Shown one piece after another: positions 1 to 64,000 of a stretch of DNA of 64,000 nt. The stretch spans positions 186,001 to 250,000 of the forward strand of contig JAJCZU010000008.1 in the NCBI GenBank assembly GCA_029262235.1, given 5' to 3'. The notes beneath the pieces are model-generated. The model did not search any database and was not told the origin of the DNA. It saw only the letters and a list, made by a program, of their open reading frames with translations. The DNA is from Candidatus Eiseniibacteriota bacterium. GTDB taxonomy: Bacteria; Orphanbacterota; Orphanbacteria; Orphanbacterales; Orphanbacteraceae. The first letter of the stretch is position 1, and each line of letters begins with the position of its first letter. Both the position numbers and the translations under genes were made by a program.

Positions 1-152
1 AATAGTCCACCAGGACGCACGAAGGCCCTCACAGGGCATGGAAAAGGCAACATAGGGATTGTACGAATATCATTCATTTGCCCCGCATGGCCGAAAATTG
101 CATAGAAGGGCGGTTCCGCATGACAGATCCGCGGACCTTAAAAAGTCGTCAC

Positions 153-3100
153 ATGAAAGCAATTTGTCCATTTATGTATGAATTAAGAACAGAGCGAATT
201 CACGTGCCCGGCCGAATGGCAATCATATGCGTTGCCATAGCTCTCCTTTTCGCGGTTGCGCCGGGAGGGGCGGAAGCCACCTGGGTTTCCCCGACCGGAA
301 ACGTGAACGGAACGGGCTGGTCGAACGGTAATCTTGCGCGTGATGGAAATACGTCGACTTACGCAAGCCATGCGCCGGCGCTGAACTGGGGAGGCTGGCA
401 GACGTTTTCGTACACGGATTCCGTCTACAGTGATCGCTTCCGTGTTCATACCGACTTCGGTTACGGCGAAGTCGACTCGGTGCAGATCGAGATCTCGCTG
501 GACAACGTTGCGTGGACGACAGTGCACCGGGGCACCGTGCTGGATGCCACGTGGGATACGAAGACCTTTGCCGCGCAGTACGCCAGGTACGCCAGGTTCC
601 GCTATCATCGTGTATCGACAAGCTACACTTTCTGGCTCTACGAGTTTCAGCTTTTCGAAACCCCGACTTTGATCGACACGCCTGCGGTTTCGACGACCGC
701 TCCGACTTCGATTGACGAGAACTCCGCCGTCATGCACGGCCGGCTCGACAACGATGGCGGCGAACCGTCCGAGCTGCGTTTCCAGTACGGCCTGACGACG
801 AGCTATGAGATCGACTCCACGGCATGGGTACCGGACCTGGTCAGCGGGAATACCAGCGGCATCATGCTTACGGGACTCGCTCCCGCCACCACGTATCACT
901 ATCGCGTTCAGGGCAGGAACAGCACGGCGGTTGTCAGCGGCGCGGACGGCACGTTCACGACCGCCCCGCTCGTTTCGCCGGGATGGGTTTCTCCCACGAG
1001 TACGAGTGACGCGACGGGACGATGGACCGAGACCCCCCAGGTCCACGACGATGAAACGGGCTCTTTCGCGAAATGCTTTCACACAAGCGGGGATCCGAGC
1101 GGCGTGTGGTCTCCCTACATCTATCTGGAGCATGACTCGATCGGCGTCGACTCCGTCCGCTTCTTCGCCAAGGACGATGCGAATATCGACTGGGTTCACA
1201 TCGCGGTCTCCTCGGACGGCGTCAGCTGGCAGACCGTCTACGACGCTTCGTTCGCAAACCAGACATGGATCAAGGCTCCGGTCCCCTCGCAGTGGGTAAC
1301 GCAGGCGCGCGCGCGCTTCCGCGTCAACAACAACGGCGTCGGGCTTTACTGGGAGTTTCATGAATTCGACATGCATCAGACCGGAACGCCGGCGGTGGCC
1401 TTCATCGATTCGCAATGGGTGGCGGAGGGCGACACGCTGACGTTCGATGCGGGCGCGACCGATTTCGACGGGGACAGCCTCGTACTGACGGCCATGAACC
1501 TGCCGGCGAACGCGACATTCACCGATAGCACGAACGGCGCGGGCAGCACGACCTTCTCGCCCGACTTCACGCAGGCGGGCGCCTACGGGGTGACCATCAT
1601 CGCCTCGGACGGCGCGCTTGCCGACAGCCAGGTCGTTTGGATCACGGTAGCCGATGTGAACCGGACGCCGGCGCTCGCCGCGATTGATTCACAGTGGGTC
1701 GACGAAGGCGATACGCTCGCATTCGACGTGAACGCGACTGACCCGGACGGCGACAGCCTCGTGCTCTCGGCAATGAGCGTGCCCGCAAACGCAACGTTCA
1801 CCGACAGCACCAACGGCGCGGGCAGCATGATCTTCACGCCCGACTTCACGCAGACGGGAGTCTACGGCGTAACGGTCATCGCCGCGGATACGTCGCTCGC
1901 CGACAGCCAGGTCGTGTGGATCACGGTAGCCGATGTGAACCGGACGCCGGCGCTTGCCGTCATCGACTCGCAGTGGGTCGACGAAGGAGACACACTCACG
2001 TTCGGTGCGAACGCGACTGACCCGGACGGCGACAGCCTCGTGCTCTCGGCAATGAGCGTGCCCGCAAACGCAACGTTCACCGACAGCACCAACGGGGCGG
2101 GGAGCATGATCTTCACCCCCGACTTCACGCAGGCGGGAGTCTACGGCGTAACGGTCTTCGCCGCGGACACGTCGCTCGCCGACAGCCAGGTCGTTTGGGT
2201 CACGGTAGCCGATGTGAACCGGACGCCGGCGCTCGCCGCGATTGATTCACAGTGGGTCGACGAAGGCGATACGCTCGCATTCGACGTGAACGCGACTGAC
2301 CCGGACGGAGACAGCCTCGTGCTCTCGGCGATGAGCGTCCCCGCAAACGCAACGTTCACCGACAGCACCAACGGCGCGGGCAGCATGATCTTCACGCCCG
2401 ACTTCACACAGGCGGGCGTATACGGCGTAACAGTCATCGTCGCGGACACTTCGTTCGCCGACAGCCAGGTTGTGTGGATCACGGTAGCCGATGTGAACCG
2501 GACGCCGACGCTTGCCGCGATCGATTCGCAGTGGGTCGACGAAGGAGACATACTCAGGTTCGGTGCGAGCGCGACTGACCCGGACGGAGACAGCCTCGCG
2601 CTCTCGGCCACGGGCCTGCCGACGAATGCGACTTTTTTCGACAGCACGAACGGCGCGGGAAGTCTGACGTTCGCGCCCGGCCTCACGCAGGGGGGCATCT
2701 ACGGCATTACTGTAATCGCTTCGGACGGCGTGCTTGCGGACAGTCAGGTCGTGTGGGTCAGAGTCATGCAGGTGAACCAGGCACCGGTCCTGTCCGTGAT
2801 CGACTCGCAGTGGGTGGCGGAAGGCGACACGCTGACGTTCTCCGCGTTTGCCACGGACTTCGACCCGGACAGTCTGGGGCTGGGCGCTTTCGGCATACCC
2901 GTGAACGCGACCTTCACTGACAGCGGCCTTGGTACGGGCGCCATGACCTTCGCGCCCGATTTCACACAGGCAGGCACGTACGTCGTCACCATTACCGTTT
3001 CCGACGGCGCGCTCGCCGACAGCCAGGCGGTGATCATCACCGTAACCAACGTGAACATTCCCCCGGCCCTTGCGCCTGTCGGCCCGCAGACGGTCGACGA

Positions 3101-5876
3101 GGGCGACACGGTGACCTTCAACCTGGTCGCGACCGACTTTGACGGCGACAGTCTCGTGCTGTCGGCCGAAAACCTGCCCGCCAACGCCACGTTCACGGAC
3201 AGTGCGAACGGCGCGGGCAGCTTTGCGTTCTCGCCCGACTACGATCAGGCCGGCCTCTATAGCGTAACGTTCATCGCCTGGGACGGCGCGCTCGCCGACA
3301 CGATCGTCGTGGCGATCTCCGTAGGCGGTGTGAACCTGCCGCCCGTGATCACAGGACCCGACTCGCTTGCGGTCGACGAAGGAGCGCTCCTCGCGTTCAC
3401 CGTTCATGCGACGGATCCCGACGGCAACACGCTGACGCTGACCGCAGAAGAACTGCCTCCTTTCGCCGCAATCGTCGACAGCGGAAACGGGAACGGCGGC
3501 TTCACGTTTGCGCCGGACTACGATCAGGCCGGCGTTTTCCTCGTAACATTCGTCGCTACCGACGGCCTTCTCGCCGACACGATCGCCGTAACGATCACGG
3601 TGAACGACGTAAACCGCGCGCCGGTTCTCGCAGCGCTCGCCGCGCAGACCGTCGCGGAGGGAGAGACCCTGTTCTTCGCCGTGAGTGCGACGGATCCGGA
3701 CGGTGACAGCATTGCGATCAGCAGCGCCGATGTTCCCCCGAGCGCCGCGTTCGTCGACAGCGGAAACGGCGCGGGCAGCTTCACGTTCGCGCCCGATTAC
3801 CAACAGGCGGGCGTTTACGACGTGACGTTCATCGCGACCGACGGCTCCCTTGCCGACACATTCACCGTAACGGTAACTGTGAGCGATGTGAATCGTACGC
3901 CGGTCATCAGCGCGCCCGATCCACACGTCATCGATGAGGGAGAGGTTCTCGCGTTCCTCGTTACCGCGACGGATCCCGACGGCGACGACATGGCGCTCAC
4001 CTGTGCCAATCCGCCGATCAACGCCGCGTTCGTCGACAGCGGAAACGGCACGGGCGGCTTTTCGTTCACGCCGGACTTCGACCAGGCCGGCAGCTACGCC
4101 GTAAACTTCATCGCCACCGATGGCTCCGCATTCGACACGATCACCGTGGCGATCACGGTCGGCACTGTGAACCGCGCGCCGGCAATCGCCGCACCCGGCC
4201 CGCAGGAAATGGACGAGGGGGATACTCTCGCAGTGTCATTCAACGCGGTCGATCCCGACGACGACGATCTGATGCTTTCAGCGGAGGACCTTCCGCCGAA
4301 CGCAGCATTCGCGGATTCCGGCGGCGGGACGGGCGGCATTCGTTTCACGCCGGATTACACGCAGAACGGCGCATACACGATTCGTCTGATCGCGTCGGAC
4401 GGCGCGCTCTCCGACACGGCTTTCGTTTCGATCACGGTCGGCGATGTGAATCGTGGTCCGCAGATCACGGCCGTCGATACCCATGCGGTACCGGAAGGCG
4501 GAACCGTCGCCTTCGCCGTGACGGGCTCCGACCCCGACGGTGATTCGCTTGCGCTCTTCGCGGTGCATACGCCGCCGAACGCGACGCTGATCGAAGGCGG
4601 AAACGGCGCGGGCACTTTCACGTTCTCGCCGGACTACACACAGGCGGGCGTTCACGTCGTCACATTCGTAGTCACGGACGGCGCACTCGCGGACAGCGTT
4701 TCCGTGGTCATCGAGGTAACGGAAGAAAATCGGCCGCCGCTCTTCGCCGGCGTGGACGACGCTTCGGTTACGGAGGGCGATACGCTCGCGCTGGAAGTCG
4801 AGGCTTCGGACCCGGACGGCGACGACGTCGCGCTGACCACTATCGACCTCCCGCAGGGTGCGACCTTCACGGACCTCGGCGCCGGGCGCGGCAGCCTCGT
4901 TTTCCGGCCCGACTACGAACAGGCGGGCGAGATTCCCGTTTCCATTGCCGCGAGCGACGGGTTCCTTTCCGACACGCTGCAGTTCACGATCGTGGTCGGA
5001 GAAGCCAATCGTCCTCCCCGGTTCGCCGAGAGCAGCAACCCCACCGATCCGGAGACTCGCGAAGGGTCCACGTTGATTCTGGATATCTTCGCGAGTGATC
5101 CCGACGGCACGGTTCCCTCGATCCGGGCAATGACGCTTCCCGAAAATGCCACGTTCACGGACTCGGAAGACGGCTCGGGACGCTTCGTCTTCTCACCGGA
5201 TTACGAGCAGGCGGGCGACCATATCGTGAGCTGGGTCACGACGGACGGGGAGCTGGCCGATTCGCTGACGCTGATTGTCAAAGTGCAGGAAGGAAACCGG
5301 GCACCGGTCGTCGCTCCGGTCGACTCCCAGGTCGTGGCGGAAGGAACCATTCTCGCCATGCGCGTCGAAGCGTACGATCCCGACGGGAGCGTTCCTTCGA
5401 TCGTCGCGGAGAACCTGGTCGAGAATGCGGCGTTCGTCGACTCGGGTAACGGCGCCGGACTCTTGACGTTCGCGCCGGGTTATCTGCAGTCGGGGTCGTA
5501 CGAGATCCTGCTGATCGCGTCCGACTCGGAATCCGCGGAGAGCCTGACCGTCAAGGTCATCGTCACGGATGCGGACCTGCCCCGCACGTTCAAGATGATC
5601 GGAAACCACCCGAACCCGTTCAATGCCGCGACGAACTTCTCTTTCGTACTCGGCGCTGCGGACGGGGGCGCTCCGATCCCCGTTTCCGTCAAGGTCTACA
5701 ACGTGCGCGGCGCCGAAGTTGCCACCCTCGTCCGGGAATCCCTCCCCCCCGGGCCCCACACGTTCCTCTGGAACGGGCTGGATCGCACCGGGGAACCGGT
5801 CGTTTCGGGCATGTACATCTTCGTTCTTCAGGCTGCGGGAAGATCGGAGTCGAAGAAGGCGCTTCTCGTGCGCTGA
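153..5876 (+). CDS. Giant secreted adhesin-like protein with cadherin-like repeats and FlgD-Ig C-terminal tail
   Basis: About 1907 residues if read from the ATG at 153; the frame is open further upstream, and an ATG at 216 would start directly before the hydrophobic signal stretch (AIICVAIALLFAV, then AEA). No strong ribosome binding site decides between them. After the signal come a discoidin-like domain (nt 277-660), an FN3-like domain (about nt 680-970), a second jelly-roll-like domain (about nt 985-1380), then 15 repeats of about 93 residues (nt 1384-5565). Each repeat carries an ATDPDGDSL-type acidic motif expected to bind calcium as in cadherin or VCBS-like repeats. The last 95 residues (HPNPFN, KVYNVRGAEV, SGMYIFVL, KKALLVR) form a FlgD-Ig/type-A-sorting-like tail, as in two other proteins of this window. 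It is probably exported and surface-bound, with a role in adhesion or matrix; the ligand is unknown. It is convergent with the response regulator, 15 bases away. Confidence 0.85.
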   Translation: MKAICPFMYELRTERIHVPGRMAIICVAIALLFAVAPGGAEATWVSPTGNVNGTGWSNGNLARDGNTSTYASHAPALNWGGWQTFSYTDSVYSDRFRVHTDFGYGEVDSVQIEISLDNVAWTTVHRGTVLDATWDTKTFAAQYARYARFRYHRVSTSYTFWLYEFQLFETPTLIDTPAVSTTAPTSIDENSAVMHGRLDNDGGEPSELRFQYGLTTSYEIDSTAWVPDLVSGNTSGIMLTGLAPATTYHYRVQGRNSTAVVSGADGTFTTAPLVSPGWVSPTSTSDATGRWTETPQVHDDETGSFAKCFHTSGDPSGVWSPYIYLEHDSIGVDSVRFFAKDDANIDWVHIAVSSDGVSWQTVYDASFANQTWIKAPVPSQWVTQARARFRVNNNGVGLYWEFHEFDMHQTGTPAVAFIDSQWVAEGDTLTFDAGATDFDGDSLVLTAMNLPANATFTDSTNGAGSTTFSPDFTQAGAYGVTIIASDGALADSQVVWITVADVNRTPALAAIDSQWVDEGDTLAFDVNATDPDGDSLVLSAMSVPANATFTDSTNGAGSMIFTPDFTQTGVYGVTVIAADTSLADSQVVWITVADVNRTPALAVIDSQWVDEGDTLTFGANATDPDGDSLVLSAMSVPANATFTDSTNGAGSMIFTPDFTQAGVYGVTVFAADTSLADSQVVWVTVADVNRTPALAAIDSQWVDEGDTLAFDVNATDPDGDSLVLSAMSVPANATFTDSTNGAGSMIFTPDFTQAGVYGVTVIVADTSFADSQVVWITVADVNRTPTLAAIDSQWVDEGDILRFGASATDPDGDSLALSATGLPTNATFFDSTNGAGSLTFAPGLTQGGIYGITVIASDGVLADSQVVWVRVMQVNQAPVLSVIDSQWVAEGDTLTFSAFATDFDPDSLGLGAFGIPVNATFTDSGLGTGAMTFAPDFTQAGTYVVTITVSDGALADSQAVIITVTNVNIPPALAPVGPQTVDEGDTVTFNLVATDFDGDSLVLSAENLPANATFTDSANGAGSFAFSPDYDQAGLYSVTFIAWDGALADTIVVAISVGGVNLPPVITGPDSLAVDEGALLAFTVHATDPDGNTLTLTAEELPPFAAIVDSGNGNGGFTFAPDYDQAGVFLVTFVATDGLLADTIAVTITVNDVNRAPVLAALAAQTVAEGETLFFAVSATDPDGDSIAISSADVPPSAAFVDSGNGAGSFTFAPDYQQAGVYDVTFIATDGSLADTFTVTVTVSDVNRTPVISAPDPHVIDEGEVLAFLVTATDPDGDDMALTCANPPINAAFVDSGNGTGGFSFTPDFDQAGSYAVNFIATDGSAFDTITVAITVGTVNRAPAIAAPGPQEMDEGDTLAVSFNAVDPDDDDLMLSAEDLPPNAAFADSGGGTGGIRFTPDYTQNGAYTIRLIASDGALSDTAFVSITVGDVNRGPQITAVDTHAVPEGGTVAFAVTGSDPDGDSLALFAVHTPPNATLIEGGNGAGTFTFSPDYTQAGVHVVTFVVTDGALADSVSVVIEVTEENRPPLFAGVDDASVTEGDTLALEVEASDPDGDDVALTTIDLPQGATFTDLGAGRGSLVFRPDYEQAGEIPVSIAASDGFLSDTLQFTIVVGEANRPPRFAESSNPTDPETREGSTLILDIFASDPDGTVPSIRAMTLPENATFTDSEDGSGRFVFSPDYEQAGDHIVSWVTTDGELADSLTLIVKVQEGNRAPVVAPVDSQVVAEGTILAMRVEAYDPDGSVPSIVAENLVENAAFVDSGNGAGLLTFAPGYLQSGSYEILLIASDSESAESLTVKVIVTDADLPRTFKMIGNHPNPFNAATNFSFVLGAADGGAPIPVSVKVYNVRGAEVATLVRESLPPGPHTFLWNGLDRTGEPVVSGMYIFVLQAAGRSESKKALLVR
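1384..5565 (+). repeat. Fifteen in-frame cadherin-like repeats (279-base period at the 5' end)
   Basis: Repeat boundaries can be followed through DVN-R-T/A-P at each junction. Repeats 2-5 recur at exactly 279 bases (the string ccgatgtgaaccggacgcc lies at 1650, 1929 or 1930, 2209 and 2488) and are almost identical at DNA level. Repeats 6-15 keep only the protein pattern (EGD-T, ATDPDGDS, ANATFTDS-NGAGS, PDYDQAG). This points to recent duplication at the 5' end and older duplication towards the 3' end. Confidence 0.9.
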
Positions 5877-5891
5877 CCCGGCCGCTTCACG

Positions 5892-7229
5892 TCACGAACG
5901 AATCCTGCACTCCTCGATCTTGCGGTAAAGCGACGAAACCCCGACACCGAGCAAACGCGCGGCCTGCTTCTTGTCGCCGCGCGCCAGTCCGAGCATCTTC
6001 TGGATGTGCTGCCCTTCGAACAGGCGCACGGCCTCACGCAGAGTCGTAATCTCCCCGTGCTCTTTCGTGAGCGCCGGCGGCAGACACGCGTGCGAAATCA
6101 CGTTGCTGTCGCAGAGGATCATCGAACGCTCGATGACGTTCTCGAGCTCGCGAATCCCCCCCGGCCACTGATAGCTCATGAGGCTGTGCATCGTTTCCGG
6201 TTCGACGCCGGACACCTTGCGCCGAAGCTCGCGATTGTACTTCTCGATAAAGTGGTCGACCAGAAGCGGAATGTCTTCCACCCGCTCGGCAAGACCGGGC
6301 AGCCTTACTTCGACCACGTTCAGGCGATAGAAGAGATCGTCCCGAAACGCGCCGCGTTTCACCTCGCTCAACAGATTCCGATTCGTCGACGCGATAATGC
6401 GCGTATTGATCGGAATCGCCTTGTTCTCGCCGACGGGAATGATCTCGTGCGACTCGAGCGCGCGCAGCAGCTTCGCCTGGAGCGCCAGCGGCATGTCACC
6501 GATTTCGTCGAGCAGGAGCGTGCCTTCGCTGGCGTAGTTGAAAAACCCCTGCTTGTTCTCGACCGCGCCGGTAAACGCACCCTTTCGATGGCCGAACAGT
6601 TCGCTCTCCATCAGCGATTCAGCGATTGCGGCGCAGTTGACGGCAACGAACGGTTTCGATCGGCGTCCCGAATTGTAGTGGATCGCGCGCGCGATCAGTT
6701 CCTTCCCGGTACCGCTCGGTCCCGTGATCAGCACGGTGCTGTCGGTGCGCGCCACGCGCCGCACCATCTCGAGCACTTTCCTCATCGCTTCGCTTTCGCC
6801 GACGATCTTGCGAAAGTCGTAGCGCTGCGTCATCTCCTGCTCGCGCTGCAGGCTTTCGTGTGCAAGCGAGCGATGTTCGAGCATGCGCTTCAGGCGGGCG
6901 GAAACCGCCGACAGGTCGAGCGGTTTGCGAACGTAGTCGTCGGCCCCTCGTTGCATGACCTCGACCGCGCTTTCCAGCGTGCCGTGTTCGGTCATGATCA
7001 TGACGCCCGTGAGCGGCGCCGCTTTCTGAATGTGATCGAGCAGTTCGAGGCAGCCACGCCCGGGCGACATCAGGTCGGTGATCACGACGTCGACATGCGC
7101 CTGATCGATCTGTGCCTTTGCGCCGGCAACGTCGACGGCCGATTTGACGGCGAAGCCTTCGCCCTCGAGCTGCCCTTTGAGCCCCTCGATCACGCCCGGG
7201 TCGGGATCGACGACAAGAATCGTGGCCAT
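5892..7229 (-). CDS. NtrC-family sigma-54-dependent response regulator
   Basis: 445 residues, the usual length of the family. The receiver domain (residues 1-118) has phospho-acceptor Asp52 (ITDLMSP) and conserved Lys102 (RKP). The AAA+ domain has Walker A GPSGTGKE (170-177), the sigma-54 contact loop GAFTGA (217-222) and Walker B LLLDEIGD (238-245). A Fis-type helix-turn-helix lies at about 400-440. It activates sigma-54 promoters when phosphorylated. No histidine kinase gene is next to it. The start is supported by AAGGAG upstream of the ATG. It is divergent from the MerR-sulfur operon, whose upstream region has a -24/-12-like element, so that operon is its likely target (inference). Confidence 0.95.
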
Positions 7230-7274
7230 CCTGAATTCTCCTTTTCGGAAGCCGCTTCCCAGTTCCTGCCTATG

Positions 7275-7290
7275 TTCTCACATATGAGAA
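7275..7290. promoter_or_regulatory. Inverted repeat, candidate binding site for the response regulator
   Basis: TTCTCA-CATA-TGAGAA, perfect 6-base arms with a 4-base spacer. It lies 46-61 bases upstream of the response regulator start and about 115-130 bases upstream of the -24/-12-like element at 7405, a usual distance for a sigma-54 enhancer site. Assignment to this regulator is inference. Confidence 0.35.
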
Positions 7291-7404
7291 GGACCTGCTA
7301 TCCAATTCCCGCAACTGAGAATCCCCCGCCCTCCGACGAACTCCCGTATCTCCCTAAGTCACTCGTTTTCATACTGATAGAAACGATGCTGTAATTTTCC
7401 AATG

Positions 7405-7420
7405 TGGCATTCGATATGCC
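7405..7420 (+). promoter_or_regulatory. Sigma-54-like -24/-12 promoter of the sulfur operon
   Basis: TGGCATTCGATATGCC. The GG (7406-7407) and GC (7418-7419) dinucleotides are at the exact spacing of the TGGCAC-N5-TTGCW consensus; TGGCA and TGC match, and the bases at positions 6 and 12 deviate. The predicted start would be near 7431, about 44 bases before the GTG of the first gene. The same bases also form a GGCAT/ATGCC inverted repeat, so a repressor site is an alternative. Confidence 0.45.
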
Positions 7421-7474
7421 TTCTACATCAGCAGATGCGGCAAGTCTACACCGCACGATGGAGGAAAGATCGCC

Positions 7475-7960
7475 GTGGCAACCACACTCGACCGATACAG
7501 CCCGATCCTCGGCATCGGAGCAGTCGCGCGGGAACTCGGCGTGGCAGTGGGCACGGTCAGGCTCTACGAGAACAGGGGCCTTGTCCTTGCCCACCGAACG
7601 TCCACCCGGCAACGATTCTTCTCAATGCACGATCTGGAGCGCCTGCAGTGCATACGAAAAATGATTACCGAGCACGGTCTGAACATCAAGGGGATCAAGC
7701 AGATCATGGCGCTCATCCCGTGCTGGGAATATCGGGGCGGTCTCGACGACGACTGCAGGGGCTGCCCCGTCTACTCGGAAATGGCAGGGCCGTGCTGGAG
7801 CGTGCGCCGCGTCGGCGCGAAGTGTCGGAACGCCGACTGCAGGCAGTGCGACGTGTACAGAATGCGCGTCAGTTGCGACCACATGAAAGATGTCATTCAC
7901 GGACCACGCCGACGCGGAATGCTCAAAGCCGTCGACAAGTCTGAAGGGAGCATACGATGA
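7475..7960 (+). CDS. MerR-family regulator with Cys-rich C-terminal domain
   Basis: 161 residues from a GTG start at 7475, supported by GGAGGAAAG just upstream. The N-terminal winged helix (residues 12-60: IGAVARELGVAVGTVRLYENRGL) is a typical MerR DNA-binding domain. The C-terminal third has eight cysteines between residues 83 and 134 (83, 94, 97, 107, 117, 122, 125, 134) with PCW and C-x-x-CP motifs, a number sufficient for an iron-sulfur cluster or thiol/persulfide sensing. It is the first gene of the sulfur operon, and its stop overlaps the ATG of the next gene (ATGA), so it is probably translationally coupled. It is likely the local regulator, responding to sulfide, persulfide or redox state (inference). 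Confidence 0.85.
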   Translation: MATTLDRYSPILGIGAVARELGVAVGTVRLYENRGLVLAHRTSTRQRFFSMHDLERLQCIRKMITEHGLNIKGIKQIMALIPCWEYRGGLDDDCRGCPVYSEMAGPCWSVRRVGAKCRNADCRQCDVYRMRVSCDHMKDVIHGPRRRGMLKAVDKSEGSIR

Positions 7961-9192
7961 AGAACCTGTTGATCCTGGGAGCCGGCACAGCGGGCACGAT
8001 GATGGCCAACAAGCTGGCGCCCGAACTCCGGACCCGCGACTGGAAGGTCACGCTGGTCGATCAGGACGAAACGCACTACTACCAGCCCGGGTTTCTCTTC
8101 ATCCCGTTCGGTATCTATTCGCGCGAGGATGTCGTCAAACCGAAACGTGATTACATCCAGCCCGGTGTCGAAGTCGTCATGTCCGCGATCGACAGGATCC
8201 ACCCCGGGCAGAACCGCGTCGAACTTGCGAACGGGAGAACGCTCGCATACGACGCGCTGATCATCGCGACAGGCAGCGACATCAGCCCCGAAGAGACCGA
8301 AGGGCTGACGGGTGAGGGATGGCAGCGCAACATCTTCGACTTCTATACGATCGACGGCGCGACGAAGCTCGCCGACTTCCTGCAGGACTGGGAAGGCGGC
8401 AAGATGGTGATGAGCATCACCGAAATGCCGATCAAATGCCCGGTGGCGCCGCTCGAGTTCGTGTTTCTCGCGGACTGGTTCTTCACGGAACGGGGCATCC
8501 GCGACAAAGTAGAGATCGAATACGTGACGCCGCTGTCCGGCGCCTTCACGAAACCGGTCGCGTCGCAGTACCTCGGCGACTTTCTCGAAAAGAAAAACAT
8601 CAAGCTCACGACCGACTTCGACACGGGCAGCGTCGACGGCGCGCGCAACAAGCTGATCTCGTACGACGAAACAGAGATCGACTACGACCTGCTCGTGATC
8701 GTACCGACCGTCATGGGGTCCGAAGCCATCGGCCGCTCCGAAATGGGCGACGAACTCCGCTTCGTCCCGACACACGAGCGTACGCTGCAACACAAAGAGT
8801 ACGAGAACATCTTCGTGATCGGCGACGCGGCGGACATCCCCGCCTCGAAAGCCGGGTCCGTCGCGCACTTCGCGGCTGACACGGTGCACGAAAACATCCT
8901 GCGCTACATCGACGGACGGCCGCTGCTCGAGAGCTTCGACGGCCACGCGAACTGCTTTATCGAGTCCGGCTTCGGCAAGGGACTCTTGATCGACTTCAAC
9001 TACGACGTCGAACCGCTGCCGGGCAAGTTTCCGCTTCCGGGCGTCGGCCCCTATACGCTGCTCGAAGAGAGCAGGATGAATCACTGGGGCAAGATGATGT
9101 TCCGCTGGATCTACTGGAACGTGCTCCTGAAAGGCGCTGAACTGCCGATCGAACCGCAGCTCAGCATGGCCGGAAAGCGAAAAGCGTCATGA
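7957..9192 (+). CDS. Sulfide:quinone oxidoreductase-like FAD-dependent protein
   Basis: 411 residues. The N-terminal FAD-binding Rossmann motif is LILGAGTAGTMMANKL (G8-x-G10-x-x-G13), the ATG box is LIIATGS (102-108) and the second FAD motif is NIFVIGDAAD (284-293). There are only two cysteines: Cys161 in the KCPVAPLEF motif, which aligns with the SQR redox cysteine, and Cys333 in ANCFIESGFGKG. The C-terminal NHWGKMMFRWIYWNVLLKG segment is an amphipathic helix region likely to sit on the membrane near quinone. The expected role is oxidation of sulfide or a persulfide with electrons to quinone. It overlaps both neighbours by 4 bases. A related flavoprotein acting on another sulfur species is possible because the usual third cysteine is absent. 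Confidence 0.88.
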   Translation: MKNLLILGAGTAGTMMANKLAPELRTRDWKVTLVDQDETHYYQPGFLFIPFGIYSREDVVKPKRDYIQPGVEVVMSAIDRIHPGQNRVELANGRTLAYDALIIATGSDISPEETEGLTGEGWQRNIFDFYTIDGATKLADFLQDWEGGKMVMSITEMPIKCPVAPLEFVFLADWFFTERGIRDKVEIEYVTPLSGAFTKPVASQYLGDFLEKKNIKLTTDFDTGSVDGARNKLISYDETEIDYDLLVIVPTVMGSEAIGRSEMGDELRFVPTHERTLQHKEYENIFVIGDAADIPASKAGSVAHFAADTVHENILRYIDGRPLLESFDGHANCFIESGFGKGLLIDFNYDVEPLPGKFPLPGVGPYTLLEESRMNHWGKMMFRWIYWNVLLKGAELPIEPQLSMAGKRKAS

Positions 9193-9932
9193 GCACCGGC
9201 ACCATCGACAGAAACGAAGCCGTGTCGCTCGAAGAGCGGCTCGCGAGTATCGACAGTCGCCTGGCTTTCCTGACGCACGAGCTGGAAGAACAGCGCCGCA
9301 CGCGTCGCGAACGCAGCGACCTCATGGCTGATCTCGGGATCGTGGGAACCGATGTCTACAAGACCGCGGTCACGGAGTGCGAACGCATTGCGCCGTACTT
9401 CGACGCTTCCGACGCGATCGAGCTCGCGAAGCGGCTCATGATGAACGTTCGCACGATCAATCAGGCGCTCGCGCATGGGGAGAGCCTCGCCGAACTCGCG
9501 CAGGACGCCGGGCCGCTCGCGGTAGATGCGTTTCAGGAGCTGACCCGCAATCTCGACGTAATGGACCGCAAGGGTTACTTCGATTTCGGGCGCGAACTGC
9601 TCGGCATCGTCGACACGATCGTGACCTCGTTCACGGTCGAAGACGCCCGCGCGCTCCGCGAGAGCGTCGTCGCAATCGTGAGCACCGTAAAAAACATGAC
9701 GCAGCCGGAAATGCTGGCTGCGATGAACAACGCCGTCAGCTTTTACGGGCAGATGGGCGTCGATGTCGACGAGAAGGTCTCGACATGGGACCTGCTGAAG
9801 GAGCTGAATTCTCCCGAGGCTCGTCGCGGCATGGCGTTCATGGTCCGTTTCATGAAGAACGTAGCAGCAGCCCAATACGCGTCACCGCCAGCTTCGGGCA
9901 ACGGACGCGAAAGTGAAGGAGGATCCCGATGA
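9189..9932 (+). CDS. DUF1641-family protein of the sulfur operon
   Basis: 247 residues, mostly helical, with an N-terminal coiled coil (LEERLASIDSRLAFLTHELEEQ) and the DUF1641-type core around residues 150-215 (DFGRELLGIVDTIVTSF, TVEDARALRESVVAIVSTVKNMTQPEML). DUF1641 proteins of unknown function are commonly encoded with SQR-like flavoproteins, TusE/DsrC and DsrE proteins; the present order agrees. It probably supports the flavoprotein or sulfur transfer. The start codon overlaps the SQR stop (ATGA), and its own stop overlaps the next start. No signal peptide or membrane helix is seen. Confidence 0.8.
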   Translation: MSTGTIDRNEAVSLEERLASIDSRLAFLTHELEEQRRTRRERSDLMADLGIVGTDVYKTAVTECERIAPYFDASDAIELAKRLMMNVRTINQALAHGESLAELAQDAGPLAVDAFQELTRNLDVMDRKGYFDFGRELLGIVDTIVTSFTVEDARALRESVVAIVSTVKNMTQPEMLAAMNNAVSFYGQMGVDVDEKVSTWDLLKELNSPEARRGMAFMVRFMKNVAAAQYASPPASGNGRESEGGSR

Positions 9933-10246
9933 CCACCATGACCCTGAACGATCGCTCGATCGAAGTAAATGAAGAGGGCTTCCTCGTGAACCCCGACGAC
10001 TGGACCGAAGAAATCGCGCAGGACATCGCCTTCAAGGAAGACATCGGCGAACTGAACGACGAGCACTGGAAAGTGATCCGGTTCATGCGCGGCGACTTCA
10101 AAGCGAACGGCAAGGTACCGACAATTCGCCGGATGAAAACGGCGGGCGGCGTGCCAGTGAAAGACATCTACCGTCTGTTCCCGAAAGGCCCCGCCAAGAA
10201 AGCGGCGAAGATCGCCGGGCTCTCGAAACCGGAAGGGTGTGTATAG
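9929..10246 (+). CDS. DsrC/TusE-family sulfur carrier with a single C-terminal cysteine
   Basis: 105 residues, the usual family length. It has the family core (GFLVNPDDWTEEIA, HWKVIRFMR, GKVPTIRRM, YRLFPKGPAKKAAKIAGL) and the mobile C-terminal arm ending PEGCV. Penultimate Cys104 (CysA) is present. The position 11 residues upstream, Cys in true DsrC, is Ala93 here, and there is no other cysteine. This is the TusE-like pattern: it can carry a persulfide but cannot form the intramolecular DsrC trisulfide. It likely receives sulfane sulfur from the DsrE-like protein encoded next (inference). A good ribosome site (AAGGAGGA) lies inside the preceding gene. Confidence 0.92.
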   Translation: MTTMTLNDRSIEVNEEGFLVNPDDWTEEIAQDIAFKEDIGELNDEHWKVIRFMRGDFKANGKVPTIRRMKTAGGVPVKDIYRLFPKGPAKKAAKIAGLSKPEGCV

Positions 10247-10276
10247 CGCCGGCGGTAACGCCAGGAGGTTATTCAA

Positions 10277-10753
10277 ATGTCGTACGACAACGGCAAAATC
10301 GAAAAAGTATCCATCGTGATCTCGCGTGGTTCTCTCGACGGGGTGTACCCGGGCCTGATCATGGCGAACGGAGCGCGGATGGAGGGGATCGAAGCGAACC
10401 TCTTCTTCACGTTCTTCGGGCTCGAATCGATCATGACGAAGCACATGGACAAACTGAAAGTCGCCACGGTGGGCAACCCGGCAATGCATATGCCGAGCGT
10501 AGTCGGCATGCTCCCGGGCATGTCCTCACTCGCGACGAAAATGATGGGCAGGGAGATGGAGAAGATCGACATTCCGCCTGTTCCTGAATTCATCGAGATG
10601 GTGCACGACGCGGGCGTGGAACTGTACGCATGCAAAGCCACCGTCGACATGTTCCATCTGAAGAAAGAAGACTTCTGCCCGCAGGTGGAAGACATCATCA
10701 ACGTTGGACAGTTTTACGAAATGGCCCACGGCGGCCAGATCATCTTTACGTAA
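10277..10753 (+). CDS. DsrE/DsrF-like (DsrE2 type) sulfurtransferase
   Basis: 158 residues with the DsrE fold: an N-terminal strand (VSIVISRG), the hydrophobic FFTFFGLE strand, a Met- and Gly-rich central segment (GMLPGMSSLATKMMG), and ELYACKATVDMF with Cys119, the likely persulfide-carrying residue. A second cysteine, Cys134, lies in DFCP. AGGAGG is 8 bases before the ATG. Proteins of this type pass sulfane sulfur to TusA or TusE/DsrC-like carriers. It lies 30 bases after the DsrC-like gene and about 10 bases before the porin gene, in one operon. Confidence 0.88.
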   Translation: MSYDNGKIEKVSIVISRGSLDGVYPGLIMANGARMEGIEANLFFTFFGLESIMTKHMDKLKVATVGNPAMHMPSVVGMLPGMSSLATKMMGREMEKIDIPPVPEFIEMVHDAGVELYACKATVDMFHLKKEDFCPQVEDIINVGQFYEMAHGGQIIFT

Positions 10754-10763
10754 GGAGGCTGTT

Positions 10764-12032
10764 ATGTGTAATGCAAGGCGAAACGCGGGCGGCCTGATCG
10801 CTCTGGTTGTCGCACTGGCGTTCCTGGCCGGCACGGCTCAAGCCACCACCGGGTATTTCTCGCACGGCTGCGGTGTCGACTACAAAGGGATGGCGGGGGC
10901 GGGATCCGCACTCGCGCTGAACTCGTTCGCCGGCGCCCACAACCCGGCGGCCCTGTCGTTCGTCGGTCAGCGCTTCGACGTCGACGTGGCGCTCTTCAGC
11001 CCGCAGCGCTCGTACACGGTTACGAACAATCCCTCGATGATGCAGGGAACGTTCGGACTCGCGCCCGGCAAGTTCGACAGTGAGAACGAAGGCTTCTTCA
11101 TTCCATCGCTGGCAGGGAACTGGCGGCTGCGGGAAGGGTTGACTCTCGGAGTTGCCGTCTATGGCAATGGAGGCATGAACACGCAGTGGCCGACCAACAC
11201 GTTCGGCGGGACATCGCCGGTCGGCGTCGATCTGTCGCAGGCGTTTCTCGCTCCGTCGCTGTCCTGGCGCGTGAATGACATGCACGGCGTCGGTGTTACG
11301 CCGATCTTCGCGTACCAGTGGTTCGAAGCAACGGGCCTCGAAGCGTTCGGGGGATTCTCCGGCGACGCCCCGAATCTCACGAACAACGGGTACGACCAGT
11401 CTTACGGCGGCGGATTCCGCGTCGGGTACCTCGGACAGTTCACGCCCGTATTCTCACTCGGCGCGAGCTTCCAGAGCCGCATGTGGATGACGGAGTTCGA
11501 CGAATACGCGGGACTCTTCGCGGAAAGCGGCGGCTTCGATATTCCGCCGACGTGGGTCGTCGGTCTCGGCGTACAGCCGAACAACGACCTGCGCCTCGCA
11601 TTCGACGTGTCGCAGATTCTCTATGAAGAAGTGGCGGCCGTTTCGAACTCGATGCTCCCCGGCCTGGAGACGAACATGCTCGGCAGCGAAAACGGAGCCG
11701 GGTTCGGATGGCAGAACATCTACGTCTTCAAAGGCGGCGCCGAATATGACCTGAACCACAAATGGACGGTGCGCGGAGGCTACTCGTACAACGATCAGCC
11801 GATTCCGGACACCGAAGTCATGTTCAACATCCTCGCACCCGGCGTGCAGCAGCATCACATCACCGGCGGGACCTCGTTCCTCATGAACGACCGGAACGAA
11901 GTCGGGCTCGCCGTGATGTATTCGCCGACAAGCACGGTCAAGGGCGCGAATCCGCTCGAAGTACCGGACCAGCAGACGATCGAACTGGAAATGAGCCAGT
12001 GGGAGATCGCCCTCGGATTCACGTACTTCTAG
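10764..12032 (+). CDS. FadL/TodX-family outer-membrane transport protein
   Basis: 422 residues from the ATG at 10764, which has AAGGAGG 5 bases upstream; earlier in-frame codons lie inside the preceding gene and lack a signal peptide. The signal peptide ends ...GTAQA-TTGYFSHG. The mature N-terminus has the FadL-type hatch region with the conserved NPA (HNPAALSF). Alternating beta strands run to the C-terminal aromatic residue (LGFTYF). The family transports hydrophobic molecules across the outer membrane. As the last gene of a sulfur operon it may import or export hydrophobic sulfur compounds or a quinone-linked substrate (inference). Confidence 0.88.
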   Translation: MCNARRNAGGLIALVVALAFLAGTAQATTGYFSHGCGVDYKGMAGAGSALALNSFAGAHNPAALSFVGQRFDVDVALFSPQRSYTVTNNPSMMQGTFGLAPGKFDSENEGFFIPSLAGNWRLREGLTLGVAVYGNGGMNTQWPTNTFGGTSPVGVDLSQAFLAPSLSWRVNDMHGVGVTPIFAYQWFEATGLEAFGGFSGDAPNLTNNGYDQSYGGGFRVGYLGQFTPVFSLGASFQSRMWMTEFDEYAGLFAESGGFDIPPTWVVGLGVQPNNDLRLAFDVSQILYEEVAAVSNSMLPGLETNMLGSENGAGFGWQNIYVFKGGAEYDLNHKWTVRGGYSYNDQPIPDTEVMFNILAPGVQQHHITGGTSFLMNDRNEVGLAVMYSPTSTVKGANPLEVPDQQTIELEMSQWEIALGFTYF

Positions 12033-12431
12033 GGAAGTCAAAGTGTCGGCTTTGGCCGGCCGGCCTCGGTGCCGGCAGGCACGATCGGGAAAAACGGCGC
12101 GCTTCGTACACGGAGCGCGCCGCTCCTTCATGCCGGGGGCCGTGACTGCAGTGACGTTTCAAGCAGGCTGAAACCGATCCGGCCTGAATTGTTCCGCATT
12201 TCGTTCGATGTCCGCTCCCCGCCCCTCCCGGGGGCGCGAGTCCCCGCCAGGGTGACAGCGGTCAAAAGCAAACCCAATCCATCTTGTTCCTGAGAAGAAT
12301 CGAGTCGATAGAAAAGGAAAGAGCCTTACCAGCAAGGTTCGGGGGCGATCTCATTCGATCTTCCGCGAACGAAACGAAATCGTTTCAGAACTAAACTAAT
12401 GGGGTCGATCCCCGCAACCGGAGCAGATGCC
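12033..12431. other. Intergenic region after the sulfur operon
   Basis: 399 bases without a convincing gene. It contains the terminator at 12095-12122 and then about 300 bases of leader before the first surface-subunit gene. I looked for cyclic-di-GMP and other riboswitch signatures and recognise none. A short GGGG-TCGAT-CCCC hairpin lies at 12401-12413, just before the start codon. Confidence 0.4.
12090..12128 (+). terminator. Candidate terminator of the sulfur operon
   Basis: The arms CGGCGCGCT (12095-12103) and AGCGCGCCG (12114-12122) are perfectly complementary over 9 bases with a 10-base loop. An A5 run precedes the stem, and only a weak pyrimidine run (CTCCTT) follows. It lies about 60 bases after the porin stop. 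Confidence 0.6.
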
Positions 12432-12962
12432 ATGTTTTCCATGAAGAAGATCGTTCCCCTCGCAGCACTCGTACTGGTAGTCACGGCTGGTAGCGTCTAC
12501 GCTGCGACCACGGGTACCTCGGATGTCATTCTCGAGGCCAGCGCGACTGCGCAGCTCAACATCATCGACGCGAGCATCACGCTGACGCCGAACCAGACCG
12601 ACTACGAAACGGGTTACGTTTCAGCCGAAGGCGCGGCCGGTATCGCCGTCGATATCCGGACGAACAGCTCCACCGGCGCGATCCTCCGTGTGAACTGCGG
12701 CGACGGGTCGCCCGAGATCACGCTGACCGACCTGTTGTTCAAGACGGCGACGGCAGCGGGAGGCGCCGGCAGCACGCAGGCTTCCTACACGGCGATAACC
12801 GCCGCGGATCAGGACCTCTGGAGCACGACGACCACTTCGCCTTCGTACACGACCATCGATACCGACATCCGGGTCCAGAATCTCTGGAACTACTCCGATC
12901 CGGGCGGTGCGGGAACCACAAGCTACACGAATACATTAACTTACACCGTCGTCGTTCAGTAA
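12432..12962 (+). CDS. Secreted subunit-like protein, paralogue 1
   Basis: 176 residues from the ATG at 12432 (an in-frame upstream ATG exists at 12399). The signal peptide KKIVPLAALVLVVTAGSVYA is clear. The mature part is a small beta-rich protein with the segments SITLTPNQTDYETGYV, LRVNCGDGSPEITLTDLL and TDIRVQNLWNYSDP. It ends in an alternating strand, SYTNTLTYTVVVQ. It is paralogous to the protein at 13182. Family not recognised; the position before a PapD-like protein and a large barrel suggests a pilin-like or fibre subunit (inference). There is one Cys, so no internal disulfide. Confidence 0.75.
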   Translation: MFSMKKIVPLAALVLVVTAGSVYAATTGTSDVILEASATAQLNIIDASITLTPNQTDYETGYVSAEGAAGIAVDIRTNSSTGAILRVNCGDGSPEITLTDLLFKTATAAGGAGSTQASYTAITAADQDLWSTTTTSPSYTTIDTDIRVQNLWNYSDPGGAGTTSYTNTLTYTVVVQ

Positions 12963-12967
12963 GGGAC

Positions 12968-13004
12968 CGGTCCACCTCTCGTCGCATCTGCGAGAGGTGG
13001 ACCG
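12968..13004 (+). other. Strong 14-base-pair hairpin between the two subunit genes
   Basis: The arms CGGTCCACCTCTCG (12968-12981) and CGAGAGGTGGACCG (12991-13004) are perfectly complementary with a 9-base loop, 6 bases after the first subunit stop. No T run follows, so it may be an mRNA-stabilising or processing hairpin, or a Rho-type partial terminator, giving more of subunit 1 than of downstream genes. Confidence 0.7.
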
Positions 13005-13181
13005 AACCTCTGCCCCCGACTTGCCCGTTTCTGGTCGATTCTTCCCCGATCCTGCTCAATCTTTCCATTCCGCAGCCGAAAAGCATAAATAGTGGAGATC
13101 TTTCCTGCTCTTGTACCTGCCCGGGCAAGGGATTTCCTGAAAATCGTGCAGAGATGAACTCTTTCGGGAAGGGAAAGCCGC

Positions 13182-13664
13182 ATGCCGGCTACGCGCACAC
13201 TAGTACGCGCTCTGTTCGTGGTGACGATGCTGCTTGCGACGACGTCGACGCGGGCCCTGGCTCAGCTGAGCATCACGATCGTGAGTGCCAGCACTTCGCT
13301 GTCGCCGACTCAGCCGGACTACGAGGCAGGTTACGTGGAAGTGACCGGAACGGGGGGCATTCACGTGAGAGTTACCACGCCCAACAGTGCGGGCCTGATC
13401 CTCTACGTCCGCTGCGACGACGGCACACCCGAGATCGGTCTCTCTGACCTTCTCGTGAAATCCGCGACCACGGGAACACTCCTTCCTTCTTACACGGCGA
13501 TCACGGGAACGGATCAATCACTCTGGTCTGTGGCCGGTGCCGTTACGGACGAGGATGTCTATACGGACATTCGCATTCAGGGACTCTGGAGTTACCCGGA
13601 CGCGGCGGGAGGCGGCACGACATCCTATACCAATACGCTCACTTACACGGTGGTGGACCAATGA
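13182..13664 (+). CDS. Secreted subunit-like protein, paralogue 2
   Basis: 160 residues with a signal peptide (LVRALFVVTMLLATTSTRALA). The mature protein matches paralogue 1 along its length: SLSPTQPDYEAGYVEV, ILYVRCDDGTPEIGLSDLL, YTAITGTDQSLWS, YTDIRIQGLWSYPDAAGGGTTSYTNTLTYTVVDQ. The two arose by tandem duplication and then diverged. A ribosome site (GGGAAGGGAAAG) lies shortly before the ATG. Its stop overlaps the start of the next gene (ATGA), so it is coupled to the chaperone-like gene. It may be a second, possibly minor, fibre subunit (inference). Confidence 0.75.
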   Translation: MPATRTLVRALFVVTMLLATTSTRALAQLSITIVSASTSLSPTQPDYEAGYVEVTGTGGIHVRVTTPNSAGLILYVRCDDGTPEIGLSDLLVKSATTGTLLPSYTAITGTDQSLWSVAGAVTDEDVYTDIRIQGLWSYPDAAGGGTTSYTNTLTYTVVDQ

Positions 13665-14806
13665 TGAACCGAAGAAATCGCATGACAGAAAAAGCGTGGC
13701 TGGCAGGAGTCGTGCTGCTGATCCTGTTCATGCCCGCAGCCTCGAGCGCCGGCCTCGGCATGGGGATCACGCCGACGAAGCTGCATCTCTCCCTCGAACC
13801 GGGCGTCACGCATACGACAACCGTCGAGGTCAGCAATACGGGTACCGACCCGGTTCGCGTCGTGACCTACGTCGTCGACTGGACAACACCACGCGAAGGG
13901 GGCATGAGTTTCCTTCCGCAGGGCGAAGTCGCAAGATCCGCATCTCAATGGGTGGACGTCGACCTTTCCGAGTTCGTACTCCCTCCCGGGGAATCGCAGA
14001 TCGTGCGCGTTACCGCCGCACTTCCCGATACCGCGCGCGGCTCCTACTGGTCGCTGATTTTCTTCGAAGGCGAAGGCGCCACGAGTCGCCGCGGAATCGG
14101 CATCGGAGCGAAGGCGCGTATGGGAACAACGGTGTATCTCTCCGCTTCGGGAACGGAGGAGCGAAGCGACGCTTTGACCGAAATGGAGATCGTGCGCGAT
14201 GCCGGCTCGGACACGCTGCGCCTCGTGACATCGCTCGCGAATCGCGGCAACGTTTACTATTACCCGGAAGGGTGGTTCCAGGTCATCGACGACGAAGGAG
14301 CCGTGGTCTTCGAAGAGAAGATCCCGCTGCGCGTCCTGCTCCCCGGCAGGGAGACGCAGTACAACATTCCCTGGAAACCGACATCGAACGGCAGGAATCG
14401 TTTCGTGGCAACGTTCGATTCCGGTCTCGAAAGCCTCATGCAGGGCGTGAAGAAGTTCGACGTCGAGGAGAAGCTGCCCGAAACGCAGGTACCGGCGATT
14501 GCGCATCCCCCCTCGCCGATGACGAATCCCGCGCCGAACTACGAGCCACCGGCGGCGGCCGGATCCACTCGCTACGGCGTGCATGTCGAATCGCTTGCAC
14601 AACGCCACGAGGCAGAGGCCGCGGCCGCGCGCTACGCCTCGCAGTATCCCGTTGCGATCCGCGCAATCGACCTCGGTACGAAAGGGACGTGGCACCGCAT
14701 CGTTGTCGGAGAGTTCGCCGGGAAGAGCGAAGCGAAGGCGTTCGCGAGAAAGCTCGCCGACAGTTTCCATCTGGACTACACCATGGTAGTCCCGCTCGAC
14801 TCCTGA
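13661..14806 (+). CDS. PapD-like periplasmic chaperone fused to a SPOR domain
   Basis: 381 residues. The signal sequence is at residues 10-30 (AWLAGVVLLILFMPAASSA). An N-terminal Ig-like domain (about 31-150: ITPTKLHLSLEPGVTHTTTVEVSNTGTDPVRV, LPPGESQIVRVT, GSYWSLIFFE) resembles PapD-type pilus chaperones. A second beta domain runs to about 260, then a Pro-rich linker. A C-terminal SPOR domain starts at about 304 (RYGVHVESLAQRHEAEAAAARY, IVVGEFAGKSEAKAFARKL); SPOR domains bind peptidoglycan lacking stem peptides. The combination would tether a chaperone to the cell wall. It follows the subunit genes with a 4-base overlap and precedes the barrel gene by 34 bases. A DUF916-like cell-surface role is the alternative. 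Confidence 0.7.
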   Translation: MMNRRNRMTEKAWLAGVVLLILFMPAASSAGLGMGITPTKLHLSLEPGVTHTTTVEVSNTGTDPVRVVTYVVDWTTPREGGMSFLPQGEVARSASQWVDVDLSEFVLPPGESQIVRVTAALPDTARGSYWSLIFFEGEGATSRRGIGIGAKARMGTTVYLSASGTEERSDALTEMEIVRDAGSDTLRLVTSLANRGNVYYYPEGWFQVIDDEGAVVFEEKIPLRVLLPGRETQYNIPWKPTSNGRNRFVATFDSGLESLMQGVKKFDVEEKLPETQVPAIAHPPSPMTNPAPNYEPPAAAGSTRYGVHVESLAQRHEAEAAAARYASQYPVAIRAIDLGTKGTWHRIVVGEFAGKSEAKAFARKLADSFHLDYTMVVPLDS

Positions 14807-14840
14807 TCGAAACGCAGGGAAGCCGGAAGGTCAGGGCAGG

Positions 14841-17800
14841 ATGCCTATGATTCGAAAACGATACATCCTCGCTGCCATCGTGCTGTTATTGCTCGCGATC
14901 GGCCTCCGTATCGCGCGCTCCCCCGGGGAAAGCCCGGGAGAGCAGGTGATAAGAGAAGATGAGCACGGTTCCTCTGTTGAATCGGCAAGGTGGAGAGCTC
15001 CCGGCAATCGCGTCGACTCCGATCTCTCAACGCGAAGTGCGGAGGAAAACACGCCCGGGGGTTTTGTGATCCGGCGGATTCCTCGATCGGAGTTCCAGGT
15101 CGCAGAGACCGCGGAGCGCGAAGAGCATAATCCGGAACGCGAAGCGACCTCTACGACGACGCCTGTGTCCGCACCGGCGCACCGGTCCGACGCCGCGCAA
15201 GCGAACGCAGGCACGAGCCACGCGAATACGATCGTGCGAACAAACCAGGGAGAAGCGTCGAGCGGAAAGGCAGTCGTTACGCGCGACGCGGACGCGAACA
15301 CGAGCGCGAACACGAGCACGAATACGAGCACGAATACGAGCACGAACGTTGTCGAGAATGGCGCCGCAGGACAAAAAAAAGTCGCGCCCCTCGTTCTCGC
15401 GCCGCGAATCGAACCGACGCATCGCGCGCCGGTTCCCGACGAGGCCGAGTCTCTCGAAGAATCCGAGCCGTTCGTGGTAAGCCGCGTCGAGCGCCAGAAC
15501 CGGGACGCGGGCAAGACTGTCGCGCCATCCGGCGTTGTCACCCAATCTCACGATCAGTCGAACGGGGAAGCGATCGCCGCGCGCGACACGAACACGAGCA
15601 CGAACACGAACACGAGCACGAGCACGAACGTTGTCGAGAATGGCACGGCAATACAAGAGCAAGCCGCTCCCCTCGTTCTCGCGCCGCGAATCGAACCGAC
15701 GCATCGCGCGCCGGTTCCCGCCGAGGCCGAGTCTCTCGAAGAATTCGAGCCGTTCGTGGTAAGCCGCGTCGAGCGGGAAGACCGAAACGACAACACGCCC
15801 GAAACGCGGCGTGAAAACCTTACTGCCGCAACAGAAGTTCCGTCTCGACCGGCGACCGGGCCCGCGACCGCGCCAACGACGGCGCCAATGACCGCGCCAA
15901 CGACCGCGCCAACGACGGCGAAAACGTTGTCGCAAACGAACGAGATCAAGACGTCGAGAAGCAAGGCCGCAGTCATGCGCGACGCGAACACCAACACCGA
16001 CGTCGTCGAAAACGGCGCCCTGGTACAAGAGGAAAGTGCGCCTCTGGTTCTCGCGCCGGAAACGGGCGTTGCAGCGCAGGAGAACGTTGCGGAGTCGCAG
16101 GAATCGGTCGAATTCCCTTCGGTCGAACCGCAGGAAGATTTCGAAGTGCGACTCGTCAAACGCGGCGAAAGCGACGGCACCCCCCCTGCCTTGCACGAAT
16201 ATTCGCAGTACGAAGAGAGCGATCTCGAAACGTTCGAATCCAGGCAGATTCCCGTGTCCGAGTTTCCGCTCGTCGAAACGCTGCATCGCCGTATCCGCAT
16301 GCGCAAGAACCAGGCGGCTGAACCGGCACCGCTCATGTCCCGCGTTCCGCAGCAGAACAACTCCGTCTTTCGCCTCTGGGACCAGATCGCGCTTCGCTTC
16401 TCGAGTGTTCTGAACCGGCCCCAGGTCGGGGAGGCAACGCGGGAGGGACGCTATGACGTAAATCTCGTACGGATGCAGTCGGCGGGGCGGTTTGATCTCG
16501 AAAGCCGGATCGGCGATCGCGACGGGGACTATTATCTCGCGCGGGGATACGCGGGGTTTGCCACGCGGAGCGGCTGGGCCGCGGGGGTCGGCGATCAGAC
16601 GATCGGATACGGCGGCGCGGGGCTGCATGGCGCTACCGCGCGCGGAATCCAGATTCGGCACACACGCCGTGCCGGCAGTTCCTCCGCAACGTGGTCCGGA
16701 GGGGCCATGGTCGGCGGAGCGGCTTTGCAGCACGCGAATCTCGAAGACGGAAAGTTTCCGCGCCGCGTCGAAGCCGCCTATCTGCGTGTGGAAAAGCCGC
16801 GCCGACAGGGAATCGAGGGAGTGGTGTATCACCTGGCCGAGCGCGAAGCGGGAAGCGTCATCTCACCGGACGGAATCCGCGGCGGTGCGGGCGTCGGTCT
16901 CTCCGGCTCTTTCATCCGGAGCGGCCTCGACTTGCGCGCAGAGTATACGGGTTCGGCTCCGCAGTTCGAAAACGGGAGCACGGAGCGGGGGCAGGCGCTC
17001 GATCTCCGGAGTACGGGTACCCGCGGCCCTGTGAATCTTTCCGGCCGGCTTCGTACGAGCCGCGGCGCGGCGTATGAAATGGGACCCTTCGGCATCATGG
17101 AGCGCATCCCGCGATTGATTCAGGACGCGAATCTCTCCCTGAGACCGGGGCGCGGTTCGAGCGTCAGCGTCTTCGGCGGACGCTGGGAATACCCGCCCGA
17201 CATCTTCCCGGACACATTGGAATCGGCTTCCACGAGAAGATCGATCGAAGGGAATCGCCGCGGCGCCAGACTGACATGGAGAAGCGGGCGGAGCGGTACG
17301 GGGCTTTCCGCGTCGCGCGAATATCGAGAACGCGTACTGGAGTCGGGATCCGAACGCGTCGCGACCCTCGCTGCTTCGGTTTCGCAGAGGATTCGCAGGC
17401 TTCTGAACGCGTCGCTCTCCTGGAACCGGCTCGACTACGATCACCGCGCTTCGAACAACTACCTCACCGGCTCCATGAGCCTCGACATGGGGCGCAGGGG
17501 AACATTGACCCTGCAACAGCGGAGCTTCTGGCAGGAGCCGTTCGGGCCGCGGCTCGAGTCGATCGTCGACCTCTCTTCGTTCCGACTCCTGAACAACAGG
17601 CTGTCACTTTCGGGCCAGGTCGCACTGACTTACGAGCAGCGTGACGACGGACGATTCTACCGCGATCAGACACGCGGACAGGTGGCGGGTGACTATCGCA
17701 TCGGTCGGTTCGATCGGCTGTCCGGTCGTTACCAGCTGAGTCACTCACCAGTCGGACACGTCCATACGGCTTACGTCGGCCTCACACACTCGCTCGATTC

Positions 17801-18428
17801 GCGAAGCGATATTTCCTCCGGCTTCGGAACGGATCCGGTTCTGTTCGATCGTCAGATCGTAACCGGCCGCGTCTTCGAAGACCGCAACGGCGACGGCGTA
17901 TGGCAGCAGGGCGAGCCGGGCATCGCCGGCATCGAAATCGCGATCGACGGCGACAGCCGGGAACCACTGGTGACTGATGTGCGCGGCGTATACCGCGGCC
18001 TGTTGCTTCCCGGCCGGCACTTCCTGCAACTGCTGCCGGCGTCTGTATCGACCGACTTCACGATCGAAGATGCAGGCCGCGTCGACGTGGAAGTTGCGAT
18101 CGATCACGTGACGGCCCATGACTTTCCCCTTGCGCGCCGCGTCGGTTCGATCGAAGGGGTGGTTCTCGATACCCGCTCCGGATCCGGCATGGCCGACGTG
18201 AAGGTCTACCTGGACGACAGGACCTTCACCTATACGACCACCGAGGGCATTTTCCGATTCCGATCGATTGCGGCGGGTGAGTATCAGATTCGGCTTGCGA
18301 GCGAAAGCCTCCCGTTCGGATACCGCAGCGAGAGTCCGGACGCGCTAACGGTACGGGTCGATGAGTCGGGCGGAGTGACGACCGGCACGTTCCGGGTCTT
18401 TCGCCCTGTCGTAGAGTACGAGTTCTAA
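14841..18428 (+). CDS. Predicted outer-membrane barrel (usher-like) with disordered N-terminal region and CNA-B-like domains
   Basis: 1195 residues. An N-terminal hydrophobic segment (YILAAIVLLLLAIGLRIA) is followed by about 480 residues of low-complexity, charged, Thr/Asn-rich sequence with three copies of a module containing VVENG...APLVLAP. Residues of about 515-990 are a run of alternating strands with many Arg/Gly/Tyr turns, as in outer-membrane barrels. A CNA-B/SdrD-like domain follows (about 995-1085, TGRVFEDRNGDGVWQQGEPGIAGIEI) and then a second regulatory-like domain (about 1100-1180). The last residues are VVEYEF, ending in Phe as barrel proteins often do, although the barrel itself is internal. 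Next to subunits and a chaperone it could be the secretion pore (inference); no usher signature was recognised. Confidence 0.65.
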   Translation: MPMIRKRYILAAIVLLLLAIGLRIARSPGESPGEQVIREDEHGSSVESARWRAPGNRVDSDLSTRSAEENTPGGFVIRRIPRSEFQVAETAEREEHNPEREATSTTTPVSAPAHRSDAAQANAGTSHANTIVRTNQGEASSGKAVVTRDADANTSANTSTNTSTNTSTNVVENGAAGQKKVAPLVLAPRIEPTHRAPVPDEAESLEESEPFVVSRVERQNRDAGKTVAPSGVVTQSHDQSNGEAIAARDTNTSTNTNTSTSTNVVENGTAIQEQAAPLVLAPRIEPTHRAPVPAEAESLEEFEPFVVSRVEREDRNDNTPETRRENLTAATEVPSRPATGPATAPTTAPMTAPTTAPTTAKTLSQTNEIKTSRSKAAVMRDANTNTDVVENGALVQEESAPLVLAPETGVAAQENVAESQESVEFPSVEPQEDFEVRLVKRGESDGTPPALHEYSQYEESDLETFESRQIPVSEFPLVETLHRRIRMRKNQAAEPAPLMSRVPQQNNSVFRLWDQIALRFSSVLNRPQVGEATREGRYDVNLVRMQSAGRFDLESRIGDRDGDYYLARGYAGFATRSGWAAGVGDQTIGYGGAGLHGATARGIQIRHTRRAGSSSATWSGGAMVGGAALQHANLEDGKFPRRVEAAYLRVEKPRRQGIEGVVYHLAEREAGSVISPDGIRGGAGVGLSGSFIRSGLDLRAEYTGSAPQFENGSTERGQALDLRSTGTRGPVNLSGRLRTSRGAAYEMGPFGIMERIPRLIQDANLSLRPGRGSSVSVFGGRWEYPPDIFPDTLESASTRRSIEGNRRGARLTWRSGRSGTGLSASREYRERVLESGSERVATLAASVSQRIRRLLNASLSWNRLDYDHRASNNYLTGSMSLDMGRRGTLTLQQRSFWQEPFGPRLESIVDLSSFRLLNNRLSLSGQVALTYEQRDDGRFYRDQTRGQVAGDYRIGRFDRLSGRYQLSHSPVGHVHTAYVGLTHSLDSRSDISSGFGTDPVLFDRQIVTGRVFEDRNGDGVWQQGEPGIAGIEIAIDGDSREPLVTDVRGVYRGLLLPGRHFLQLLPASVSTDFTIEDAGRVDVEVAIDHVTAHDFPLARRVGSIEGVVLDTRSGSGMADVKVYLDDRTFTYTTTEGIFRFRSIAAGEYQIRLASESLPFGYRSESPDALTVRVDESGGVTTGTFRVFRPVVEYEF
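15280..16150 (+). repeat. Hexanucleotide and triplicated module inside the barrel gene
   Basis: In-frame runs of the 6-base units acgaac/acgagc/acgaat (encoding alternating N-T and S-T) lie at about 15284-15352 and 15585-15632. Each is followed by a nearly identical stretch of about 110 bases (15384-15493 and 15667-15774). A third, degenerate copy lies at about 15977-16060. A 12-base run encoding repeated T-A-P-T/M lies at about 15850-15920. The units are multiples of three, so slippage would change length, not frame. Confidence 0.8.
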
Positions 18429-18452
18429 GCGCGACCGCCGGGCGACCGCAAC

Positions 18453-18986
18453 TCATTCCAGACTGTCATCGATTTCCTGCAGCCACCTGATGCGGGCGCG
18501 GGTTACATGAAGCGCGCCGCGCGCCATCGTATATTGAAATTGATCGTGGCTCTTCTTCAGCTCCCGGCAATCCTTTTGTATCTCATTCCGCTTCCGTTCG
18601 AGCATCGTTCTCGCCTCTCCTAGAAACGTGCGCTGCTTTTCGACCGAAAGCGCGCCCAGGAACCGCACACGCGTCCGCAGTGGATCGATCGGCAGATCGC
18701 CCGCCCACTCGGACACGGGCGGGCCGATCCAGGATCGAAGCGCGCGCGTTCCGGCAGCGGTCGTCTGAAACGCGCGGCTCTCCCTCTTCCCCTGCTTCTG
18801 CGATTGCGATCGGACGAGAGCAGCCCGTTCCAGGCGCTGAAACACGGGATAGATGGCTCCTGCGCTTCCGCTCCAGTGCGGGGAAGGCGAACTCTTCATG
18901 ATCTGCTGCACGCTGTAGGGCGTACACGGCCCCTGCGACCAGATCAGGCCCAGAACGCACGCTTCGAGCTCCGTCAGGTCGCTCAT
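18453..18986 (-). CDS. PadR-family transcriptional repressor
   Basis: 177 residues. The N-terminal winged helix (LTELEACVLGLIWSQGPCTPYSVQQIM, GSAGAIYPVFQRLERAALV) is the PadR pattern. The C-terminal helical part (about 100-175, rich in Arg/Lys/Glu: LGEARTMLERKRNEIQKDCREL) is the dimerisation domain. It is divergent from the aspartic protease lipoprotein; the shared 106-base region holds two short palindromes. PadR proteins usually repress themselves and the adjacent gene on binding phenolic or other small ligands. Confidence 0.88.
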   Translation of the reverse strand: MSDLTELEACVLGLIWSQGPCTPYSVQQIMKSSPSPHWSGSAGAIYPVFQRLERAALVRSQSQKQGKRESRAFQTTAAGTRALRSWIGPPVSEWAGDLPIDPLRTRVRFLGALSVEKQRTFLGEARTMLERKRNEIQKDCRELKKSHDQFQYTMARGALHVTRARIRWLQEIDDSLE

Positions 18987-19023
18987 TCGTTCTTTCCTCT
19001 CATTCCGTGAAACTTGACGATAC

Positions 19024-19042
19024 TACGATTCGTAATATACGA
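19024..19042. promoter_or_regulatory. Overlapping palindromes, candidate PadR operator
   Basis: TACGA-T-TCGTA at 19024-19034 and TCGTA-ATA-TACGA at 19030-19042 share one arm. They lie between the divergent starts, in a locally AT-rich stretch that probably also contains the promoters (GTAATAT, ATACGATA). PadR operators are typically short AT-rich dyads. Confidence 0.45.
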
Positions 19043-19092
19043 TACACGCAACGATAGCGAGGCCGCAAGCGCCGAAGAAGAAGGAGATCACC

Positions 19093-20322
19093 ATGCATCG
19101 GATTCAATCACGCTTTCCCCGAGCCCTCGCTCTGGGCGCAATGGCCGCCGCGGTCGTTCTGTCAGGATGCGTTGTCCAGAAGGGCGCGCCCCCCCAGGCT
19201 CAGGCAATGGCCGCAAGTTCCACGGAGGTTCCCGTCGCCACACTCCCGCTTACCACTTTCGGCGGGCGACCGGTCGTAGAGGTTTCCATCAACGGGACGC
19301 CTGCGAAGACGTTCATCCTCGATACCGGCGCTTCCTACACGGTGGTCGACGTCAGCGTTGCCGAGGAACTGCAGTTGCCCGTCACGCGACAAATGATGGT
19401 CAAGAGCCCGCTTGGTCCGAACGAGATCGAATCGGACGTGGTTACCGTATCGAAACTGAGCGTAGCCGGCCTGACATTTGAAAATCAGGAGGCAACCACA
19501 TTCGGGCTTCTGGCTTTCATGCAGATGGAAGGCGCGCCGGTGGGGGTACTGAGCTACCGCATCTTCGACGGATACCGGCTTGTTCTCGATTACCCCGGTG
19601 AGCAGCTTCGCCTTTATGAAGGAGAACTGCCTGAGCCCGACGGCAGGAAAGTGTTCTCGTTCGACGACACGATCCCTGAAGTCACGGTCCGCGTCGCGGG
19701 TCACGACTGGCCGTTTCATCTCGACACGGGTTCGCCCGGCGGATTCGTATTCCCGCTCGCGGCCGCGGCCGATCTGCCGCTTCAGTCGCCGCCGACCGTG
19801 ATGGGTCGCGCAAAAGTCGTAAACGCCGAGTTCGACATCTACGCATCTACACTCCAGGGAACGCTTGAACTGGGCGAAATGAGCTTCGAGAATCCGCCCC
19901 TCACCTTCATTGAAGGGGCGCCGTACGGGAACATCGGGAACGGGGTGTTGGGCCAGTGCGTTCTGACGATGGATCCACGCAACAACCGCTTGATGCTCGA
20001 GGAACAGCCGAACGCCACCGCCGCCGCACCCGGTCCGCAGAAAGTGCGTAGGCTCGTTTCGCCCGGAGGCGGCGGCAAGAAGGTGTACGGGATTCGACTG
20101 GCCGCGTTCGAAGAGAGCCCGATGCCCGTGGCGGGCGTCGAGCCCGGGTCACCCGCGGAGGCCGCCGGACTCGGAAGCGGCGACCTCATTACGAAGATCA
20201 ACGGGACGGCGATCGAATCAATGGGCCGCGACGACCGGATCGCGGCTCTCCGCGGAAGTCCGCTCACCGTGACCGTCAAACGAGGCGAAACCGTAACCGA
20301 AGTGCAGATGTCGCTTGACTGA
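19093..20322 (+). CDS. Lipoprotein with two retropepsin-like DTG motifs and a C-terminal PDZ domain
   Basis: 409 residues. The signal ends in the lipobox LSGC (lipidated Cys26). The aspartyl-protease-like region has FILDTGASYTVVD (Asp77) and a second motif, FHLDTGSPGGFVF (about residue 210), the two-lobe arrangement of a single-chain clan AA protease. Residues of about 326-409 are a PDZ domain (VAGVEPGSPAEAAGLGSGDLITKINGTAIE). Likely a membrane-anchored periplasmic protease or substrate-binding protein. The ribosome site AAGGAGA precedes the ATG. It is under probable control of the divergent PadR protein. Confidence 0.85.
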   Translation: MHRIQSRFPRALALGAMAAAVVLSGCVVQKGAPPQAQAMAASSTEVPVATLPLTTFGGRPVVEVSINGTPAKTFILDTGASYTVVDVSVAEELQLPVTRQMMVKSPLGPNEIESDVVTVSKLSVAGLTFENQEATTFGLLAFMQMEGAPVGVLSYRIFDGYRLVLDYPGEQLRLYEGELPEPDGRKVFSFDDTIPEVTVRVAGHDWPFHLDTGSPGGFVFPLAAAADLPLQSPPTVMGRAKVVNAEFDIYASTLQGTLELGEMSFENPPLTFIEGAPYGNIGNGVLGQCVLTMDPRNNRLMLEEQPNATAAAPGPQKVRRLVSPGGGGKKVYGIRLAAFEESPMPVAGVEPGSPAEAAGLGSGDLITKINGTAIESMGRDDRIAALRGSPLTVTVKRGETVTEVQMSLD

Positions 20323-20355
20323 GCCTGCATCGCAGTTGCGGCGGCCGGCAGCCAA

Positions 20356-20372
20356 GGGCGCATCGTGCGCCC
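20356..20372. terminator. Hairpin between convergent genes
   Basis: GGGCGCA-TCG-TGCGCCC, a perfect 7-base stem with a 3-base loop, between two converging stops. No T run follows on either strand, so its terminator function is uncertain. Confidence 0.35.
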
Positions 20373-20383
20373 GGTACCGCGAA

Positions 20384-20590
20384 CTATCCTTTCTTCGAAC
20401 GCGCGGACAGCCCGATTCCGCCGAGCAGCAGGGCGCCGCCCAGTATCGCGAAAACGGGAGACGTCGACTGGGACACGGACACTTCGAGACCACCGATCCC
20501 GGCGGACTGGTGGTTCTCGCTGTACAGATAGCCCCAGTATCCGAGCAGAGCGACTCCGGCGATGATGAGAATGATCGGAAGCTTGTTCAC
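20384..20590 (-). CDS. Small two-helix membrane protein (DUF3185-like)
   Basis: 68 residues from a GTG start at 20590, chosen because AAGGAGAGG lies 8 bases upstream; the longer reading frame has no such signal. There are two membrane helices (KLPIILIIAGVALLGYWGYLY and SPVFAILGGALLLGGIGL) joined by a short polar loop with ENHQSAG, ending in a positive ARSKKG tail. Length and layout resemble the DUF3185 family of unknown function. It is convergent with the aspartic protease gene. Confidence 0.7.
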   Translation of the reverse strand: MNKLPIILIIAGVALLGYWGYLYSENHQSAGIGGLEVSVSQSTSPVFAILGGALLLGGIGLSARSKKG

Positions 20591-20937
20591 TGGATTCCTC
20601 TCCTTTGCAATAAGTTGAAAGGTAACAGAGGTACGGGCAGATTGATCGTGGCATGCGGAGCGATGTCCGGTCAAGAGAAGCATGCGGAACACGCGCGGGC
20701 GAGGGTCCGCGACCTTGATCGGTACGTTCGCCGTGGCGCCGCCGCCCGTCAGGCGGGCATTCACGAACGAAGCCCTGTTCGGTGTTGATACGGCCGACAG
20801 TTTTCAGGATACTGGGAGAATGAAAGATGCAACATCAATTACAATCACGGGGATCCACTCGCGCCGTTCGGGGGCAGGCAGTCCCTCGTAGATTGCGAAC
20901 GTGCGTCCACATCCCAGGGCACTACAGGAGGTGACCG
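20591..20937. other. Intergenic region between divergent genes
   Basis: 347 bases. Apart from ribosome sites at both ends (AGGAGGTG at 20926-20933 before the + strand gene) I see no gene, tRNA or strong hairpin here. Confidence 0.4.
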
Positions 20938-22737
20938 ATGCCCGCCGCCACTTCCGCACGAGTCGCGAACGACTCTACGTTTTTTGAGCACAGGCACGCG
21001 TTTCTGCTTCACGTTTCCACGCTCCTTCCATTCAAGCTCCTTGCAATTCTGCTCGTCATTCCCGTTTTTTCCTGCGGAAGCGAAACTCGCCGGAACGACG
21101 ACATGGGCGCGCTTGTTCCCGAACTGCTGCTCGGGCGCGACGGAGTTTGGGAAGGCGAACTCGTAAACGGCGAGTACCGCATGCGAAACGAGTCCGAAGA
21201 TCCCACGCTCTATTACTTCTCCGTCGACGGCAAACCGGGGAGCGAGGGGCGGCGCACCGCGCGTGTCGACGTTACGCTCGCAACCGAGTCGCCGACTTCG
21301 CACGCCGGTCTCGTCTACGGCGTAACGACCGAACCCGAGACGTTCTTCTACCTGTTCGCGCTCCGGCCCGGACCGCTCGCCACGATTTATCGCTGGGACT
21401 CAGAGGGAGTAAACGAGCTTTCGAGCGTGAGCGGTGACGATGTCCCCGCAGGGACGAACACGCTCGCGATCGAAGAGGACGGTGATCGCGTGCGCTTTTT
21501 CGTCGGCGATCGTGAGATCTCGTCCATTTCGGGACGTGGTGTCGGCGCCGGGCAGATCGGCGTCGCGGCCTGGGGCATCGGCGAGTTCGTGTTCGACCGG
21601 TTTGATCTGCTTCCGGCGCTGGACGGGCCGGGCTCATCCGGCGACGAGCCGGTTGTCGCGAACGCAGGAACGCAACTGCACCTGCGTGTCGTTGAAATCC
21701 TCGACGAAAGCGGTTTCGGGCAGCCCGTGGTCGCGCTTCGCTTCCTGGCTCCCGTCGACTGGAGGGTGCAGGGCGGCGTGACCTGGAACTGGCAGTTTTC
21801 ATGCATCAACGAACTGGTACAACTCGGGATCCAGGCAACGAGCCCCGACGGATCGCTTGCGTTCGAGATCTTCCCGACATGGTTCGCCGAGTGGGTCGAG
21901 GACGACTACGAACTTCAGGTCAAACAACAGGCGATGCAGCAGGGGCAACAGCAATGCCCGCTCGCGCCACCGTTCGACGCGCCGACGTTTCTGACCGAGT
22001 ACTTCGTGCCCGGGTTTCGCGCAGGTGCAAACGTGCGTGCAGCCGAGCCGCATCCTGAAACTGCCCAGGCGCTCTCACAGAAAGTGCGGCGGCGTTTCGC
22101 GGAAGTCGGCATGAGCCAGTACGACATCAACGCCGACGCCGCCAGTATCGTGATCTCGCATGGCAACGCGGACGAGCGCGTGCTCGCCTCGACCTACGTA
22201 ATGCAGATGCAGGGGCTCTCGCTGTCCGCGCAGGCACAGGGACGTATGGCGATGCGGAACCAGTACTTCTCGATCGCGGAAAACGTGTACGGATTCCGTG
22301 CGCCGCGCGGCGAACTCGACAGGAACGAAGCGCTCTTCGCGACGATTCTCGGTTCACTTCAGATCAACCCCGCATGGCAGACCGCGATCACGCTCGTACA
22401 GGGCAAGATCACGCAGAACAACATCCGGCAGATCGCCGAGATGGGCAGGATCTGGAACGAAGCGGCCCGGCGCGAACAGGACATCCAGAACCGCGACTGG
22501 CAGCGAAGCCAGCGCGAACGTGACGCGCTTGCGGAGAGCTGGACACAGATGATGAAAGGGGTCGCTTCCTATCAGGATCCGGACGACGGCACGACCGTCG
22601 AACTCACCGACGGCTTCGATGTGGTCTGGGCGAAGAACGGCAGCGAATTCCTGCTGTCCACCGACCCTTCGTTCGACCCGAATGTCGTGCTTCGCGATCA
22701 GTCGTGGAACCAGCTCAGGCGCGTCAGCCGGCCGTAA
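20938..22737 (+). CDS. Lipoprotein with LamG/DUF1080-like N-terminal domain, C-terminal part unknown
   Basis: 599 residues with a lipobox-like VFSC (Cys46) after the hydrophobic stretch FKLLAILLVIPV. The strong ribosome site AGGAGGTG sets the start, giving an unusually long n-region. Residues of about 60-225 look like a concanavalin-type beta sandwich (GVWEGELVNGEYRMRN, TLYYFSVDG, HAGLVYG, YLFALRPG, RVRFFVGDREI). Residues of about 240-599 are not recognised; they contain Gln-rich stretches (QQAMQQGQQQC) and a helical NxxNIRQIAEMGRIWNEAARREQDIQNRDWQRSQRER segment broken by charged residues. No enzymatic motif seen. It may act at the cell surface; the permease gene follows 47 bases downstream. 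Confidence 0.7.
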   Translation: MPAATSARVANDSTFFEHRHAFLLHVSTLLPFKLLAILLVIPVFSCGSETRRNDDMGALVPELLLGRDGVWEGELVNGEYRMRNESEDPTLYYFSVDGKPGSEGRRTARVDVTLATESPTSHAGLVYGVTTEPETFFYLFALRPGPLATIYRWDSEGVNELSSVSGDDVPAGTNTLAIEEDGDRVRFFVGDREISSISGRGVGAGQIGVAAWGIGEFVFDRFDLLPALDGPGSSGDEPVVANAGTQLHLRVVEILDESGFGQPVVALRFLAPVDWRVQGGVTWNWQFSCINELVQLGIQATSPDGSLAFEIFPTWFAEWVEDDYELQVKQQAMQQGQQQCPLAPPFDAPTFLTEYFVPGFRAGANVRAAEPHPETAQALSQKVRRRFAEVGMSQYDINADAASIVISHGNADERVLASTYVMQMQGLSLSAQAQGRMAMRNQYFSIAENVYGFRAPRGELDRNEALFATILGSLQINPAWQTAITLVQGKITQNNIRQIAEMGRIWNEAARREQDIQNRDWQRSQRERDALAESWTQMMKGVASYQDPDDGTTVELTDGFDVVWAKNGSEFLLSTDPSFDPNVVLRDQSWNQLRRVSRP

Positions 22738-22784
22738 GGCAGATTCGACAAACGATCGCGCCGGAAATCCATTAATATGCGGCC

Positions 22785-24215
22785 ATGTCACGTCCCGCCG
22801 CAAAGAAGATGTCGATCACCACGATCAGCATGCTCATCGTTGTCGCGACGTTCGGAATCCTGAACGTCATCGACAACATGGTCGCGCTCGGGCTTTCCGC
22901 GATCCCGTCGTGGTTCCTGGTCGGCTTTCTGTACTTTCTGCCTCTCGCGCTCATCCTCGCCGAATTCGCAAGCGACTCCACCGAAGAGAGCGGCGGCATT
23001 TACAGCTATATGGAGCGCGGCCTCGGCCCGACCTGGGCCTTCGTCGGCACATGGTCGTACTTCGTGGCGAACGTCGTGTATCTGCAGCGGTCGTTCAGCC
23101 TGCTGCCCGTTCGCGCTTCGGTCGCCGTGAGCGGCGTCGACGTCTTCGAAAGCGCCGCCTGGGCACTCCCGCCCCTCGGCATCGTAATCTGTATCGTGCT
23201 TACCCTCGTCAGCACGCGCGGCGTGAAGCTGTTCTCGCATCTTGCCGACTGGGTCGGCCGCGGAACGCTGCTTCTGGTGGGGCTTTTGATCGTGGTGCCG
23301 ATCGGATTCGCGCTGTTTACGAAGGGCGTCTCGTTCGCCGGTTATTCGCGCGAGGCGCTTACGCCCACACTGAACCTCGAGTATTTCTCGACGTTCGCCT
23401 GGCTTCTGTTCGCCGTGGCGGGCGCGGAAGTCGCCGCTCCCTACGTGAAAGAGACGCGCGATCCGAAGCGCAGCTTTCCGCGCGCGATTCTGCTCAGCAC
23501 CGTGCTGATCGGGGCGCTCTACGTTCTGGCCACGATCGCCGTGAGCGTGCTCGTTCCGGTCGCGTCGCTTACGAAATCAACAGGGCTCTACGACGTGTTC
23601 ACGGGGCTCGGCGCGATGCTGCATCTCCCCGCGGAGCTTTTCGGGCGCGCCGCAACCAGCTTCATCATGATCGGAAGCGTGGCTGCTTACATTATATGGA
23701 TGGAGTCCCCGATCCGGGCGATGTTCGCCGAAGTGCCGAAGGGAACGTTCCCGTACTTTCTGACGAGGCGCGATGAAGAAGGCACGCATCATCAGGCTCT
23801 CTGGTCGCAGGCCCTCGTGGTGATCGCGATTACGCTGATACCGCTGCTCTCGATTCTGACGGGAACGTCCGGCTCCGAAGCGTTCATCGGGCTGTTGAAC
23901 GACCTCACGTCGCTGTCGCTCGTCATTCCGTACGTGTTCATCGCACTCGCGTATATACGCGCGCGCCGGAAAGGGATGAAGGCGCCGTTTCAGATGGCGC
24001 GTTCCAACAGTGTTGCGATCGGAATCGGCATCGTGGTGCTTGTCGTCTCGGCGCTCGGCTATTTCGGCGCCGGACTCTTCGCGCTGCAGGCGGAAACGAT
24101 CGACTGGTTCTACGTGGGCGTCGTTTACGCCGGGCCCGTCGCGCTGATCGGCCTGGGACTGATGCTCCGGGCGTGGTCACTGAAAGCGCACGGCAAGTTA
24201 CAGCCAGAGGCATAG
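22785..24215 (+). CDS. APC-superfamily amino acid permease/antiporter
   Basis: 476 residues with about 12 hydrophobic helices. The first helix region (ISMLIVVATFGILNVIDN) and the ESGGIYSYMERGLG loop have the APC pattern of the glutamate/GABA antiporter (GadC-like) subfamily, including helix VI FAWLLFAVAGAEVAAPYVKETRDPKRSFPRA. Probable role: uptake or exchange of an amino acid; the substrate is not decided by sequence. The end of the gene carries a 12-base tandem repeat that runs through the stop codon. It is convergent with the M61-like peptidase gene, 21 bases away. Confidence 0.88.
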   Translation: MSRPAAKKMSITTISMLIVVATFGILNVIDNMVALGLSAIPSWFLVGFLYFLPLALILAEFASDSTEESGGIYSYMERGLGPTWAFVGTWSYFVANVVYLQRSFSLLPVRASVAVSGVDVFESAAWALPPLGIVICIVLTLVSTRGVKLFSHLADWVGRGTLLLVGLLIVVPIGFALFTKGVSFAGYSREALTPTLNLEYFSTFAWLLFAVAGAEVAAPYVKETRDPKRSFPRAILLSTVLIGALYVLATIAVSVLVPVASLTKSTGLYDVFTGLGAMLHLPAELFGRAATSFIMIGSVAAYIIWMESPIRAMFAEVPKGTFPYFLTRRDEEGTHHQALWSQALVVIAITLIPLLSILTGTSGSEAFIGLLNDLTSLSLVIPYVFIALAYIRARRKGMKAPFQMARSNSVAIGIGIVVLVVSALGYFGAGLFALQAETIDWFYVGVVYAGPVALIGLGLMLRAWSLKAHGKLQPEA

Positions 24216-24237
24216 CCAGAGGCATGGCCAGAGGCAT
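24202..24237. repeat. Three tandem 12-base units across a stop codon
   Basis: agccagaggcat at 24202-24213 and 24214-24225, then ggccagaggcat at 24226-24237. The permease stop (24213-24215) lies at the first junction; the last unit reaches the stop of the convergent gene. Confidence 0.85.
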
Positions 24238-25727
24238 CACCCCTGGCGCCCCGATGCCCCCTGCATCGCTACCGGAGGCGGGCCGAACATTGCATCCGCG
24301 ATCGCACGCCGGGCAGACGTGGCATCCTCGCGCGGAGCGATGTAGAACTCGTCGACCATCGTTGTGAGCTGAAGCCCGATCGCGTCGATCGACGGACCGA
24401 TGTCGAGGTATTCCGTACCGTCGACGTAGCGTGAGAAGAAATCCGCCTGACTCCGGCCGCTCACTTCGCCTGCGATCCGAACGATATCGTCGAACGTGTA
24501 CTCTTTCCCATCGCCTGAGAACTCGCGATACATCGCCCGCATGAAGTCGGGCAACCCTCGCTCGTTGCCGGTCGCCTCGCGGATCGAAACGTCGAGCGCG
24601 AATGCGACGAGCGTCCCGCCGCCATAGACCAGCATGCGATTCTTATGCTTCTCCGCGCCTGCTGCGCGCATCGATTCCTGCGACCCCATGAGCAACCTGG
24701 CGATCGCGTAGCGTCGAGCGGTATTCTCGAGCTTGCGAAACGTGATCTCGCGCGAATCGAGTCCGAGCCGGGCCAGTTCGGTGATCGTCAGATAATCCGT
24801 GAACCCCTCCCGGAACCACTCTTCGTCGCTGCCTGCCGGAACGATCGAGTGTCCGTTCCAGAAATGGAGAACTTCGTGCGCGATGCCGTGCCCCCATACC
24901 GCGCGCGACGCTCTGTTGACCGGACCACGAATCTGCATGCTGTAACTGTCGTTGAAGGCGCCGCCATCGGAGCGGTCCCCCGGGTTGATCACCGCGAGAT
25001 AGCGCGATGCCCGCGGCATGCCGCCGAAAATCTCCTGGTAGCGCGCGGGGAGCGCTTCCATCGATTCGATGAACAGGTCCTTGTGCTCTTCGAGGCCGCC
25101 GCCGACCGCGAGAATGAAAGTGAAATCTCCGCGGGTGATCGTCTCTTCGAAGTGCGTGCCGAGGAAGAGGCAGTTCCGCCCCAGAGCGTAAGCGCTCGGA
25201 GCACGAAACGTGGGCAGGTCCCCCTCGGCCACGATCCACGGAGTGGAAGCGCGCCAGCCGCTCGGAAGATCGAATCGAACCGTTACAGGCTCGCTCGAAT
25301 CGAGGCCCGGGAACAGAAACAGAGAAAACCCCGTAAAGAAGAGGCCGTCGTTCTGCTTGTACGCCACCTCCTCGATGCCCGGCCCCCAGGAGTATTGTGC
25401 GTGCTCGAGCGCGACATCATAGGCGACCGTTACCGCCGTTCCGGGCTGAGCGCCGACCACGCGCCAGTCGCCCGCCCCTTCGTACGTGTATTCGATCTTG
25501 GTCCCGTTCTCATGCGCAATGGCGAGATTGCGTACCAGATCCGCCTGCCCTCCCTCGAGCTGCGGCGAATTCGTGATGTACATGCCGATTGCGTCTCCCT
25601 CCAGAAGGAACCGCCCTTCGACATGAACGAGGGAAGGATTGTTTTCCGGCACCGTGACCGTGTATTCGAAAGCGGGCGAGGCGGCGGGCAGAAGCAGGGC
25701 GGCCAGCCCGATGCAGGCGAGTCTCAT
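24237..25727 (-). CDS. Secreted M61-like (glycyl aminopeptidase type) gluzincin
   Basis: 496 residues with a signal peptide (LACIGLAALLLPAASPA). The N-terminal beta domain (to about 240) is followed by a thermolysin-like catalytic domain with HEVLH (284-288, followed by FWNGHSI) and the third zinc ligand in EEWFREGFTDY (Glu307). This matches the M61/M1-like gluzincins, which cleave N-terminal residues of peptides. The C-terminal third (about 380-496) is helical and probably shapes the substrate site. Likely periplasmic or secreted, perhaps feeding the neighbouring amino-acid permease (inference). Confidence 0.82.
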   Translation of the reverse strand: MRLACIGLAALLLPAASPAFEYTVTVPENNPSLVHVEGRFLLEGDAIGMYITNSPQLEGGQADLVRNLAIAHENGTKIEYTYEGAGDWRVVGAQPGTAVTVAYDVALEHAQYSWGPGIEEVAYKQNDGLFFTGFSLFLFPGLDSSEPVTVRFDLPSGWRASTPWIVAEGDLPTFRAPSAYALGRNCLFLGTHFEETITRGDFTFILAVGGGLEEHKDLFIESMEALPARYQEIFGGMPRASRYLAVINPGDRSDGGAFNDSYSMQIRGPVNRASRAVWGHGIAHEVLHFWNGHSIVPAGSDEEWFREGFTDYLTITELARLGLDSREITFRKLENTARRYAIARLLMGSQESMRAAGAEKHKNRMLVYGGGTLVAFALDVSIREATGNERGLPDFMRAMYREFSGDGKEYTFDDIVRIAGEVSGRSQADFFSRYVDGTEYLDIGPSIDAIGLQLTTMVDEFYIAPREDATSARRAIADAMFGPPPVAMQGASGRQG

Positions 25728-25821
25728 GATTTCTCCTCAGATCAGTGAGCAGGGGAATGAACACTTGTCTGATCAGACGAGTCGGGAAGCGATTAGGTTT
25801 CCGGCGCCCGATTGCGGGCAC

Positions 25822-25853
25822 AAAAAAAGCGGGGGCGACTGGCACCCCCGCTT
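25822..25853 (-). terminator. Rho-independent terminator of the CHRD gene
   Basis: On the minus strand, AAGCGGGGG (25853-25845) and CCCCCGCTT (25835-25827) form a perfect 9-base stem, and a T7 run follows (complement of a25822-a25828). It lies about 30 bases after the CHRD stop. Confidence 0.85.
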
Positions 25854-25880
25854 CTCAATCAATCCCTGAAATCAAAAGCT

Positions 25881-26375
25881 CTACCGGAAGAGCTGTTTGA
25901 TCGCGCCCCAGCTCGATTCCTCGGTGCCGGTCACCGGCGTGCACGTGATCTGGCCGCGGATTTCGCCGCCCGGGAAGTTCTGGCTGTGGACATTGACGTA
26001 CGTCAGGCCGCTCGAGATCCGCGAAAGATCCGTCGCGCTGATCGACGACCAGGTGCCGATTTTCGGACTGCCCGTTCCGAGGCCGAAGAGCACACCTGCA
26101 TTCACGCCGACCGCCGCCGGGCCGTGAATGTGCGCTGCCGTCTGTGCGGACGAAAGTCCGCTGAATGAGATGTTGTAATCGAGCGTGGCCGCCACATCAT
26201 CCAGCACGAACGTCCCCGTACCGGTCGCCGTCGATCCGGTCGGCGGGTTTTCCTGCGAACCTTCGAGCGTGCAATCGCAGTCCCAGATGGTGGCCGAAGC
26301 CGTGCCGACCGCTCCGAAGACGAAGATCGTGGCCGCCAAAGCGCCCATCGTTGCGAATGTTAGCGTTTTTTTCAT
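25881..26375 (-). CDS. Secreted CHRD-domain protein
   Basis: 164 residues from the ATG at 26375, chosen for AAGGAGA upstream and the immediate signal peptide (KKTLTFATMGALAATIFVFGAVGTASA). The body is one CHRD domain (EGSQENPPTGSTATGTGTFVLDD, LDYNISFSGLSSAQTAAHIHGPA, YVNVHSQNFPGGEIRGQI), a beta-sandwich of unknown biochemical role found in secreted bacterial proteins and chordin. It ends in a short helical tail (AIKQLFR). It has its own terminator and is divergent from the PNGase F-like gene. Confidence 0.88.
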   Translation of the reverse strand: MKKTLTFATMGALAATIFVFGAVGTASATIWDCDCTLEGSQENPPTGSTATGTGTFVLDDVAATLDYNISFSGLSSAQTAAHIHGPAAVGVNAGVLFGLGTGSPKIGTWSSISATDLSRISSGLTYVNVHSQNFPGGEIRGQITCTPVTGTEESSWGAIKQLFR

Positions 26376-26645
26376 TACTTTCTCCTTTGCGCGAGTGTTT
26401 CGCGCACATTGTGTATCAGTAGTCTTGATCACGGGTTCCCTGAGCTATAGCCAGGAACTATACAACAAGTACCTGCAAATTTCAACTTATCTTGAAAGAG
26501 GGGCCCAGCTGGGGGCTCGATGCGCAAGGGCCATCCGCATCGTACTGAGCGAAGCCCCTCATCGGAGCCGTGCTAGAATCCGCTTCATGCCCACTTCAGC
26601 GCCCTTGTCGCCTGTTTCGCTTCGACACGAAACAGCGGAGAGTTC

Positions 26646-27701
26646 ATGAAACGTTCGATTGCAGCAATGTGTTTTCTCGGCGTTCTGGCGACAGCCGCCG
26701 GCGCGACGGCGGGTGATCTCGACCCGCGCACGATCCACGTCTTCTATCAGAATTCCATTCACTTCACACCCGACGAACCCGCGCGATACGACACGCCGGC
26801 AGTGACCGCGTCGGAGAACGGACGCGAGATCTCGCGTGTCGTGGATTTCGGCGGAACCAACGGCGACCGCGCGCGGCCGCAGAAGATCACGGCCCGGGTC
26901 ACGATTCATCCGGTTCCGAACGACGTCGCGGCTGTTTACGACAAATGGGATCGCGCGGGGAACGTGCAGCTCGTGCCGGCAAGCGGGCCGCCTGTCGAGC
27001 TCATCAAGTTCGTGACCGCATATGGCGGCCGTACGGATCACGAAGTCGACGTCTCGCATCTCGCGCCACTGCTGCGCGGCGAGTGCACGTTTCGTGCGTT
27101 CATCGACACCTGGGTCACGCCCGCCTGGAGGGTCGACTTCTCGCTCACGTTCGCCCCGATCATGGAAGAAGAGACGCCCGCATGGATGGAGGCGTGGCTC
27201 GACGGGTACGAGAACCGGCCCCCGAGCTGGGTGATGCCCGTGTTTTACGAGCAGAACATGACGGCCGAGCTGCTGGCAGGCGGGCCGCGCGCGGCGATTG
27301 TGAACATCCCGGGCCGGAACGATCGCGTGCTGCTCTACTATTTAGTGAGCGGGCATTGCACCGACGGCAGCGGCGCCGACGAGTTCGTCTCGAAGGACAA
27401 CGTGATCCGAATCGACGGCGAAGAAGTGCACCGGTACAAACCGTGGCGCGCCGACTGCAGGAACTTCCGCGACGTGAACCCGTACTGCAGGCGCTGGTTC
27501 GAAGGGAGCTGGAGCGCGGACTTCGATCGCAGTGGATGGTGCCCCGGCGACCGGATTGAGCCGGTTACCGTTAACGTTACCGAGGCGCTCGGTGCGGGTG
27601 AACATGCGCTGACGTTCGATATCGAGAACGTGCGTCCGCGCGAGGGCGAGCACTACGGCTACTGGCGTGTGTCGGCGTATCTTGTCGGGTGGAGCGAGTA
27701 G
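26646..27701 (+). CDS. PNGase F-like secreted peptide-N-glycosidase
   Basis: 351 residues with a signal peptide (MCFLGVLATAAGATA). The C-terminal half has the PNGase F C-terminal-domain signature: GHCTDGSGADEFVSKDN, HRYKPWRADCRNFRDVNPYC, DRSGWCPGDRIEPV, HALTFDIENV. The N-terminal half (YQNSIHFTPDEPARYD, VTIHPVPNDVAAVYDKWDRAGNV) fits the jelly-roll N-terminal domain. PNGase F removes N-glycans from asparagine. The enzyme would be exported to act on glycoproteins outside the cell, but the catalytic Asp/Glu residues were not verified by alignment. Confidence 0.78.
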   Translation: MKRSIAAMCFLGVLATAAGATAGDLDPRTIHVFYQNSIHFTPDEPARYDTPAVTASENGREISRVVDFGGTNGDRARPQKITARVTIHPVPNDVAAVYDKWDRAGNVQLVPASGPPVELIKFVTAYGGRTDHEVDVSHLAPLLRGECTFRAFIDTWVTPAWRVDFSLTFAPIMEEETPAWMEAWLDGYENRPPSWVMPVFYEQNMTAELLAGGPRAAIVNIPGRNDRVLLYYLVSGHCTDGSGADEFVSKDNVIRIDGEEVHRYKPWRADCRNFRDVNPYCRRWFEGSWSADFDRSGWCPGDRIEPVTVNVTEALGAGEHALTFDIENVRPREGEHYGYWRVSAYLVGWSE

Positions 27702-27802
27702 ATCAGCAACACCGGGCGAAAGGATTGCGTGGACGCTCCTGGTACTCTAAGCTTCCAATAGTAAACGTCCAAAGTACCCAAAGCTCTGACCGGGGGGATG
27801 AC

Positions 27803-28330
27803 GTGAATCAGGACACGCGAGACCCGCATCGCCTGGATGATCTCTACGCCAACTGCTATCAGACATTGCAGAACCTCGCCCATCACATCATGAGAAGCCA
27901 GAATCCGGCTCACACTCTGCGCCCCACAGCGCTGGTCAACGAGGCTTACCTGAAACTGAACAAGGGCATGGTCTCGCAGATCGAAGAATCCCACTTTCTC
28001 GCATTGTCAGCCCGCGCCATGAGACAGGTCCTGGTCGACCATGCGCGCAAAAAGTCGTCGGATCGACGAGGCGGCGGGTGGGAAAAGGTCGAACTCGACG
28101 AGCGAATCGACGGCAAGTCCGATGTCACCATGCAGATCAACATGCTGACGCTCGACACCGGACTCAAACGCCTGGCAGAGTCCGACGAGCGCCTTGCCCA
28201 GGTCGCGGAGCTTCGGTTGTTCGGCGGCTTGACGAGTTCTCAGATTGCGGAGGAGCTCGGAATCTCCCGGCGCACGGTTACGACCGACTGGAAACTCGCC
28301 CGGCACATGCTCCAGAAAGAACTGGCATAG
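27803..28330 (+). CDS. ECF-type RNA polymerase sigma factor paired with a kinase
   Basis: 175 residues from a GTG at 27803 with GGGGGGAT just upstream; the frame is open further upstream without a signal. Region sigma2 (LYANCYQTLQNLAHHIM, TLRPTALVNEAYLKL, FLALSARAMRQVLVDHARKK) and sigma4 (LRLFGGLTSSQIAEELGISRRTVTTDWKLARHML) identify the ECF subgroup usually encoded before Ser/Thr protein kinases in Planctomycetes, Acidobacteria and relatives. The kinase gene starts 22 bases after its stop, so the pair probably forms one signalling unit. Confidence 0.88.
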   Translation: MNQDTRDPHRLDDLYANCYQTLQNLAHHIMRSQNPAHTLRPTALVNEAYLKLNKGMVSQIEESHFLALSARAMRQVLVDHARKKSSDRRGGGWEKVELDERIDGKSDVTMQINMLTLDTGLKRLAESDERLAQVAELRLFGGLTSSQIAEELGISRRTVTTDWKLARHMLQKELA

Positions 28331-28352
28331 CCGGCCCGAGAAAGTAACGTTC

Positions 28353-30908
28353 ATGGATAAAGAATCGATCGATCGACTTCGGAAAATCCTCGAACAGGCC
28401 GAAGGACTCGAGGGCGAGGAACTCGCGCAGTTTGCTGATGATGCCGTCCGCGAGAACCCGGAACTTCGCAACGATATCGAGAATCTTCTGCTTCAGGATC
28501 CCGATCTGCTCACCGGACTCAAGACCGGAGCCATGCTGGACCCTGACGACAGCGAAGGCGACACGCCGGCCGACATCGGTCCCTACCATATACTCGGCAA
28601 GATTGGCGAAGGCGGCTTCGGCGTCGTGTACGAAGCGGAACAGCGCAAGCCCGTTCATCGGAGAGTGGCGCTGAAAGTCTTGAAGGCCGGGATGGACACC
28701 GCCGCCGTCTTGAAGCGGTTTCGTGCGGAGCATCAGGCGCTCGCTCTCATGGAGCACCCTCACATCGCGCACGTGTACGGAGCCGGCAAGACCGACTCGG
28801 GACTCCCCTACTTTGTCATGGAGCTCGTAAAGGGAGAGCCGATTGATGTCTACGCGGACTCCCACGAACTCTCGATTCGCGAGCGCCTCGAGCTGTTCGT
28901 ACCCGTCTGTCAGGCGGTGCAGCATGCTCACCTGAAGGGCGTGATCCACCGCGATATCAAGCCGAGCAACATACTTGTTACGACCGCGGATGGCCTGGCA
29001 ACGCCCAAGGTAATCGACTTCGGCATTGCGAAAGCCACCAGCCTTTCGCTCACGCAGGAGACGATTTTCACTTCGACAGGCATGCTCCTAGGTACTCCCG
29101 AGTACATGAGCCCGGAACAGTTCGACATGAGCGGCCTCGACGTCGACATGAGAACGGACGTGTACTCGCTGGGCGTCGTTCTCTATCACTTGCTGACCGG
29201 CCTGCTTCCTTTCGATTTCGCGGCTCTCCGCAGGAGGGGCTTGTCGGAGATCCAAAGACACGTCGTATCGGAAGATCCCCAGCCGATCGCGACACGCATC
29301 GCACAATCCGAAAACAACGACGCGATCGCGCGCATGCGAAAAACGCAAAGCGCCAATCTCATTCGCTCGCTCCGCGGAGAACTCGACTGGATCACGCGCC
29401 GGGCAATCGAGAAGGATCGAACGAAGCGCTATCAAACGGCGAACGCGCTGGCACTCGACGTCGAGCGCCACTTGAGAAACGAACCCGTTATGGCAAGGCC
29501 GCAAACGGCTCTCTATTCGCTCCGCAAGCTCGCGAGCCGGAACCGCGCCGCGCTTGCCGTCGCCGGTTCGATCGTTCTGGGACTGGTGGTCGCATCCGTT
29601 GGGCTCGGACTTGCTTTCACGAAATCAAATGAGCAGCGAAAGATTGCCGTCGAGGCGCTTGCCGAGGCCGAGGCGATCGCGTCCTACTTCCAGAGCATGC
29701 TCGAGGCGGTGAATCCATTCTCGAACAAGGGCGACGTCTCCATGCTGGAAGTGATCCGCCAGACATCCGAAACGCTGACCGATGACTTCGAAGATCGCCC
29801 TTTGATCGAGTCGCGCCTGCGGCACACGATCGGCGTGGCTTACCGAAAGCTCAACGATAACGACGCCGCCCTCATGAATCTCGAGCGATCCTACGCCCAG
29901 CGGTTGCAGTCACTCGAGGAAGGCGACCCGAGACTGCTTGCCACGATGAACGAGCTGGGGATTCTCTACGGTGAGCGCGGGGAACTGGCGAAGTGTGAGT
30001 CGCTTCTCACAAAAACTCTGGATCTCAAGCGGCGCTATCTCCCTCCCCATCATCCCGATCTCTATTCGACGACCGGCAAGCTGGCCAACCTCTACCGGGA
30101 GCAGGGCCGCTGGGCTTTGGCTGAGCCGCTGATGCTGGAAACTCTGGAGCAGGGCGGCCTGGCGAGAGGGGCGCGCGATCCCGAGACGATCAAGGCCATT
30201 CACAATCTCGGCGTCGTCTATCACATGCAATCGAAACTCGACAAGGCGCGCGAGCAATACTACAGAGCGCTGCAGCTCGAAGAAGAAGTCCTTGGCGACG
30301 ACGACTACCTCTGGCTCTCTACCTCCGGCGCGCTCGCGAGCCTCGACTTGCGCGAAGGTCATTACGAGGAGGCGAAAGAGCGCTGCGTGAAAGTGATCGA
30401 GAAAGCAAACAGGAATCTGGGAGAAGAACACGCCACCACGATCACCTTCTATGGATACATGGCAGGAATCGAAGAGGGCCTCGGCAATATCGAAGCTGCC
30501 GACTCGCTCTACCGCTCAAACTGGCTCACCCGCATTCGCATCAGCGGGGAGAATCACTCCAGAACGCTCTCCTCGCAAACGAACCGTGCGAAGTTTCTGA
30601 TCCGCCAGGGTCGTTTCGCAGAAGCCGAACCACTGATCCGGGACGCACTGGAGAAGACTCGCATTCATAACCCGAACCACGTCAGGAACATCGCGGATCT
30701 CCTGCATCAATACGGTGTCGTGCTGCGCGAAACGAACCGCTACCCCGCCGCCGAGCAGAAGTTCACCGAGGCACTCGCGCTTCTCGAGGATCAAGGCGAC
30801 GCCCAGGCCAGTCTCAGATCTGCGGTTTCAGACGACCTTGCCATTCTTCACGAGCGAACGGATGGCGGGAATCCCGCGTCCACGGCTTCTGCCACCACCG
30901 AAAGATAG
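28353..30908 (+). CDS. Transmembrane Ser/Thr protein kinase with TPR sensor domain
   Basis: 851 residues from the ATG at 28353 (upstream codons in frame lie within the sigma factor gene). The kinase domain spans residues of about 74-375: glycine loop GKIGEGGFGVVYEA, Lys in ALKVLKAG, catalytic loop HRDIKPSNIL, DFGIAKA, and APE-like MSPEQ. One membrane helix lies at about 397-424 (LAVAGSIVLGLVVASVGLGLAF). The C-terminal outside part (about 430-851) is a long series of TPR units (LMNLERSYAQRLQSLEEGDP, NLGVVYHMQSKLDKAREQYYRALQLEEE). The layout suggests extracytoplasmic TPR sensing and cytoplasmic phosphorylation, perhaps of the adjacent sigma factor (inference). Confidence 0.92.
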   Translation: MDKESIDRLRKILEQAEGLEGEELAQFADDAVRENPELRNDIENLLLQDPDLLTGLKTGAMLDPDDSEGDTPADIGPYHILGKIGEGGFGVVYEAEQRKPVHRRVALKVLKAGMDTAAVLKRFRAEHQALALMEHPHIAHVYGAGKTDSGLPYFVMELVKGEPIDVYADSHELSIRERLELFVPVCQAVQHAHLKGVIHRDIKPSNILVTTADGLATPKVIDFGIAKATSLSLTQETIFTSTGMLLGTPEYMSPEQFDMSGLDVDMRTDVYSLGVVLYHLLTGLLPFDFAALRRRGLSEIQRHVVSEDPQPIATRIAQSENNDAIARMRKTQSANLIRSLRGELDWITRRAIEKDRTKRYQTANALALDVERHLRNEPVMARPQTALYSLRKLASRNRAALAVAGSIVLGLVVASVGLGLAFTKSNEQRKIAVEALAEAEAIASYFQSMLEAVNPFSNKGDVSMLEVIRQTSETLTDDFEDRPLIESRLRHTIGVAYRKLNDNDAALMNLERSYAQRLQSLEEGDPRLLATMNELGILYGERGELAKCESLLTKTLDLKRRYLPPHHPDLYSTTGKLANLYREQGRWALAEPLMLETLEQGGLARGARDPETIKAIHNLGVVYHMQSKLDKAREQYYRALQLEEEVLGDDDYLWLSTSGALASLDLREGHYEEAKERCVKVIEKANRNLGEEHATTITFYGYMAGIEEGLGNIEAADSLYRSNWLTRIRISGENHSRTLSSQTNRAKFLIRQGRFAEAEPLIRDALEKTRIHNPNHVRNIADLLHQYGVVLRETNRYPAAEQKFTEALALLEDQGDAQASLRSAVSDDLAILHERTDGGNPASTASATTER

Positions 30909-31188
30909 CGGCGGCGCGCCCTGGCCAGTCGGGAGGGAGCATTTCCAGCGCCCGCACCGTGCATTTCACGAGCCCGCCCCTACCATCAGCCCCGTCGGCT
31001 CCGTACGTTGAACCAGACTCGATACTAACGTAAGGCACTGCAGACAAAATACTTAGACCCTGGCAGACCTCTCATGCACCCTCTTTCTCGTTTTTTCTTT
31101 TCCCAATCACTGCGGTTTCCTCGTTCTCCCATGCAGACGGACAAGAGACAGACGACCGATCGAAACCACAAACGAAAGAGGAAACGAA

Positions 31189-31425
31189 ATGAAAACCACG
31201 ATCACCGCCATCGCACTGACCGCTCTTCTCAGCACGCCGGCTTTCGCAACGATCGAAAACGGAGTCGAAGGGGAAAATCGCGAGCACACGACCTGGAGCA
31301 ACAGCGAAGAACCCGGCACGCTGATCGAGAACGGAGTTCAGGGAGAGAATCGCGAAGATACGCAGCATCCCGATTTCAACTTCGGGACGATCATCGAAGG
31401 ACTGCTCTGGGTGCTCAGAGTCTGA
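31189..31425 (+). CDS. Small secreted protein with an internal duplication
   Basis: 78 residues: a signal peptide (TTITAIALTALLSTPAFA) and 58 mature residues with two copies of IENGV(E/Q)GENRE (about 22-32 and 46-56), then a hydrophobic tail (FGTIIEGLLWVLRV). GAAAGAGGAAACG precedes the ATG. No family recognised. The amphipathic tail could attach it to a membrane or a partner. It is bracketed by 280 bases of upstream sequence in which I see no gene, and by a hairpin downstream. Confidence 0.6.
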   Translation: MKTTITAIALTALLSTPAFATIENGVEGENREHTTWSNSEEPGTLIENGVQGENREDTQHPDFNFGTIIEGLLWVLRV

Positions 31426-31462
31426 TCAGCAGCCACCCGTGAGATCGCCCTTCCCATCACGA

Positions 31463-31490
31463 GCAGCCGGCTTCGCAAGGAGCCGGCTGC
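31463..31490 (+). terminator. Hairpin after the small secreted protein
   Basis: GCAGCCGGCT (31463-31472) and AGCCGGCTGC (31481-31490) form a perfect 10-base stem with an 8-base loop. No T run follows, so terminator function is likely but not certain. Confidence 0.5.
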
Positions 31491-31656
31491 ACTCGTTGAT
31501 AGACCGGATCATGAGAGAATCGCAGGGGGCCGGGAGAGGCTGAGGCATTGCCTCCGTTCCGCCCACGCCAGATTGCTTAGACAGATCGTCCCCCGAAAAC
31601 GTCTGGTAAGTAAGGACATTGCCGTCCCCCGCTGACCCGACCCAGGGAGGATCCTC

Positions 31657-33234
31657 GTGACGCTCATACCGGTAGCGCGCCGCACGCTTGCGACGCTCTT
31701 TCTCGCCAGCAGGCTCGCCTTTCCCGCGGCCGCTCTCGCAGAGAGCGCAACGGCAGGCGCCCCGCATGCGAGCCAGGTTCTTGTGGAAGCCGACGCTCGA
31801 CTGCAAACCGTGCGAGGGCAAATCGTCTCCCTGATGGACGAAGGCGAAATTCCGTCCCTTTCGATCGCCGTGGCGAAGAGCGGCCGGATACTCTGGGAAG
31901 AGTCGTTCGGATGGGCGGACCGGGAGGCGAAAACGCCGGCGACGCCGCACACGATCTATCCGCTCGCGTCCCTCTCGAAATCGATCACGGCTACCGGCGT
32001 CATGGTGCTCGTCGAGCGCGGCCTCGTGGATCTCGAAGCTCCGGCCGCGCACTATCTCGGCGGCGCGCGCATGGCCGTTCACGAAGGCGATCCGGACAAG
32101 CTCACCGTGCGAACCGTGCTCAACATGACGGCAGGCATCCCGCACGGGTCGCGCAGCACGTTCGATGCCGGCGAAGCCCGGCCGCTTGCAACGAAGGACT
32201 TTCTCGAGCGCCATGCGTTCTCCGCGTTTCCGCCCGGCGAAGTCCCGCACTACTCGAACATCTCGATGGCGGTTGCCGACGTCATCATGGAAACGGTTTC
32301 CCGCAAAGACATCGGTTCCTTCATGGAAGCAGACGTATTCGCGCCGCTCGGCATGAAGAACACTTCCGCGCACATCGGACCGGCCCGGCTCCCGCGTGCC
32401 GCCACGAAATACTCCGCCGGCGGAACGCGGCTCCCGCACTCGTACTTCCAGCCGGTCGGTGGCGGCGGGTACTACAGCTCTGCCCACGACCTGCTCCTCT
32501 ACGGCATGTTTCATCTGAAGAATCGGGCGCACGGCCAGAAGCGCATTCTCTCGGACGAGTCGCTCGACATCATGCACACAGACGTAACGCAGGGAGAAGG
32601 CGCGATCTTCGCCCTCGGATGGGGGTCGAACCGCTTGCCCGACGGGCGCCTCTGGCTGGTCACGAACGGCGGGATCCAGGGAGCGTGTACGACGCTTTCG
32701 CTTCTCGAAGGCGACGATGTGGCGGTCGTCGTGCTCACCAGCGTGAGCAGCGACTCGCGCGTCACCGACGAGATCGCCACGCAGATTACCGACGCGCTCG
32801 CCCCCGGTTTCGCAGCAACGTTCGAAACGCTGAAAGCGAAGTGGGAAACGATATACGAGCCGGCCGGCGCATTCCTCCCGGGCAATGATCTCGTCGGGAT
32901 CTGGCAGGGAGAACTCGTCAGCGGAGAGCAGCGCATGGGGATTCGGTTCGTCATCAAGCCCGACGGGGACGTTCATGTCGAGCCCGATCGCCAGCTTCAT
33001 TGCCTCGGCAACGACGTCTCGTTTCACAACGACTGGTTTCAGGGAGTGTACGTCGGCTGGATCCCCACCGATGACGAGATGCAGGGCGACAACGCCATCC
33101 GTTTTCGTTTTCACGTCAACGACGGTCGTATGACCGGATTCTTGAGCCCGACATTCCCGTTCGACGGCGGCCGTTACTCATTGCCCGTCTACTGCAGTCT
33201 GGTGAAGGCGGAGGCGGACCTGAAAACGCGCTGA
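31657..33234 (+). CDS. Secreted beta-lactamase-fold serine hydrolase (class C/PBP-like)
   Basis: 525 residues from a GTG at 31657 with GGGAGG upstream. Signal peptide (TLFLASRLAFPAAALA). The catalytic domain has the SxxK motif SLSKS (Ser in PLASLSKSITA), the tyrosine motif HYSNIS and a KTG-equivalent TNGGIQG near residue 350. It belongs to the esterase/D-aminopeptidase-like beta-lactamase family rather than a resistance enzyme (inference). The C-terminal 120 residues (IWQGELVSGEQRMGIRFVI, FHVNDGRMTGFLSPTFPF) form a separate lipocalin-like beta domain. Substrate unknown. Confidence 0.85.
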   Translation: MTLIPVARRTLATLFLASRLAFPAAALAESATAGAPHASQVLVEADARLQTVRGQIVSLMDEGEIPSLSIAVAKSGRILWEESFGWADREAKTPATPHTIYPLASLSKSITATGVMVLVERGLVDLEAPAAHYLGGARMAVHEGDPDKLTVRTVLNMTAGIPHGSRSTFDAGEARPLATKDFLERHAFSAFPPGEVPHYSNISMAVADVIMETVSRKDIGSFMEADVFAPLGMKNTSAHIGPARLPRAATKYSAGGTRLPHSYFQPVGGGGYYSSAHDLLLYGMFHLKNRAHGQKRILSDESLDIMHTDVTQGEGAIFALGWGSNRLPDGRLWLVTNGGIQGACTTLSLLEGDDVAVVVLTSVSSDSRVTDEIATQITDALAPGFAATFETLKAKWETIYEPAGAFLPGNDLVGIWQGELVSGEQRMGIRFVIKPDGDVHVEPDRQLHCLGNDVSFHNDWFQGVYVGWIPTDDEMQGDNAIRFRFHVNDGRMTGFLSPTFPFDGGRYSLPVYCSLVKAEADLKTR

Positions 33235-33271
33235 GGCGGGGCGGGGTACGGTGGGGGCATCGATCATGTGC

Positions 33272-33334
33272 AGCCCGGTCTGGAACGCCCATTCGAAATC
33301 GGGGTTTCGATGCAAGTATAATGTCGACCGGGCT
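33272..33334. other. Nested inverted repeats between convergent genes
   Basis: Outer arms AGCCCGGTC (33272-33280) and GACCGGGCT (33326-33334), 9 perfect bases. They enclose an inner hairpin, TCGAAA (33293-33298) and TTTCGA (33305-33310). The element lies exactly in the 105-base gap between two converging genes; it may act as a bidirectional terminator. Confidence 0.5.
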
Positions 33335-33339
33335 CCTGC

Positions 33340-33993
33340 CTATTCGTGCGCGGAGATCAACTCGGCTTTCTGCAGTTCGCTTGCCACGAGTTCCGCAACA
33401 GCTTTTCTTACCTGCTCGCGAGAGGTCGGGTCGATCATTTCGCTCGTCCCCGACCAGACGAGTTTTCCCCCCTCCTGCGCCAGGAGAAGATCGGTCTGGA
33501 CTCGTATGGCCAGTGTGGTCTCCGTGTACCCCTCATGCTCAACCGTCTCTTTTCGGGTCACGAAATTCCTCCAGCGACGATCATAGACAGTGACATCCTC
33601 GCGCGTTGTGTAGCCGGGCACATAGGTTTCGGTCTGCTCGCGTTCGGCCCTGACGAGTACGAGAACAGCGTCGTAGCTCTCCTTCTCGATCGTCTGCCGC
33701 AGGGCGGTCGTGTCCGGAATGGCCTCGGGGAAGAACTTGTAAGACGGCACTGCGACGGTGTTCCGCTTCTGGAGTGCTTCGACGAACGCATCTTCCGATA
33801 TCCGGCGATGCGTCGGATCCGGCCGGAAAGAGATGACCAGAATCTTGTTCAGGGGACCGGCGGAATACGTGGGGTCGCGCCAAACCTCTACGAGTTGTGT
33901 GGTTCCGCAGCCCGCTGCGAGCAGGCCCACAAAGATAGACAGGAGCATGAATACAGCCAGGTATCTGCTCCGGTTGGTGCCATGACTTCGCAT
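33340..33993 (-). CDS. Lipoprotein of the DUF4136-like type
   Basis: 217 residues from the ATG at 33993 with GGGAGG upstream. The lipobox is LLAAGC, followed by GTTQLVEVWRDPTYSAGPLNKILVISF. The core (RISEDAFVEALQKRNTVAVPSYKFFPEA, AVLVLVRAEREQTETY, VQTDLLLAQEGGKLVWSGTSEMIDP, VRKAVAELVASELQKAELI) resembles the DUF4136 family of membrane-anchored periplasmic proteins of unknown role. Convergent with the serine hydrolase gene. Confidence 0.7.
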   Translation of the reverse strand: MRSHGTNRSRYLAVFMLLSIFVGLLAAGCGTTQLVEVWRDPTYSAGPLNKILVISFRPDPTHRRISEDAFVEALQKRNTVAVPSYKFFPEAIPDTTALRQTIEKESYDAVLVLVRAEREQTETYVPGYTTREDVTVYDRRWRNFVTRKETVEHEGYTETTLAIRVQTDLLLAQEGGKLVWSGTSEMIDPTSREQVRKAVAELVASELQKAELISAHE

Positions 33994-34256
33994 GAGAGCC
34001 TCCCAGTGGCGATGAACTCGTGGATGCACGACCCGATACCGACCGCATCGGAAAAGATTTCTTCATGCTAGCAGAGCTACGAGAGGCATTCACCTGTATT
34101 ATTGTCTAGGTCATGCTCGTGGGTTCGCGAATCTTCGCAAGCTATTGATGACGCAGTGTATCGATTGAACCCTGTCGAGTAGACGAGCCTCCGTGTCGAC
34201 GAGTGGCACCCCCGCACGCGCAGCTTCCGTTTGACGGAAGGAGTGGCAGTTCCATC

Positions 34257-36545
34257 GTGGCCGAAGACGCAGGAAAGACTCCGATTCCGTCAACCCGGCC
34301 AAAGGGCGGTTTGCTCGTGCCAAAGCATATGCTCGCGCTTGCGCCCAGGCATATGCTCGCGCTTGCGCTGGCAGCAGCCATGTTCGCGATCGGCATGGAG
34401 TCGTCGGCAGGCGAAATCCCGGACTCGAACAGGCCTCGGATCGGCCTCGCGCTCAGCGGAGGCACGGCGCGCGGGCTGGCACATATCGGCGTGCTGAGAG
34501 AGCTCGAGGAGATCGGGATCCGTCCCGACTTCATCGCGGGCACGAGCATGGGGGCCGTGGTCGGCGGACTCTATTCCCTGGGCCTGTCGGCGAACGAAGT
34601 CGAGGAGCTCATGCTCTCGCTCGACTGGGCCGACCTGTTCTCGGATCGACCGGTCCGAAGCCGGCGCTCGTTCCGGCGCAAAGAGGAAGATCGAGCCAGC
34701 CTGATCGATTTTGAGTTCGGGTTGCGTCACTGGACTCTTTCTCTGCCGCAGAGTTTTGTCGGGGGGCGGAAGCTCGCCGTCGCGTTCCCGCTCCCGACGC
34801 TCTATACCAGCCAGCCGGACTTCGACCATCTCCCGATTCCGTTCCGCGCGGTTGCCACCGACATCGAGACGGGCGAGATGGTCATCATCTCCCGGGGAAC
34901 CGTCGTGCAGGCCATGAGGGCAAGTATCGCCATTCCGGGAGTGTTCTCCCCCGCGTCCGTCGACGGACGGCTGCTTGTGGACGGCGGCATTGTGCGCAAC
35001 CTGCCTGTGGACGTCGTGCGGGACATGGGCGCCGACATCGTGATTGCCGTGAACGTGAGCATGCCCGTCAGGCCCGAGGAGTCGGATCCGTTCGGTTCCG
35101 TTTCCGGGATCCTGGCCCAGAGCGTGACACTGGCCACGCAGGACAACATCGCAGAGCAGAAGGCCCTGGCCGACCTCGTGATCGAACCGGATCTCAGGAA
35201 GATCGGCAGGCTCCGTTTCGACCGTGCCGGGGAGATTGTGCAGCGGGGACGTGACGCAACCTCCGCGCTGGCGCCGGAACTGCGCCGGTACGCCGACGCT
35301 TCGGATTCGAATCGCGCGGCGCATGCCCCCCTGCCCGCTTCCGGGACGATCGACTCCGTCGAAATCGTCAATCATTCGAAGATCGCAACGCAGGTAATCC
35401 GGCGGTCACTCCATATTCGGCTCGGCGAGGAACTCGACTGGGAAGCGCTGCGAGTCGATCTCAGCCGGGTCCATGAGTTCGGACTTACCGAGCGGGTCGA
35501 TCTCGAGTTCGTTAAGGACGGTCCGCTGACGATTCTTCGTCTCGAGGCGCAAAAGAAGACCCAGCCTACAGTGGTGCGGTTCGGATTCACATTCTCCGAC
35601 GATGTCGAACAGAACACTCGCTTCGACCTGCACGCGCGCGTGACGAGCCGCGAGCTGAATCGTCTCGGCGCTGAGTCGCGCAACGACCTGGCGCTCGGTA
35701 CGAACCGCCTGGTTCGGTCGGAATGGTACCAGCCTCTCGAATACTCACGAACGCTCTTCGTGGTGCCGAGCGCACGCTATGAGAAATCACCTGATGACTT
35801 CTATCGAGGGGATCGTCGCATCGCTCAGTACGAAACGGAAATTCAATCCGCGAGACTCGAAGCAGGATTACAGATCGGACGATTCGGCGAGGTGCGGACC
35901 GGCTTTGAGCTCGGCCACGTGAAGTCCACGATCGCCACCGGATCAGATTCGCTGCCGCAGTGGGACACGGCTCGCTCGATGCTGACCGCCGGGGCCACGA
36001 TCGACATGCTCGACGACGCGTCATTTCCCACGTCCGGCGGCATCGGAACGTGGACGTGGCGCGGCGCGCGCAAGATCGCGGGCGGGGATCTCGTCTATGA
36101 GCGCACGGAAGCAATCCTCGCTCTCTTCAGATCGAGCGGTCGAACGACCGTCTTCTGGACAGGCAGGGCCGGAACCGATCTCGACAGCAACGCCCCGGTG
36201 TTCGAACAGTTTTCGCTCGGAGGGCTGCGATCCATGTCCGGCTATCACGAGGACGAGCTGCGTGGACCGGTTCTGACAACGGCGCGCCTGGGAGCGTTTC
36301 GTTCCATCTACTCGATTTCGCAGGTATTTCGCTCACAGGTCTATCTGGGCGCCTGGCTCGACGCGGGAAACGTATGGGCCACGGCAGACAAGGCTCGCCT
36401 GGATGAACTTCGCTACTCCGGCTCCGTATTCGTGGGAATCGACGCCCCGGTCGGCCCCGTTTATCTGACGTATGGTCGAACGGACGATGGTCGTGACGCG
36501 GCATACTTGACGATCGGGCTCAAACTCACCGATGGAGAAAGCTAG
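34257..36545 (+). CDS. Type Vd (PlpD-like) patatin phospholipase with POTRA and Omp85 barrel
   Basis: 762 residues from a GTG at 34257 (GGAAGGAG 13 bases before); an earlier GTG at 34203 and ATGs at 34329 and 34353, directly before the signal core, are alternatives. The patatin domain has the oxyanion Gly-rich loop (LALSGGTARGLAHIGVL), the nucleophile GTSMG and the DGG motif (LLVDGGIVRN), a Ser-Asp dyad for phospholipase A activity. A single POTRA follows (about residues 364-434, GTIDSVEIVNHSKIATQVIRRSL broken by charged residues), then a 16-strand Omp85-type barrel to the end. It is a self-secreting surface or released lipase. Confidence 0.9.
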   Translation: MAEDAGKTPIPSTRPKGGLLVPKHMLALAPRHMLALALAAAMFAIGMESSAGEIPDSNRPRIGLALSGGTARGLAHIGVLRELEEIGIRPDFIAGTSMGAVVGGLYSLGLSANEVEELMLSLDWADLFSDRPVRSRRSFRRKEEDRASLIDFEFGLRHWTLSLPQSFVGGRKLAVAFPLPTLYTSQPDFDHLPIPFRAVATDIETGEMVIISRGTVVQAMRASIAIPGVFSPASVDGRLLVDGGIVRNLPVDVVRDMGADIVIAVNVSMPVRPEESDPFGSVSGILAQSVTLATQDNIAEQKALADLVIEPDLRKIGRLRFDRAGEIVQRGRDATSALAPELRRYADASDSNRAAHAPLPASGTIDSVEIVNHSKIATQVIRRSLHIRLGEELDWEALRVDLSRVHEFGLTERVDLEFVKDGPLTILRLEAQKKTQPTVVRFGFTFSDDVEQNTRFDLHARVTSRELNRLGAESRNDLALGTNRLVRSEWYQPLEYSRTLFVVPSARYEKSPDDFYRGDRRIAQYETEIQSARLEAGLQIGRFGEVRTGFELGHVKSTIATGSDSLPQWDTARSMLTAGATIDMLDDASFPTSGGIGTWTWRGARKIAGGDLVYERTEAILALFRSSGRTTVFWTGRAGTDLDSNAPVFEQFSLGGLRSMSGYHEDELRGPVLTTARLGAFRSIYSISQVFRSQVYLGAWLDAGNVWATADKARLDELRYSGSVFVGIDAPVGPVYLTYGRTDDGRDAAYLTIGLKLTDGES
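34326..34368 (+). repeat. 24-base direct duplication in the signal peptide of the patatin
   Basis: catatgctcgcgcttgcgc occurs at 34326-34344 and again at 34350-34368, identical over 19 bases, encoding HMLALA twice. Each copy supplies an ATG, so the site may give alternative starts. Confidence 0.8.
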
Positions 36546-36713
36546 GGTGCCATGACGAGAACATCCCTGGCGCCGGGATTCATATGCTCCGGCACACCTT
36601 TTGAACTTACCTTCCCATGAAGGGCGCTCCGGCCCGGGCCAATCTCAATGCTATCGCGGTCGGTCTGAAAGCGAGGCAGTTCTGAATCGGGGGTAGTTCG
36701 AATACAGGGGGCG

Positions 36714-36787
36714 TGGCTGGGATGCAGGGATTCGAACCCCGATTTTTCGGTCCAGAGCCGAACGTCCTACCATTGGACGACATCCCA
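36714..36787 (-). tRNA. tRNA-Gln (anticodon CUG)
   Basis: Read on the minus strand from 36787: acceptor TGGGATG pairs with CATCCCA, the D arm is GTCC...GGAC, the anticodon stem is TTCGG/CCGAA with loop CTCTGGA (anticodon CTG, reads CAG), and the T arm is GGGG-TTCGAAT-CCC(T). The discriminator G and CCA are encoded. It lies 123 bases downstream of gltX on the same strand. Confidence 0.93.
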
Positions 36788-36845
36788 TCCAGAACTGATG
36801 AGGATAGAAAAAGGACCCCGATGTGTCAAGATGCCGCGGGGCCGT

Positions 36846-36868
36846 AAAAGCCGAATTCGTCGACTTTT
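36846..36868 (-). terminator. Weak hairpin between gltX and tRNA-Gln
   Basis: AAAAGCCGA (36846-36854) and TCGACTTTT (36860-36868) pair with one mismatch and a 5-base loop. On the minus strand the stem ends in T4. It could be a weak terminator that allows partial read-through into the tRNA. Confidence 0.3.
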
Positions 36869-36910
36869 AGCGGAGCCTGGAACGTGCGCCTGCCCGCCGG
36901 GGGGGCGCCG

Positions 36911-38416
36911 TTACGGGGTCGCCGCGAGCGCAGTTGCTGCCCGGAGCCGCCGGGCGCACTTTTCACGCCCGAGAAGCGGGATCGCGTGGAACATGCTGGG
37001 CCCTACGCCGGTGCCGGTCATCGCCGTGCGGGCGCCGTTCATGATGAGCCCGAGCTTGGCGCCGGTCTCTTCGCTGAACGCGCGGACAGCGGCTTCGACA
37101 TGCTCGAGGTCGAACGGATCGACGGCTTCGAGCGCGGTGGCGAGCCCGGTGAGCAGATCGCCCATCCCCTCTTTCTGCAGATTCTTCTTCACGGCTTTCT
37201 CGTCCATTTCAAAATCGTCAGCAAAGAACGCGCGGCCGGACTCTTCGAAGTCGTGCAGGGTGCGATAGCGCTCGCGAATGAGATCGAGCACGGTCAGAAA
37301 CCAGGCGCGGCCCCGCGGTGCGCCGCCGGCACTCCCGCCTTCTTCCGCCCACTCGTCTTTCCACAGCCCGATTTCGCGAAAGCGCGCTTCGACGAGCGGC
37401 GCGAGATCTTCGATCGGCATCTCCTGCAGATACTGGGCATTGATCGCGATCGCCTTCGGGTCCGTGTAGAGCCGCTCGTCGCCGGGGTTGTAGTTGAAGA
37501 TCGCGTTCGACTTGTTCACTTTCGCGAGATCGAACTTCTCGATCAGCGCGGCGTGCGTCAGCTTTTCGTCTTCGGCGCCGGGCGACCATCCCAGGAGCGC
37601 CATGAAGTTCGCAAACGCGTCGGGGAGAAAGCCGCGGTCGCGATAAAAGTTGAGGCTCACGATTTCGCCGTGTTTGCGCTTCGAGAGCTTCGCCTTGTTC
37701 GGCGCAAGAATCAGCGGCAGATGCCCGAACTGCGGCACGTCTTTTCCGAGCGCGCGATAGAGGAGAATCTGCTTCGGCGTGTTCGAAAGATGATCCTGGC
37801 CGCGAATGACGTGCGAAATCTTCATGTCGGCGTCGTCGACTACAACGCTCAGATTGTAGAGCGGCGATCCGTCCGACCGAAGAAGCACGAAGTCGTCGAT
37901 GTTTTCGCTCGATTTCCTGTTCTCGCCGAATACGAGATCGTCGAAGACAACGGTCTCTCCTTCCGGTACGCGAAAGCGCACGACGAACGGATTCCCGTCG
38001 GCCGCAAGCGCGTCGGAATCTTCGCGGGACCGCGCGCGTTCGTTCGCATCGAAACGCCATGTCTCCTTCGCCGCCTGCGCCGCTTCCTTCTGCGCCGTGA
38101 GCGCCTCGGGCGTCAGGAAGTCGCGATACGCGTGCCCAGAAGAAAGCAATGCATCGACCGCGGCCTTGTGCGCTTCGCTCCGCTCGCCCTGGAAGTACGG
38201 GCCTTCGTCGGGATCGAGCCCGAGCCACTTGAGCCCTTCGATGAAGTAGCCGACCGACTCCCTGGTCGAACGCTCGCGGTCGGTGTCTTCGATACGAAGT
38301 ATGAACACGCCGTCATGCTGGCGCGCGTAGATCCAGTTGAAGAGCGCGGTGCGTGCGCCGCCCACATGAAAGTAGCCGGTGGGGCTCGGCGCGAATCGTA
38401 CGCGTACCTGGCTCAA
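36911..38416 (-). CDS. gltX: Glutamyl-tRNA synthetase
   Basis: 501 residues, usual length for a bacterial class I GluRS. HIGH-like motif in RFAPSPTGYFHVGGARTALFNW (broken at HVGG), the FRIEDTDRERS-like FILRIEDTDRERST, HVIRGQDHLSNTPKQ, the KMSKS-like KLSKR, and the GLL/LGWSPG region. The C-terminal anticodon-binding domain (about 330-501) is complete. It charges tRNA-Glu in the cytoplasm. With tRNA-Gln(CUG) just downstream, a role in Glu-tRNA-Gln formation for the GatCAB route is possible, but discriminating and non-discriminating forms cannot be separated here. Confidence 0.96.
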   Translation of the reverse strand: MSQVRVRFAPSPTGYFHVGGARTALFNWIYARQHDGVFILRIEDTDRERSTRESVGYFIEGLKWLGLDPDEGPYFQGERSEAHKAAVDALLSSGHAYRDFLTPEALTAQKEAAQAAKETWRFDANERARSREDSDALAADGNPFVVRFRVPEGETVVFDDLVFGENRKSSENIDDFVLLRSDGSPLYNLSVVVDDADMKISHVIRGQDHLSNTPKQILLYRALGKDVPQFGHLPLILAPNKAKLSKRKHGEIVSLNFYRDRGFLPDAFANFMALLGWSPGAEDEKLTHAALIEKFDLAKVNKSNAIFNYNPGDERLYTDPKAIAINAQYLQEMPIEDLAPLVEARFREIGLWKDEWAEEGGSAGGAPRGRAWFLTVLDLIRERYRTLHDFEESGRAFFADDFEMDEKAVKKNLQKEGMGDLLTGLATALEAVDPFDLEHVEAAVRAFSEETGAKLGLIMNGARTAMTGTGVGPSMFHAIPLLGREKCARRLRAATALAATP

Positions 38417-38458
38417 AGCGATTCTCCTGACGGCGCGCTGGCGCGGTTCGTTAACAAA

Positions 38459-39274
38459 TCATTCTCCATAATAGTCCGCGACGTTCCTGTCTGTTTCGTG
38501 CAGTCGCACGCGGTGCAGCGCGGCGCCGCCGGGAGTCGGCCCGAGCCGGTCCCAGATCACGCGCGCGATGTTTTCGGCGGTCGGATTCATCGACGCGAAC
38601 TCGGCGATGTCGCAGTTGAGATGCGTGTGATCGAGATAGTCGATCACTTTCTCGTCCACGAGCCTGTCGATATCGGTGATGTTGCAGATGGTCCCGGTGC
38701 GCGCGTCGACTTCGCCTTTCACGGTGACTTCAACGCGATAGTTGTGCCCGTGCCCGCTCGGGTTCGTGCACTTCCCGAAGAGCGCGCGGTTCTCGGCCTC
38801 GCTGAGCGAAGCCTGGTGCAGGCGATGCGCCGCGCAAAAATGATAGCCGCGCGTCAGAAACATGTCGTCACTCCCTGCCTTCTTGTCGAGATAGAGTTCG
38901 GGTTCTTCCGTAATGCGAATTGCGTGCAATGTGCCGTTCGGGTACGCCGGCTCGAGTCGCTCCCAGATGAAATGCGCGAGGTTTTCGAGCGTCGGCGACT
39001 TCTCTTTGAAGTACGCGACGTCGTCGTTCAGAAACTTGCGGTCGAGTTCGGTGATCACGCGATCAACGATGACCGACTTGATCGTCTTCAGATTCTCGAC
39101 CATGCCGTGTTCGGCGCTGATCTCGCCGCGGATCGTCACCTGCAGCACGTAGTTGTGCCCGTGAATGTTCAGCGGGCCGAAAAGGCGCGCGGCCTCGTCT
39201 TCATCGAGCCACGGCAGCCTGTAATGATGTGCGGCGGAAAACGTCTGTTCGCGCCGCAGATATCCGATCGTCAT
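38459..39274 (-). CDS. Tandem 6-pyruvoyl-tetrahydropterin synthase/QueD protein
   Basis: 271 residues made of two PTPS domains. The first (1-130) keeps zinc-type His16 and H38/H40 (FSAAHHYRL, HGHNY) and Glu in EEPEL. It lacks the catalytic Cys before HGHNY (LFGPLNIHGHNY) and has D78-R79 where the catalytic Asp-His pair belongs. The second (140-271) has Cys169 (FGKCTNPSGHGHNY), D215-H216 and HET, so it looks active. Family members make 6-pyruvoyl-tetrahydropterin or, as QueD, 6-carboxytetrahydropterin for queuosine. AAGGGGAA precedes the ATG. Divergent from the MobA-like gene. Confidence 0.85.
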   Translation of the reverse strand: MTIGYLRREQTFSAAHHYRLPWLDEDEAARLFGPLNIHGHNYVLQVTIRGEISAEHGMVENLKTIKSVIVDRVITELDRKFLNDDVAYFKEKSPTLENLAHFIWERLEPAYPNGTLHAIRITEEPELYLDKKAGSDDMFLTRGYHFCAAHRLHQASLSEAENRALFGKCTNPSGHGHNYRVEVTVKGEVDARTGTICNITDIDRLVDEKVIDYLDHTHLNCDIAEFASMNPTAENIARVIWDRLGPTPGGAALHRVRLHETDRNVADYYGE

Positions 39275-39324
39275 CGCGTTCCCCTTTGCGAAAACGGTAT
39301 CATGGGGTCATAGGGGGGTCAAAC

Positions 39325-39990
39325 ATGGCCGATGAGACAAGCGACACGGGCACGGCGCTCCGACCACGCGTTGAAGCGCGATCCACCGCCGCGATCATCC
39401 TGGCCGCCGGGCGCTCTTCGCGCATGGGGGCTTCCAAGGCGCTGCTCGACGTCGCCGGATGTCCCTTTCTCGTGCGCGTGATCCGGTCGTTCCGGGCGGC
39501 CGGGTGCGATCCCGTTCACGTCGTATCCGGTCACGAACCCGAACTGCTTGAGCAGGTCGCGGAGGCCGAGTTCGCGCGCGGGGTCCGGAACGCGCGCCAC
39601 GCCGAAGGCCAGATCACGTCGCTCACCGCCGGCATTCGCTCCCTCCCCCATACTATAGAAGGCTTTCTGATGACCCCGGTCGATCATCCGCTGTTCGACC
39701 CGGCTCCGGTGCGTGCGTTTCTGGGTGCGGCGCTGGCCGGCGGGAAGCCGCTCGCGGTCCCCGTGAGCGAGAGCGGGCGGCGCGGGCATCCGCTATTCGT
39801 GCATCGTTCGCTGTTTCCCGAGTTTCTGGCGATCGAGGACGACCCCGAATCCGGGCTGACCGCGCGCGACGTGATCCGCCGCGATCCGGCCCGCGTGCTC
39901 GAAGTCCCGGGCGCGAGCCCCGCGTTCTATACGAATCTGAACGAGCCGGCCGATCTGGGACGCCTCGAAGAATTCCTGCCCGACTACTAA
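39325..39990 (+). CDS. MobA-like NTP transferase
   Basis: 221 residues from the ATG at 39325 (GGGGGG upstream). The nucleotide-binding signature AAIILAAGRSSRMGASKALLDVAG is at residues 22-45, and MTPVDHPLF provides the metal-binding Asp. It is the MocA/MobA nucleotidyltransferase fold, which transfers CMP or GMP to molybdopterin or acts on sugar phosphates. No other molybdenum-cofactor gene is in the window, so the substrate is open. It is divergent from the PTPS gene. Confidence 0.85.
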   Translation: MADETSDTGTALRPRVEARSTAAIILAAGRSSRMGASKALLDVAGCPFLVRVIRSFRAAGCDPVHVVSGHEPELLEQVAEAEFARGVRNARHAEGQITSLTAGIRSLPHTIEGFLMTPVDHPLFDPAPVRAFLGAALAGGKPLAVPVSESGRRGHPLFVHRSLFPEFLAIEDDPESGLTARDVIRRDPARVLEVPGASPAFYTNLNEPADLGRLEEFLPDY

Positions 39991-40032
39991 CCGAACACAC
40001 TCTAACGACTTGTACTACCTCTTCAGCTAAAT

Positions 40033-40072
40033 CACCCGCTAGTAAGTAAATGTTTACTTACTAACGCGGGTG
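40033..40072. promoter_or_regulatory. Large inverted repeat, TetR-type operator candidate
   Basis: Inner arms TAGTAAGTAAA (40040-40050) and TTTACTTACTA (40053-40063) are perfect with a 2-base centre. They continue, after a 2-base bulge, in CACCCGC (40033-40039) and GCGGGTG (40066-40072). The AT-rich inner part has the size and layout of a TetR/AcrR-type operator. It lies 164 bases upstream of the two-gene operon at 40236. A Rho-independent terminator for the preceding gene is unlikely since no T run follows. Confidence 0.6.
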
Positions 40073-40235
40073 AGAACATGAAGGGCACCTCGATGCCGCC
40101 CCCCCCGACAATGGACATTTTTCTTCCTTCCCCATGGCGGGTTCCTTCCCGGTTTCGCGTAGCTCCCTTTGAAGGCAGGACTCGACAGTGCGAGTCATCA
40201 CAACCCGAACCTCTTTTGAAAGGGAGGAACGAAAA

Positions 40236-40970
40236 ATGAGAACGAAAGAAGCAGACCGGACGAAGATCATCACGCTGAACATCGCGGTGGCAGCAGCCCT
40301 CTTCTGCCTCGCGACGGCCACGCTGGCGTTCGCCGACGAGCCGGTCTCGATCGACCTCGCGTTCATCACGCATCTCGACGCGAACATGGCGGAACAGGAC
40401 GTCTACATCGAACGCATCAAGGGAAGCGGCGAAGTCTGGCGGGTCACGGCGGGCGATCACAACATGAACGCGCCGCTCTACAAGACGGCGGTCGAAGTGC
40501 AGCACGACCCGTTCAACGCTGACGCCGTCGGCCCGTATCCGAAAGGCGAGCCGCTCGGCATGACGCTCGGCGACTGGCTGAAGCATTCGGGCACAGGCCG
40601 GTACACGTGCAACGGCAGCGAAGGGCGCATCGAAATGGACTTCAAGGGCCTGGTGCCGAACGGGGTCTACACGGTATGGCACGCGTTCATCACGATTCCG
40701 CCGCCGGTCCCGTTCACGGGCACGCTCGACATTCCGCTCGGCGCCCGCGACGGCTCCGAATCGGTGTTCAAGGCCGACCGGAACGGCAACGCGAAGTTCG
40801 TCCACGACTTCGTCCCGTGCCTGCAGATGTCGGACATCTGGACGACGTCGATGGTCGCCATCAACTACCACAGCGACGGCCGCACCTACGGCGGGCACCC
40901 GGGATCGTTCGGCAACCGCTCCCACATCCCGCTCTTCTCGATGCTCCCGAAGCGGGCCGGCCTCGAGTAG
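40236..40970 (+). CDS. Secreted protein encoded with a di-heme peroxidase
   Basis: 244 residues from the ATG at 40236, chosen for AGGGAGGA just upstream. Signal peptide (NIAVAAALFCLATATLAFA). The mature part is beta-rich (VWRVTAGDHNM, CNGSEGRIEMDFKGLVPNGVYTVWHAFITIPPPVPFTG broken at intervals) with two cysteines and several tryptophans; the HGxPG-like GGHPGSFGNRSHIPLFSML end is distinctive. Family not recognised. Encoded 39 bases before the peroxidase gene, so they are probably co-transcribed. It may be an electron-transfer partner, regulator or substrate of the peroxidase. Confidence 0.7.
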   Translation: MRTKEADRTKIITLNIAVAAALFCLATATLAFADEPVSIDLAFITHLDANMAEQDVYIERIKGSGEVWRVTAGDHNMNAPLYKTAVEVQHDPFNADAVGPYPKGEPLGMTLGDWLKHSGTGRYTCNGSEGRIEMDFKGLVPNGVYTVWHAFITIPPPVPFTGTLDIPLGARDGSESVFKADRNGNAKFVHDFVPCLQMSDIWTTSMVAINYHSDGRTYGGHPGSFGNRSHIPLFSMLPKRAGLE

Positions 40971-41009
40971 ACCAGAACGAAACGAAAGCGACAGAGGAAC
41001 GGAACAATC

Positions 41010-42581
41010 ATGAAAACGCGACGGAACATACTGGCGCAGGCGATTCTCGCGGTTCACGCGATCGCGATCCTGGCCGGCGGCGCTTCGGGCATTGCCCCGA
41101 AGGCGCCGCCGGTAGAGGCCTGGTCACTCGCCCTTCTCGACTCCCCGCTCCAGAGCACGCCGCACGAAGACGCGGCCCGCCGGCACCGCCTCCCGGCGCC
41201 GGTCACGGACGACGACTTCATCGATGGCGGCGCGCCGGCAAGAGACAAAGTCGAACTCGGGCGCATGCTCTTCTTCGACAAAGTCATATCGGGCAATCAG
41301 AACGTGTCGTGCGCGACGTGCCATCATCCGAAGTTCGCGACGTCCGACGGCGTTTCCCTCGCGTTCGGCGAAGGGGCGAGCGGACTCGGGCCGGATCGCG
41401 CGCCGGGCGCGTCCCTCGACGAGACGATTCACGAGCGTGTGCCGCGCAATTCCCCCGCTCTCTTCAATTTAGGGGCGAAGGAATTCGAAGTGCTGTTTCA
41501 CGACGGGCGCGTCGAGGCGGACGAGCACGGCTGGTACGAAGGCGGGTTCATTACACCCGCGAAATGGAAGCTGCCGCAGGGCCTCGAGAACGTGCTGGCC
41601 GCGCAGGCGATGTTCCCCGTGACGTCGCCGGCCGAAATGGCCGGGCAGAAGTCGGAGAACACGATTGCCGACGCGCGATCGCTGAACAACGCCGCGGGCA
41701 AGGGCGGCGTCTGGGAGCAGATCGCGGGGCGCCTGCGGGCGATTCCCGAGTACGTGACGCTGTTCGAACGCGCGTTCCCGGGCGAGGTGAACGCGCCGGA
41801 GGACATCACGTTCGTCCGCGCCGCCAACGCGATCGCGGCTTTCGAAGCCGAGGCGTTCCGCGCGGACAACAGCCCGTTCGACCGCTATCTGCGCGGCGAC
41901 GACAAAAGCATGACGGCGCAGCAGAAGCGCGGCATGGAACTCTTCTACGGCACGGCCGACTGCGCAAGCTGCCATGTCGGCAAGTTCCAGACCGACCATG
42001 ACTTTCACGCAATCGCGATGCCGCAGGTCGGCCCTGGCAAGAACGACGGCAGCGATGACGATTACTGGAACGCCACCGGACATTCCGCATTCGTGGAAGA
42101 CTTCGGTCGCGGCCGCGTCACCGTGCGCCCCGAAGACAACTACAAGTTTCGTACGCTTCCGCTTCGGAACGTGGAGCTGACGGGGCCGTGGGGACACGCG
42201 GGCGCGTACCCGACTCTCGAGGACGTCGTGCGCCACCACATCGATCCCGTAAAGTGCCTGGAGGAGTACGAGCCGGCGAAGGCGAATCTGCCGCCTGTCG
42301 AGCAGGTGGCCGAACTCACGGCGACCGGCTCGAAACTGGAGCACAGCTATCTGGGCCCGAACAGGCTTGCCGGATTCCTGGAGCGCGATACCTGGGTGCA
42401 GCGAAACGACGATCTGCGAAGCCGCATTGCCGCCGCCAACGAACTGAAGCCGGCCGCCGTCGACGAACGCGCAATCGACGACCTCGTGGCTTTTCTGAAG
42501 AGTCTGACGGATCCCGCGAGCCGCGACCTGACGCACCTGATTCCCGATCGCGTGCCGAGCGGGCTCCCTGTGGACCGCTAA
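41010..42581 (+). CDS. Di-heme cytochrome c peroxidase/MauG-family protein
   Basis: 523 residues with a signal peptide (AQAILAVHAIAILAGGASG). Two heme c sites: CATCH (about residues 99-103) and CASCH (about 317-321), the spacing of the CcpA/MauG family. The C-terminal LRNVELTGPWGHAGAYPTLEDVVRHH is the family signature around the second heme pocket. Members reduce hydrogen peroxide or, like MauG, oxidise a partner protein. Exported. Its stop codon overlaps the stop of the convergent membrane-TPR gene. Confidence 0.9.
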   Translation: MKTRRNILAQAILAVHAIAILAGGASGIAPKAPPVEAWSLALLDSPLQSTPHEDAARRHRLPAPVTDDDFIDGGAPARDKVELGRMLFFDKVISGNQNVSCATCHHPKFATSDGVSLAFGEGASGLGPDRAPGASLDETIHERVPRNSPALFNLGAKEFEVLFHDGRVEADEHGWYEGGFITPAKWKLPQGLENVLAAQAMFPVTSPAEMAGQKSENTIADARSLNNAAGKGGVWEQIAGRLRAIPEYVTLFERAFPGEVNAPEDITFVRAANAIAAFEAEAFRADNSPFDRYLRGDDKSMTAQQKRGMELFYGTADCASCHVGKFQTDHDFHAIAMPQVGPGKNDGSDDDYWNATGHSAFVEDFGRGRVTVRPEDNYKFRTLPLRNVELTGPWGHAGAYPTLEDVVRHHIDPVKCLEEYEPAKANLPPVEQVAELTATGSKLEHSYLGPNRLAGFLERDTWVQRNDDLRSRIAAANELKPAAVDERAIDDLVAFLKSLTDPASRDLTHLIPDRVPSGLPVDR

Positions 42582-44653
42582 GGGCTTCCCTGCCGCGCGC
42601 CGAGCCGCGCGCGAATCGCCGCGTTCTCGGGGAATCGCGCCGCATAGTCGCGATAAAGAACGAGCGCCTCTTCGCCGCGGTCCGTCCGTTCCAGCACGGA
42701 GCCGTAGTCGAGAGCGATGTCGGCGCGATCGGGGTCGGCCGTGATCGCGCGCTCGAACGAACGCACGGCGCGATCGGGATCGTTCGCCTCGAAATAGAGA
42801 CGGCCGAGCGCGGCGAACGCGCCCGCGTCCTTCTCCATCGCAATCGATCGTTCGAGATCCGCCACTGCGCCCTTGCTGTCACCGGCCCGACCGCGCACGT
42901 AGCCGCGGTTTCGCACGATGTCCGCGCGCCAGGGCTCGAGTGCCTGTGCCTGCGTCAGCAGCGCTTCCGCCTGTCCGTAGCGCCGGTCGTCCGACGCGAA
43001 TGACGCCGCCAGAAGCCGCGCAGTCACGGAACCGGGGGCCTCGATGAGGGCGCGCGCGAATTCGTTCGCAATCTCCGCGCGTTCCGGTGCAAGACGCGTT
43101 TCGGGCACGCCGGTCACGGGATGAATGTGCTTGTAGTGCGGCAGTTCCCGCGCCAGCGCTTCGCCCCGCGACACGTAGAGCAGCGAACTGTCGTCGAACC
43201 AGACGAGCGCCATCTGCTCAGGATCGGGAAGTCGCGGCGCCGCCCAGCGGTAGTCCATCAGGATGTGCCCGATTCCGTACTGCTCGATAATCGCGTCCCA
43301 TTCATGCGAGCCGATATACGTGAGCGTCGGTTCGTGCAGCTGGCTGCGCCCGTCCGTGAACACGGGGCGCTCTCCCTGAAACCGCCAGATCAAATAGCCG
43401 CCGTAGAGATTCGAGTTGAACAGGTTGCCCGCCGGGTCGATGCGTTCGAGCGCGTCCGCGCCCGCCACCGGGGCAAGGCGCTCGTTGATGCCCGCACCCC
43501 ATACGTAAAGCCCGCGCGAGGCTTCGGTCGGCGCGGCCCGCACGATGAAGAACGCGAGAACCGCCGCCGCCAGCCCCGCGACAGCGCGCGCCGGAAGCGA
43601 CGCGAACCAGGGCGCGAGGGAACGCGCCGCATACGGCAGCGAGAGCACGAGAAAGAGCGGAAAGAGGCGCGCCGTTCGCAGCGTGATGAGCGCGATCGGC
43701 GCAAGAACGACAACGGCGACAGGATCCGCGCGCCGCGCGAGCGCGAGTGCGGCAATGCCCGCGATCCAGATCATGCGCCAGCGATCGAGTTCCCACGACA
43801 TCGGCCGCAGTTCCACGATCGCGAACTTCGCGTAGTCCTGCACGTGTCCGATCGCAAACGAAACATAGCGCAAGTGATTCGGATTCACGAAACTCGCGAG
43901 AAGCGCGATCGCGGTCCAGAGCGCGAGCTGCCTGCGACGCCCCGCGTCGAGCGAACTCCAGGCGGGCCGGTACATCGCCGCAAGCGTTTCGCCGACCAGG
44001 ATGCCCGCGAGCGTCAGCAGCCCGAACAGCACGCCGCTGTGAAACTGCACCCAGATGAACGTGACTACGGGAAGCCGGCGGAGCGAACGAGTGCTCGCGG
44101 GAGCGAGCTCTTCACTGTCGCGGCTCGGCCCTCCTGCGCGGAATCGAAGCACGATCGACCAGACGATCGCGAGGCCGAGATACGTGACGAGGTCGGGCCG
44201 GATGACGAAGCGAAAGCGCGCGAGAAGCAGCCCCGCAAAAAGAAGAGCGAGTGTGAGCGGCACGGACGCGCCGAACCGAAGCATCAGCGCGCCCAGAATC
44301 GAGAACGTGGCCCCCAGAATCGCGAGCTTGAGTGCGATGGTGCCCGTGGGACCCGCGGCGTCGTGCACGAGGTATGTCACCACCTCCCACGCCCACTGTG
44401 TCGGGGGGTAGCTTCGCCCCTCGCTCGTGAACGAAAACGGATCGGCGAAATGAAGCGACTTCGTTTCGAGCGTGTGCTTCCCGTTCGCGAGATGCCACCA
44501 GTAGTCGGGCGCGTTGACATGAAACCAGGCCAGACAGACGAGCGCGAGCAGCAGCGCGAGAGACACGAACACCACCGCGCCGACACTGCTCCGGTCGCCG
44601 CCGCGGGCGCCGTTTGTGCCGCCGCCACTCACATTCACGGGTTCGCGCGTCAT
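42578..44653 (-). CDS. Polytopic membrane protein with C-terminal TPRs
   Basis: 691 residues. An N-terminal helix is followed by the acidic DYWWHLANGKHTLE loop and about ten further helices (to about residue 370), which is the layout of GT-C type glycosyltransferases or related proteins of unknown substrate. A soluble domain (LFNSNLYGGYLIWRFQGERPVFTDGRSQLHEP split by polar residues) leads to TPR units in the last 150 residues (AEALLTQAQALEP, AFAALGRLYFEANDPDRAVRSFERAI). Its ATG overlaps the maf stop (ATGA). It is the last gene of the operon. Confidence 0.72.
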   Translation of the reverse strand: MTREPVNVSGGGTNGARGGDRSSVGAVVFVSLALLLALVCLAWFHVNAPDYWWHLANGKHTLETKSLHFADPFSFTSEGRSYPPTQWAWEVVTYLVHDAAGPTGTIALKLAILGATFSILGALMLRFGASVPLTLALLFAGLLLARFRFVIRPDLVTYLGLAIVWSIVLRFRAGGPSRDSEELAPASTRSLRRLPVVTFIWVQFHSGVLFGLLTLAGILVGETLAAMYRPAWSSLDAGRRRQLALWTAIALLASFVNPNHLRYVSFAIGHVQDYAKFAIVELRPMSWELDRWRMIWIAGIAALALARRADPVAVVVLAPIALITLRTARLFPLFLVLSLPYAARSLAPWFASLPARAVAGLAAAVLAFFIVRAAPTEASRGLYVWGAGINERLAPVAGADALERIDPAGNLFNSNLYGGYLIWRFQGERPVFTDGRSQLHEPTLTYIGSHEWDAIIEQYGIGHILMDYRWAAPRLPDPEQMALVWFDDSSLLYVSRGEALARELPHYKHIHPVTGVPETRLAPERAEIANEFARALIEAPGSVTARLLAASFASDDRRYGQAEALLTQAQALEPWRADIVRNRGYVRGRAGDSKGAVADLERSIAMEKDAGAFAALGRLYFEANDPDRAVRSFERAITADPDRADIALDYGSVLERTDRGEEALVLYRDYAARFPENAAIRARLGARQGSP

Positions 44654-45231
44654 GGGAGCACCGTCACGCCCGCGCGCTGCAGCAGTTTTGCAAGCTTGAT
44701 GAGCGGCAGCCCGATCCCGGAAGTCGGGTCGATCGAACGAATCTCTTCGAAAAGCGCGATCCCGAGCCCCTCGGTCTTGAAGGCGCCGGCGCAGTCGAGC
44801 ACGTCCTCCCTGTCGACGTACGCTTCGATCTCCTCACGCGCAAGCGGCCGCATGCGGAGCTCGACAATATCGACATCGCTCTCGACCCGCCCGTCCGCGA
44901 CTACCGCCACGCCGGTCACGAGTCGATGGGTGCGTCCGGCGAGCAGCATCAACGACTCGACGGCCCGCGCCCGCGTGCCCGGCTTCTCGAGCGCAACGCC
45001 GCTCACTTCGGGAATCTGGTCCGAGCCGATCACGACGGCGCCGGCATGAAGAGCGGCGACGGACTGCGCCTTCTCGATCGCGAGCATGACAACACGCTCC
45101 TCGACCGGCAAGTGATCGAACGCATGCTCGTCGCACACGGGCGGGATCGTTTCGTACTGCAGTTGAAGTCGGTCCAGAAGGGCGCGTCGGTAGCGTGATG
45201 TCGAGGCCAGAATGAGCGGGCGTTTGCTCAC
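44650..45231 (-). CDS. maf: Maf nucleotide pyrophosphatase
   Basis: 193 residues from a GTG at 45231 that overlaps the stop of the upstream gene (GTGA), a coupling that supports this start over the longer frame. Motifs: LILASTSRYRRALL, the catalytic IGSDQI, and KPGTRARAVESLMLLAGRTHRLVTG broken by charged residues, with GAFKTEGLGIALFEEI. Maf proteins hydrolyse non-canonical nucleoside triphosphates (m7GTP, dTTP/UTP). The Asp in GSDQ is the general base. Confidence 0.9.
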   Translation of the reverse strand: MSKRPLILASTSRYRRALLDRLQLQYETIPPVCDEHAFDHLPVEERVVMLAIEKAQSVAALHAGAVVIGSDQIPEVSGVALEKPGTRARAVESLMLLAGRTHRLVTGVAVVADGRVESDVDIVELRMRPLAREEIEAYVDREDVLDCAGAFKTEGLGIALFEEIRSIDPTSGIGLPLIKLAKLLQRAGVTVLP

Positions 45232-46235
45232 GAATCGGCTTTCCTGCGCGGAGCAAGGCTCGTTTGTATCGTGCGGCGGATCCACCCGCCGAGCTTCTCG
45301 GAGTCGTCCCCGCCACCCGCGGCTTCGGGCAGTTCGCTGATCTTGATCTCGGCGCGCGCGGCGCTCTTGTGTCCACCCGCGCTTCCGATGTCACCGAACG
45401 CGTCCCGCACGGCTTTGCCCACATCAGTGCGCGATCCCTTGCCGCGCAGAATCACGATCACGCGATTCCGGTACGTGCTCGCCACGGCGACCACCTGCAC
45501 GTCTTCGACGCCGATAAAAGTGTCTGCAAGGATCACGAGGCTGTCGCCCTGCACCGGACCTTCGAGAAATACGAACAAGAACTTCTTTCGCACCTGAATG
45601 AGCGGGACCGCGCGACCGATCAGATCGAGATCCGTGCGGGCAATTCTTTCATACTCGATCTGGCGAAGGCTTCGCATGTTCGCGAGCGGAAGCAGATGCG
45701 CATACGCGCTCACGTCTTTCCGCGAGGTCGAGCGCGTCAGCCCGTTCGTGTCTGTCTTGATGCCGAAGCAAAGAGCGGTGGCGAGCGGCGAAGGAATCTT
45801 GATCTTCCCGCGCACGAGGTACTCGGTCATCATTGTGGCCGTCGCGCCGATCTTCGGGCGTATGTCCGTGTACGCGGCCACCGACGGGGTAAGCAGCGGA
45901 TGATGATCGATCACGATGTCGACCTTCGGAAGCGTGACACCGTCGAAGTGATCGGGCTGCCCGTCCACAATGGCGACCTTCGAATAGCTCGACATATCAA
46001 TCTTGTCGAGGCGCTCGCTTTTTATCTTGAGGATGCGAACCATGGCCCGGTTGTCGAGACGCTGGACCTCGCCGACATGAGCCACCTGGCTCGACTGCAC
46101 CTTCCCCGTCACGATGCGCTTCAGCGCCCATGCGGAAGAAAGCGCGTCGGGGTCCGGCTTCATGATGATGAGAAGACGATCCGATGGCGAAAGGACCGCG
46201 TAAAGGTCCTTGAGGTGTTTAGGGGTGTGCGCCAT
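45228..46235 (-). CDS. DHH-family phosphoesterase
   Basis: 335 residues from the ATG at 46235; the longer frame upstream has no start signal. Motif I KPDPDALSSAWAL, motif II DGQPDHF, the DHH motif VDIVIDHHP, motif IV (IKTDTNGLTR) and the DHHA1 GGH loop SAGGHKSAA. This is the nanoRNase/pAp phosphatase-like layout, which degrades short oligonucleotides or pAp. Its stop is coupled to maf. The first DHH Asp cluster is slightly altered (DPDA), as in many relatives. Confidence 0.85.
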   Translation of the reverse strand: MAHTPKHLKDLYAVLSPSDRLLIIMKPDPDALSSAWALKRIVTGKVQSSQVAHVGEVQRLDNRAMVRILKIKSERLDKIDMSSYSKVAIVDGQPDHFDGVTLPKVDIVIDHHPLLTPSVAAYTDIRPKIGATATMMTEYLVRGKIKIPSPLATALCFGIKTDTNGLTRSTSRKDVSAYAHLLPLANMRSLRQIEYERIARTDLDLIGRAVPLIQVRKKFLFVFLEGPVQGDSLVILADTFIGVEDVQVVAVASTYRNRVIVILRGKGSRTDVGKAVRDAFGDIGSAGGHKSAARAEIKISELPEAAGGGDDSEKLGGWIRRTIQTSLAPRRKADS

Positions 46236-46257
46236 GCGATCCGATCGTTCGTACGCT

Positions 46258-47385
46258 CTAGAGATTGCCCGGATTGAGGCCGTCGAGCTCGGGGAGCACG
46301 AAGATACCGTCTTTCCGGATGAGGCGGTCGTCGAAGTAGATCTCGCCGCCGCCATACTCGGGCGTTTGAATCAGGACCATGTCCCAGTGAACTGTCGAGC
46401 GGTTCGAGTTGTCCGCGTCGTCATAAGCACTGCCGACCGCCATATGAAGCGAGCCGCCGATTTTCTCGTCGAACAGAATGTCGCACATGGGGTTCTTGAT
46501 CTTCGGGTTGAAACCGAGCGAGAACTCCCCGACATAACGCGAGCCGTCATCCGAGTCGAGAATCTTCGCGAGAGCTTCGTTGTTCGATGACGAGAAGTCG
46601 ACGATCTTGCCGTCTTTGTAAACCAGCTTGATGTTTTCGAACTTCGTCCCGTGATAAATCGTCTGCGAGTTGAACGCGATCACACCCTGAATGCTGTCTT
46701 TGACCGGCGCCGTAAAACATTCGCCGTCGGGAATGTTGCGGAGCCCGGAACACGGAACCGTCGGAATCCCCTTGATCGAAAACTGCAGATTCGTTTCGCC
46801 GGGCCCTTTGATGTGCACTTTGTCAGTGGCATCCATCAGCTTGACGAGCGGCTTCACGGCTTCGCCCATCCGCGCGTAATCGACCAGCACGACATCGAAA
46901 TAGAAATCTTCGAACTTGTCCGTACTCATGCCGGCCTGCTGCGCCATCGACGGCGTCGGCCACCGGAGCACGACCCACTTCGTGTTCGGCACGCGCACTT
47001 TGCCGTGCACGTTCGCGAACACGTTCTTCTGATAGCTCTGCATCTTCTCGGAGGGAATGTCGGCGAACTCCGTGGTATTCCACGATCCACGGATCCCGAT
47101 GTACGCCTGTACCTGCTCCATCTGGAAACGCTCGATCTTCCCGATCAGCTTCATGCGTTCTTCGATTTGCGCCGGGCTCCCGATATTGTAGAGGTCGCGC
47201 TGCACCTGGTTGTCTTTCCAGTGCACGATCGGAATCCCGCCGGCGTCGGATGCGGCCCGAATCAGGGCGGTCACCATCGAGCGCGGAATGTCGAAGGCTT
47301 CGATCAGAACGACCTCGCCCTTCTTGAGCTCGACCGAATGCTCGATCAGCAGCTCCGCAAGCTTTGTTTCTCTCGGGTCTGTCAT
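46258..47385 (-). CDS. M29-family aminopeptidase
   Basis: 375 residues, typical M29 length. It has the family pattern: KLAELLIEHSVELKKGEVVLIEAFD, GIPIVHWKDNQV, a central substrate region GPGETNLQFSIKGIPTVPC, a metal-binding Glu/His set near the C-terminus (YVGEFSLGFNP, GSLHMAVGSAYDD, STVHWDMV). M29 enzymes are cytoplasmic metallo-aminopeptidases. Third gene of the phosphate operon, 27 bases after the PhoU-like gene and 22 bases before the DHH gene. Confidence 0.88.
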   Translation of the reverse strand: MTDPRETKLAELLIEHSVELKKGEVVLIEAFDIPRSMVTALIRAASDAGGIPIVHWKDNQVQRDLYNIGSPAQIEERMKLIGKIERFQMEQVQAYIGIRGSWNTTEFADIPSEKMQSYQKNVFANVHGKVRVPNTKWVVLRWPTPSMAQQAGMSTDKFEDFYFDVVLVDYARMGEAVKPLVKLMDATDKVHIKGPGETNLQFSIKGIPTVPCSGLRNIPDGECFTAPVKDSIQGVIAFNSQTIYHGTKFENIKLVYKDGKIVDFSSSNNEALAKILDSDDGSRYVGEFSLGFNPKIKNPMCDILFDEKIGGSLHMAVGSAYDDADNSNRSTVHWDMVLIQTPEYGGGEIYFDDRLIRKDGIFVLPELDGLNPGNL

Positions 47386-47412
47386 GATTCCTCCAGAGGC
47401 GGGTACGGCAGC

Positions 47413-48090
47413 CTACTCGCTCGGATCCGGGTCCTCGTCGTAATAGTCGATCTGATCGATCGGAAGCACGACGGTCGTGGCGATGTTCGTAAGGTGGCCG
47501 GCAATTCGTTTGTAGTAGCGGAAGATCAGCGCGAACGCCACGATGTTCCGGAACGGCTTCTCGGTCGCCATGTATCCGTCGACATACTTGTCGCAACGCT
47601 TCGCGAGAGGTCCGTTGATTTCGATGATCTTGCGGGCGCGCCCCTCGTCCTGTACGCGGAAACTGTCGACCGCGAGATTCATCATTTCGAGGATCTCTTC
47701 GCGCATGACCCGCAGCTGCTTCTGGTCTTCTTCCGGACCTTCGCCCGGCACGAGCAACTCGATGGCTTCAAACATGTTCTTACAGTAGTCGCCGATCCGC
47801 TCCGCATCCTTCACAACGCTCATCAGAATCAGCGACGCCGTAATGTCGCTCTTCGGATTCACCGTGAGATGCTCGACGATCCGACGCCGAATACGCTGCT
47901 GCTGCAGATTGATATTGTGATCGACGTCGTAAAATTTCTGCTTCGTCGAGCTGATTTCCTCGCCGGCCATCCAGCGGTCCGTCAGCTCCTGAAACATGAA
48001 GCGCCCGTCAACGAGCATGCCGAGAAAGTCGTCGCTCATCTGGGAGAGCAGCGATTTCCCGGACCAGATTTTCATTAGTTGCTTGAACAT
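47413..48090 (-). CDS. PhoU-like phosphate regulator
   Basis: 225 residues, all-helical, with two repeated three-helix units typical of PhoU: RRIVEHLTVNPKSDITASLILMSVVKDAERIGDYCKNM split into helices, and PFRNIVAFALIFRYYKRIAGHLTNIATTVVLPI. The conserved D/E-xxx-D metal motifs are in VKDAERIGDYC and RIAGHLTNI. It is 18 bases from the transporter gene; PhoU proteins control phosphate uptake systems, so it probably gates the Na/Pi transporter. Confidence 0.88.
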   Translation of the reverse strand: MFKQLMKIWSGKSLLSQMSDDFLGMLVDGRFMFQELTDRWMAGEEISSTKQKFYDVDHNINLQQQRIRRRIVEHLTVNPKSDITASLILMSVVKDAERIGDYCKNMFEAIELLVPGEGPEEDQKQLRVMREEILEMMNLAVDSFRVQDEGRARKIIEINGPLAKRCDKYVDGYMATEKPFRNIVAFALIFRYYKRIAGHLTNIATTVVLPIDQIDYYDEDPDPSE

Positions 48091-48108
48091 CGTCGTAGCT
48101 TTCCCGGC

Positions 48109-49248
48109 CTAAATGCCTTTGATCATATTGTATACGAGAACCATCACGAGTGGGAGTCCAAAGAAAATGCCCAGAACGTAAACAAGCGCGTACCGCTTGG
48201 ACTTGACCGCCATCGAGGCGAACCGCGTGGCCATGCGGGGCGGCAGTACGCGCAGGGCGGGCACTGCCAGGAAGATGACCATTCCCGAAACGTTGAACAG
48301 GAAGTGAACGAGCGCGATGGTCAGCGCCTCGGGGCGGTCGGCCGCGAGCGACGCCAGGATCGAAGTGAAAGTGGTGCCGATATTGGCGCCCATCGTGATG
48401 TAGAAGACCTGCTGAAGCTGCACGAGGTTGGCCGCGATCAGCGGGATCATGAACGAGGTCGTGATGCTCGAGGATTGCACGAGAAACGTGACCGCGAAGC
48501 CGAGCAGAATTCCGAACAGCGGGCTTCTCGTGACGAAACGGTCGATCACGTTTTCCACCGTGGAAGTCAAAGTCGCCCGCAGCACTTTGACGAGTCCGCT
48601 GAGACAGAGAAAGAGAAGACCGAGCGAAACCACGATCAGCACGATCGCCGCAATCTGCGGCGAGAGCTGCATGATGCTGGTATCACCTGTCAGAAAATGC
48701 TCGCACCATTTCACGACCGGCTTCGTGATGACTTTCACCGGGCTCGTGAATTCCGCGCCGGATGAACTTCCGTGCAGAAGCTGCGTCGCCCACGTCGCCG
48801 TCTTTCTCAAGAATCCGGTCGCAATTTCGAGCGGAAGAAAAAAGAGCACGAGCATGAAGTTGAAGAAATCGTGAACGGTGGCGCCGGCAAAAGCGCGTTC
48901 GAACTCTTCGTCACGGGTCAGGTGCCCCATCGAAACGAGTGTGTTCGTGACAGTGGTCCCGATATTCGCGCCCATGATGAGCGGAACGGCCGCCTGCACT
49001 CCAAGGGTCCCCGCAGACACGAGGCCGACCACGAGCGAAGTCGTAAACGATGACGACTGCACGAGCGCGGTGGCGAGAATCCCGACGAAAAGGCCGACAA
49101 ACGGATTCTCGGTATGAGCGAACAGCGATTCCGCAAACTCTTTACCAAGCAGCTTGAAAGCCCCGCTCAGCAGCGAGATGCTGAGCAGGAATCCATATAA
49201 TAGAAGGACAATGGAAAGTACGTTCGTGAATTGCTGTGGTTTTCGCAT
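48109..49248 (-). CDS. Na/Pi cotransporter-family protein
   Basis: 379 residues, about nine membrane helices, with the duplicated QSSS signature: ALVQSSSFTTSLVVGLV and FLVQSSSITTSFMIPLI, each followed by a GANIGTT motif (MGANIGTTVTNTLVS, MGANIGTTFTSILAS). This is the NptA-type sodium-dependent phosphate transporter fold; direction in bacteria may be uptake or efflux. First gene of the six-gene operon. A perfect 18-base palindrome lies 23 bases upstream of the start. Confidence 0.92.
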   Translation of the reverse strand: MRKPQQFTNVLSIVLLLYGFLLSISLLSGAFKLLGKEFAESLFAHTENPFVGLFVGILATALVQSSSFTTSLVVGLVSAGTLGVQAAVPLIMGANIGTTVTNTLVSMGHLTRDEEFERAFAGATVHDFFNFMLVLFFLPLEIATGFLRKTATWATQLLHGSSSGAEFTSPVKVITKPVVKWCEHFLTGDTSIMQLSPQIAAIVLIVVSLGLLFLCLSGLVKVLRATLTSTVENVIDRFVTRSPLFGILLGFAVTFLVQSSSITTSFMIPLIAANLVQLQQVFYITMGANIGTTFTSILASLAADRPEALTIALVHFLFNVSGMVIFLAVPALRVLPPRMATRFASMAVKSKRYALVYVLGIFFGLPLVMVLVYNMIKGI

Positions 49249-49271
49249 GGTTCTCGCAGCGATCTTTCGTT

Positions 49272-49289
49272 TTCAGAGTCGACTCTGAA
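49272..49289. promoter_or_regulatory. Perfect 18-base palindrome upstream of the phosphate operon
   Basis: TTCAGAGTCGACTCTGAA, perfect dyad without spacer, 23 bases before the transporter start. Good operator candidate, probably overlapping the promoter. It does not match the PHO-box direct repeat known from E. coli. Confidence 0.5.
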
Positions 49290-49414
49290 TGGGTCGCGAT
49301 TGTTTTCAGCTTACGAGGTGAACCCGAAACCGGTCCTGGCTGCCGGGAGGCGAGTCATCGATGTGTAGACAGTCCGCAAACGGTATCAAATTACGCGGCG
49401 GGAGGAATAGTACT

Positions 49415-50944
49415 TTATCCGCGCTCGGGGAGTGACCGCCAGACCGGCCCGTTGCGCCCGGCACGGTTCCTCTTTTCGAGCCGGAAGAGATGCGCGAGAA
49501 CCGATCGCTCCGCGAGCGCCTGCAGATCCGGTGATACGTCCGTATATGCCTTTTCTACAATCGCTTGAGTCGTTGCCGGGCCTTCGTTCAGAACGGCCAG
49601 TATCGCCGCCTCACGCGCCATTCTGTGATCCACATACCGCCCGATCAGGCCCGCGGGATCACCGACAACGGCGCCATGCCCCCCGATCAGAATCCACGCG
49701 TCCAGCGCGCGCAGTTTCTCGAGAGAGGCGAGATAGTCGTCCATGTCGCCGTTCGGCGGATTCACGAGCACGGAACCGTGCCCGAGTACATGATCTCCCG
49801 CGATCAGAACGCGGGTCGACTCTTCGAAAAACGCCAGATGCCCCGGCGCGTGACCGGGCGTGTGCACCGCCAGCAGTGTCCGCTCCCGCGGGCCGGCCAG
49901 GCGGATTCGCTCGCTGTCCTCGATCGCACGATCGAACGTGAAGTCAGGGAGCAGGTCGATCGTGGCCTGATGGGCCTCGACAGGGATGCCGTACCTTTCG
50001 CGTGCCGCCCGCACCGCCCCGATGTGATCCGGATGATGATGCGTCAGCAGAATTCGTGACGGCGTGCGCCCCTTCTCCGCCAGATCATCGATCATCGCGA
50101 ACAGGACGCGCTGCTCGTCCCGGTCCTCAGGAGCGGGATCGATGAGGGCCATCTCCCCTTCGCCGAACAGAATCGTGTTCGTATGCGTCGCCGGGGGGAG
50201 CGTCCGCGTCTGCAGCGGGACGAGCACGACGCCCGCGAGAATCTCGATCCGTCGCGTCGGCTCCCCGTGCGCTCCCCCGTGCGCGAGCGCGCGCTCCGCC
50301 ACCTCACCGAGACTCCCCCCCGGCTCGATCGCTTCGAGCGTCGCCCTCGTGGGCGGCACGAGCAGAATCTCCAGCGAGCGCCATCTCGCGAGCGCCTCCC
50401 CCGCCGGCATCCAGTCCCAGCCCGCGATTTCCGGCGAGCGAAGGGAGATCTCCCTCTTCTCGCTCACGTCGACCAGAAAGAAATGCGTGTCGAACCGCCG
50501 AAACGAGAACGGGGGTGTCAGCCAGTTTCCGGCGGAAACGAACCCGCGCGCGTCAAGAGAGAGCCCCGCCTCTTCGAGGAGAGTCGCAAGCGGCGTCCCG
50601 TCGCGCTCGTACCGGTCCCAGAGTGCGCGCTGCTCCGCGGGCGGAATCGCCGGTTCCGCGAGCAGAATCGACGTTTCCTCGAAGAGCTCGCGGAGCGCCG
50701 CGGCCCGCAGGCCCCCGGAATCACCGCCCAGGACCGGGAGATCCACGTCCGCGCGGTCGACCACGCCGCCGGGAAAACCGTGAAAGCCTCCCAGGAACGG
50801 CTGACTGGCCGAGCGACGAACCAGGAGCACGTCTTTTCCGTCCCGCAGCACGACGGTGGCCGCGCGGCGCGGCTTGCGGGTTTTTTCGCTCGCGCTTCGG
50901 GTCAGATCACCCAAGGTGATACTCCGTGCCCCCCTGGGGGCCAA
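49415..50944 (-). CDS. Fusion of Nudix hydrolase and metallo-beta-lactamase-fold hydrolase
   Basis: 509 residues. The N-terminal Nudix domain (about 25-215) has the box G-x5-E-x7-REUxEE in SGGLRAAALRELFEETSI and GGFHGFPGG. The C-terminal MBL domain (about 230-430) has HHHPDH in LTHHHPDHIG, the further ligands in HTPGHAPGH and AGDHVLG, and IGGHG. A winged-helix-like tail (YVDHRMAREAAILAVLNEGP, VLAHLF) follows, as in LACTB2-type MBL proteins that are nucleases. A combined nucleotide/RNA clean-up role is plausible but not shown. Confidence 0.88.
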   Translation of the reverse strand: MAPRGARSITLGDLTRSASEKTRKPRRAATVVLRDGKDVLLVRRSASQPFLGGFHGFPGGVVDRADVDLPVLGGDSGGLRAAALRELFEETSILLAEPAIPPAEQRALWDRYERDGTPLATLLEEAGLSLDARGFVSAGNWLTPPFSFRRFDTHFFLVDVSEKREISLRSPEIAGWDWMPAGEALARWRSLEILLVPPTRATLEAIEPGGSLGEVAERALAHGGAHGEPTRRIEILAGVVLVPLQTRTLPPATHTNTILFGEGEMALIDPAPEDRDEQRVLFAMIDDLAEKGRTPSRILLTHHHPDHIGAVRAARERYGIPVEAHQATIDLLPDFTFDRAIEDSERIRLAGPRERTLLAVHTPGHAPGHLAFFEESTRVLIAGDHVLGHGSVLVNPPNGDMDDYLASLEKLRALDAWILIGGHGAVVGDPAGLIGRYVDHRMAREAAILAVLNEGPATTQAIVEKAYTDVSPDLQALAERSVLAHLFRLEKRNRAGRNGPVWRSLPERG

Positions 50945-51221
50945 TTCCGTAAACTATGGTGCATGCAGTCAAAATATGACAACTCCTGTAGACAGTTCAC
51001 GCCTTTTGCCCGCCTCCTGGGTTGACGCTCGAAGCGATTCATTTTGAAAGAGTTAGGGCAATTGCCGGGGATTCGGTCACCACTTGCTAACTTTGGTTGT
51101 CAGTTCAATCTTGATATGGAAGCGGCCTCTCGCTCTCATGCCGACATCCAATCCACGTTAAATACAACAAATCCATGTCGTTGTCCGTAAAAATTCTTTT
51201 ATTCCTTTGTGACTGCAATGC

Positions 51222-51237
51222 TGGCACAACCGTTGCA
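51222..51237 (+). promoter_or_regulatory. Consensus sigma-54 promoter
   Basis: TGGCACAACCGTTGCA. The -24 TGGCAC and -12 TTGCA match the consensus fully, with GG and GC at the correct spacing (GG 51223-51224, GC 51235-51236). The predicted start is near 51248. The nearest downstream protein gene is ispH at 51633, beyond four terminators. Confidence 0.8.
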
Positions 51238-51247
51238 TTAACCAAGT

Positions 51248-51378
51248 GCATGGCCGAACGGGAGACCGGCCTGATCGAATACCTCGGCTTCGCATGTTGT
51301 TGCTTTCCTCAATGGGGGAGCGTGGGGAGGCAGTGACTTCGCCGAGGATTGAGAGGGAGCCTTCGGGCTCCCTTTTTT
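51248..51378 (+). ncRNA. Predicted sigma-54-dependent small RNA (about 131 nt)
   Basis: Runs from the predicted start to the end of the first terminator T run. It holds an arm pair CCTCGGC (51282-51288) and GCCGAGG (51341-51347) enclosing 52 bases, a short GGCCG/CGGCC pair, and the terminator GGGAGCC-TTCG-GGCTCCC-T6. It may instead be the 5' leader of a longer transcript, or encode the peptide at 51250-51336. No expression evidence. Confidence 0.4.
51250..51336 (+). CDS. Possible 28-codon leader peptide with three consecutive Cys codons
   Basis: Reads MAERETGLIEYLGF, then A, then CCC (codons at 51295-51303), then FPQWGSVGRQ and stop. It would begin two bases after the predicted start of transcription, hence leaderless, with no ribosome site. 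A run of identical amino-acid codons before a terminator is the pattern of attenuation leaders, but this could be chance. Confidence 0.2.
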   Translation: MAERETGLIEYLGFACCCFPQWGSVGRQ

Positions 51379-51546
51379 ATTGGTATTCAACCCCCGCGCG
51401 CTCACTTCAGGGAAGCCTTCGGGCTCCCTTTTTTATTGGTATTCAACCCCCGCGCGCTCACTCCAGGGAGCCTGCGGCTCCCTTTTTTATTGGTATTCAA
51501 CCCCCGCGCGCTCACTTCAGGGAAGCCTTCGGGCTCCCTCCCTTTT
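51355..51546 (+). terminator. Four tandem Rho-independent terminators (55-base units)
   Basis: Stems: GGGAGCC-TTCG-GGCTCCC with T6 (51355-51378); GGGA(A)GCC-TTCG-GGCTCCC with T6 (51410-51434); GGGAGCC-TGC-GGCTCCC with T6 (51466-51488); GGGA(A)GCC-TTCG-GGCTCCC with a T5 run (51520-51546). The first three are separated by nearly identical spacers (ATTGGTATTCAACCCCCGCG and CTCACTTC-like). Two loops are UUCG tetraloops closed by C-G. Confidence 0.85.
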
Positions 51547-51632
51547 TCGACCACACCCTTTCCCCTGTCCCGCCCGTCGATTATACTCTGCAGGAATCCC
51601 GGCATGAACCCCGAACGAAGCGAGTCCCTCAC

Positions 51633-52835
51633 TTGACGAGAAGTTTCAGCAAGGCGCCCTCCAAGGAAATCCGCGCTCAGGTAGGTGTCCAGATCGAGAG
51701 CGATTTCAGCTCGCGCCTGGTCGGCTATCTGCGTGAGAACGGGTACCAGCTCGAGGCGGGCGATACCACGATCAAGCTCGCGGCCGAATTCGGGTTCTGC
51801 TATGGGGTCGACCGGGCCATCGAGTATGCGTTCGCGGCCCGCCACCGGTTCCCGAACCGCCGGATCTGGCTCACGGGCGAGATCATTCACAATCCGGGCG
51901 TCAACGAACGCCTTCGCGAAATGAAGATCGATTTCCTGCCGAATACCGACGACAAGAGCGTGCGTTACGCCGACCTCGCGAAGGACGACGTGATCCTGAT
52001 CCCGGCTTTCGGCGCGGACTCCGAGGAGATGACGTACTTCCTGAACGAGGGGTACGAGATCGTCGACACGACGTGCGGGTCCGTACTGAACGTCTGGAAA
52101 CGAGTGCGGAAGTATGCGAACGAAGGCTTCACGGCGCTCGTTCACGGGAAATTCGATCACGAAGAAACGATCGCCACCGTTTCGCAGGTGTGCGCGGAAT
52201 CGCCCGACGGCCACTACCTCGTCGTTCTCGACCTCGAAGAAGCGAGGGAGCTTGCCGCGATGATCGTATCCGGCGACTGGAGTGACTTCGACCGGAAGTT
52301 CCCGGAGCACGCAAGAAGCAAAGGCTTCGACCCGGCCCGCGATTTGATGCGGATCGGCGTCGCGAACCAGACGACCATGCTGGAATCGGAGTCGCGCGAA
52401 ATCGGCGAGATCGTGCGCGCCGCCATCGGCGAACGCTACGGCGCGGGCGAAACGGAATCGCACTTCCTGTCGTTCGACACGATCTGCAGCGCCACGGAGG
52501 ATCGTCAGCGCGCGGTGAAGGAACTTCTCGCGGACGGTGTCGATCGCATGATCGTAATCGGCGGGTACAACAGTTCGAACACGGGCCACCTGCTCGAACT
52601 TTCGAGCGCCGTGATCCCGGCGTATCACATCGTCGACGCCGGCTGCCTGATCACGCCCGAACGCATCGTCGCCAAGCCGAACGGCCGCGAGCCTGTCGAG
52701 ATGACGGGCTGGCTCCCCGAGGGACCGCAGGTGATCGGCGTGACCGGCGGCGCCTCGACGCCCGACTCGATCGTGGGCCTCGTGATCGAACGCATCCTGC
52801 AGCTGCGCGGCGTGCCGCTTCCCTCACTCACCTAG
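51633..52835 (+). CDS. ispH: 4-hydroxy-3-methylbut-2-enyl diphosphate reductase, plant/cyanobacterial-type long form
   Basis: 400 residues from a TTG at 51633; no ATG or GTG fits, and the N-terminal TRSFSKAPSKEIRAQVG extension aligns with the cyanobacterial/plant form. The reading frame continues upstream through the terminator array but that part is not protein-like. Core: DTTIKLAAEFGFCYGVDRA, GEIIHNPGVNERL, VDTTCGSVLNVW, TICSATEDRQRAV, GGYNSSNTGHL. The three Fe-S cysteines are present (FGFC, DTTC, TIC). Catalyses the last step of the MEP isoprenoid pathway with a [4Fe-4S] cluster. The strange start and the leader suggest regulated expression. Confidence 0.92.
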   Translation: MTRSFSKAPSKEIRAQVGVQIESDFSSRLVGYLRENGYQLEAGDTTIKLAAEFGFCYGVDRAIEYAFAARHRFPNRRIWLTGEIIHNPGVNERLREMKIDFLPNTDDKSVRYADLAKDDVILIPAFGADSEEMTYFLNEGYEIVDTTCGSVLNVWKRVRKYANEGFTALVHGKFDHEETIATVSQVCAESPDGHYLVVLDLEEARELAAMIVSGDWSDFDRKFPEHARSKGFDPARDLMRIGVANQTTMLESESREIGEIVRAAIGERYGAGETESHFLSFDTICSATEDRQRAVKELLADGVDRMIVIGGYNSSNTGHLLELSSAVIPAYHIVDAGCLITPERIVAKPNGREPVEMTGWLPEGPQVIGVTGGASTPDSIVGLVIERILQLRGVPLPSLT

Positions 52836-52841
52836 AGCGCC

Positions 52842-55800
52842 TTAGAACGCTTTCAGCAATTCCTCGACAGCCTTTTCGAGCTGCGGATCCGCGCCCGAAA
52901 CCCAGTCGTTGTAGCGATTCTCCACGTGGAAGTCGGGCTTGCGGCCGTTGTTCTCGAGGTTCTCGCCTTCGAGCGTGAACGCGCCCCACGACGGTTTGCG
53001 GAACGTAGACCCGTCCATCAGCCGCAGGTTGCTCGTGCCGATCACGGACCCTGCCGTCGGAATACCCACGATCGGGCCGAGACCGAGCTTCCGGAATCCT
53101 TCCGCGAGAATTTCCGCGTTCGAATAAGAATGATTATTGATGAGCAAAGCAGTCGGCTTCTCGTATCCGTACGATCGCATTTTGGTTTCTGACGTCAGCG
53201 GGAGCCCGCGGAAATTGCGCAGGAGAAACGGCTTCCGCTCGAGAATGCCGAGGATGTGGACCGCCGTGTACCCGCCCCCGTTGTAACGAACGTCGAGAAT
53301 GGCGCCGTCCCTGCCGTCGGCCATCGTGACGAGCTCGCGATAGAACCGCCGCAGAGCGCCGGCGCCCATCGAACGAATGTGAAGATACGCGAGCTTCCCG
53401 TCGCTCCACTCGTCCACCATGTCGCGGCGTTCCTGCACCCACTCCTCATACCGGAGCCCGATGATCGTATTGCGCGTGACGGGCTTGATGCGCACGACGC
53501 GCGACCCGCGGCCCGAAGCGTTTGCGGCCACTTCCACTTCCACACGCTTCCCGACCTTGCGCTCGAGGAGCGAGTAGAGATTCGTTCCGGGCACGAGCTT
53601 CACGCCGTCGATCGCGATCAGAAACTCACCGGCTTCGATCCGCGCGTCGTCCCGGTCGGCCGGGCTGTTCGGCACGACCGAAGCCACACGAAACGCCCCG
53701 TCGTCGACCATGCGCGGGAAATCGAGTCGAACGCCGAGATCGCCCGTAAAGTCGTTCTGTGAAGAGGGGGACGAAAAATTGAGATGAGAAGCGCCGAGTT
53801 CACCGACCATGAGGAGCATGAGCTCCTGGTAGTCTTTCGTAGTCGTCGCGAAGGGCAGTAACGCTTCGTACTTGAGGCGCACTTTATCCCACGACGCCCC
53901 GTGATACTCCGGGTCGTAGAACTGGTCGTCGAGCAGCGACCAGCCCTCGAGAAACATCTGTTTCCAGAGCGCAACCTGATCGACTTCCATCTCGGCATCG
54001 AAAGACACCGACTCGCGGCTCTTCGCCCCCTTCTCCACGTCGACGGAATGGATCTTCCCGCCTTCTTCATACCAGACAACATTCCCGTCCGCGTACACGC
54101 TCCCCTTCGACTTCTCGGACGTCGTGAGCTGCACGAGCTCCTTGTCTTTCTCGTCGCCGGTCGGATACGCCCAGAGATCGTAGCCGTCAAGCACGTTCGC
54201 CGAAAAGACCATGTGCCCCGACTCGGTGAACACCGGGTCGAATTCGTTCGCCGCGATCCCGGGATACGCGGCCATGCGGAGATCGATCCGGTTGAAATCG
54301 ATCACGACCGGTTTGGCTTCCTCTTCTTTCTTCTTGTCCTTCTTCTTGTCCTTCGCGTCTTCCTCGTCATCCGCGGGCTCGTCGTAGAGGGAGTCGAGCA
54401 CATCCTCGTCGAACGTGAGCTTTTCGTCTTTCAAACGAACGCGGTACGTATCGATGTCGTCGTCGAACGAAGACGTGAAGTAGATATACTCGCCGTCCGG
54501 CGACCACACGGGGCGCTGATTCGATCGCGAAAGCCAGCTGATCGCTTCGTCGCGTCCCGAAGCGAGTTCGCGCACACGAATGTCGGTGTGGAAATCTTTC
54601 GCGTACTGCGTGTACGCAATCCACTTGCCGTCGGGCGACCACGAAAAGTTGTCGTCCGACTGCAGGCGAAGATCGAGGAAGTCGCCCTTGATGCGCTCCT
54701 TCACGTTGCGACCGTCCGCGTCGATCGTCTTGATCGTGTTGTTGCCGTGATAGTAGGCAATCACGTCGTCCGTGGGCGAAGGGTTCGGCTTCGACTCGTT
54801 CTCGCTCGTTGCGATCAGCACGGATTCCGTGCCCGTTTTCGTATCACACTTGAAGAGATCGAGATTGCCGCTCCTGTCGGACGAATAGACGATCGTGCGC
54901 GAATCCGAGAGCCAGCGCACATCGCGTTCGCGCCACGGAGTCATCGTCATGCGCCGCGCCTGCCCGCCGTCCTTCGCGGGCACGACGAAAATCTCGCCCT
55001 GCACGACGAGCGCGATCTTCTTTCCGTCGGGCGAAACGCGAAACTCCGAAACGTCCTTCCCGAACGTCTTGTAGGAGACGGTGTTCTCTTTGCTTTCGGT
55101 GGCGCAGTCGATCGTGATTTTTTTGCCCTCAGGCGCGCCGAGCGTGTGCACCCACACGTCGAAGAACGCGCTGTACACCATTACATTGCCGCGCTCGGCA
55201 ACCGAAAGCCAGGTGACGTCATCGTCGAAATTCGTAATCGCGCGCGATTCGCCGCCGGCGGCAGGCACCGAGAACACGTTGAGCCGGCCCGCGCGCCCCG
55301 ACACGAAGTACACGGTCTTGCCGTCGGGCGAAAAATGCGGCCAGAGATCGTGGAAGTCTCCTTCGACGAGCGGCTGCGGGCGAATCCCCTTCAGCGAAAA
55401 ATCGGCAATATGAATATCGGCCGCGTCACTCGATTCGAAGAACCGGCGGCGCCATCCCGAGACGCTCCGGTTATCGTTGTAGAGAAGTTTTTTCCCGTCG
55501 GGCGAAAGGTTCGCGAACGACTCGCGCTCGTTGTACACGTAGGAAATCTGGATCGGCATGCCGCCGGTCGCGTCGATGACCCACAGATCTTCCGAGCCCC
55601 CGCGCCTCGTTTCAAACAGGATGCGCCCGTCCGGAGTCCAGTCGCGCGGTGTGTCCGTATTCGAATGATGGGTCAACTGTTTCGGTTCGCCCCCACCCGC
55701 GCCGATCACGAAAACATCTCCGTTGCCGCGCCGGTCGGACGAAAACGCGATCATCGTGCCGTCGGGCGACCAGACCGGCGTCCCGTCGTAAGCGACATGA

Positions 55801-55994
55801 TCCGTAATCCGGGTCGCCTTGCCGCCCGCAACGGGCACGGTCCAGATATCGCCGGCGTAGGAGAACGCGATCCGCGTCCCGTCCGGCGAAACTTCGGGAG
55901 TCTGCACGAAACGGACCGGTTCGGCCCCGGCCGGGGGAACGGTAACGAGCGCCGTGACCACAAGAAGCATGGCGCGCACCAGACGGTGGAACAT
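52842..55994 (-). CDS. Tricorn-type S41 protease with beta-propeller and PDZ
   Basis: 1050 residues. Signal peptide (MLLVVTALVTVPPAGA). WD40-like TolB propeller repeats (SPDGTRIAFSYAGDIW, WSPDGTMIAFSSDRRGNGDVF and later copies) fill about residues 25-590, with an acidic/Lys linker (DDEEDAKDKKKDKKKEEE). A C1-like helical domain follows (about 690-760), then a PDZ (VASVVPNSPADRDDARIEAGEF) and an S41 core (ILDVRYNGGGYTAVHILG, then INNHSYSNAEI with the nucleophile Ser). Periplasmic processive peptidase degrading peptides from the secreted pool. Divergent from the cyclic-nucleotide-binding gene. Confidence 0.92.
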   Translation of the reverse strand: MFHRLVRAMLLVVTALVTVPPAGAEPVRFVQTPEVSPDGTRIAFSYAGDIWTVPVAGGKATRITDHVAYDGTPVWSPDGTMIAFSSDRRGNGDVFVIGAGGGEPKQLTHHSNTDTPRDWTPDGRILFETRRGGSEDLWVIDATGGMPIQISYVYNERESFANLSPDGKKLLYNDNRSVSGWRRRFFESSDAADIHIADFSLKGIRPQPLVEGDFHDLWPHFSPDGKTVYFVSGRAGRLNVFSVPAAGGESRAITNFDDDVTWLSVAERGNVMVYSAFFDVWVHTLGAPEGKKITIDCATESKENTVSYKTFGKDVSEFRVSPDGKKIALVVQGEIFVVPAKDGGQARRMTMTPWRERDVRWLSDSRTIVYSSDRSGNLDLFKCDTKTGTESVLIATSENESKPNPSPTDDVIAYYHGNNTIKTIDADGRNVKERIKGDFLDLRLQSDDNFSWSPDGKWIAYTQYAKDFHTDIRVRELASGRDEAISWLSRSNQRPVWSPDGEYIYFTSSFDDDIDTYRVRLKDEKLTFDEDVLDSLYDEPADDEEDAKDKKKDKKKEEEAKPVVIDFNRIDLRMAAYPGIAANEFDPVFTESGHMVFSANVLDGYDLWAYPTGDEKDKELVQLTTSEKSKGSVYADGNVVWYEEGGKIHSVDVEKGAKSRESVSFDAEMEVDQVALWKQMFLEGWSLLDDQFYDPEYHGASWDKVRLKYEALLPFATTTKDYQELMLLMVGELGASHLNFSSPSSQNDFTGDLGVRLDFPRMVDDGAFRVASVVPNSPADRDDARIEAGEFLIAIDGVKLVPGTNLYSLLERKVGKRVEVEVAANASGRGSRVVRIKPVTRNTIIGLRYEEWVQERRDMVDEWSDGKLAYLHIRSMGAGALRRFYRELVTMADGRDGAILDVRYNGGGYTAVHILGILERKPFLLRNFRGLPLTSETKMRSYGYEKPTALLINNHSYSNAEILAEGFRKLGLGPIVGIPTAGSVIGTSNLRLMDGSTFRKPSWGAFTLEGENLENNGRKPDFHVENRYNDWVSGADPQLEKAVEELLKAF

Positions 55995-56098
55995 TGCGGA
56001 TCCTTTCAGCAGCAGGAAGCAAGAGAATACAAATGGTTGAGGTATTTGCGAATGTTAGGAGATTCACGTCCGGAATTCAAATGAGCTATGATAGAGCC

Positions 56099-56623
56099 AT
56101 GAAAGTCGTGCAGCGTCTCAGAATCATGGAGAAAGCCGTGTTCCTGATGGGGACCGAGCTCTTTCGGGAAGTGGCCACCGACGAGGCGGCGCTGATTGCC
56201 GCGCGCACCACGGAAGTGGAATTCGAGCCGGGCGAGACCATCAATCTGATCCCCGAATACGCCACGAGCTTCCTGCTGCTCGTGGCAGGCACTGCGGAGC
56301 ACACCCGCGGGGACCGCGTGATCCGCGAAGCCACGGAAGGAACCGCGATCGGAATCATGGGACTCGTGGGGATCGACGAGGCAGGACAATACCCGATCGT
56401 CGTGCGGGAGAAGATTCACGCGATCGCGCTCTCCCGCGAAGCCTTCTTCGAAGCGCTCACGGATTACCCCCGTTTCGGGCGGAGCATTCTGCGCGGACTC
56501 GCGGTCGTTCTCCAGAACATGACCAGGCGAATCGAAGAGCTCGAGGCAAGAATCGGGGAAATCGACCCCGGCGCGGTCCCGCCCGTCGGCTCGGCGCCCG
56601 ACTCCCTCCCGCGCGGGGAATAG
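56099..56623 (+). CDS. Cyclic-nucleotide-binding-domain protein
   Basis: 174 residues from the ATG at 56099 (an ATG at 56081 is equally possible). A single cNMP-binding-like beta roll: VQRLRIMEKAVFLMGTELFREVATDEAALIAA is the start helix and hairpin, FEPGETI and LLLVAGTAEHTRG the core, and IGIMGLVG the phosphate-binding-like loop. The usual Arg-Ser (RTA) phosphate-binding signature is not seen. No helix-turn-helix, so it is not a CRP-type activator; the C-terminal helix (QNMTRRIEELEARIGEI) may be a coiled coil. Role unknown. Confidence 0.75.
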   Translation: MKVVQRLRIMEKAVFLMGTELFREVATDEAALIAARTTEVEFEPGETINLIPEYATSFLLLVAGTAEHTRGDRVIREATEGTAIGIMGLVGIDEAGQYPIVVREKIHAIALSREAFFEALTDYPRFGRSILRGLAVVLQNMTRRIEELEARIGEIDPGAVPPVGSAPDSLPRGE

Positions 56624-56945
56624 CCGCTGCCCGGGGCACACCCGTCCCCACCTTGTCACTCCCCCGTTCCGTTCGTATAGTCGCTTTATCAAAGAAGATG
56701 CAGCCTTCGGGGCGTGTTCCGATTCACTCCGGCCCTTGCAACTTTCCGCATCTCGACCGAAAAGGAACACGCCCTTTCATTCCGCCTGCAATTCGACACC
56801 GCGCCGCCCAAACGCCCGGATTGACCAAACCCCCTCATTCTGCTAAACTTAGCGGCCAGTTAGATCATTTCTACCAAAATTGCCGAATCCGCTTGTTCCT
56901 ACATGGGCGGCAAAGAATTAACCACAACCTAAGGGGGTCCCCTCT
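56624..56945. other. Intergenic region before the large peptidase gene
   Basis: 322 bases. It contains the 11-base inverted repeat GGGCGTGTTCC (56710-56720)/GGAACACGCCC (56764-56774) enclosing 43 bases, and AAGGGGG near the start codon of the next gene. No gene seen. Confidence 0.4.
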
Positions 56946-59900
56946 ATGTGCAAACGAGTATCCCCGGCTCTTGCACTTGCTTGCCTTGTTGCATTCCTTC
57001 TCCCGTCCGATCTTCTCGCAAAAAAACCGGCTGCCAACAGCGCCGCGATCGACAAGACCTCGATCGCAGAAAGAACGCCCGTTCCGATTCGCATCGAGTC
57101 GAACTGGCGTGTGCGCGACGACCGTTCCGGTGACTTCGCGAGAAGAATGTATCGTCGAGACTTTCAGACCGTGATGCCGACGCGCCAGAGCGACGATCCG
57201 GTGGCGGTCGCGCTCGACTTTCTCGCGGACGAAGCGGAACGCCTGAACCTTCCCGTGCAGGCGGGACAGGCCGGCAAGGCTTCAACGCTCGGTCTCGGAC
57301 TCGAGCGAGTGAAAGCAAGCGGCAGCGGCAACCACGTGACGTTCACGCAGCAGGTCGGCTCCGTGCCGGTCTGGCGGAGCGACGTTGTCGTGAACATGAC
57401 GCACCAGAACGTCGTCTACTCGGTGTTCAACGAGTCGCGCGGCGAGCTGGATCTCGACGTTTCTCCCGCATTCGACGGGATCGAAGCGCGCAGGATCGCG
57501 GTGGAGACCATCAAGCCCACGAGCATGATGGGCGAGGTGAAGAGCAAGCTGTACGTGATGGACGTCCACGAAGACGGCACGTACAGGCTGGTTCATCGCG
57601 TAACGGTTCCCGCGCAGGAGCCGATCGGCGACTGGGTCGTGGCGATCGACGCGAAAACGCGCGAGATACTGAGAATTCACGACCAGCGCGTATTCGACAC
57701 GGGTACCGGCAAGGTCTTCAACCCGGACCCGATCACGACCATGCAGGACGAGTCGATCCTCGACAACGGCGACTCGAACGCCCTGATTCCGGACGCGGCG
57801 TACGACACGCTGGCCCTCACGGATCTCGATCCGCCGGTCGGCGGCCTCTACAGCCTCGACGGCGCGTGGGCGCGCATCACGGACCACGAAGCCCCGACGC
57901 ACGCCGCGCCGCAACTCGCTGATCCGAATGCTTACATCTATGATCGCAGCAATCTGAACTTCGAAGATGTGAACGTCTACTATCACATCACGGCGTTCCA
58001 GAACTACATCCAGTCGATCGGCGTATTCGGCGCGAACCAGCGCGTGCAGGAACTCGACGCGCACGGACTCTCCGGCGCCGACAACTCGCACTACGTGCTT
58101 TCGACGACGCAGATCGCGTACGGCGACGGCGGCGTCGACGACGCGGAAGACGCGGACGTGGTCATTCACGAATACGGCCATGCCATTCACCATAATATCG
58201 TGCCGAGCTGGGGCGGCGGCGACGCCGGCCGCATGGGCGAAGGCTTCGGCGATTACCTCGCCTGGTCGTGGTCAATGCAGCAGAGCACGTTCGGCGACGA
58301 CAAGATCTTCAACTGGGACGGTCACAATTCGTTCTGGCCCGGACGCCTCGCGGTCGACTCGACCCTGCACTACCCGGAAGACAACTCGGGCGTGCACACA
58401 CCGGGCGGAACGCTCTGGTGCTCGGCGACGACGAGCGTTTGGCGCGAAATCGGCGGCGCGACTGCCGATGAAGTGCTGCTCGACGCGCACTTCGCCGTGG
58501 GCTCCGGCGCCACGATGCCTGACGTCGCGAACGCGGCCGTCAACTCGGACGTCGCGATCAACGGCGGCGCCAACGTGCAGGGCATCGTCAACACGTTCGA
58601 CTTCTGGGGCATCCTGGATGCTTCGAGCTTCCTGCCGTCGATCGGGCACACGGCCCTCACCGACACGGAAGACATGGTCGGCCCGTACACGATCGATGCC
58701 GTTGTAACCAGCGCGCAGGCGCTCGACACGTCGAGCATCCGCGTGATCTACGGCACGACCGGCACGTTCACGGACACGCTCACGATGGCCAATGCCGGCG
58801 GCAACAACTACACCGCCGACATTCCGGGCCCGCTCAACAACGTGACCGTGCAGTACTACATCACGGCTTCGGACTCGGGCGGCGGCACGTCGACGCATCC
58901 GTCCGGCGCACCGGGCAACTTCCATTCGTTCTTTATCGGAGCGGACGTCACGCCGCCGGTGATCTCGCATACGGCGCTGAACGACAAGCCGTACATCAAG
59001 TGGCCGGCTACGGTTTCCGCCACGATCACGGACAACCTCGGCGTGAACGACGACTCCGTACAGGTCACGTGGGCGCTGAACGCGGCGCCGCAGGCGACGT
59101 TCAACCTCGTACGCGTCGGCGCGACCGACCTCTTCAGCGGCGACTTCCCGAGCGACACGACCATGGTCTCGATCGGTGACCTGATCGACTACCAGATCTG
59201 CGCGAAGGACAACTCGTCGAACGAAAACCAGTCGTGCGAACCGTCGGTCGGAACGAATGCGTTCAAGCTGATCGCAACGCTCGGCGTGATCCTCGTACTC
59301 GACGACGACGAAGTCGCCAAAGAGCGCGAAGCGAAAATCATCAAGGGCCAGGCCGTTCAGATTCCGCCCGTGCGTGACTTCTCGAAGGTCGGCAAAGTGG
59401 CGGACGACATGGTCGACATGCTGAACGAAATGGGCTACGTCGCGACGAAAGAAGCGGCAAACACGAGCGATCCCGGCACATGGTCCGGATACGATCTCGT
59501 CGTTTCGTCGTCCGGTAAAAACGAAGGTCCGGTTGCCGATGCCGGTTATCGCACGGCACTCGAGAACTACGTGGCGGGCGGCGGAAAGCTTCTCGTCGAA
59601 GGGGGCGAAGTCGCTTACGACGCGATCAGCAGCCCGGGATACCCGAGCTTCGCAGCGAACGTGATTCACGGAAGCGCCTGGACCGGCGACAACGTCGGCA
59701 CGCTGAACCTGCTCGCCGGCCAGTCGTCGCATCCGATCGCCACGAACCCGAACGCACTCCCGTCAGCGCTGACGGTCGCGTATACGGGATTCGGCGATCA
59801 GGACGCGTACACGAACGCGGACGCCAGCACCTACACGGTCTACGAAACGACCACCGACCCGGGTGACGGCGGAATCGTCGTGTACGACGACAATCCGGCG

Positions 59901-60956
59901 CCCCAGAGCGCGCAGATCGTCATCTACGCGTTCGACTTCTCGGTCGTGGCCGATTCATCGACCCGTTACCAGATGCTGGAAAACACCGCGGCGTTTCTGC
60001 TCGCGGCCGAAGGCGGAGCAACCGGCTCCATTTCCGGCAACGTGAACCTCGTCGGTTCGGGTGACAACTCCGGCGCAATCGTAACGGCCGGCGGAGAGTC
60101 GGACACGACAGATGTCGCCGGTGACTACCTGATCACGGGACTCTACGCCGGCACGTACAGTGTGACAGCGACAAAGTCCGGATACGCCGCCGGCACGCAG
60201 CCCGGTGTCAACGTCACCGACAATACGAACACGCCGAACATCGACTTCACGCTCGGCGCCATTGCCACGGACACGATCTGCATCACGCCGGGAACCGCGA
60301 TCATCGACCTCGACTCGATCGCCGTTCCTCTGAACGTGACGCAGAGCATCACGATCAGTGAAATCGACATGTCGGTTCGCATTCTGCATACGTACATCGG
60401 TGATCTGGAGGTCGCACTCCACTCGCCGCAGGGTACGACGGTGCGCGTGCACGACAACACCGGCACTTCGGCTGACAGCATCAGCACGACGTATGACGCC
60501 ATCACGGCCCCGTCAGGCCCCGGCTCCATGAGCGACTTCAACGGTGAAGACGCCCAGGGCAACTGGTATCTGTCGGTCGTCGACGGCGGAAACGGCGACG
60601 TCGGTACGGTCGAAGAAGTCTGCCTGATCATCACGTACGGCCTCACGGCCACGGACGTGGCGGACGGAAGCGTTCCACGCAGGTTCGAACTGCACCCGAA
60701 CCGCCCGAACCCGTTCAACCCGACCACGACGATCTCGTTCGATGTTCCGAAAGCGACACACGTTCGCCTCGGCATCTATAACACGAGCGGGCGACTCATT
60801 CGGACGGTCGTTGACGAAACGATGCAGGCCGGTTCACGCCAGATCCTCTGGGACGGCAGAAACGATTCCGGCAAGTCGGTTTCTTCGGGTCTTTACTTCT
60901 ACAAGATCGAAGCCGACGGCTTCACGGAGACGCGGAAGATGACGCTCATCCGATAA
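56946..60956 (+). CDS. Secreted multidomain metallopeptidase (M36/thermolysin-like) with P-domain and FlgD-Ig tail
   Basis: 1336 residues. Signal peptide (LALACLVAFLLPSDLLA). N-terminal FTP/PepSY-like propeptide (about 60-250), then a gluzincin domain with HEYGH (about 407-411, followed by AIHH) and MGEGFGDYLAWSW (about 430) as third ligand. Next is a beta domain (566-660) shared with the neighbouring M28 protein. A second Ig-like domain, a GATase-like Rossmann region with DDDEVAKERE and YDLVVSSSGKNEG (about 780-1030), a carboxypeptidase-regulatory-like domain (about 1040-1105), and a proprotein-convertase P domain (about 1112-1245: IDMSVRILHTYIGDLEVALHSPQG) follow. The C-terminal FlgD-Ig tail (NRPNPFNPTTTISF, YNTSGRLI, SGLYFYKI, KMTLIR) begins near 1249. 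Confidence 0.85.
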   Translation: MCKRVSPALALACLVAFLLPSDLLAKKPAANSAAIDKTSIAERTPVPIRIESNWRVRDDRSGDFARRMYRRDFQTVMPTRQSDDPVAVALDFLADEAERLNLPVQAGQAGKASTLGLGLERVKASGSGNHVTFTQQVGSVPVWRSDVVVNMTHQNVVYSVFNESRGELDLDVSPAFDGIEARRIAVETIKPTSMMGEVKSKLYVMDVHEDGTYRLVHRVTVPAQEPIGDWVVAIDAKTREILRIHDQRVFDTGTGKVFNPDPITTMQDESILDNGDSNALIPDAAYDTLALTDLDPPVGGLYSLDGAWARITDHEAPTHAAPQLADPNAYIYDRSNLNFEDVNVYYHITAFQNYIQSIGVFGANQRVQELDAHGLSGADNSHYVLSTTQIAYGDGGVDDAEDADVVIHEYGHAIHHNIVPSWGGGDAGRMGEGFGDYLAWSWSMQQSTFGDDKIFNWDGHNSFWPGRLAVDSTLHYPEDNSGVHTPGGTLWCSATTSVWREIGGATADEVLLDAHFAVGSGATMPDVANAAVNSDVAINGGANVQGIVNTFDFWGILDASSFLPSIGHTALTDTEDMVGPYTIDAVVTSAQALDTSSIRVIYGTTGTFTDTLTMANAGGNNYTADIPGPLNNVTVQYYITASDSGGGTSTHPSGAPGNFHSFFIGADVTPPVISHTALNDKPYIKWPATVSATITDNLGVNDDSVQVTWALNAAPQATFNLVRVGATDLFSGDFPSDTTMVSIGDLIDYQICAKDNSSNENQSCEPSVGTNAFKLIATLGVILVLDDDEVAKEREAKIIKGQAVQIPPVRDFSKVGKVADDMVDMLNEMGYVATKEAANTSDPGTWSGYDLVVSSSGKNEGPVADAGYRTALENYVAGGGKLLVEGGEVAYDAISSPGYPSFAANVIHGSAWTGDNVGTLNLLAGQSSHPIATNPNALPSALTVAYTGFGDQDAYTNADASTYTVYETTTDPGDGGIVVYDDNPAPQSAQIVIYAFDFSVVADSSTRYQMLENTAAFLLAAEGGATGSISGNVNLVGSGDNSGAIVTAGGESDTTDVAGDYLITGLYAGTYSVTATKSGYAAGTQPGVNVTDNTNTPNIDFTLGAIATDTICITPGTAIIDLDSIAVPLNVTQSITISEIDMSVRILHTYIGDLEVALHSPQGTTVRVHDNTGTSADSISTTYDAITAPSGPGSMSDFNGEDAQGNWYLSVVDGGNGDVGTVEEVCLIITYGLTATDVADGSVPRRFELHPNRPNPFNPTTTISFDVPKATHVRLGIYNTSGRLIRTVVDETMQAGSRQILWDGRNDSGKSVSSGLYFYKIEADGFTETRKMTLIR

Positions 60957-60969
60957 CTGTTCACTCTGC

Positions 60970-61001
60970 GGGGGCGGGGTCACGGGACTCCGCCCCTTTT
61001 T
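60970..61001 (+). terminator. Rho-independent terminator after the M36-type gene
   Basis: GGGGCGGGGT (60971-60980) pairs with ACTCCGCCCC (60987-60996) with one G-U pair and a 6-base loop, followed by T5 (60997-61001). Confidence 0.85.
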
Positions 61002-61038
61002 CATTTCGCCTCATTTCGATACAACAGGAGTCTTACGA

Positions 61039-63546
61039 ATGAACTTTCGGCGCATGGCATTGCTGGTCCTCGTTCTCGGGGCGGTCTTCTCCGCCGCTCC
61101 CGCGATTGCGCTCGATCGCGTCTGGGTGGCGACAATCCCTCCCGGCGAATCGATCGAAACGGCATGGACGCTGGGCGCTGAAGTATTCGACCGCACTCCC
61201 GAAATGTTCGTACTGGGCGACGCGCACTCCGCAGCCACGCTCGCCGGCGCGGGCTGGACGGTGGACGGCCCGTACGACCTGGACACGGACAAACGTCACA
61301 CGCTCGGTTACGAAAAGGGCACCTCGTTCGGAATCGCCGACATCGACTTCAGCGTCGCCGCGCCCGGCGCGCGCATCCTCTGGGCGCGGGGCCGATCACT
61401 TCTCACGGAAACCACTGACGAGTTCCCGCACATCGATTACGGCGAACAGCACCGCCATATCAAACTGCAGAACCTGCGGAAGCGGGCGATTCGACGACCG
61501 ATCGTGCAGGCTCCCGCGCGCGAGAAAGCCGCGGCCACCACGTTTCTTCCCATCATCTCGGACATCATGGCGCAGGTCGACTCGAACGCTCTCAAGACCT
61601 GGGTCGACAATCTTTCAGGCGAAAATTCCGTTCTGATTTCGGGGAATCCGTTTACGATCGCCACGCGCTGGACCGACAACGCGCAGTGCGACACGGCCGA
61701 ACGCTATGTGCTCGAGCGCTTCCAGGCGATGGGCATTCCGGCGCAGTTCGACCCGTACTCGTTCTCGGGCACGGACGCACGCAATGTAGTCGCCACGATC
61801 ACGGGCACCGAAACACCGAACAACATCTACATCATCGGCGGGCATCTCGACTCACGCGCACAGAGCTCGCCGCACAATCCGGCCCCGGGCGCGAACGACA
61901 ACGCTTCAGGGACGGCCGCCGTGCTTCACGCCGCCGAGATTCTGAAAGACTACGAATTCAAATCGACGATCAAGTTCATCGCGTTCACGGGGGAAGAGCA
62001 GGGGCTCTTCGGCAGCGAGCACTACGCCGCGGCGGCCGCAACGGCGGGCGACAACATTCTGGGCGTCGTGAACTGCGACATGATCGCCTGGTACAACGCG
62101 CAGTATCAGATCGACATCGAAGGCGAAAACGCGTGGGCGGCGCTCATGCAGGTCATGGACGATGCGTGCACGGAATTCACGACGCTGAACACCGTGCAGA
62201 CGTTCTTCAGCTTCGGCTCGGATCACGTGCCGTTCCAGAATGAAGGCTTCCCGGCGTTTCTCGCGATCGAATCCGAGTATGGTTCGTACCCCTGCTATCA
62301 CGTGACGTGCGACACATCCGACAACAACAAGTACACGTTCGGCTGGGAAGTCACGAAGGCGTGCATCGCCACGATCGCGCATCTCGCCGACCCGGTCGGC
62401 CTCTCGATTCAGCACACGCCGATCGCGAACACGCAGGACACGGTCGGCCCGTACACCGTGACGGCCGTGATCACTTCGCCCGACCCGATCATCGCCGACT
62501 CGCTCCGCATGCACTACGCGATCGACGGCGGCGGCTTCACGAACGTGCTCATGACGCCGACTGGCGGCACCGACGAATACAGCGCCGACATTCCGGGGCA
62601 GAGTTCGAACACGACCATTACCTATTATATTGCCGCCGCCGACTCGACCGGGCGAAGCGAAACGAGTCCGGCCGGCGCGCCCGGGTCGGTGCACCAGTTC
62701 TTCATCGGCAGCGTGCAGACGTTCGCATTCGAAAATTTCGAGTCGGCCGTGATCGGATGGTCGCACGGCGGATCGAACGACGACTGGGAGCTCGACGCGC
62801 CGCAGGGACTCGCGGAGGATCCGGCAACAGCATCCTCCGGTACCATGGCGTACGGAAACGACCTGACCGGGCTCGGAGCGAGCTCCGGCAAGTACGAGAA
62901 CAACTCCGACAACTGGCTGCAGTCCCCTTCGATCGACTGCACGGACTACACCGACGTCAAACTGTCGTTCCAGCGCTGGCTCGCCGTCGAGCGGTCGAAC
63001 AACCAGCAGTGGGACTGGGCGCGCGTTCTCGTGAACGGCAACATCATCTGGGAGAGCCCGTCGGGCGCGAATCTGATCGACGCGAGCTGGACGTTCCAGG
63101 AATTCGACATCAGCGCCTACGCCGACAACAACCCGAGCGTCGTGGTGCGCTTCGAACTGCACTCGGACGTATCGCTCTCGTTCGGCGGATGGACGATCGA
63201 CGACTTCAAATTCACGGGAATCGGGCCGCCGACCGCGACCGACGTCGCGGGCTCGGACGCCGCCCCTCGTTCGATGCGCCTCTTTGCGAACACGCCGAAC
63301 CCGTTCAACCCGACCACGAGCATCCGTTTCGCGCTTCCCGCGCCCGCGGAGATCGAGCTCGCGGTGTACGACATCTCCGGGCGCCGCGTGAAGACGCTGG
63401 CAGCGGGTCAGTTCCCGGCGGGCGAGCACGCCGCCACGTGGACCGGTATCGACGAATCGGGCCGCCCGGCCGCGTCAGGCATCTATTTCTACCGGCTTAC
63501 GGGGGCGGACGAGACGAAGATCCGCAAGATGCTCCTCGTCCGCTAG
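61039..63546 (+). CDS. Secreted M28 metallopeptidase with MAM-like and FlgD-Ig domains
   Basis: 835 residues. Signal peptide (MALLVLVLGAVFSAAPAIA). A propeptide-like region precedes the catalytic domain with zinc ligands in GGHLDSR (about 267), PGANDNASG (about 283), FTGEEQGLFGSEH (about 316), NCDMIAW (about 345) and FGSDHVPF (about 394). After it comes a beta module (455-557) shared with the M36-type protein, a MAM/concanavalin-like domain (about 563-726), and the FlgD-Ig tail (from 751: FANTPNPFNPTTSIRF, VYDISGRRVKTL, SGIYFYRL, KMLLVR). Likely secreted aminopeptidase. CAGGAG precedes the ATG. Confidence 0.9.
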   Translation: MNFRRMALLVLVLGAVFSAAPAIALDRVWVATIPPGESIETAWTLGAEVFDRTPEMFVLGDAHSAATLAGAGWTVDGPYDLDTDKRHTLGYEKGTSFGIADIDFSVAAPGARILWARGRSLLTETTDEFPHIDYGEQHRHIKLQNLRKRAIRRPIVQAPAREKAAATTFLPIISDIMAQVDSNALKTWVDNLSGENSVLISGNPFTIATRWTDNAQCDTAERYVLERFQAMGIPAQFDPYSFSGTDARNVVATITGTETPNNIYIIGGHLDSRAQSSPHNPAPGANDNASGTAAVLHAAEILKDYEFKSTIKFIAFTGEEQGLFGSEHYAAAAATAGDNILGVVNCDMIAWYNAQYQIDIEGENAWAALMQVMDDACTEFTTLNTVQTFFSFGSDHVPFQNEGFPAFLAIESEYGSYPCYHVTCDTSDNNKYTFGWEVTKACIATIAHLADPVGLSIQHTPIANTQDTVGPYTVTAVITSPDPIIADSLRMHYAIDGGGFTNVLMTPTGGTDEYSADIPGQSSNTTITYYIAAADSTGRSETSPAGAPGSVHQFFIGSVQTFAFENFESAVIGWSHGGSNDDWELDAPQGLAEDPATASSGTMAYGNDLTGLGASSGKYENNSDNWLQSPSIDCTDYTDVKLSFQRWLAVERSNNQQWDWARVLVNGNIIWESPSGANLIDASWTFQEFDISAYADNNPSVVVRFELHSDVSLSFGGWTIDDFKFTGIGPPTATDVAGSDAAPRSMRLFANTPNPFNPTTSIRFALPAPAEIELAVYDISGRRVKTLAAGQFPAGEHAATWTGIDESGRPAASGIYFYRLTGADETKIRKMLLVR

Positions 63547-63623
63547 CGGATGTCTCGACTCGGGTCGAGCGGATGTCTCGACTCGGGTCGAGCGGATGCC
63601 TCGACCGATGTCGAGTGGATGTG
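63546..63623 (+). repeat. 23-base tandem repeats after the M28 gene
   Basis: gcggatgtctcgactcgg plus gtcga, at 63546-63568 and 63569-63591 (identical), a degenerate third unit at 63592-63614 and the start of a fourth. Each intact unit contains CTCGAC-TCGG-GTCGAG. The array begins with the last base of the stop codon. Confidence 0.85.
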
Positions 63624-63661
63624 TGGCCAATGACCGGATCTGCTGATACAATCCCGGCGTT

Positions 63662-64000
63662 GTGAACAGCACGCACGATCAGATCCAGAATCGCCCGACC
63701 CGGGCCCGAACCTGCCATGGGAGACGATCCCTGCGGTTCGTGCCCGGCATCCTCTGCGCGCTTCTGTTCGCGGCCTTCGCGCCGGCCGCGCGCGCGGAGC
63801 CCCCGAGACTCACGGTGCGCGCCCCCCTGGGAGCCGAGATCCGTGTCGACGGCACGGTGATCGGGCAGGCGCCGATCCCCCCGATCACGCTGGCCGAAGG
63901 GGAACACGAAGTCGAAGCCCGCCTTCGCGGCTACATTTCACGCACCACAGGTTATTACGCGCGCCCGATCCGGGGCGAAACGCTCATCTTCTACCTGAAT
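63662..64000 (+). CDS. PEGA-domain secreted protein (truncated by the window end)
   Basis: A GTG start at 63662 gives 113 residues that run off the end without a stop. A signal segment (FVPGILCALLFAAFAPAARA) is followed by PPRLTVRAPLGAEIRVDG-TVIGQAPIPP-ITLAEGEHEVEARLRGY, a PEGA domain (beta-sandwich, common on bacterial surface proteins and kinases). Start and function of the rest cannot be judged. It follows the 23-base repeats by about 40 bases. Confidence 0.75.
   Translation, partial: MNSTHDQIQNRPTRARTCHGRRSLRFVPGILCALLFAAFAPAARAEPPRLTVRAPLGAEIRVDGTVIGQAPIPPITLAEGEHEVEARLRGYISRTTGYYARPIRGETLIFYLN

Follow-up and report, generated by a model that had tools for sequence, protein, structure and literature searches.

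A probable sigma-54-dependent small RNA gene conserved upstream of ispH in an uncultured bacterial phylum

Does the region upstream of ispH in this genome hold a small RNA gene of its own, or do its promoter and hairpins belong to a leader of ispH or to some other structure? The window, by which we mean the whole 64,000-nucleotide stretch of DNA that was analysed, had been given a sequence-only reading that placed here a consensus -24/-12 promoter, pairing arms, a UUCG-loop terminator and hence a 131-nt RNA. The elements of the locus are as follows.

51222–51237, plus strand: sigma-54 promoter TGGCAC-N5-TTGCA (-24/-12), an exact match; rpoN occurs in 7/7 genomes
51248–51378, plus strand: predicted small RNA of about 131 nt, its start placed from the promoter and its end from the terminator
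51251–51272, plus strand: hairpin 1, loop AACGGGAGAC; the closing pair is the sole variable part of stem and loop
51282–51347, plus strand: hairpin 2, a long interrupted stem with the apical loop RUGGGGGAGCG at 51312–51322
51351–51378, plus strand: intrinsic terminator, GGGAGCC-UUCG-GGCUCCC followed by a T-run, with the stem-loop at 51351–51376
51407–51545, plus strand: three more tandem terminator units spaced 54–56 nt apart
51582–51587, plus strand: TATACT, a -10-like element, without a clear -35, of a likely separate ispH promoter
51633–52835, plus strand: ispH (4-hydroxy-3-methylbut-2-enyl diphosphate reductase), adjoining the RNA in 7/7 genomes; its start codon is uncertain

The claimed promoter is borne out by the letters at 51222–51237, TGGCACAACCGTTGCA, which a pattern scan for TGGCAY-N5-TTGCW returned as the single exact match within the 64-kb window. 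Twelve nucleotides past the GC of the -12 element lies the predicted start at 51248. Folding of the 131-nt RNA gives -57.9 kcal/mol, more stable than shuffled sequences (z -2.45); its first hairpin reads AGGCCG-AACGGGAGAC-CGGCCU. In the source genome (G000) the terminator array at 51353–51540 consists of four tandem copies with near-identical spacers, and in the sister species G001 there are about six diverged tandem copies. The motif TTATACT was also found 3' of the terminators in G001 and G005, giving three genomes with G000.

Comparison across the phylum was based upon seven genomes (G000–G006) from five genera, with G001 belonging to the same genus as the source. This phylum, probably GTDB JABDJQ01, has been placed near Eisenbacteria and Latescibacterota (PMC11323493). 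A DNA search recovered related sequence from each of the other six genomes. The covariance search that had been suggested for 51248–51378 was carried out with a model of the two hairpins alone; it found one copy of the unit per genome in 7/7 phylum genomes and no match in the 379 genomes searched beyond the phylum. Promoter and terminator had been left out of the model and were nonetheless found beside every match. Promoter, hairpins and terminator occur in identical order and spacing in all seven genomes, which places the unit beyond chance. In the alignment TGGCAC-N5-TTGC is invariant and lies 13–16 nt 5' of hairpin 1 throughout. The boundaries first proposed for the RNA thus hold up as predictions, with the promoter-to-RNA register and the stems kept across five genera.

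Standard pairs account for 99.4% of cells in the proposed helices of the seven-genome alignment. Helices 2 and 3 are paired in 100% of cells and include three pairs with two-sided changes, such changes being seen in helix 3. While the loop RUGGGGGAGCG of hairpin 2 is kept, its stem varies with pairing maintained. The terminator contains seven pairs that stay paired despite two-sided changes in at least one genome. The covariation score was equalled in 1 of 500 shuffles and the count of pairs with two-sided changes in 19 of 500, a signal limited by a sample of only seven genomes from five genera. Hairpin 1 hardly varies and so contributes almost no covariation evidence. The lowest-energy single-sequence fold of G002 departs from the consensus.

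The sequence-only reading had also held that no protein gene precedes the terminator and that the RNA was unlike any it knew, and both statements agree with our results. No reading frame is conserved among the seven genomes; the distances from block to block differ modulo 3, so that the blocks shift relative to one another and no protein can be conserved, and a coding function was rejected on this ground. At the Rfam gathering threshold the window yielded tRNA only and nothing matching the RNA, and a permissive search found no Rfam family for it. A weak whole-length similarity to Atu_C8 (RF02502; 18.5 bits, E 0.23) is most likely chance, since the score is far below the gathering score of 50. 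An exact-pattern search of genome contigs returned four loci, all apparently from phylum genomes already found. A wider distribution was considered on the basis of a single IMG/VR match (L092) to hairpin 1 and was rejected as chance, the match having neither promoter nor hairpin 2.

Three palindromes of the form GYCAAC-N4-GTTGRC lie at near-constant spacing 145–278 bp 5' of the predicted start.

50978–50993, no strand assigned: palindromic site I, GACAACTCCTGTAGAC, a 10/12 match to GYCAAC-N4-GTTGRC and a candidate enhancer (UAS)
51011–51026, no strand assigned: site II, CGCCTCCTGGGTTGAC, degenerate here with the right half alone kept, 33 bp past site I
51086–51101, no strand assigned: palindromic site III, GCTAACTTTGGTTGTC, a candidate enhancer centred at about -154 from the predicted start

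The position of site I relative to site III is constant within 1 bp in G000, G001, G002, G004, G005 and G006. The spacing is 33 bp between sites I and II in G002, G004, G005 and G006, 76 bp between sites II and III in these four and in G003, and 108 bp between sites I and III in G000 with its degenerate site II. Site II is a clearer palindrome in G003, G004 and G006, and site III is perfect (GCCAAC-N4-GTTGGC) in G002 and G005. The distance from palindromes to promoter is variable, the centre of site III falling between -145 and -169. The strict palindrome GNCAAC-N4-GTTGNC is rare, with zero to four occurrences per genome. Judged by its sequence, the array looks like a set of enhancer sites for a bacterial enhancer-binding protein (bEBP).

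Which protein might bind there? The regulator at 5892, whose deletion had been suggested as a check, gains no specific support here: the source genome has about 30 bEBP-like genes, of which this is one, and no strong palindrome was found near it. The palindrome has one other recurring place, seen in G002, G003 and G005: it is flanked there by a nucleoside phosphorylase gene on one side and a gene for a small exported protein on the other, and the latter is followed by a gene for a protein of 1034–1043 aa that combines TPR repeats with a sigma-54 activation domain and HTH_8 (TPR-bEBP). Given some 27–33 bEBP-like matches per phylum genome, a palindrome beside a bEBP gene is unlikely to arise by chance (perhaps 2%, by estimate). 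All six TPR-bEBP orthologues read through to the C-terminus share the recognition helix SRWGLHKKL. In four of the seven genomes (G000, G001, G004 and G006) no palindromes accompany the TPR-bEBP gene, which weakens the link. Sigma-54-like sites at the TPR-bEBP locus are weak and unconvincing in view of the strong sigma-70-type promoters there. On this sequence evidence the TPR-bEBP appears a better candidate activator of the RNA than the regulator at 5892.

Upstream of the TPR-bEBP gene, which is divergent from the nucleoside phosphorylase gene, all seven genomes encode a small protein whose N-terminus resembles a signal peptide and whose core, GGGDPDNPVP, is invariant. In the source genome this locus lies at G000:C4:1054500-1060000, with the TPR-bEBP gene at G000:C4:1056626-1059709. 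By its sequence features the pair resembles a peptide signal and its receptor. Genes for equivalent small exported proteins lie immediately 5' of paralogous TPR-bEBP genes; their conserved cores differ from this one and are GDGDIPE at six loci, and further DPDGLEG or DPDGFE, and DTDPDDFPI or a close variant. Scans of four of the small exported proteins against Pfam and NCBIfam found no family, and literature searches returned no paper on exported peptides paired with TPR-sigma54 activators. Together these loci look like a set of paralogues in which each TPR-type sigma-54 activator has an exported peptide as its partner, possibly a class of peptide-signalling systems. A circuit in which the secreted peptide bearing GGGDPDNPVP controls the TPR sigma-54 activator, which acts at the palindromes to switch on the RNA, is conceivable, and we regard it as a speculative and rather unlikely proposal. 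If true, an uncultured phylum would have an RRNPP-type peptide receptor joined to a sigma-54 small-RNA output of the Qrr type.

The regulatory machinery of the seven genomes bears on how such an RNA could work. The rpoN gene (PF04552) was found in 7/7 and CsrA in 4/7, while Hfq (PF17209) was found in none. CsrA was not found in G004 (~100% complete), G006 or G001 (82% complete). These distributions argue against both a CsrA sponge and Qrr-type, Hfq-dependent pairing.

We conclude that the locus is probably an independent small-RNA gene, switched by sigma-54 and a bEBP, whose product likely acts in trans independently of Hfq. The conserved unit, the promoter register, the paired stems, the enhancer-like array, the presence of rpoN and the failure to detect Hfq support this at the level of sequence. 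Activation, transcription, action in trans and loop pairing we infer as follows. Sigma-54 polymerase would stand poised at the -24/-12 promoter until a signal leads an enhancer-binding ATPase at the palindromes 145–278 bp upstream to open it. The transcript would begin near 51248, form the two hairpins with their conserved G-rich loops and end at the terminator or terminators, so that ispH would be expressed from its own promoter. Most likely independent of Hfq, it would then act in trans through base pairing of the loops GGGAG and GGGGGAG to CU-rich segments of target mRNAs. When the loops were compared with ispH, the peptide gene and the TPR-bEBP gene, pairing to their 5' regions showed no consistent signal; that no conserved target emerged among these few regions counts against this reading.

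The main rival to a separate RNA gene is a 5' leader: the sigma-54 promoter would drive ispH, with the terminator serving as a regulated attenuator or riboswitch and the loops sensing a ligand or protein. The RNA does lie upstream of ispH on the same strand in 7/7 genomes, and strongly conserved loops are typical of aptamers. Yet this gene order says little, because ispH also keeps its downstream neighbour (6/7 loci, the contig ending there in the seventh). In G000 and G001 the stretch from the RNA to ispH contains four to six tandem terminators, terminator sequences drift freely, and a -10-like element lies 3' of the terminators in three genomes. Base-pair probabilities, whose reach does not extend to ligand-dependent switching, show a terminator mostly paired with itself and no competing anti-terminator. 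A separate RNA gene is favoured because of the tandem terminators, the -10-like element after them and the self-paired terminator; the constant ispH neighbourhood leaves a role in cis some probability, and we consider the leader improbable.

Two further explanations carry less weight than the leader. With GGA inside the hairpin loop in both loops, and CsrA in four of the seven genomes, the RNA might be a CsrA sponge of the CsrB/RsmZ type. There are only two GGA sites, however, neither of them within ANGGA, and the loops are intact in G004 and G006, where CsrA was not detected. Loops left unchanged in a lineage without CsrA were seen in one genus. That the complete genome G004 keeps the RNA when CsrA was not found in it led us to reject the sponge, which we hold to be very unlikely. 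That the hairpins are a structure of the DNA or of an mRNA end and not a regulatory RNA, with the promoter match coincidental, is scarcely credible against a promoter at near-fixed distance in 7/7 genomes, stems that keep pairing through compensatory changes, a terminator closing the unit, and an enhancer-like array upstream.

Read as an independent gene, the locus would represent a regulatory RNA kept in every phylum genome examined, in a phylum without detected Hfq. Its promoter class implies a dedicated signal, and the enhancer motif singles out one candidate activator among about 30. The RNA offers a concrete entry to post-transcriptional control in an uncultured lineage.

Among known sigma-54 small RNAs, the Qrr RNAs act with Hfq. 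Like the RNA described here, those of Vibrio, activated through LuxO, are short, have their own terminator and a sigma-54 promoter, and are under upstream control by an enhancer-binding protein (PMC10162802). The RNA here differs in being single copy, in having no match to an Rfam small-RNA family and in occurring in seven genomes where Hfq was not detected. CrcZ is larger and sequesters Hfq/Crc. CrcZ and CrcY of Pseudomonas, activated by CbrB, share sigma-54 and bEBP control of a non-coding RNA (PMC8871633) but differ from the present case, in which Hfq was not detected in the genomes carrying the RNA. The presence of rpoN in 7/7 genomes, CsrA in 4/7 and Hfq in 0/7 agrees with an RNA that works without Hfq, as Pxr does.

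Pxr of the myxobacteria, likened here by architecture and not by sequence, appears to be the closest architecture found. It has a coding region of about 108 nt with three stem-loops, of which SL1 and SL2 are conserved and SL3 is variable, a predicted sigma-54 promoter and an upstream enhancer region, and it is lineage-specific in a host without Hfq (PMC5684412, PMC5568312). The RNA here likewise has three stem-loops, the first two conserved and the third variable. The phyla differ, and so does the setting: Pxr adjoins the sigma-54 regulator gene nla19, whereas the RNA here adjoins ispH (7/7) and a Nudix/MBL-fold gene (four genomes), with no adjacent sigma-54 regulator gene. The RNA is new in sequence, and it is of a kind already known, the sigma-54-dependent small RNA.
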